21,439 nt of DNA, taken from a virus. Under the pieces are notes generated by a model. That model was given only the letters and a program-made list of their open reading frames with translations. It ran no database searches and had not been told where the DNA came from. Where the stretch lies: positions 1 to 21,439 of the IMG/VR virus record IMGVR_UViG_3300030687_000056, one strand, 5' to 3'. Position numbers and translations under genes: made by a program. This document shows, piece by piece, positions 1 through 21,439 of this stretch (within the stretch, counting starts at the first letter, position 1; each line of letters begins with the position of its first letter).

Positions 1-663
1 ATTTTCCGCAAGCTGATGATGAAAACGGACGGCCAGTTGCCTGCCCGCATCATCAGTTATAACCGCGCCACAAACCGCGCGATGGTTCAACCACTCATCA
101 GCATGATTAGCACCAGTGCGCAACGCGTTGGACGCGCGCCTATCGCCGCCGTGCCGGTACTTGCTATTGGTGGTGGTGGTCTGTTCATCAACTTTCCGCT
201 TGGTCCCGGCGATCTTGGATGGATTGAAGCGAGCGACCGCGACATTTCGCTATTCCTGCAAGGCGCACAAATGTCATCACCTAACGATGGTCGGATTCAT
301 TCGTTTGAGAATGGCCGGTTCATTCCCGACGTGTATGACAAATGGACATTTACGCTTGATGACGGGGCACTCGTAATCAGCACGCTTGACGGTTCAACGC
401 GCATTGTCATGTCAGAAGGTAAAATTAACTTGATTGGTGCTGATATCCAGATCAACGGCATAACGGTTGAAATCAACGCATCTTCGTCAATCAGCATCAA
501 CACCGGAACGTTGGATGTAGACGCTACCGGGTTTGGCTCGATGTTCACCGGCAATGTGAATTTGCCGGTGGCGACAACAATCGCTACCGTGCCATTCCCG
601 ACGCACGTACACAGCGGTGTGCAAACAGGTTCGGGCGATACAGGCGGAGTCGTGGGAGCATGA
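1..663 (+). CDS. Baseplate central spike protein, Gp138/Mu gp45-like (5' partial)
   Basis: Tail-spike (membrane-puncturing) protein at the tip of the baseplate hub. The N-terminal part, with a KTDGQLPARIISYNRATNRA segment followed by a Gly-rich and FPLGPGD stretch, is typical of the Gp138 N-terminal OB-like domain. It is followed by repetitive beta-helix-like sequence (polar/hydrophobic alternation around ISTLDGSTRIVMSEGKINL). The C-terminus carries an H-V-H motif (residues 197 and 199 counted from the ATG at 16) and a Gly/Thr-rich end, as in spike tips that bind iron through HxH. The reading frame is open from base 1 (it reads IFRKL before the two ATGs at 16 and 19), and family members usually have more residues before this point, so the true start is probably outside the window. 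Its stop overlaps the next ATG (ATGA). Family assignment is from motif recognition. Confidence 0.85.
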   Translation: MFRKLMMKTDGQLPARIISYNRATNRAMVQPLISMISTSAQRVGRAPIAAVPVLAIGGGGLFINFPLGPGDLGWIEASDRDISLFLQGAQMSSPNDGRIHSFENGRFIPDVYDKWTFTLDDGALVISTLDGSTRIVMSEGKINLIGADIQINGITVEINASSSISINTGTLDVDATGFGSMFTGNVNLPVATTIATVPFPTHVHSGVQTGSGDTGGVVGA

Positions 664-1028
664 ACATGCTGATGTTATTTGCAGAGAACGAAAACCGTGA
701 CCCATTTATAGACCCTGAAACCGGAGATATGGCGATTGTCACTGGTGCCGCAGCGGTCGCACAGTTGAGCAAGTCGCGGGTCGAAGCGCAACGAAACGAA
801 ATGAAGTACGCGAACAACGAAGGAATGCCGATGTTTCAGACGGCATTTAACCAGTTGAATCCTTCACAGTTTGAAGCAGCGGCGCGCACCATCATTCTTG
901 CCACAACGGATGTGACCGGCATCGAGTCGTTCACCATGTCGTCTGTGGATGGTGTATTGAGCTATACCGCAGTCATCACAACGGTCTATGACGAATCAGT
1001 AACTATCACGGGGATTGCGACGCAATGA
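660..1028 (+). CDS. Baseplate wedge protein, Mu gp46 / P2 W (gp25)-like
   Basis: A 122-aa protein between the spike and J-like genes, the position of Mu gp46. It has the usual traits of the family: an early D-P-x-T/E-G-D-M segment (DPETGDMAIVTGAAA), a middle with a run of charged and Asn residues (RNEMKYANNEGMP), and a C-terminal half rich in beta strands with T-G-I-E and a repeated ITTVY / ITGI pattern. The likely role is a component of the baseplate wedge joining the hub to the J-like protein. The start overlaps the preceding stop (ATGA) and has a GGGAG Shine-Dalgarno just upstream. The end overlaps the next gene by the same ATGA arrangement, so translation is coupled. Assignment rests on size, order and weak motif similarity. 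Confidence 0.75.
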   Translation: MNMLMLFAENENRDPFIDPETGDMAIVTGAAAVAQLSKSRVEAQRNEMKYANNEGMPMFQTAFNQLNPSQFEAAARTIILATTDVTGIESFTMSSVDGVLSYTAVITTVYDESVTITGIATQ

Positions 1029-2299
1029 GCGACGTCTACGATTACATCACTGAAACGGGCGTTATCTCGCCGGATACGTCCGACGTGTTGACCGACGTTC
1101 AGAGCGAATGGGAACTGGCGTTCGGTGTGAACATCAGCACCGATCCGAGTACATACGTTGGTGCACAGGTGACAGCAGAAACGAGCGCGCGCACTGCGGT
1201 TGTCAACACCAATGCGAAAGTCGCGAACCAGATCAACCCGAAGCTTGCGGGCGGTCTGTTCCTTGATGCGCTTTGCGCGCTGATGGGATTGACTCGCGCA
1301 CCGGCAGCACCAACGCAAGTTACGAATGTGATGCTTACGGGTGTCATCAATACCAACATTCCGGCTGGTACGCGTGCATCGGTCGGGCAGAATGGTCCGG
1401 TGTTTGTTCTGACTACCGGCGTAACACTGGCAAGCAACGGTTCGGGCGGCGGTATTGCGTTTGGTCAGTTCGCTGCACAAGTGGCAGGCCCAACGGCCGT
1501 TGCAAGCCTCACGCTTGACTGGCCGGTCGACTCTATCCTTGGATGGGAAACCATCAGCAATGACCAGACTGGTGCGACCTATCCAAGCGGTCAGGCACCT
1601 AGCGTCACAACCGTCGGTACTAACAAGCAAACTGATGCATCGCTGCGTGCGCTGCGTAACAACACGCTTGCATTGCAGGGTATCAGCACGCCGCAAGCTC
1701 AGATTTCTGGTTTGTATAACATCCGTGATGCAAACAACAATCTGCTTGTTACGTCGGTAGCGTATCTGGAAAACGTTACAAGCGCCGTCGAAGTCATCAA
1801 CGGCATCACGTTGCAACCGCACAGCATTTGGGCCTGCGTCGACGGTACTGCAACCGCGCAACAGATCGGTGCGACGTTGTTGCAGAACAAGACGGACGGT
1901 GCGGGCTGGAATGGCGCGCAGTCTGTCGATATCGTTGAACCCGCAAGCGGTCAGACATACGACGTTTTGTTCGATATCCCAACGTATGTATTTATCTACG
2001 GCGCGATGACAATCGTGCAAGGTACTTACACGGGGAACCTGCAAGCCGACGCAGCACAGGCCGTTGCGGATTACTTCGTTGGCAACGTTGATGGTTTCTC
2101 TGCGGTTGGCATCGGGCAGGATGTCAGTCCGTTTGAAATAGCCGCAGCAGTCGTACAAGAGTGCCCCGGTTGCCGTGTGCGTATCTGCAATATCGGCACG
2201 TCGCCGGGTTCGCTCACACCGGTTGATATCGCCATCGCGCAAGGTTCACGTGCACAGACCAACAACACCGCGTTCTCTATCACGGTCGTGACGTCATGA
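1025..2299 (+). CDS. Baseplate J-like protein (Mu gp47 type)
   Basis: A 424-aa protein of the Baseplate_J family, which forms the wedge arms of contractile tails. The N-terminus (ISPDTSDVLTDVQSEWELAF, then STDPSTYVGAQV) and the following LAGGLFLDALCALMGLTR segment are the standard signature, followed by the domain that reads IPAGTRASVGQNGPVFVLTT in this family. The C-terminal third contains the DVSPFEIAAAVVQECPGC region that precedes the conserved final strands. Length is normal for the Mu gp47 subgroup. It overlaps the preceding stop by four bases (ATGA) and the next gene in the same way. A long antisense frame over it is only a shadow of its codon bias. Confidence 0.93.
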   Translation: MSDVYDYITETGVISPDTSDVLTDVQSEWELAFGVNISTDPSTYVGAQVTAETSARTAVVNTNAKVANQINPKLAGGLFLDALCALMGLTRAPAAPTQVTNVMLTGVINTNIPAGTRASVGQNGPVFVLTTGVTLASNGSGGGIAFGQFAAQVAGPTAVASLTLDWPVDSILGWETISNDQTGATYPSGQAPSVTTVGTNKQTDASLRALRNNTLALQGISTPQAQISGLYNIRDANNNLLVTSVAYLENVTSAVEVINGITLQPHSIWACVDGTATAQQIGATLLQNKTDGAGWNGAQSVDIVEPASGQTYDVLFDIPTYVFIYGAMTIVQGTYTGNLQADAAQAVADYFVGNVDGFSAVGIGQDVSPFEIAAAVVQECPGCRVRICNIGTSPGSLTPVDIAIAQGSRAQTNNTAFSITVVTS

Positions 2300-3378
2300 G
2301 CACCAGTATTGAAGATTTCGATTTCAGCGTCGATATCCTGTCTGCGCTGCTATGGCGTAACAACCAGTCCGCCAATCTGCAATCGATATTGCAGCAAAAG
2401 CAGGACTGGTATGCCGCGAATCATGAACAGTTCTGGACTGACTGGTGTACTAACGTTTTCAATCTGGAAACGGCCAATGAGTTCGGATTGTCTGTGTGGG
2501 CGCAGATTCTTGGCATTCCGTTATCGCTGATCGTTGCACCCAATACAGGACCGCAGTTCGGCTTTGATTTCCCCGAACTGTTGACTGACCGGGTTGATGC
2601 CAAGGCATCATGGGTAGCAACGGGTGCCGCGACGATTACAACAGGGCAGGCCGACCCCAACGGGGCTACGCAGGCTGTAGCGGTCACGATGACTGGCAGC
2701 GCCGCCAAGCACGTCGCAATGACTCCTATCGCTGCTGGAATCCCGGCCGGGTCTGTGGCGCTATCGTTTAAGGCCAAACTCATCAGTGGTACGCAGGGCA
2801 CGTTGGCAAGCGATGTTGGCGGTACGACGTTAGGCAACTGGCCCACATTGAGTACATCAGCATGGACTACGGTAACCCTCACCGGTACGACGTCGACCGC
2901 GCATACTGCGTTTAATATCCTGTCGTCAACGACCAGTGCATGTGAAGTTGCGATATTCAATCCGCAACTCAAAGCGAACAACGTGGTTAGTAATGGTCGC
3001 ATGAATTTCAATCAGGGTAACTTTGGCACGTCGCAAGCCGGGGTCGGTCTAACCATCGATCAAAAACGAATCCTGTTGCAGTTGCAGTATTACAAGCTTA
3101 TCAGCCGTTGCACCGTGCCGGAAATCAATGCCCGCATCAAGGCGATTCTTGGTCAATACGGTAGCGTGTATGTGCTTGACGGCAACAATATGGAGTTCGT
3201 CACATACGTATTCGGGTTCACACCGAACAGTGCTTTACAATTTGTTCTTGAAAACTTTGACGTTCTGCCCCGCCCAGCAGCGGTTGGCGTGAAATATATC
3301 GTTTCAACTAGACCCGCGTTCGGGTTCGGTTCGTTCAATCAGAACTTTAACAACGGCACCTTTTGGGCGGAAAATTAA
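2296..3378 (+). CDS. DUF2612 baseplate protein (Mu gp48 position) with inserted beta-rich domain
   Basis: A 360-aa baseplate/tail protein of the DUF2612 family. The N-terminal 90 residues have the family signature (QQKQDWYAANHEQFWTDW, NVFNL, FGLSVWAQILGIPL). The C-terminal part from about residue 232 continues it (FNQGNFG, LTIDQKRILLQLQYYKL, YVLDGNNMEFVTYVFGF, NFDVLPRPAAVGVKY) and ends with FGSFNQNFNNGTF. Between the two lies a segment of about 130 residues (roughly 97-230), rich in Thr, Ser, Ala and Gly, with the rhythm of a carbohydrate-binding-like beta sandwich; ordinary members lack it. The start overlaps the J-like stop (ATGA). The insertion could give the baseplate a surface-adhesion function. 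The family call is strong; the nature of the insert is inferred. Confidence 0.85.
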   Translation: MSTSIEDFDFSVDILSALLWRNNQSANLQSILQQKQDWYAANHEQFWTDWCTNVFNLETANEFGLSVWAQILGIPLSLIVAPNTGPQFGFDFPELLTDRVDAKASWVATGAATITTGQADPNGATQAVAVTMTGSAAKHVAMTPIAAGIPAGSVALSFKAKLISGTQGTLASDVGGTTLGNWPTLSTSAWTTVTLTGTTSTAHTAFNILSSTTSACEVAIFNPQLKANNVVSNGRMNFNQGNFGTSQAGVGLTIDQKRILLQLQYYKLISRCTVPEINARIKAILGQYGSVYVLDGNNMEFVTYVFGFTPNSALQFVLENFDVLPRPAAVGVKYIVSTRPAFGFGSFNQNFNNGTFWAEN

Positions 3379-3380
3379 AC

Positions 3381-4718
3381 ATGAATCAACATTATTTCGA
3401 TGTACCTTTTGGATTCGCTGGTGACGTTACGAGCATTCCCGACCCGCTGCAGGTAGGCGGAACTATCTCGATGACAGAGGGGTGGAATTTTAACTATCAG
3501 CGTGACCTTGCCACAGACCCGGCCGCGTTGCCGATTGACCGGTCAACAATGAACTGGCTACTGTTGCAGATTACAACGGCGTTGCAGGCGTTGCAGACTG
3601 AAACCGTACCTGAATTCATTCTTGCGTCACAGAATGGCGGTGTGGCAATTTCATATGGTCTTGGTGCAGAGGTTCTTTGGTCGGCAAGCGGTAATGCGCC
3701 GTTTCAAAAGTTCGTCAGTATTATTGCCGCCAATGCCAACACGCCATCGGCATCGGACGTGTTGGGTACAACGACCGGCTGGCAAGTCGTGTGCGATCCG
3801 ATTGCGACGTCTGCACAGGCTAGTGCGGGCACTAACAACGCATCTATCATGACGCCTCTGCTTGTCGCACAGCAGACAGCGTTACGCGCCCTGTTGGCCG
3901 GATCGTCAACTCAGGTATTCAACGTCGGCCTGGCGACATCGGCAACACATGCCGTTGAATTTGGACAACTGACAGGGGTCATTGGGTCGACGCGCAATCT
4001 GGTATGTACGAATCTATCTGGTGCGGCAGGAACATCACTTGTCTATACAGCCGACGCGCTTATTGTCGGTTCTGCATTGGGCGGTCTGCAATACGCGCTC
4101 GCCAGTTTCAATCAGACAATGAATGGCGCAACAACTGGTATCGGTGGTTTGGATACCGGCGCACTCGCAGCATCGAGCTACTATGCGATTTATGCAGCGT
4201 GGAACCCGACCACACAAGCCGCGGGCATCTTTGCGCAACTTGAAACTGGCACACCGACAACGGTCTATAGCGGTAGCCATCTGCCAGCCGGATATACAGC
4301 AACGGCACTAATTGGGGAATGGATCACAAACCCTAGCGCACAATTCGTGCAAGCATTTCAACATGATCGGCATGTTACAACAACGTCCCTTGCGTCAAAC
4401 ACATTTACCGCAGCACTTACCAATGCATCAATTACGTTAAACGTGCCATACGGTGCAAAGAAAGCACAAATTGGTAGCACGCAAACGACCACAAGCGGCG
4501 CAACAAGCTATGAAGCTGTGTTGGCATCTAGTTCCCCTGTCGTGGGCGGTACAGCTACGCTTAACGCTAGTATTAGCACTGCTGCTGCTAGTCTTGAACT
4601 ATATGCAGTGCCCGGCTATGTTGACATTCTCACACCGCGCACGTGTTTTGGAACATGGATAGTAGTTGGTGGCGCATCACCACAACTAGTGCTTGCAATT
4701 GCAGGATACGACATCTAA
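3381..4718 (+). CDS. Tail fibre protein
   Basis: A 445-aa protein right after the last baseplate gene and just before lysis, the normal place for a tail fibre. The N-terminal 70 residues (DVPFGFAGDVTSIPDPLQ, MTEGWNFNYQRDLATDP, PIDRSTMNWLLLQITTALQ) match the phage-proximal segment that recurs in many phage tail fibres. A middle domain (residues about 210-330; YYAIYAAWNPTT, LPAGYTATALIGEWITN) resembles beta-rich fibre modules. The C-terminal part is Ala/Ser/Thr-rich beta structure and probably carries receptor specificity. I chose the ATG at 3381, two bases after the previous stop with a GGCGGAA ribosome site, over an in-frame TTG at 3363 that lies inside the preceding gene. No chaperone gene follows. 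Confidence 0.82.
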   Translation: MNQHYFDVPFGFAGDVTSIPDPLQVGGTISMTEGWNFNYQRDLATDPAALPIDRSTMNWLLLQITTALQALQTETVPEFILASQNGGVAISYGLGAEVLWSASGNAPFQKFVSIIAANANTPSASDVLGTTTGWQVVCDPIATSAQASAGTNNASIMTPLLVAQQTALRALLAGSSTQVFNVGLATSATHAVEFGQLTGVIGSTRNLVCTNLSGAAGTSLVYTADALIVGSALGGLQYALASFNQTMNGATTGIGGLDTGALAASSYYAIYAAWNPTTQAAGIFAQLETGTPTTVYSGSHLPAGYTATALIGEWITNPSAQFVQAFQHDRHVTTTSLASNTFTAALTNASITLNVPYGAKKAQIGSTQTTTSGATSYEAVLASSSPVVGGTATLNASISTAAASLELYAVPGYVDILTPRTCFGTWIVVGGASPQLVLAIAGYDI

Positions 4719-4730
4719 GGATAACCCATC

Positions 4731-5015
4731 ATGCAAAATGAAACTTTGGCAGCAAGCGCCGCAAAGGTCACTGCCGTAACATCGGGGACGTTAGTAAGTA
4801 TGGTTCCAAATTCTGGCGCTATCGGGGCGGCGGCGGGCATTCTTGCAGCGAGCTATTCGGCGTTGCAGATCATCAAATCGCTACCGTGGCTTACGGACTA
4901 TTTCATTGCCTTGCGGTCAGGTCTGATTCATCACGATTGGCGTCACTGGCGCAGCATTTCACGGCGCAACGAAAAGGACGACGAGGAGCAACATGATCAG
5001 TCCGTTAAGCCGTAA
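4731..5015 (+). CDS. Candidate holin (possibly pinholin)
   Basis: A 94-aa protein with one clear hydrophobic Gly/Ala-rich membrane segment (residues about 28-48: GAIGAAAGILAASYSALQII) and a weaker Ala/Thr/Val-rich one before it (9-25). A long, strongly charged tail with Arg/His/Asp/Glu follows (residues 62-94). It is the first gene of the lysis cassette and overlaps the endolysin start by 23 bases. Size, topology and position fit a phage holin; the partner endolysin has a SAR-type N-terminus, in which case the holin would be the pinholin kind that collapses the membrane potential. An AAGGA ribosome site lies at the end of the fibre gene. No family signature was recognised, so the function rests on context. 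Confidence 0.7.
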   Translation: MQNETLAASAAKVTAVTSGTLVSMVPNSGAIGAAAGILAASYSALQIIKSLPWLTDYFIALRSGLIHHDWRHWRSISRRNEKDDEEQHDQSVKP

Positions 5016-5496
5016 GGTACTGGCACTTGTCGCGGCTGGGGCATCGGCCGTTGCTATCGCTACGCAATTCCTGTCAGAGAAAGAAGGCGCTGACAGGCTG
5101 GTTGCGTATCAGGATGATAATGGCGTGTGGACCGCATGTATGGGTATCACACGCGGTGTCAAGGCAACCAGCAGTTTCACACCGCAACAGTGCAAAGCTA
5201 TGGATGCGGCAGCGGTGAACGAAGCGGCCGACGAAGTAAAGCGTATAGTAACGGTTCCGCTCACCGAACCCGAACGTGCTGCGGTCATTTCGTTTTGTGC
5301 GTATAACATCGGGCCGGGGAAGTGTTCGACCAGCACTTTCCTCAAAGAACTAAACGCAGGCGACCGTAAGGCAGCATGCGCACAAATCAATCGCTGGATT
5401 TACGACGGGGGCCGTGACTGCCGTATCAGGTCTAATGACTGTTACGGGCAGGTTATCAGACGTCAACAGGAAACCGCACTATGCCAAATGAACTAG
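4993..5496 (+). CDS. Endolysin, GH24 lysozyme with SAR-type N-terminus
   Basis: A 167-aa muramidase (T4-lysozyme/P1-Lyz type, glycoside hydrolase 24) that cleaves the glycan strands of peptidoglycan. The catalytic block is KEGADRLVAYQDDNGVWTAC: Glu31, Asp41 and Thr47 correspond to E11, D20 and T26 of T4 lysozyme, with one extra residue between Glu and Asp. A second conserved block (VPLTEPERAAVISFCAYNIG) and the ending RRQQETALC are typical. Residues 9-28 form a weakly hydrophobic, Ala/Gly/Ser-rich segment after a basic start, the hallmark of a signal-anchor-release (SAR) endolysin exported by Sec. Several Cys residues (49, and more in the C-terminal half) may rearrange on release. A GAGGAG ribosome site precedes the ATG. 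It overlaps both neighbours. Confidence 0.93.
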   Translation: MISPLSRKVLALVAAGASAVAIATQFLSEKEGADRLVAYQDDNGVWTACMGITRGVKATSSFTPQQCKAMDAAAVNEAADEVKRIVTVPLTEPERAAVISFCAYNIGPGKCSTSTFLKELNAGDRKAACAQINRWIYDGGRDCRIRSNDCYGQVIRRQQETALCQMN

Positions 5497-6008
5497 AACT
5501 ATGTAGCGTTGCCGCCATCGTTGGTGCGTTGATCGGCGGCGGTGTATCGTTTGCCATCACACACAAGATTGATGGCGCGGCGCTCGCGCATCAGAAGCAG
5601 TTGAACGCCGACGAAATCGCAAAAATCAACGCGGCATCTGCAAAGCAACTAGCCGACGCGCTTGCCAAGGGTCAGGCAGCAGAAGGTCGCGTTGCATCCC
5701 TTGAACAGCAATACGACACAGAGGTAGCAAATCATGCGAAAGACAATCTTGATTGGCGCGCTAAGTTGCTTGACGGTACTAACCGCGTGCGCGTCCACGT
5801 CACCGCCTGTCATCCTGCCAGCACCGCCAGCAAAGGCACCCCCGCCGCCAGCGCAACTGATGATTCCGCCGCCAGCGCAGACCTATCACCAGCAGTTGCT
5901 GCAAGCGCTTTCACAGTAGTCGACGGCGCAGACGATACAGCGTCGCGGTTGCGCGCTTTACAGGCATACGTGGTGGAGCTACAGAATGACGGATACATCA
6001 GCAAGTAA
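5481..6008 (+). CDS. Rz: i-spanin Rz
   Basis: A 175-aa inner-membrane spanin subunit. It has an N-terminal signal anchor (residues about 8-26, containing a Gly-Gly-Gly run), then a long charged helical periplasmic part likely to be coiled coil (about 32-95, Lys/Glu/Ala/Gln-rich). An Ala/Ser/Thr-rich stretch follows, which is exactly the part that encodes the nested Rz1 in another frame. The C-terminal helix (RLRALQAYVVELQNDGY) is typical for Rz-like proteins. It would join Rz1 across the periplasm and fuse inner and outer membranes after the wall is degraded. The start overlaps the endolysin stop by 16 bases, with AGGA upstream. The sequence-level family match is loose; the nested Rz1 makes the call firm. 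Confidence 0.9.
   Translation: MPNELELCSVAAIVGALIGGGVSFAITHKIDGAALAHQKQLNADEIAKINAASAKQLADALAKGQAAEGRVASLEQQYDTEVANHAKDNLDWRAKLLDGTNRVRVHVTACHPASTASKGTPAASATDDSAASADLSPAVAASAFTVVDGADDTASRLRALQAYVVELQNDGYISK
5734..5919 (+). CDS. Rz1: o-spanin Rz1 lipoprotein, nested inside Rz
   Basis: A 61-aa outer-membrane lipoprotein encoded entirely inside Rz in the +1 frame. Residues 1-18 are a signal peptide (basic MRK, hydrophobic ILIGALSCLTVL) ending in a lipobox L16-T17-A18-C19; Cys19 would be lipidated. The mature chain of 43 residues is very Pro-rich (several PP and PPPP runs), as is usual for Rz1, and ends in a short Gln-rich helix. The residue after the cysteine is Ala, not Asp, in agreement with sorting to the outer membrane. 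A GAGG ribosome site lies about nine bases upstream of the ATG. Rz and Rz1 interact through their C-termini to form the spanin. Confidence 0.95.
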   Translation: MRKTILIGALSCLTVLTACASTSPPVILPAPPAKAPPPPAQLMIPPPAQTYHQQLLQALSQ

Positions 6009-6237
6009 TTTCGCCACCGTGGCGGATGCGACCGCAGCAATTCAGGCACATCCGCTATGCGCACAGTTCATGGCGACGTCGCAAAAGTACGTGGTGTTCT
6101 ATCCAGCCGCGTACACGATACCGGGCGGTGCCGCAGTGGCAATCGGTAACAATCCGCTGGCAGCGCTGAATCTGCTTTATCAACGATTGCAGACGTTCTG
6201 GCAGTCTCAGACCTTGCAGGTAAGCGCCACCACATGA
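5986..6237 (+). CDS. Small hypothetical protein with YVVxYPAA motif
   Basis: An 83-aa protein that I do not recognise. It starts within the last codons of Rz (overlap 23 bases) with a GGAG site nine bases upstream and is the last gene before the terminator. The stretch KYVVFYPAA followed about 17 residues later by PLAALNLLYQRLQ reappears in the N-terminal part of the 189-aa product at 15552-16121 (RYVVSYPAA, then PAALNAMRKYMDAL), so the two share a small alpha/beta module. No signal peptide or membrane segment is visible. Its position suggests a late-transcribed gene that hitch-hikes on the lysis operon; no function is proposed. Confidence 0.72.
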   Translation: MTDTSASNFATVADATAAIQAHPLCAQFMATSQKYVVFYPAAYTIPGGAAVAIGNNPLAALNLLYQRLQTFWQSQTLQVSATT

Positions 6238-6238
6238 C

Positions 6239-6265
6239 AAACTGCCCGCTCGATGCGGGCAGTTT
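6239..6265. terminator. Bidirectional hairpin terminator between convergent operons
   Basis: A perfect 11-bp stem (AAACTGCCCGC at 6239-6249 with GCGGGCAGTTT at 6255-6265) and a five-base loop. It lies directly between the last late gene on the plus strand (stop at 6235-6237) and the stop of the last minus gene (6269). The A/T ends of the stem give a short U-run on both strands, so it probably ends transcription from both sides. Confidence 0.85.
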
Positions 6266-6268
6266 CAA

Positions 6269-6448
6269 TTAGTTCGCATAGATGGGATAAGCGACAACGG
6301 GGCACATGTAATTGGTATCGCTTGGTGCAATATCTATGTCATCGAACACATGCGCTGCCGCATCAACAGGATTGCCGTTTATAGCGTCAAGATGCCGCCA
6401 CGAAATGGTACCGTGAATATCGTAATAGATAATAACAAAGCGGGTCAT
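6269..6448 (-). CDS. Small 59-aa protein after DNA polymerase
   Basis: A 59-aa frame, too short for many gene callers, starting at ATG 6448 that overlaps the polymerase stop (ATGA), so it would be translationally coupled. The product begins MTRFVIIYYDIHGTISWRHL, continues with an acidic middle (VFDDIDIAPSD) and ends VVAYPIYAN. It is followed directly by the terminator hairpin. No membrane segment, no Cys pair and no recognised family. The overlap, position in the operon and normal-looking composition make it likely real. Confidence 0.68.
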   Translation of the reverse strand: MTRFVIIYYDIHGTISWRHLDAINGNPVDAAAHVFDDIDIAPSDTNYMCPVVAYPIYAN

Positions 6449-8340
6449 CGTGTCACCTTCAATGAGTCCAACAGTTTGCGGGCGTGTGCCACATAGTATT
6501 CGTAATCAATCCAGTCAGGTACAGCATCCGGCAGCGTCATCAAAGGCCATGCTCCGGTGCTGTCTGCAACCTGATTGCCATTCGTTTTGTAATGGATAGC
6601 GCCGGTATAGTCACGCCGGTATGCCCATCGGACAACCTTGCCAAGCACTTCATATGAACCCGGTTGTTGCTGGTCAAATGGTTCATGCTCGGTACCTTCA
6701 TAGAGCCGTCTGACGGCACCCCCTTTAACCGTGCGCGATGACACGAACTTGCGGATATCGCGGCACCTGTAGATCGTTTCATCGAGCGGCGTCCCGTGTT
6801 GGACGTAGGCAATGACCGCATCCATGCAGATTTCCCGATGTGGCGCTTTCGATGATGAGGGACCGCTACCGACTTCCGCATGTACGAAAATACCTTTGCG
6901 CTTGACTTCGTCTTTATCGGTGATAGCAAAATAGTTGTTGACGTCGCGAAAGTAAATGCCTTTGTACACCTGGTGTTCCAGTTCCATATCAACAATGCGT
7001 TCCCACTCTTTCATGATGACATTGCGGCGCGGTATGAGCGGTATCGGGCACCGTGTCACGATACCGTCTGTGTTGGCCGAAACGACACTGATGCCGCTCA
7101 GTTCGAGCGCTTCGATAAGCATCAGCAACATCAACTGTCCGCTGATCGTTACTTGCATCAATAATTCGGGCGCATAAGCCATACTGTACTTGCTACCAAG
7201 CTTGCCGAACCATCCGTTCAACACAATCTTTTTGCTGTTACCTTCTTTCTTGCGACCAGCACGCTTCGCGGCGATACGCTCGACAAACACTGTCTTGTAA
7301 ATAATCAACTGTCCTGGTCCGCACTGTTCCGGGTAAAGCTCCTGATTGATGATGACCTTTGGATAAAACGAACCGACATCGCTATCGCATATCTGATGCG
7401 TCGCGGTTGTTTCGTACCATACGCCGGACTCCTGAGAATGCAGACCGCCTGCGCCGAATTTATAAACGCTGGTGCCAATCTTGATGCGGATAGCCGCGAT
7501 GTCCTTATGCATCTTGATACCGGATTTGATCTTGTTGCCGTCGCTATCCAGTTCGTCGGTTTCTTCTTCCTTGTGCATCACCGTAAAAGGCGACGTCGCG
7601 ACAATGCGTAGCGCTTCCTGCAACTGTTCGGTCTGAAAGCTGATGTTTGACGGCACGCGATATGTGAACTGATAACCGCTAGGTCGTTGGATAGGTTCCG
7701 GCCGGAATCCAAGCTTGGCACGTGTGATTGCTTCGGATATCTGTGCATCTGACTTGCTGCGTACGTCAATGCCGATTTCATCGCTGATATGTTCGCGCAG
7801 CGGTATCCATTCTTTATCGCATGCGATTTCGTACAACCTTCGCGTAACTCGCAAATCATTGCCGCAATAGGTCGACAGACGAATGCGCTCGATGGGGCTG
7901 ATATCTTGTGACGGGTCAATCGGCAAATCCTGAATCGTCGGGCAATGCGCGATGCCAGCATAGGCTTTAAGACTGATGCGCACACCGGGCAACACTTCCA
8001 TGATGTCGATGTGATCCGTACATGTGGGCATCGATATGTTGTACACGCGGTAAAACTCCCATGGTTTCGTGCCACGCGTGATTATCATATCGTTAGCATC
8101 TTTGAGTGCCTGATTGTCTGCGCCGGTCAATGCGAGCGCCAGAATAGGGCAATCGTAATTACCGCTGTTAAAACCAACAATCGTGTGTCGAGCGAGCATT
8201 AGCAGTACGCCCACGCGGTTTAACGGCTGGCCCGGAAACATAGCGAACTCGACGTATTCATCGGTCGGTAACAGAAACTTGCAGAGGAAGTAGTTACGGT
8301 ACGTTTCCAGATCGAAAAAAGCGATGGGGCGTTTAGTCAT
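6445..8340 (-). CDS. Family B DNA polymerase with 3'-5' exonuclease
   Basis: A 631-aa replicative polymerase. Exonuclease motifs: ExoI FDLET (D10, E12), ExoII VGFNSGNYD (N58, D63), ExoIII Y158-x3-D162. Polymerase motifs: A is DVGSFYP (D321), B is K371-IVL-N375-GW-F378-G379 (Tyr replaced by Phe), C is SANTDGI (residues 421-427). In motif C the usual DTD reads N-T-D, so only D425 of the pair of Asp is kept. A later NYFAITDKDEVKRKGIF block matches the post-C region of family B enzymes. At 631 aa it is short for family B. There is no clear terminal-protein-priming insert. ATG 8340 has a GGA site. It follows the SSB gene after a hairpin and is coupled to the next small gene. Confidence 0.92.
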   Translation of the reverse strand: MTKRPIAFFDLETYRNYFLCKFLLPTDEYVEFAMFPGQPLNRVGVLLMLARHTIVGFNSGNYDCPILALALTGADNQALKDANDMIITRGTKPWEFYRVYNISMPTCTDHIDIMEVLPGVRISLKAYAGIAHCPTIQDLPIDPSQDISPIERIRLSTYCGNDLRVTRRLYEIACDKEWIPLREHISDEIGIDVRSKSDAQISEAITRAKLGFRPEPIQRPSGYQFTYRVPSNISFQTEQLQEALRIVATSPFTVMHKEEETDELDSDGNKIKSGIKMHKDIAAIRIKIGTSVYKFGAGGLHSQESGVWYETTATHQICDSDVGSFYPKVIINQELYPEQCGPGQLIIYKTVFVERIAAKRAGRKKEGNSKKIVLNGWFGKLGSKYSMAYAPELLMQVTISGQLMLLMLIEALELSGISVVSANTDGIVTRCPIPLIPRRNVIMKEWERIVDMELEHQVYKGIYFRDVNNYFAITDKDEVKRKGIFVHAEVGSGPSSSKAPHREICMDAVIAYVQHGTPLDETIYRCRDIRKFVSSRTVKGGAVRRLYEGTEHEPFDQQQPGSYEVLGKVVRWAYRRDYTGAIHYKTNGNQVADSTGAWPLMTLPDAVPDWIDYEYYVAHARKLLDSLKVTR

Positions 8341-8354
8341 TGTGGCAATCCATG

Positions 8355-8380
8355 AAAAACGCCCGCACGTCGCGGGCGTT
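8355..8380 (-). terminator. Intrinsic terminator/attenuator between SSB and polymerase genes
   Basis: A perfect 9-bp GC-rich stem (AACGCCCGC at 8358-8366 with GCGGGCGTT at 8372-8380) and a five-base loop. Read on the minus strand it is followed by a run of five U (8359-8355). It lies inside the operon, 21 bases after the SSB stop and 15 bases before the polymerase start, so it probably reduces polymerase expression relative to SSB, unless an antiterminator acts. Confidence 0.8.
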
Positions 8381-8400
8381 CCGTTGTGACGATTTACAGG

Positions 8401-9471
8401 TTAGACCAGATAACCATTTTGCCGCAACATCGTATCATCCCAACCGTTACCGATAGCTTGCTGATATGACGTAAAGCCTGCTGCCAACGCTGCCGGTGTC
8501 AGTTGTGGACCCGCGACAGGTGGCGTCGGCGGTACGGGTGCGACAGGTGGCGTCGGCGGTACGGGTGCGACAGGTGGCGTCGGCGGTACGGGTGCAGGGG
8601 CCGGATAAAGCGCCGCAACCTCTGCGTCAGTCTTGACGTCCTGACCTTTGTACCGATAGCCCGGTGCTTGCGGGTGCACTATCCATCCATCAGCGGTTGC
8701 CGTCGCAATAGGATCATGGGCAACTGGCGCGGCAGGTGGCGTCGGCGGTACGGGTGCAGGCGGCAACGGAACCGCCCCTACGCTTGCCGGATTTGCACCG
8801 GGCACGCAACCGGGTGGCAAAGCACCAGCCGTGACACCTTTGAATGCTTCCGACGCTTTTGGACCGCTCACAATGCGCGGTCCGCCGCCGACCAGACACA
8901 CCATGTTGGCGTTGACGTACACACCGGGCGTTTCCGCGCCGACATTGGCGTCAACAGTTCCGCAGACCGCAACATAATCGCCCGGTAGCACGCGCGTCTT
9001 GTCCTGCAATTGTTGCGTCGGGTCAAGCCCGATTTGCAGATCGAAGTTGCGCGGCGCGTATTGGCTCGAAAACACAACAACCCAATGCCCGGCCCAACCT
9101 TCTTTCAACTTGTTGTCTTGCCCCTTGGTGTCGAAGCCGTCGCCGTCCTTGATCTTGGTGGCGAATACGACGCCCTGAGTAATACCGGGCTTACCCGTCA
9201 ACGGGTCGATTGGGCCGTTGAAAAACTGCGGATAACCGGCGCGACCCGCATCGAGAATCATCGCACGGAAGGTGTTGAACTCCGCGTTCAGCGCACCATT
9301 CGCCAGCACTTTCGGGAACGCCACGCCAAATGACCATTGCGTAGCGGGTTGGCCCTTATTAGGACCGCTTTTTATGACGCGCGGTTGCCCCTTGGAATCG
9401 GTGGTCGACCCATCCCATACCGAACCGAATACGATGCGACCAACGGGGCTTGTGAACTGAACCTTTGCCAT
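8401..9471 (-). CDS. Single-stranded-DNA-binding protein (DUF2815/OB-fold type) with Pro-rich tail
   Basis: A 356-aa protein. The N-terminal part (about 1-200) resembles phage SSB-like OB-fold proteins: a start of MAKVQFTSPVGRIVFGSVWD, the QWSFGVAFPK strand, an FFNGPIDPLTGKPG loop, a GWAGHWVVVFSS strand and PGDYVAVCGTVDAN. The rest is a flexible linker with PVPPTPPVA repeats (four copies), a small module around GWIVHPQAPGYRYKGQDV, and a C-terminal motif with GWDDTMLRQNGYLV, a pattern I have seen at the ends of such proteins. No acidic DDIPF-like tip is present. The likely role is to coat single strands for the polymerase and helicases. The gene starts three bases after the nuclease stop, with an AAGGA site. 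Its 27-bp repeats are noted separately. Confidence 0.75.
   Translation of the reverse strand: MAKVQFTSPVGRIVFGSVWDGSTTDSKGQPRVIKSGPNKGQPATQWSFGVAFPKVLANGALNAEFNTFRAMILDAGRAGYPQFFNGPIDPLTGKPGITQGVVFATKIKDGDGFDTKGQDNKLKEGWAGHWVVVFSSQYAPRNFDLQIGLDPTQQLQDKTRVLPGDYVAVCGTVDANVGAETPGVYVNANMVCLVGGGPRIVSGPKASEAFKGVTAGALPPGCVPGANPASVGAVPLPPAPVPPTPPAAPVAHDPIATATADGWIVHPQAPGYRYKGQDVKTDAEVAALYPAPAPVPPTPPVAPVPPTPPVAPVPPTPPVAGPQLTPAALAAGFTSYQQAIGNGWDDTMLRQNGYLV
8513..8593. repeat. Three perfect 27-bp tandem repeats in the SSB gene, plus a fourth copy at 8729-8755
   Basis: Unit GCGACAGGTGGCGTCGGCGG + TACGGGT (plus strand) is repeated at 8513-8539, 8540-8566 and 8567-8593 without a mismatch. A fourth copy at 8729-8755 differs by a single base. 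Each unit is nine codons, so the frame is kept and each copy adds one PVPPTPPVA linker module to the SSB-like protein. The perfect identity suggests recent duplication by slippage. Confidence 0.95.
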
Positions 9472-9474
9472 TGT

Positions 9475-10629
9475 TTAATCCTTCTTCAAATGAGAAAAAG
9501 CTTTAACCGCTGCATTGCTGTCAAAGCGAACCAACTTTACTTCACCGCGCCGACGTTGCGCGTATTGCTCAATCAACTCTTTTGGCATCTTGTGAAGCGC
9601 CTGCAACGGCGTAATAGCCCGTGCAGGTTTGCGCAAGTCTGCGCCCATCAGGTCGCCCATCGTAAGTGCTGCCTGCTCTGCGTTTTCATCGAGCCACATC
9701 AACCGACCCTGACCCGATTCCAACGCATAGTGAGGTAGCACCGCACCCTTGCGGATGAGATATGAAGCCTGCGCCTGCAACCCGGTCAACCGTGCCTGCA
9801 AGATGGCTTGCGCCTGCTCAATACGTTGCATTTCATAATCAAGGGCATTTACCGGCAAATCATAAACGTCAGGTTCGCCAGCCACTTCAAGCGCTCGTCC
9901 TGTGGCAGCGTGCGCAACACTGCACGATGCCCGACCGGCGCAATCGTCACATTGCGGGCCTGACACAGCCCGCGCATAGTCACCCATCGCGATAGCAGCA
10001 GCGTGATGCAACGCATTGATATGGTCGCGGCATTCGCCAACAGTTGTACGAAACGTACGAACCGGACCGTCACGATGGTAGCAGCGCGGTTGTACGATGA
10101 CGAATTCAACAACCGTATCATCTTCGTCAAACCCCGGTGCATAATCCAAAATCGCAGCTAGATAGCCCATCAACTGCCAGTTAGGAAAAACGTCAACGAA
10201 ACGATAGCCCCCCTTAAAATCGACCAACCGAATGATATTCCCCCACTGCAAGTCATACAACGCGAACGCATCAGGCGTGCCGCCGCACTGAGCATGGATG
10301 CGTGGTGCGCAAAGTTGACGCTCGATGACCCATGCATCCATGCTGTTATCGAAGCCAAATACCGTGTCAAAATAAAACTGTGCGGCGTCGACCATTTCAT
10401 CGTCAAGCACAACACCGTTCGACATCTTAGCGCCGCCCGATACCTCAAGACCCATGAACATCCAATGCGCCGCTTCGTGCATCGCGGTCCCTTCTTCACG
10501 CACCGTGTGGTCCGCCGCATTCTCTATGATCACCGCTTGTGGCGTACGGTTCATGCGTGAGAATGCGGCGCAGCGAACCCACGACGCGGCATGCGACAAC
10601 CGCAAGGCGTATGGACTCGCGTCGGCCAT
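9475..10629 (-). CDS. DUF2800 / RecB-Cas4-like PD-(D/E)XK nuclease
   Basis: A 384-aa predicted exonuclease. Motifs: SHAASWVRC (C20), EEGTAMHEAAH (H51), GTPDA (D120), DFK (D137, K139) and the trailing NWQLMGYLA (Q152), which together form the RecB-family nuclease core. A second set of cysteines, C227-x2-C230-x5-C236, together with C20 reproduces the split four-cysteine pattern of the iron-sulfur cluster found in AddB and Cas4 nucleases. The C-terminal third is helical. The likely role is recombination-linked resection of phage DNA, working with the SSB gene immediately downstream. The start overlaps the previous stop by one base (TGATG), with AGGGG upstream. Family recognition is by motif. Confidence 0.85.
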   Translation of the reverse strand: MADASPYALRLSHAASWVRCAAFSRMNRTPQAVIIENAADHTVREEGTAMHEAAHWMFMGLEVSGGAKMSNGVVLDDEMVDAAQFYFDTVFGFDNSMDAWVIERQLCAPRIHAQCGGTPDAFALYDLQWGNIIRLVDFKGGYRFVDVFPNWQLMGYLAAILDYAPGFDEDDTVVEFVIVQPRCYHRDGPVRTFRTTVGECRDHINALHHAAAIAMGDYARAVSGPQCDDCAGRASCSVAHAATGRALEVAGEPDVYDLPVNALDYEMQRIEQAQAILQARLTGLQAQASYLIRKGAVLPHYALESGQGRLMWLDENAEQAALTMGDLMGADLRKPARAITPLQALHKMPKELIEQYAQRRRGEVKLVRFDSNAAVKAFSHLKKD

Positions 10630-12053
10630 CAGATTGCCCCTTTCGCTTGCAGGATTTGCACGACGTACGGGAAAGCTGCGGTGTGTTCGCGCATCAGCGC
10701 CAGTTGACCGTTACCGCCAGCATCCACAAAGCCAACATCACGCGCCGCGTCGGACGCATCCGTAATGCTGATGCGCTTGGCTTGCTGGTTAGCAACTACC
10801 CATTGCATCAACTTGGGGAAGTCGGCCACCGCCTGTTCGGCTGTTACCAGCACAGGCGGTGTAATACCAGCGGCCCCATTGGGCGAACCAGACGCCTGTA
10901 CGTTTCCCTCAAGCGCCTTACGCAGTTCCGCCATGACCAGCAATTTAGTTTCGCCCGGCACGTCGAAGCGTTGCAACCAGACGCCGTTCGCGTCCTTTAT
11001 CTTCGCGGGTACATTAATGCGTTCATCCCAAGGCAAACCAGTTGCGTCTAGCTCGCCTTGCGGGGCATTCGGCACAGGGGCAAGCGTACCAACCGCCGCT
11101 GTCAGGTATACATCCGTGTTGCTCGCCATTCCCGCTGGCGCTACGGGAGCGCTGCCAGTCGTCTGCGGTGATGCGCTCGCAACGTGTGCGCCGGGCACAC
11201 CGTTTGGGGCGTCCATGAATTCCTTATATGCCGCCTGGAACTTCGCGTAATAGATGGTGAGCCATTCACCTTGCCCCGGTGACACCGAATATGATTTGAC
11301 GGTTCCAGACATAATGCCTTCAAGCATCGGGTCGTCAATCTGCTGCGGCCCGGCAACGCGGAGCGCTTGTGTCTTGGCGTACGCAAGTGCCGCCTGCTTC
11401 TTGCTGATGGGGTCAAGCGAAGCAGAAGCAAGGGTATCCGCAGTACCGACAGTTGCGCCGCTCGCGTGTGCGACCGAGGCGTTTCCCGCGCCATACCGTG
11501 CGCGCAATTCCAGTTCGACCGACTTGATGAGATTCTTGTCGACACCCTTGCGCGAGCGCCACTCGCCGCCCGGCGTTTTCGTCCTGTTGCCGCTGTGGAT
11601 ACGCTCATCCCACGCCAGTCCGCTCGAATCAAACTCGACGCTTGCAGGGTTCGAAGGGGCCGCATTTGCCGGTGGCGTTGGGGCAGTCACCGTAGCGCCG
11701 GGCGGCAGTGCAGGGATGGATGACGCGAGCGCCGATGTTTGAGAAGTATCCGTCTGCGCCGCGTGGGCAGTCTGTGACGTTGCGGCATCCGCAGAAGACT
11801 GAGCAGACGCCGCAATCCCGTTTCCCGCTGCCGCGCTATTCAACAGACTGCCGAACGCAATAGCCGGGCTTTGCTCTGTGCCAGCGTCGGGGCTGTCGGC
11901 CGCGCCGATACGTTCAACGGCCTGTTTGATATGCTGCGGAACGTTGGCCGGTTGACCAAGGATGCTCACGCCAACCGCAAAGTGATTCGCAACGGCGTGG
12001 ATTGCGTCCGCCGCGCTGATGTCGGTCGGGAACTGAAATACGAGATATGCCAT
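10629..12053 (-). CDS. Unknown replication-operon protein with duplicated GLxWDERI motif
   Basis: A 474-aa protein of unknown function, first gene of the minus operon. It contains two copies of a motif: LAWDERIHSG..TKTPGGEWRSRKGVD and LPWDERINVP..IKDANGVWLQRFDVP, each followed by a Leu/Glu-rich helix. Between and before them is low-complexity Ala/Ser/Thr/Pro linker. The N-terminus (MAYLVFQFPTDISAADA) and the C-terminus (FPYVVQILQAKGAI) look folded. I chose the ATG at 12053 because it has an AGAGG site (12059-12063) seven to eight bases upstream; an in-frame ATG at 12125 would be upstream of the candidate promoter. The neighbours suggest a DNA-metabolism role, perhaps a binding or recombination-assisting protein. 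No catalytic motif was found. Confidence 0.78.
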   Translation of the reverse strand: MAYLVFQFPTDISAADAIHAVANHFAVGVSILGQPANVPQHIKQAVERIGAADSPDAGTEQSPAIAFGSLLNSAAAGNGIAASAQSSADAATSQTAHAAQTDTSQTSALASSIPALPPGATVTAPTPPANAAPSNPASVEFDSSGLAWDERIHSGNRTKTPGGEWRSRKGVDKNLIKSVELELRARYGAGNASVAHASGATVGTADTLASASLDPISKKQAALAYAKTQALRVAGPQQIDDPMLEGIMSGTVKSYSVSPGQGEWLTIYYAKFQAAYKEFMDAPNGVPGAHVASASPQTTGSAPVAPAGMASNTDVYLTAAVGTLAPVPNAPQGELDATGLPWDERINVPAKIKDANGVWLQRFDVPGETKLLVMAELRKALEGNVQASGSPNGAAGITPPVLVTAEQAVADFPKLMQWVVANQQAKRISITDASDAARDVGFVDAGGNGQLALMREHTAAFPYVVQILQAKGAI

Positions 12054-12071
12054 TTTGTAGACCTCTATAGG

Positions 12072-12100
12072 TTGATGGGTGCGACGGAACAGAGCATAAT
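12072..12100 (+). promoter_or_regulatory. Plus-strand promoter for the helicase operon
   Basis: -35 TTGATG (12072-12077), 17-bp spacer, -10 CATAAT (12095-12100), a good sigma-70-like match. Transcription would start near 12107, about 30 bases before the TTG start of the helicase. Its -10 overlaps the -10 of the opposing promoter. Confidence 0.6.
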
Positions 12101-12121
12101 CCGTTACTAACGTTAATGCAA
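12093..12121 (-). promoter_or_regulatory. Minus-strand promoter for the replication operon
   Basis: On the minus strand, -35 TTGCAT (12121-12116), 17-bp spacer, -10 TATGCT (12098-12093). Transcription would start near 12086 and run into the 474-aa gene. An AGTAACGG element (12108-12101) is in the spacer next to the -10. The same layout recurs at 15119-15159, which raises confidence that it is real. Confidence 0.7.
12101..12115. promoter_or_regulatory. Candidate operator: overlapping palindromes
   Basis: Sequence CCGTTACTAACGTTA contains GTTA-C-TAAC (12103-12111) and TAACGTTA (12108-12115), two small overlapping palindromes, in the spacer of the minus promoter and at the start site of the plus promoter. 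A binding protein here could affect both promoters. It is an inference from position and symmetry. Confidence 0.4.
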
Positions 12122-12137
12122 GCAACAGGAGAACGAT

Positions 12138-13901
12138 TTGTCAAACTTGCGGGGATTTCAACAACGTTTGAAAGATGACGTCAACGGCGCGTACCTAGGC
12201 GGCAAACGCGCCGTCATGATGCAACTGGCGACCGGTGGCGGCAAGACGGTAATTATGGGGTCATTCGCCAAGGATCATATCGCAACCCCGTGGAACCATC
12301 AGTTTCCGGCCGGTTGCAGCATCGCGCACCGGGGCGAACTGTTAGGGCAGATGTCGATTCAACTGGCGCGTGAGGAAGTACCTCACGGCCTGATTGCGTC
12401 AGACAAGGTTATCAAAAGCATCGTCGCGGCCCATGTTGAGGAATTCGGGCGCACATTCTACAACGCCCGTTCGCCGTGGCGCGTTGCATCGGTCGACACC
12501 ATCACCAAGCGTGATCTTGGACAATGGCCCGGTTCGGTTGGCATGGTACATATAGACGAAGGCCACCATGTATTGAAAGAAAACAAATGGGGTCGCGCGG
12601 CCGAACTATTCCCCAATGCCCGCTTTCTGTTGCCGACCGCAACGCCCATTCGTGCCGACCGCAAAGGGCTTGGCAGTCATGCCCATGGTATTGCCGATGC
12701 ACTGGTTGAGGGGCCACCAATGCGCCAACTTATCAACGACGGCTACCTGACCGACTATAAGGTCTATTGCATCAAGCCAGATGACCTTGCAACTGATGGA
12801 ATCGAAGTTAGCGCCAACGGCGAATTCAATCAGGACCAGGCGCGTGAAGCCGTCCATCAGTCCAAAAAGCTTGTCGGCAGTGTAGTCGATACCTATATCA
12901 AATACGCGCGCGGCAAGCTTGGTGTGACGTTCGCGCAGGACATCGAGGAAGCGCGCAAGATCACTGCGGAGTTTATCTCCAAGGGCATACCCGCCGCGAT
13001 GCTCACAGGCGAAGACGATGAGGGGCACCGACGCAAGACGCTTCGTATGTTCCGCAACCGTGAGCTATGGCAACTGATCAACGTCGACCTGTTTGGCGAA
13101 GGGTTTGACCTACCCGCTATCGAATGCGTGTCGTTCGCACGCATGACCGCATCGTTTAGCCTGTATTCCCAAATGTGGGGTCGTGCACTTCGCTTGATGA
13201 TTTCACAAATACTTGCAGGTGCATGGGATAGCTACACTGTGATGCAACGCCTGCAATTCATCAAGGATAGCGGCAAGCCATTTGCGTATATTTTCGACCA
13301 CGTTGGCAACTTCTATTTTCACAAAGGTCCGCCTGACAAACCCCGCGTGTGGACTACCGATGCGGGCACCAAACGCAAGGCAGCGGTCGACGATGGCATA
13401 CCGATGCGCGTATGTCTCAACCCCGAATGTGCCTTCCCCTATGAACGCATCTATCACTGTTGCCCTTACTGCGGAACGGAAGCCCCGCCACCGGCCGCAC
13501 GCGGTGGTCCTGCACAGGTCGATGGTGACATTACTGAAATTGACCCGGCGTTGCTGGCGCAATACCGGCAGGAAATGGAACGCATTGATGTACCGGCAAC
13601 CGCTGTATACGTGCCAGCAGGCGTACCGCGTGTAGCAGTCATCAAGTCGCACATGAACCGGCAGGCCGCGCAGCACCGGTTGCGTGAGACGATGATCTAT
13701 TGGTATTCAACCTATGGTGACCTTGACGCACGTGTAGCGTATCGTCGGTTCTGGTTCGCATTCAATATCGACCATAATGCGGCAATGACGTTAGGACGTT
13801 CTGAAGCGTATGCATTACGCGAACGAATCGTCGCAAGTCTTGTTGATCGTGGTATCGTGGTGCCTGCAAACCTGACCGTAACTAACGAAATTGAGGCGTG
13901 A
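12138..13901 (+). CDS. SF2 (DEAH-type) helicase with C-terminal zinc ribbon
   Basis: A 587-aa XPB/SSL2-like helicase (COG1061 type). Motif I is ATGGGKT (31-37), motif II DEGH (140-143), motif III TAT (167-169), motif V in NVDLFGEGFDLP (about 315-326) and motif VI QMWGRALRL (345-353). After the two RecA-like domains comes a zinc-ribbon-like C-x4-C (C426, C431) plus CCPYC (C442, C445), and then a helical extension. The role is probably unwinding or remodelling of phage DNA in replication or recombination. The start is TTG at 12138; it is supported by AGGAG at 12127-12131 with about six bases of spacing and no better ATG nearby. It is the first gene of the plus replication operon. Confidence 0.93.
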   Translation: MSNLRGFQQRLKDDVNGAYLGGKRAVMMQLATGGGKTVIMGSFAKDHIATPWNHQFPAGCSIAHRGELLGQMSIQLAREEVPHGLIASDKVIKSIVAAHVEEFGRTFYNARSPWRVASVDTITKRDLGQWPGSVGMVHIDEGHHVLKENKWGRAAELFPNARFLLPTATPIRADRKGLGSHAHGIADALVEGPPMRQLINDGYLTDYKVYCIKPDDLATDGIEVSANGEFNQDQAREAVHQSKKLVGSVVDTYIKYARGKLGVTFAQDIEEARKITAEFISKGIPAAMLTGEDDEGHRRKTLRMFRNRELWQLINVDLFGEGFDLPAIECVSFARMTASFSLYSQMWGRALRLMISQILAGAWDSYTVMQRLQFIKDSGKPFAYIFDHVGNFYFHKGPPDKPRVWTTDAGTKRKAAVDDGIPMRVCLNPECAFPYERIYHCCPYCGTEAPPPAARGGPAQVDGDITEIDPALLAQYRQEMERIDVPATAVYVPAGVPRVAVIKSHMNRQAAQHRLRETMIYWYSTYGDLDARVAYRRFWFAFNIDHNAAMTLGRSEAYALRERIVASLVDRGIVVPANLTVTNEIEA

Positions 13902-13902
13902 C

Positions 13903-14241
13903 ATGGATGAGAAAGTAACACCTGTAATCGGTCGCGAACAGGTTATCAAACACCTGATGCAACTACGCAAGACGCTAGTGCATTCGCTCAATCAGCCACG
14001 TATCGGACCGCGCCGGTTCAATGAGATACGTGAGCAACTGTTGCCGCTCGATGCACAGTTGCGCAAGCTTGGCATCGATGATTTGCCCGTGACGCCGCAA
14101 ATGCAACCATCATTTGTCAAACAGTCGCGATATGAGCGACGCAAGCATCAACGCGATGGCAAATTCAACAGTTATGAATCACGTATCGCGGAGAAGCGTG
14201 CACGCAAACGTCAACTGGAGCTTGAAGATGCGAACAATTGA
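13903..14241 (+). CDS. Small basic hypothetical protein
   Basis: A 112-aa protein of unknown function. The first half is helical (REQVIKHLMQLRKTLVHSLN and FNEIREQLLPLDAQLRKLG); the second half is very basic and charged (SRYERRKHQRDGKF, RIAEKRARKRQLELED), suggesting nucleic-acid or protein binding. The start at ATG 13903 lies one base after the helicase stop and uses a GAGG site at the end of the helicase gene. The final codons overlap the next gene by 14 bases. It may assist the helicase or the nuclease beside it, but this is only by position. Confidence 0.75.
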   Translation: MDEKVTPVIGREQVIKHLMQLRKTLVHSLNQPRIGPRRFNEIREQLLPLDAQLRKLGIDDLPVTPQMQPSFVKQSRYERRKHQRDGKFNSYESRIAEKRARKRQLELEDANN

Positions 14242-14716
14242 CGAATGGGCGCGTGCATGGGGCGTCGATAGCCGTGCTGTAGACGCCCTTAAATTACTGA
14301 TGGGTTTGCATCAAATGGACGCGCCTAAACTCAGTGACGACCCTCCCGGTAGCGAATCTCGCCAGCAATCCCTTGTACGCATCGAAGCGGCCAATAAGTG
14401 CGTACGTCTGTTCCGCAACAACAGCGGTGCATTCAAGGACGATGATGGGCGTGTCGTGCGATATGGGCTTGCTAATGAATCCAAACAGGCCAACGAAGTT
14501 CTGAAGTCACCCGACCTTATTGGCTGGCGACCCAAACTGATCGAACCGCAACATGTGGGCATGACGTTCGGACTGTGCACCATGCGTGAGATAAAGCATG
14601 AAGGATGGACGTTCAGCCCAAACGACAGGCATGAGGCAGCGCAGCTTAACTTTCTCAATCTGGCGATAGCTGACGGTTGCGACGCTGCATTTGCCACCGG
14701 CCCCGGAACCCTGTAA
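14228..14716 (+). CDS. VRR-NUC type nuclease (PD-(D/E)XK)
   Basis: A 162-aa protein whose C-terminal half carries a VRR-NUC-like core: SPDLIGW (D96), REIKHEGW (E121, K123) and a conserved Gln in the helix HEAAQLNFLNLAI (Q139), followed by ADGCDAAF. A more N-terminal helix (SLVRIEAANKC, LFRNNSG) with E53 is usual in these proteins. VRR-NUC enzymes are structure-specific or Holliday-junction-type nucleases that often sit next to SF2 helicases in phages, as here. I chose ATG 14228, inside the preceding gene, because GGAG lies eight bases upstream. An in-frame ATG at 14114 would only add out-of-frame sequence of the gene before. Confidence 0.83.
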   Translation: MRTIDEWARAWGVDSRAVDALKLLMGLHQMDAPKLSDDPPGSESRQQSLVRIEAANKCVRLFRNNSGAFKDDDGRVVRYGLANESKQANEVLKSPDLIGWRPKLIEPQHVGMTFGLCTMREIKHEGWTFSPNDRHEAAQLNFLNLAIADGCDAAFATGPGTL

Positions 14717-14719
14717 TAT
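14691..14719 (+). promoter_or_regulatory. Candidate promoter for the TetR-like gene
   Basis: -35 TTGCCA (14691-14696), 17-bp spacer, -10 TAATAT (14714-14719). It overlaps the end of the VRR-NUC gene. A CCGTAACTAA sequence (14733-14742), one base off the CCGTTACTAA at the divergent region, lies just after the expected start site and may be an operator. Confidence 0.45.
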
Positions 14720-14757
14720 CTGCAACACCAAACCGTAACTAATGGAGTGAATCGAGC

Positions 14758-15063
14758 ATGGCAAACGAACGTATGAGCGCTAATGAGCGCACCGCACAAC
14801 TGACATTGGTCGGTTACAAGATCGCCCGCACCAAAGGCATCCGCAAGGTGACGCGTGCCGCCGTGGCCCGTGAAACCGGCGTGAGTGATGGTCTGCTGAA
14901 CCGGTACTTTGGGGGCCGTGAAGGTCTGCGCTTTGCCGTGTTGGAACATGCGGTTGCGGAGAATGACGCGAAAACACTAGCGGAAGCGAGCGAACATTAC
15001 GAACTGCCCAAACCGCTCAAGAAAACGTTACGCGCCGAAATCGACCGGCTTGTAAGACACTGA
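14758..15063 (+). CDS. TetR-like N-terminal HTH regulator (DNA-binding domain only)
   Basis: A 101-aa protein. Residues about 12-60 form the TetR N-terminal helix-turn-helix: TLVGYKIARTKGIRKVTRAA, VARETGVSDGLLNRYFGGRE, then GLRFAVLEHAV. The usual ligand-binding C-terminal domain of TetR (another 130 residues) is missing; after it only a short helical charged tail (AEIDRLVRH) remains. This is the compact phage form of the fold. The gene has its own candidate promoter, a GGAG site ten bases before the ATG, and a terminator right after its stop, so it is an independent unit or the end of the helicase operon. It may control the repeated promoters at 12084-12123 and 15119-15159. Confidence 0.85.
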   Translation: MANERMSANERTAQLTLVGYKIARTKGIRKVTRAAVARETGVSDGLLNRYFGGREGLRFAVLEHAVAENDAKTLAEASEHYELPKPLKKTLRAEIDRLVRH

Positions 15064-15085
15064 CCGGGCGTTGCGCATGGACCAC

Positions 15086-15116
15086 AAGGGACGCTCGAAG
15101 CGTCCCTTTTCATTTT
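15086..15116 (+). terminator. Intrinsic terminator after the TetR-like gene
   Basis: A perfect 10-bp stem (AAGGGACGCT at 15086-15095 and AGCGTCCCTT at 15099-15108), three-base loop, then TT C ATTTT. It lies 23 bases after the stop and ends just before the next promoter. Confidence 0.9.
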
Positions 15117-15118
15117 CT

Positions 15119-15159
15119 GCTTGCATAGATGGAAGTAACGGTTTTATACTCTGTTCCGT
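15119..15159 (+). promoter_or_regulatory. Promoter of the small-gene operon, second copy of the minus replication promoter
   Basis: -35 TTGCAT (15121-15126), 18-bp spacer, -10 TATACT (15145-15150). The region shares GCTTGCAT, AGTAACGG (15134-15141) and CTGTTCCGT (15151-15159) in the same order with the minus-strand promoter at 12123-12084; about 33 of 41 aligned positions agree. The shared parts include the spacer, which points to a common regulator as well as RNA polymerase. Confidence 0.78.
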
Positions 15160-15182
15160 TGTCAACCCTAATGGAGCTTAAA

Positions 15183-15539
15183 ATGTTACTTACCCTTGTG
15201 GTACTGGTTGCGGTCATGCTGATCGTCGCCTTGTTCGCATTTGCGTACCGGATGGACAAACATCGCGGCGTGATCCTGTTTGCAGTGCTGGCAGTGTGGT
15301 TGTATAACATGCAACCGGCAAGTGCGGCAACCATCAAGACGGTCACTGACGTGGATGGTGTCCGCTATTACGATGTCATGACAACCAACCCTAACGAGTC
15401 GTACAACGGTGTACAAGGTCGTGATCCACGCATCGACAAGCTTTATAAGTGGCTCGACCTGGAATGTCGGGGCGGTCACGGTGATGACTCGGACACACAG
15501 GCATTCTGCAACCTGCGCGATAAACTCGCCAAACAGTAA
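15183..15539 (+). CDS. Small membrane/exported protein, first gene of the small-gene operon
   Basis: A 118-aa protein that I do not recognise. Residues 2-21 are a strong membrane helix (LLTLVVLVAVMLIVALFAFA), followed by a basic loop (RMDKHR) and a second hydrophobic stretch (29-43), then an AxA-like site (ASA-A near residue 48). The remaining 70 residues are polar and contain two Cys (C92 and C108 region) and a YKWLDLECRG helix. It could be a two-pass inner-membrane protein with an exposed domain or a secreted one. I chose ATG 15183 because GGAG (15173-15176) is correctly spaced; in-frame ATGs at 15129 and 15171 would start in or at the promoter. It is the first product from this promoter. 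Confidence 0.75.
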   Translation: MLLTLVVLVAVMLIVALFAFAYRMDKHRGVILFAVLAVWLYNMQPASAATIKTVTDVDGVRYYDVMTTNPNESYNGVQGRDPRIDKLYKWLDLECRGGHGDDSDTQAFCNLRDKLAKQ

Positions 15540-15551
15540 GGACATACCATC

Positions 15552-16121
15552 ATGACTACCCCTGCACAAGAAGCCAAAGACTTTGCCGCTGCGAACGGCT
15601 TTACCATCAGCCCGCTTGACCGCCGTTACGTCGTGTCATATCCTGCCGCTCAATTCGACACATTCGTCGCGAACGTCGGCGGTTATCCGGCCGCGTTGAA
15701 CGCTATGCGGAAATATATGGATGCGTTGCGTGACGCGGAAGTGGCGGCGTTTAACGATCAAACCCGACCATCCGTAGTGAGGCTGTTGGTCGCTGCCGGT
15801 AGCAAATCGCCGGAGTTGCCGGTATGTGCTCGTGAGTTGCCTCTGACATATACCGCACAGCAACAACCTATCAACATGAATAGCGTGGGAATTGCATTCA
15901 TTGATGTCGAACAGACACTTGATGATGTGATTCGGGAACAACAGCGTCGCGTATTCGGTGCGATGGGTGTCAAGAAGGCCCAACCCGGCAGGTTTCGTAT
16001 CGATGCGCCGGAAGGTGAGTATCTTGGCTTTCCTGATCGCGCTAGTGCTCTTAAGTATGTGCGCCGCAATCTGGCCGGTGTACGCGGCGTGAGCATCCTG
16101 CCTGTGGAGCAAGTACAGTGA
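15552..16121 (+). CDS. Hypothetical protein with YVVxYPAA motif
   Basis: A 189-aa protein of unknown function. Its first 65 residues contain RYVVSYPAA and PAALNAMRKYMDAL, shared in order and spacing with the 83-aa protein at 5986-6237. The rest is a separate alpha/beta part with a helix (DVEQTLDDVIREQQRRVFGA) and a final GRFRIDAP / GEYLGFPDRASALKYVRRNL segment. No signal peptide, membrane segment or Cys pair. The start has AAGGA immediately after the preceding stop, and the stop overlaps the next GTG. The leader (TAAGGAnAnnCCATCATG) is nearly the same as the one before the holin gene at 4716-4733. Confidence 0.77.
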   Translation: MTTPAQEAKDFAAANGFTISPLDRRYVVSYPAAQFDTFVANVGGYPAALNAMRKYMDALRDAEVAAFNDQTRPSVVRLLVAAGSKSPELPVCARELPLTYTAQQQPINMNSVGIAFIDVEQTLDDVIREQQRRVFGAMGVKKAQPGRFRIDAPEGEYLGFPDRASALKYVRRNLAGVRGVSILPVEQVQ

Positions 16122-16306
16122 CTCCTATCCTGACTGACGCAGAGATTGAACACCTGTTGACATTGCCTGAAGTCAAGGACGCGCTGATACGGTTCAACCG
16201 CGCACAGGCATACCAGACCGTCGACCATGACACGCGGTTGCGGCTGGTGGCGCGTGTACGGTACTTCGAGCGCCAACCCGTTCCGTTGCGCGGTCGACCG
16301 CGCTAA
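16118..16306 (+). CDS. Small hypothetical protein (GTG start)
   Basis: A 62-aa protein with no recognised family. It begins with a GTG that overlaps the preceding stop (GTGA) and has GGAG nine bases upstream. The product is helical (LTDAEIEHLLTLPEVKDALI) then basic, ending with RYFERQPVPLRGRPR. The basic C-terminus may bind nucleic acid. The overlap supports that it is translated. Confidence 0.6.
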   Translation: MTPILTDAEIEHLLTLPEVKDALIRFNRAQAYQTVDHDTRLRLVARVRYFERQPVPLRGRPR

Positions 16307-16308
16307 TC

Positions 16309-16500
16309 ATGACGGTGCCAATTTTCAATATGGGCAATCCGGTGCGCAAGCAGGCCGCAATGCGCGATGACGGTATATGGTTCGTACGTCATCGTCGTCA
16401 CAACGGCCCCGGATTCACCGCGTGGAAACTGGCACCGTTCAATCAACGACCGCCCTATTCGTGGTATGACGGTCAACATGCAAAACTCCCCCATGAGTAA
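16309..16500 (+). CDS. Small hypothetical protein
   Basis: A 63-aa product starting two bases after the preceding stop, without a good Shine-Dalgarno. It contains many aromatic and basic residues (GIWFVRHRRHNGPGF, AWKLAPFNQRPPYSWYDG) in a beta-like rhythm. No known family. Its end overlaps the HTH gene. It may be translated by reinitiation from the gene before. Confidence 0.55.
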   Translation: MTVPIFNMGNPVRKQAAMRDDGIWFVRHRRHNGPGFTAWKLAPFNQRPPYSWYDGQHAKLPHE

Positions 16501-16711
16501 TGAATCTATCGGCCAGCGTGTGCGACGCCTACGCGTGCAGGCCAGCATTGAAAAAGTCGAACTAGCCCGGCGCGTCAAGGTCAACGAAGGTACCATTTAC
16601 AACATGGAACGCGGCAAAGGCGTAAACATGTTCACATTCATCGACGTTGCGCGTGCACTTGGCGTGTCGCTCGATTATCTGGCTTCAGGAAAACCGCCAA
16701 ATGGAAACTAA
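16493..16711 (+). CDS. XRE/Cro-family HTH regulator
   Basis: A 72-aa compact repressor-like protein that is almost entirely an HTH_3 domain: IGQRVRRLRVQASIEKVELA, RRVKVNEGTIYNMERGKG (recognition helix around NEGTIYNMERG) and MFTFIDVARALGVSLDYLAS. I prefer ATG 16493, which overlaps the preceding stop; ATG 16478 and 16466 in the same frame are alternatives and none has a strong ribosome site. The next gene starts inside its end. It is a second HTH candidate, beside the TetR-like one, for controlling the phage promoters or a host gene. Confidence 0.85.
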   Translation: MSNESIGQRVRRLRVQASIEKVELARRVKVNEGTIYNMERGKGVNMFTFIDVARALGVSLDYLASGKPPNGN

Positions 16712-17144
16712 ACGTATCGCGCGCGCATTGCCATCTCACGGCTCGATGCAACGTGCCATAAAGGCGGCGCTTGCAGTCGGTGCCGTCGTATCGATGAATC
16801 TTGATGGTGACGCACTGTTCGTACAGTTCAAGGACTCTGACCGTTATCTGTTTGACCCGGACAATATCACCATGCACTGCCTGGAACTGGTCGGTGTGGC
16901 GCGTATTCATGGGTTCGTGTTGTACCGTTATGACCCGAACGACAAAGAGCACCCGTACAAATGGGGTCGCGCGCCACTTGTCGTTCGTACCGTCTTTAGC
17001 AACATTGACGTGCGCGTGCAGATCGGCGCAAGCAAGTGGTTTAACGTCGAACACCACGACACGGCCTATGCGCTGCGTCATTCCATCATCAACGCATTCG
17101 TGACCTACTATGACGAAGCAATCGCCCCCTATCCCGAAGCGTGA
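16701..17144 (+). CDS. Hypothetical protein, 147 aa
   Basis: An unrecognised, probably globular alpha/beta protein: a helical start (MQRAIKAALAVGAVVSMNLD), a stretch of strands (DALFVQFKDSDRYLFD, ARIHGFVLYRYDPNDKEHPY, VVRTVFSNIDVRVQIGASKW) and a final helix (HDTAYALRHSIINAFVTYYD). ATG 16701 lies within the end of the HTH gene (overlap 11 bases) with AGGA ten bases upstream. An in-frame ATG at 16647 would only run inside the HTH gene. No cofactor or catalytic motif was noticed. Confidence 0.7.
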   Translation: METKRIARALPSHGSMQRAIKAALAVGAVVSMNLDGDALFVQFKDSDRYLFDPDNITMHCLELVGVARIHGFVLYRYDPNDKEHPYKWGRAPLVVRTVFSNIDVRVQIGASKWFNVEHHDTAYALRHSIINAFVTYYDEAIAPYPEA

Positions 17145-17328
17145 CTTTCTGCCGTCACAGCGACCGGACCATATCACCAAGGGTCTCGACGCTGCATACG
17201 AAGCCGGGTTCGGTATGGGTCGACGCGCCGGTCTGGAACGCGCGTGCGATATCCTGCGCGAAATGAAACCGGGCGATGTCGACGTTTTCAAACTGCTGGA
17301 ACTATTCACTGCGGAGAAGTATCGATGA
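17110..17328 (+). CDS. Small hypothetical protein
   Basis: A 72-aa product whose start overlaps the previous gene by 35 bases and has no clear ribosome site, so it may rely on coupling. It contains GLDAAYEAGFGMGRRAGLER, a helical segment with Gly/Arg repeats, and a Leu-rich end (FKLLELFTAEKY). No family assigned. Its stop overlaps the next gene (ATGA). Confidence 0.62.
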   Translation: MTKQSPPIPKRDFLPSQRPDHITKGLDAAYEAGFGMGRRAGLERACDILREMKPGDVDVFKLLELFTAEKYR

Positions 17329-17750
17329 AAAACTATAATTGCCTCACGTGTCAGGAACCGATGAAAGTATCGATATTTTTCCATACTTATATCCGGTCCA
17401 ACGGTCCGCAAAAGCAGCGGTGTACGATGTGTGGCGCGGTGCATGAAGTGAATGGCAAGAACGAAATACGCCTGACAGTACCCGGCGCACAGATGGCAAA
17501 GCTGTCACAGGAGTACGGTTACCCGGAACATAAACCGTGGCGTGTGGGGGCGTACCGCGTGCGCTACAGCAACGGTCAATGGAGCAAGGTCAAGGTGACA
17601 TGGGATGGTGATGTGTGGCGCAACGGCCCGGTCCTTTTCCACGCTGGCAGCATCGTCGCATGGCAGGGGCTGGCAGGTGATATGGAACATCTGAAGCGCA
17701 TGCCATATGACCTTACCGACCCACTACCTTATAACGGTGACGACGAATGA
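17325..17750 (+). CDS. Zinc-ribbon-containing hypothetical protein
   Basis: A 141-aa protein. Two Cys pairs near the N-terminus, C6-LT-C9 and C33-TM-C36 (QRCTMCGAVHEV), look like a zinc ribbon. The C-terminal half is beta-rich (VGAYRVRYSNGQWSKVKVTW, VLFHAGSIVAWQGLAGD). I chose ATG 17325, overlapping the preceding stop, with GGAG upstream; an in-frame ATG at 17244 would run through the previous gene. Zinc ribbons in small early phage proteins often contact nucleic acid or a host protein; which one cannot be told. Confidence 0.75.
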   Translation: MKNYNCLTCQEPMKVSIFFHTYIRSNGPQKQRCTMCGAVHEVNGKNEIRLTVPGAQMAKLSQEYGYPEHKPWRVGAYRVRYSNGQWSKVKVTWDGDVWRNGPVLFHAGSIVAWQGLAGDMEHLKRMPYDLTDPLPYNGDDE

Positions 17751-18001
17751 AACCTTCAATGCTAAAGAAAGATTTAATGCTCGACATGTTCACCACTGCG
17801 GCGAATGTACATATGCGTTACCACAAGGCAACTAGCTTTGTGCTCGCGTGCGATTCAGGTAATGAAGATGCTGACGGTAACGCCCCAGCGCTTGCACATG
17901 TATTCATTGTGTCGGCTACTGATGCGAATGAACTTGAGGACTTCTTTCGCAAGCGTGAGCATGTGATGCTCGAAATGCTGCGAAAGGACTTCGAGCAATG
18001 A
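17747..18001 (+). CDS. Small hypothetical protein
   Basis: An 84-aa acidic protein: helical N-terminus (MLKKDLMLDMFTTAANVHMR), a central ACDSGNEDADGNAPALAHVF loop and strand, and a helical charged C-terminus (FFRKREHVMLEMLRKDFEQ). No family was recognised. It overlaps both neighbours by ATGA junctions. Confidence 0.68.
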   Translation: MKPSMLKKDLMLDMFTTAANVHMRYHKATSFVLACDSGNEDADGNAPALAHVFIVSATDANELEDFFRKREHVMLEMLRKDFEQ

Positions 18002-18207
18002 AGCTCATCTATAAATGCAGCTATTGCGGGCAGGCCAAAGAGTTCGACTATCCCGCATCTGCATGTCATGACGTCGAATTTATACTAACGCATGCACTGC
18101 ATGGATACGTGCCGGGAGTGAGCGGCGGTGCGCGTCCATGGATCAGACACCCGTGCCAACCCGGCGTGCATGGTATCGCTAACCTTATTGCCATTCTGGA
18201 ACCCTGA
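17998..18207 (+). CDS. Small zinc-finger-like hypothetical protein
   Basis: A 69-aa product beginning MKLIYKCSYCGQAKEF, a C7-x2-C10 knuckle typical for zinc ribbons. His/Cys residues further on (C23, H24, H32, H35, H51, C53, H58) could complete the site. The fold is too short to name. The start overlaps the previous stop (ATGA). It is the second zinc-binding candidate in this operon. Confidence 0.68.
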   Translation: MKLIYKCSYCGQAKEFDYPASACHDVEFILTHALHGYVPGVSGGARPWIRHPCQPGVHGIANLIAILEP

Positions 18208-18208
18208 C

Positions 18209-18304
18209 ATGTTCATGCTACTTTTCGCAATCATTGCTGCACTGTACGGCGATTGGTGGTTGACACTAATATTCGTCGGCATATGGCTGATATTTCTGGA
18301 CTGA
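18209..18304 (+). CDS. 31-aa membrane peptide
   Basis: A very short frame right after the zinc-finger-like gene (one-base gap) and just before the terminator. The product MFMLLFAIIAALYGDWWLTL + IFVGIWLIFLD is almost wholly hydrophobic: one segment of 13 residues, a GDWW turn, and a second of 12 residues. It fits a single-span or hairpin membrane peptide. The upstream TGGA is a weak ribosome site at about ten bases. The hydrophobic composition and tight spacing argue for a real gene; it cannot be proved from sequence. Confidence 0.5.
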   Translation: MFMLLFAIIAALYGDWWLTLIFVGIWLIFLD

Positions 18305-18307
18305 CAT

Positions 18308-18336
18308 AAGGCCCGCGCCACGCGGGCCTTTCTCTT
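18308..18336 (+). terminator. Intrinsic terminator ending the small-gene operon
   Basis: A perfect 10-bp stem (AAGGCCCGCG at 18308-18317 with CGCGGGCCTT at 18321-18330), three-base loop, then TCTCTTT. It lies four bases after the last small gene, so the PrimPol genes beyond it need their own promoter or readthrough. Confidence 0.87.
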
Positions 18337-18354
18337 TGTGATAAGCTCCTGCCT

Positions 18355-18371
18355 TGTGTGACGTCCACACA
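18355..18371. promoter_or_regulatory. Inverted repeat upstream of the RHH-like gene
   Basis: TGTGTG-ACGTC-CACACA, a 6-bp inverted repeat with a five-base centre, in the 91-bp gap between the terminator and the next start codon. A likely regulator binding site; the promoter itself is not clear to me in this gap. Confidence 0.45.
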
Positions 18372-18395
18372 TTTACACACATTGGAGCTATCTAC

Positions 18396-18578
18396 ATGCC
18401 CGCTATCATTCCCCCAAACTTTGTATCCGTCCGTCTTGATGAGGACGACAAGCAGAACTATTCCAAGGTTCATGAAGCGACCGAAAAGGCCACCGGTATT
18501 CGCCTTAACACTGCTGACATCTACCGGTTCGCCATCGTTGCACTGGCTGAAAAGCATGGCGTCAAGGGTGTTCGTTAA
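18396..18578 (+). CDS. Small protein, candidate ribbon-helix-helix regulator
   Basis: A 60-aa product. NFVSVRLDEDDKQ looks like the beta strand and first turn of an Arc/MetJ-type ribbon-helix-helix domain. Two helices follow (SKVHEATEKATGI and TADIYRFAIVALAEKHG). The match is by appearance, not by search. I chose ATG 18396, which has GGAG eight bases upstream; an in-frame ATG at 18354 lies before the inverted repeat and lacks a site. It precedes the PrimPol gene by 21 bases and may autoregulate that unit through the repeat at 18355-18371. Confidence 0.7.
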   Translation: MPAIIPPNFVSVRLDEDDKQNYSKVHEATEKATGIRLNTADIYRFAIVALAEKHGVKGVR

Positions 18579-18599
18579 TCTTCTGCCGGGCAATAAACC

Positions 18600-21227
18600 A
18601 TGCACGACTATGCAGCATTAAGGGCCGCGCTTGACGGCCCGTTCAAGCCCCTGACGCAGTACCGGCAGTTCATGTTGTGGCAATTGCAGGCTGACCCATC
18701 TGGCGGCAAGCCCCGCAAGATGCCGTATAGCATCGCAGGCTATCAGGGCAGCAGCACAGACCCGACAAGCTGGTGCGACGCAGAGACTGCGCTGGCATCG
18801 GCGCGCACAAGCGGAATGGGCGTAGCGTTCGTTGTAACCGACGCCGACCCGTTCGTATTCATCGACGTTGATGGATGCGTGACTGATGGTGCGTGGGATG
18901 CCGATGCGCTCGATGCGTTCAGCCGGTTCCCCGGTGCGGCATTTGAGGCATCACAGTCAGGTACCGGTATGCATCTGTTTGTGGCTGGCACAACGCCGCA
19001 CGGATTCACCGGCCGCAAGCGTGGGAAGTTCGAATGCTACCGTACCGGCCGCTTCATTGCGCTCACTGGTCGCGGTGCCGTTGGCAACGTGTACGACTTT
19101 GGCGCGACGCTCAACCAGTTCATTACGGACAAATTCCCCATAACCCCCGGTGCTGGCGCGATGCCGCTCACATGGACAACAGCACCCATACCTGAATGGA
19201 ACGGACCCGCCGATGATGAAGAACTGTTACGTCAGTTTTTGTCCGCACCGGCACCGCGTAGTGCAAGCGAAGCGTTTGCCCATCTTTCTCCCGAAGCGCC
19301 TGCCATTAGCAGTAATGCGATTGCTTCAAATGCCGACCTGTTCAATGCAAACGTTGCCGTTCTATCTCAGGCTTATCCTGCCAACAACGATACCTTCGAC
19401 CACAGTAACGCCGCGTTCGCGCTTGCTACACGGTTTGCTTACTGGACCGGCAAGGATTGCGAACGGATAGAACGGCTGATGTCACGCGCGGCGTTCCGGC
19501 GCGGCAAGGCGTATGAGCAGCATGATGCGCAACGCACTTACATGCAATGGGATATCGAGCGTGCATGTGCAATGACGACGAAAGTCATGTTCCAGCGCGC
19601 GACGTCATTGAACGCCGACGTTGTTGCTGATGCTGCTGCCGCATATGACGAATACTATGACCGCATCAGTGCAGCCGGTGATGTGCATGCGGTACGTGCG
19701 GTTGCAAGTGAGGCAGCGCTTGATCAGCGCATCGACCCAACGTTGCGTGAATTGCTGGCCGGTCATGTACAGACGACGCTTGCCAACCATGGGCACCGGC
19801 TCAAGATCGATGAGTGCCGCAAGATGGTGGCGATGCGTAGCGCACGGCCGAACGCCGATCTACGCGAGTTGACGCGACAGACCAACATCGCACTGAACCT
19901 GCCTGAAGAAACCATTCTGCTTGCGCCAGTGATGAGCATCGGTCAGATGATTGAGCAGTTCGTATTTATCAGCGACGGCTCACAGGTCGGCAACGTGTAT
20001 GACCGTTACATGAACTTCGCACTTGCCGACTTCCGTAATACCATGGCAGCGTCCAACAGCCTGACCGCGGATGGTCGCACCATCGAGCACACGCGGGAAT
20101 GGTTGCGGCACCCAACGCGCAAGATGGTGCAGACGCGCACCTTTCATGCTGGCGGCAACATCATCACTGCCGACCCGAATGGACGCAGCGCGTTGAACAT
20201 GTGGAGACCTGTCGAACGTGGCGCATATAGCGTCGACATCGGGCCGTTCATTGAACAGGTGCAATACCTGTTTGGCGATGCAACTGAACGCTTCCTTGAC
20301 TGGCTGGCGCACATCGAGCAACAACCCGGCGTGTTGCCGCATTTTGGATGGTTGCATATCGCCGACCACTACGGCACCGGCCGTAATTGGGTTGCATCGG
20401 TCATCAGTCGTCTTTGGCGCGGGTACGTTGCGCCTAGCGTCGATATGGATGCACTCATCAACGGTGGATTCAATGGGGCGCTGGCAGGGCGTGTGATTGC
20501 CATCGTTGACGAAATCCGTGCTGGTGCGCGTGAAGACGCGTACATGATGGAAGGCAAGATTCGCAACATGCTCACGGAGGAAACACGCTATATCAAACCC
20601 AAGTACGGGCGTGAGTATGTCGAACACAATGCGTGCCGCTGGTTGCTGTACTCCAATCACAAGAATGCCGTGCCAATGGACGATGCAGACAGACGATGGG
20701 ATGTGGTTCACCTGTCTGCTGCGCCGCGTGCAGAACACATCTATGTCTATCTGTATGGTCTGCTTGACCAGCCCGCATTCATTGATTCGCTTGGCGCGTG
20801 GTTGCGGACTAGAGACTTGTCGCGGTTCAATCCCGGTGCGCGACCGCCCGTAACTGAAGCCAAGCGTCGCGCTATTGCTGCTTCGAAGTCGGAGTTCCAG
20901 AAGCTTGCCAGCATGATCGCTTCCCATTGGCCTTGCGATTTCATCACCGTATCTGACCTGTTGAGCGTCATGAATGATGGCGATGTTTCTGGCGTCAAGC
21001 GTTTGTCATCTTCCATGCGGCATGCGCTTGATGATGCTGGTATGCATCAGGTCGAATTGCCAGTGTATGACGAAAACGGCAACAAGCAGCGCGTATGGAT
21101 CGTTCGTAATGTTGTTCAATGGTTGTTGCCGGGGGTCATATGCAAAGAAAACACCGCAAAAGCGTTTGCAACGTATCGACCATACTCGAAAGGGTTCGGC
21201 TATCAGACGTTGCAGGCGTTGTTGTAA
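18600..21227 (+). CDS. PrimPol-SF3 helicase fusion (primase-polymerase / DUF5906)
   Basis: An 875-aa bifunctional replication protein. N-terminal archaeo-eukaryotic primase (PrimPol) domain: FIDVDG (D89, D91), SQSGTGMH (H125), then E145-CYRTGRFIALTG. A helical middle region (about 230-470) leads to a DUF5906/SF3 helicase domain with YGTGRNW (592-597) as the P-loop, IAIVDEI with D637-E638 as Walker B, and LLYSNHKN (N686) as motif C. The P-loop Lys is replaced by Arg595. A winged-helix-like C-terminus follows (about 770-875). It would prime and unwind phage DNA for the family B polymerase. Only a weak ribosome site (GCCGGG) is upstream. A 315-aa antisense frame over it is only a shadow. Confidence 0.9.
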   Translation: MHDYAALRAALDGPFKPLTQYRQFMLWQLQADPSGGKPRKMPYSIAGYQGSSTDPTSWCDAETALASARTSGMGVAFVVTDADPFVFIDVDGCVTDGAWDADALDAFSRFPGAAFEASQSGTGMHLFVAGTTPHGFTGRKRGKFECYRTGRFIALTGRGAVGNVYDFGATLNQFITDKFPITPGAGAMPLTWTTAPIPEWNGPADDEELLRQFLSAPAPRSASEAFAHLSPEAPAISSNAIASNADLFNANVAVLSQAYPANNDTFDHSNAAFALATRFAYWTGKDCERIERLMSRAAFRRGKAYEQHDAQRTYMQWDIERACAMTTKVMFQRATSLNADVVADAAAAYDEYYDRISAAGDVHAVRAVASEAALDQRIDPTLRELLAGHVQTTLANHGHRLKIDECRKMVAMRSARPNADLRELTRQTNIALNLPEETILLAPVMSIGQMIEQFVFISDGSQVGNVYDRYMNFALADFRNTMAASNSLTADGRTIEHTREWLRHPTRKMVQTRTFHAGGNIITADPNGRSALNMWRPVERGAYSVDIGPFIEQVQYLFGDATERFLDWLAHIEQQPGVLPHFGWLHIADHYGTGRNWVASVISRLWRGYVAPSVDMDALINGGFNGALAGRVIAIVDEIRAGAREDAYMMEGKIRNMLTEETRYIKPKYGREYVEHNACRWLLYSNHKNAVPMDDADRRWDVVHLSAAPRAEHIYVYLYGLLDQPAFIDSLGAWLRTRDLSRFNPGARPPVTEAKRRAIAASKSEFQKLASMIASHWPCDFITVSDLLSVMNDGDVSGVKRLSSSMRHALDDAGMHQVELPVYDENGNKQRVWIVRNVVQWLLPGVICKENTAKAFATYRPYSKGFGYQTLQALL

Positions 21228-21235
21228 ATGATGCG

Positions 21236-21371
21236 TCAGAACACAGAACACACCAGAACAGTCTGTGTAAAAAGAGCTAGTCAAAAAGTGGTATTAAAGT
21301 GGTATTAGAGGTATATTAGGTATGGATATAGACTTTAGGCCAAACCTGTTCTGGAATGTTCTGTGTTCTGA
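21236..21371. repeat. 26-bp inverted repeat flanking an AT-rich intergenic region
   Basis: The left arm (21236-21261) begins TCAGAACACAGAACA and ends CCAGAACAG. The right arm (21346-21371) is its reverse complement at 24 of 26 positions, the two mismatches being the central dinucleotide. The arms are 84 bp apart. Each arm contains three AGAACA hexamers (AGAACA left, TGTTCT right), so the region has six identical hexamers pointing inwards as two groups. It occupies most of the gap between the PrimPol gene and terS. Candidate functions are replication origin, terminase (cos/pac) recognition site, or operator. Confidence 0.9.
21287..21318 (+). repeat. Short direct repeats (iteron-like) inside the inverted repeat
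   Basis: AGTGGTATTA occurs at 21287-21296 and 21298-21307 (11-base period), followed by a degenerate AGGTATATTA at 21309-21318 with the same period. The surrounding 84 bp are clearly more A+T-rich than the genes around. The 11-base period puts the copies on one face of the helix, as in protein-binding iterons. Confidence 0.7.
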
Positions 21372-21386
21372 GAATGCTTATCAACT

Positions 21387-21439
21387 ATGAAATTGACACC
21401 AAAACAGGATGCATTCGTGTTGGCATATCTCGAAACGGG
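21387..21439 (+). CDS. Terminase small subunit, start only (3' partial)
   Basis: The last 53 bases read MKLTPKQDAFVLAYLETG, the beginning of the terminase small subunit family (Terminase_2), which starts with an LTPKQ-x-FV-x-Y-L-x-T/N-G helix followed by the HTH. The rest lies outside the window. The ribosome site is weak (GAGAA about 12 bases upstream). Its position next to the inverted-repeat region makes that region a candidate for terminase recognition. Confidence 0.8.
   Translation, partial: MKLTPKQDAFVLAYLET

Follow-up and report, generated by a model that had tools for sequence, protein, structure and literature searches.

The site between the PrimPol-helicase and small terminase genes

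The window, by which we mean the whole stretch of DNA that was analysed, is a complete IMG/VR record, a linear fragment of 21,439 bp that encodes baseplate wedge proteins and an endolysin and, further, a DNA polymerase, an exonuclease, a single-strand annealing protein and a helicase. The gap between its PrimPol-helicase gene, which ends at 21227, and the small terminase gene (terS), which starts at 21387, is filled by a large inverted repeat, in the position given in a preliminary description of this DNA. The window holds only the first 53 bases of terS; the whole gene is present in the near-identical genome L007, where it matches Pfam Terminase_2 (E 7.5e-19) and the PHROG terminase small subunit. 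The features of the region are as follows.

18600..21227, + strand: PrimPol-helicase gene, 875 aa, presumed initiator (profile, Pfam and PHROG matches)
20868..21224, + strand: C-terminal winged-helix-like domain, residues 757-875, presumed iteron reader (AlphaFold model)
21236..21261, + strand: left arm of the inverted repeat (repeat search and inverted-repeat scan)
21237..21243, + strand: iteron L1, CAGAACA (hexamer count and unit comparison, as for all six iterons)
21244..21250, + strand: iteron L2, CAGAACA
21254..21260, + strand: iteron L3, CAGAACA
21262..21345, no strand: AT-rich centre, presumed melting region (33% G+C; partly conserved in six genomes)
21285..21306, + strand: exact 11-bp direct repeat in two copies, AAAGTGGTATT (tandem GTGG unchanged in six genomes; putative signals for priming)
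21307..21317, + strand: degenerate third copy of the 11-bp repeat (7/11 match)
21346..21371, - strand: right arm of the inverted repeat (repeat search and inverted-repeat scan)
21347..21353, - strand: iteron R3, CAGAACA
21357..21363, - strand: iteron R2, CAGAACA
21364..21370, - strand: iteron R1, CAGAACA
21387..21439, + strand: first part of the small terminase gene, which runs past the window end; a neighbour and not part of the putative origin (whole gene in L007)

Re-measurement of the arms and a scan of G+C content bore out the 26-bp inverted repeat as it had been described, with 24 of 26 bp complementary (21236-21261 against 21346-21371) around an AT-rich centre of 84 bp. The three AGAACA hexamers reported for each arm are also there, and make up six of the 11 copies in the window when both strands are counted. 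The two positions at which the arms do not pair lie in the spacer that separates unit two from unit three. The left arm starts 8 bp past the primase stop codon, immediately 3' of the presumed initiator gene as in origins of the PICI type, and the corresponding distance is 9-58 bp in the nine closest relatives scored. When the end of the primase gene and the sequence downstream (a 272-base segment, bounded by the window end) were scanned for inverted repeats, the site scored 20, against a mean of 7.3 for dinucleotide shuffles, none of which (0/200) scored as high. Six of 678 overlapping control windows from elsewhere in 15 loci, representing three distinct repeats, scored at least 14, and the best of them scored 26.

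No part of the window is more AT-rich than the 84-bp centre, which has 33% G+C as compared with 54% window-wide; of the 21,356 possible 84-bp windows, 15 reach this AT content, and the ten of these with listed starts (21247-21269) all overlap the site. The "two to three" direct repeats of 11-base period mentioned in the preliminary description correspond to two exact copies of AAAGTGGTATT and a third copy that matches at 7 of 11 positions. A search of 20900-21439 against Rfam gave no match at E values up to 1.

Conservation of the layout in close relatives

A scan for the PrimPol protein yielded 12 loci, of which five were near-identical to that of the window, four divergent and three distant; the divergent primases share 83% (L008), 61% (L009), 60% (L010) and 60% (L012) identity with that of the window. 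L141, which is on the same contig as L148, came from a further scan with the core pattern, and L011 was among the matches listed in an exact pattern scan with CAGAACACAGAACA. The six close genomes considered below are the window, L008, L009, L010, L012 and L148, which belong to one clade and are not independent of each other. The five relatives have terS on contigs of 44.9-48.3 kb, and the contigs behind L008, L009 and L012 have identical first and last 127 nt, as is seen in circular assemblies.

The site lies between the primase and terS genes in all six of these genomes, with its layout and core kept and its iteron varied, so that the repeat has not been lost from the relatives in which the preliminary description had proposed to look for it. 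The window, L009 and L148 have CAGAACA as their iteron, L010 has CAGGACA and L008 has xTCTCA; L012 has CAGAACA with a different third unit. There are three units per arm, the third often degenerate, at offsets of 0, 7 and 17 (1, 7 and 17 in L008), and the iterons of a site mostly change jointly. Exact copies of the units no more than 20 bp apart were found at this site only, in the five long contigs searched for exact copies. In the core, AAAAGTGGTnnTAnAGTGGTnnTA, 19 of 24 bases are invariant across all six genomes, and each of the six cores carries a tandem GTGG, with the two copies 11 bp, or about one helical turn, apart. The cumulative GC skew of the five long contigs showed no clear turning point at the site.

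Being short, AT-rich and flanked by inverted repeats, the site might be taken for a mobile miniature element with terminal inverted repeats. We give this reading almost no credence, since it is contradicted by the comparison of relatives: the clustered units occupy one place per contig, and the arms vary around a constant core motif, which is the opposite of what such elements do.

Occurrence of similar sites in more distant phages

Arms are also present 3' of the primase genes of L149-L152, whose products are 34-35% identical to that of the window. Their units are unrelated to those of the window: GGGTTAC in L149 and CGCCCA in L150 and L152, with three per arm and a 9-bp period, and in L151 degenerate units in arms that match over 22 bp. 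L151, the one genome of this group with degenerate origin iterons, also has an inverted repeat of 26 bp without mismatch, its arms 71 bp apart (3204-3326), ~0.7 kb before the primase gene. In L149 (3400-3525) the arms end, past the iterons, in an extra complementary pair of 6 bp, GCTCTT/AAGAGC, next to the core.

Cultured phages carry inverted iteron sets in the same place, 3' of the primase, with the units TGTAACC in the Stenotrophomonas phage Silvanus, TTCTAAT in the Sphingomonas phage Birtae and AGTAACA in the Bacillus phage rho14, and repeats in both orientations follow the primase in L161, L174, L177 and the Vibrio phage Rostov M3 (L200). The copies in L161 (nine of AAAGTGT) and L177 (seven of GTTACCA), counted on both strands within ~370 bp 3' of the primase, are denser than three per arm. 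In Rostov M3 an 840-bp gap separates the end of the primase gene (6463) from terS (7304); TGTCACA/TGTGACA repeats occur in this gap in either orientation, with a stretch rich in AT in their midst.

Two scans, one for inverted repeats and one for 7-mers on both strands, were given 55 loci and scored 51 of them, the remaining four (L164, L169, L171 and L172) having no primase stop within the locus. The segment in the 7-mer scan was 901 bases for Rostov M3, 272 for the window and 500 for all others, and L167 was scored at the wrong primase stop in the inverted-repeat scan and at the right one in the 7-mer scan. None of 200 shuffles matched 12 of the 51 loci in the inverted-repeat scan, and none of the shuffles matched 13 of the 51 in the 7-mer scan; these loci are not all independent, since L163 and L166 are identical in the sequence compared and members of one clade are likewise dependent. 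L008, L012 and L151 were not outstanding in the 7-mer scan (p 0.21, 0.19 and 0.64); L012 had a p of 0.02 in the inverted-repeat scan. No site of this kind was seen in most of the 51 scored loci, among them those of BPP-1, 9NA, PEi21, Milano, Chi and SBP, and the layout is therefore one that recurs but is not general among these primases. A DNA search with the site against 50,697 phage records returned two matches only, at chance level (E ~4), and none of the 57 matches in a pattern search of genome contigs was a relative.

Repeated units or a paired stem

The inverted arrangement of the arms might reflect either a conserved hairpin or two sets of protein-binding sites. If pairing were what matters, the spacers between the units would be expected to be kept as well as the units themselves. 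Across nine genomes, which are not independent and in which the units were set by eye from the repetition within each arm, 16 of 35 spacer positions are mismatched between the arms as compared with 11 of 179 unit positions (Fisher p 3.5e-8); the count left out Birtae, L151, which has a degenerate third unit, and Silvanus and rho14, which have irregular unit spacing. Because the mismatches concentrate in the spacers, it would seem that the sites for a protein are the conserved thing and not the hairpin.

A stem-loop, as a cruciform or folded strand, could nevertheless be the functional element with the repeats incidental to it, as has been proposed for the plasmid pRN1, whose origin requires an intact stem according to PMC4234260. 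The window does have a large stem-loop (26-bp arms, 84-nt loop) 3' of a gene for a PrimPol-helicase-winged-helix protein, a single strand of the site folds far better than shuffles (z -5.6), and the arms have stayed largely complementary despite sequence change between genomes. However, complementarity is often lost in the spacers and mostly retained in the units, so that the pairing of the stem is not itself maintained, and the units are directly repeated within each arm, a repetition that pairing does not need. We regard a functional stem-loop as quite improbable here.

The PrimPol-helicase and its C-terminal domain

A profile built from ten PrimPol relatives matches the structures of the NrS-1 PrimPol (6k9a, E 1.5e-45), the helicase part of the same NrS-1 protein (6k9e, E 1e-15) and, in its primase part, the 797-aa DNA primase 7ola (E 2e-25), which we take to be the SaPI5 protein. 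The gene of the window also matches Pfam NrS1-1_pol-like_HBD and DUF5906 and the PHROG DNA primase. Through the homology of its primase and helicase parts, the protein thus has the make-up of a PICI-type initiator, in which a helicase, here predicted to be self-loading, occurs with or fused to a primase.

The AlphaFold model of the full-length protein is poor (pLDDT 49.9), and we therefore used from it only the match of its N-terminal part to the NrS-1 fold, and modelled the last 119 residues alone (pLDDT 76.5, pTM 0.70). Many of the listed structural matches to this C-terminal model are winged-helix proteins, all of them weak (best Z 4.8); Foldseek gave no match at E <= 0.001, and the single match of a C-terminal profile to PDB sequences, at E 0.95, is not meaningful. 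The iterons are presumably bound by this winged-helix-like C-terminal domain of the initiator.

In close pairs of genomes the C-terminus is the fastest-diverging part of the primase. The identities of the primase body and the C-terminus are, respectively, 0.86 and 0.61 for the window and L008, 0.91 and 0.75 for L009 and L010, and 0.96 and 0.72 for L009 and L012; in the more distant group they are 0.80 and 0.49 for L149 and L150, which have different iterons, and 0.81 and 0.75 for L150 and L152, which share CGCCCA. Synonymous sites differ strongly in the body and in the C-terminus alike, with values for the C-terminus that are about the same or slightly higher. These values are suggestive of a covariation between the iterons and the C-terminus, which is not proven because the C-terminus of the window is about equally far from those of the other five close genomes (0.61 to L008; 0.59-0.63 to L009, L010, L012 and L148). 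The domain also drifts in the absence of a change in the main iteron, since L009 and L012 have the same first two left-arm iterons and C-termini that are only 72% identical.

According to PMC8718748, the recognition sequences that the NrS-1 PrimPol uses most efficiently include GTGA and GTGG, and GTG is the recognition sequence of the pRN1 ORF904 primase. The GTGG motifs of the core would probably serve as PrimPol start sites in the clade of the window; we limit the proposal to this clade because none of the other six cores that were examined (L149, L150, L152, Silvanus, Birtae and rho14) has the tandem motif.

The neighbouring terminase gene

The preliminary description allowed for either an origin of replication or a terminase recognition site. 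The comparison of relatives supports the first well. It does not support the second, in which TerS would bind the iterons at a pac or cos site and cutting would begin there: in Silvanus, Birtae and L150 the site adjoins the primase and not the terminase genes. In the window terS starts 15 bp past the right arm, it follows the site in all six close genomes, and the repeats of Rostov M3 likewise lie in a gap between primase and terS; moreover, two fragments stop a short way past the right arm, at 68 bp (the window) and 159 bp (L005). But the site of Silvanus lies near 41 kb, after the primase, with terS and terL at the start of the record, that of Birtae near 34 kb, also after the primase, with the large terminase gene at the record start, and that of L150 after the primase with a terS-like ORF (PHROG terminase small subunit, E 4e-11; Pfam below cut-off) ~3 kb downstream. 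The near-identical contigs L004, L006, L007 and L011 continue through the point at which the window ends, and three of the five long contigs, circular-like by their 127-nt end overlap, have their ends away from the site. Nor does the identity of TerS over its 80 N-terminal residues track the type of arm: the TerS of the window (L007 copy) has 0.74 identity to L148 and 0.64 to L009, with the same iteron, and 0.71 to L008 and 0.70 to L010, with different ones, and that of L008 and L148 is 0.80 although their iterons differ. A terminase site is, on balance, improbable.

As a separate observation on this gene, the TerS proteins of L010 and L009, two genomes with 91% identity in the primase body, share only 0.61 identity over the 80 N-terminal residues, and those of L009 and L012 share 0.93, which suggests that the N-terminal domain of TerS in L009, L010 and L012 is exchanged or fast-changing.

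Inverted sets of binding sites are common in operators, and the position directly before terS would suit an operator or promoter for terS and the late genes, with paired sites for a repressor or activator. We consider this very improbable: a simple consensus scan of 21000-21439 found no sigma-70-like promoter, the site stays with the primase when the next gene is an endolysin gene (Silvanus) or a hypothetical one (Birtae, rho14), and the layout is that of PICI origins.

Comparison with known origins

The closest likeness is to the PICI and SaPI satellites, whose origins lie just downstream of the initiator gene and consist of an AT-rich core between two iteron sets in inverted orientation. According to PMC6092414 and PMC7581432, the initiator combines a helicase part with a primase part, the two being fused in SaPI5, its C-terminal domain reads the origin, and the binding of two hexamers is suggested. 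The host element differs: here it is not a satellite but a tailed phage, which has baseplate, lysozyme and terminase genes of its own. The baseplate wedge, endolysin and DNA polymerase genes of the window, and the terS genes of the five relatives on contigs of 44.9-48.3 kb, speak against dependence on a helper phage. Particular to these phages, as compared with PICI, are the three iterons per arm, the tandem GTGG core and the spacing of the units, 7/10 bp in the window and a 9-bp period in L149, L150 and L152.

With pRN1 and, as proposed, phage BIP-1, the site shares a protein that joins PrimPol, helicase and winged helix, a large stem-loop origin just 3' of its gene, and a structure that is kept when the sequence is not; in the part of PMC4234260 available, no iterons are described for these origins, and the binding motifs of the pRN1 origin are said, per Berkner 2014, to be not yet identified. 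The present arms differ in being built of repeated units and in keeping their pairing incompletely. BPP-1, which is related to BIP-1, showed no iterons in our scans and only a 9-bp repeat.

NrS-1 has homologous PrimPol and helicase parts, and its efficient motif GTGG is the tandem motif of the window core, but no system of arms and iterons is described for it in the accessible text of PMC8718748 and PMC7102993. Its 8-nt sequence TTTGGTTA was not found within 170 bp past the primase in any of the six close genomes, and TGGTTA is present after the primase in several of them.

Some S. thermophilus phage origins follow the primase gene. The satellite phage P4 has a second element, crr, elsewhere in its genome; here, no second cluster of iterons was found when five contigs were searched for exact units. 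In P4, according to PMC4234260, the winged-helix domain of a primase-helicase binds the repeats of the origin, as the winged-helix-like domain presumably does here; the Toprim-type primase of P4 is a difference.

The preliminary description held that, to its author's knowledge, neither an origin nor a terminase site of this form had been described. This must be revised for the layout as such, which is known from PICI satellites, and stands for tailed phages, for which we found no description of it in the available portions of the open-licence literature (including PMC7145576, PMC4234260, PMC7581432, PMC6092414, PMC8718748, PMC7102993 and PMC12205980), a literature that lacks most subscription papers.

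A proposed replication origin and its possible evolution

We conclude, with a probability of about 0.82, that the site is the replication origin of the phage and is of the PICI-satellite type. Our reasons are the presence of the layout in all six close genomes, with changing iterons around a constant core motif; the three iterons per arm that recur 3' of primases of 34-35% identity (L149, L150, L152) and the inverted iteron sets 3' of the primases of Silvanus, Birtae and rho14; the contrast between units and spacers in their mismatches, together with the fast divergence of the primase C-terminus; the clustering of exact units only at the site in the five long contigs; and the homology to the NrS-1 PrimPol and 7ola, with the precedent of PICI origins and of C-terminal recognition by the SaPI Rep protein. 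Against an origin are the lack of such a site at most of the distant primases scored and the GC skew, which shows no clear turning point at the site and is uninformative.

We propose that the initiation of replication from such an origin would proceed as follows. The winged-helix-like C-terminal domain of the PrimPol-helicase would bind the three CAGAACA units of each arm, and because the two iteron sets face each other, two helicase rings would be set to flank the AT-rich core, each pointing the opposite way from the other. Melting of this core would follow, the rings would be loaded for bidirectional replication, and the N-terminal PrimPol domain would start synthesis on the exposed core, in the clade of the window probably at the tandem GTGG.

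A further, tentative proposal, which we think possible but doubtful, is that such an origin carries two codes: a fast-changing address, made up of the iterons and the C-terminal domain that reads them and drifts with them, and a slow-changing start signal, the tandem GTGG at which PrimPol would prime. Without drift of the address, related phages and satellites that share a cell might fire or poison one another's origins, and this might be why it drifts; address and reader together would then form a replication identity code. Stem-loop origins of the pRN1 type might, in the same proposal, represent degenerate inverted iteron sets.

The kind of origin is thus already known, and what these phages add to it is its use by a phage, the suggested covariation of iterons and reader, and the core motif. 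To our knowledge, most PrimPol-helicase phages have origins that are yet to be mapped. The natural pairs of differing specificity among the present phages would provide material for working out the code by which an initiator of this type might recognize its origin.
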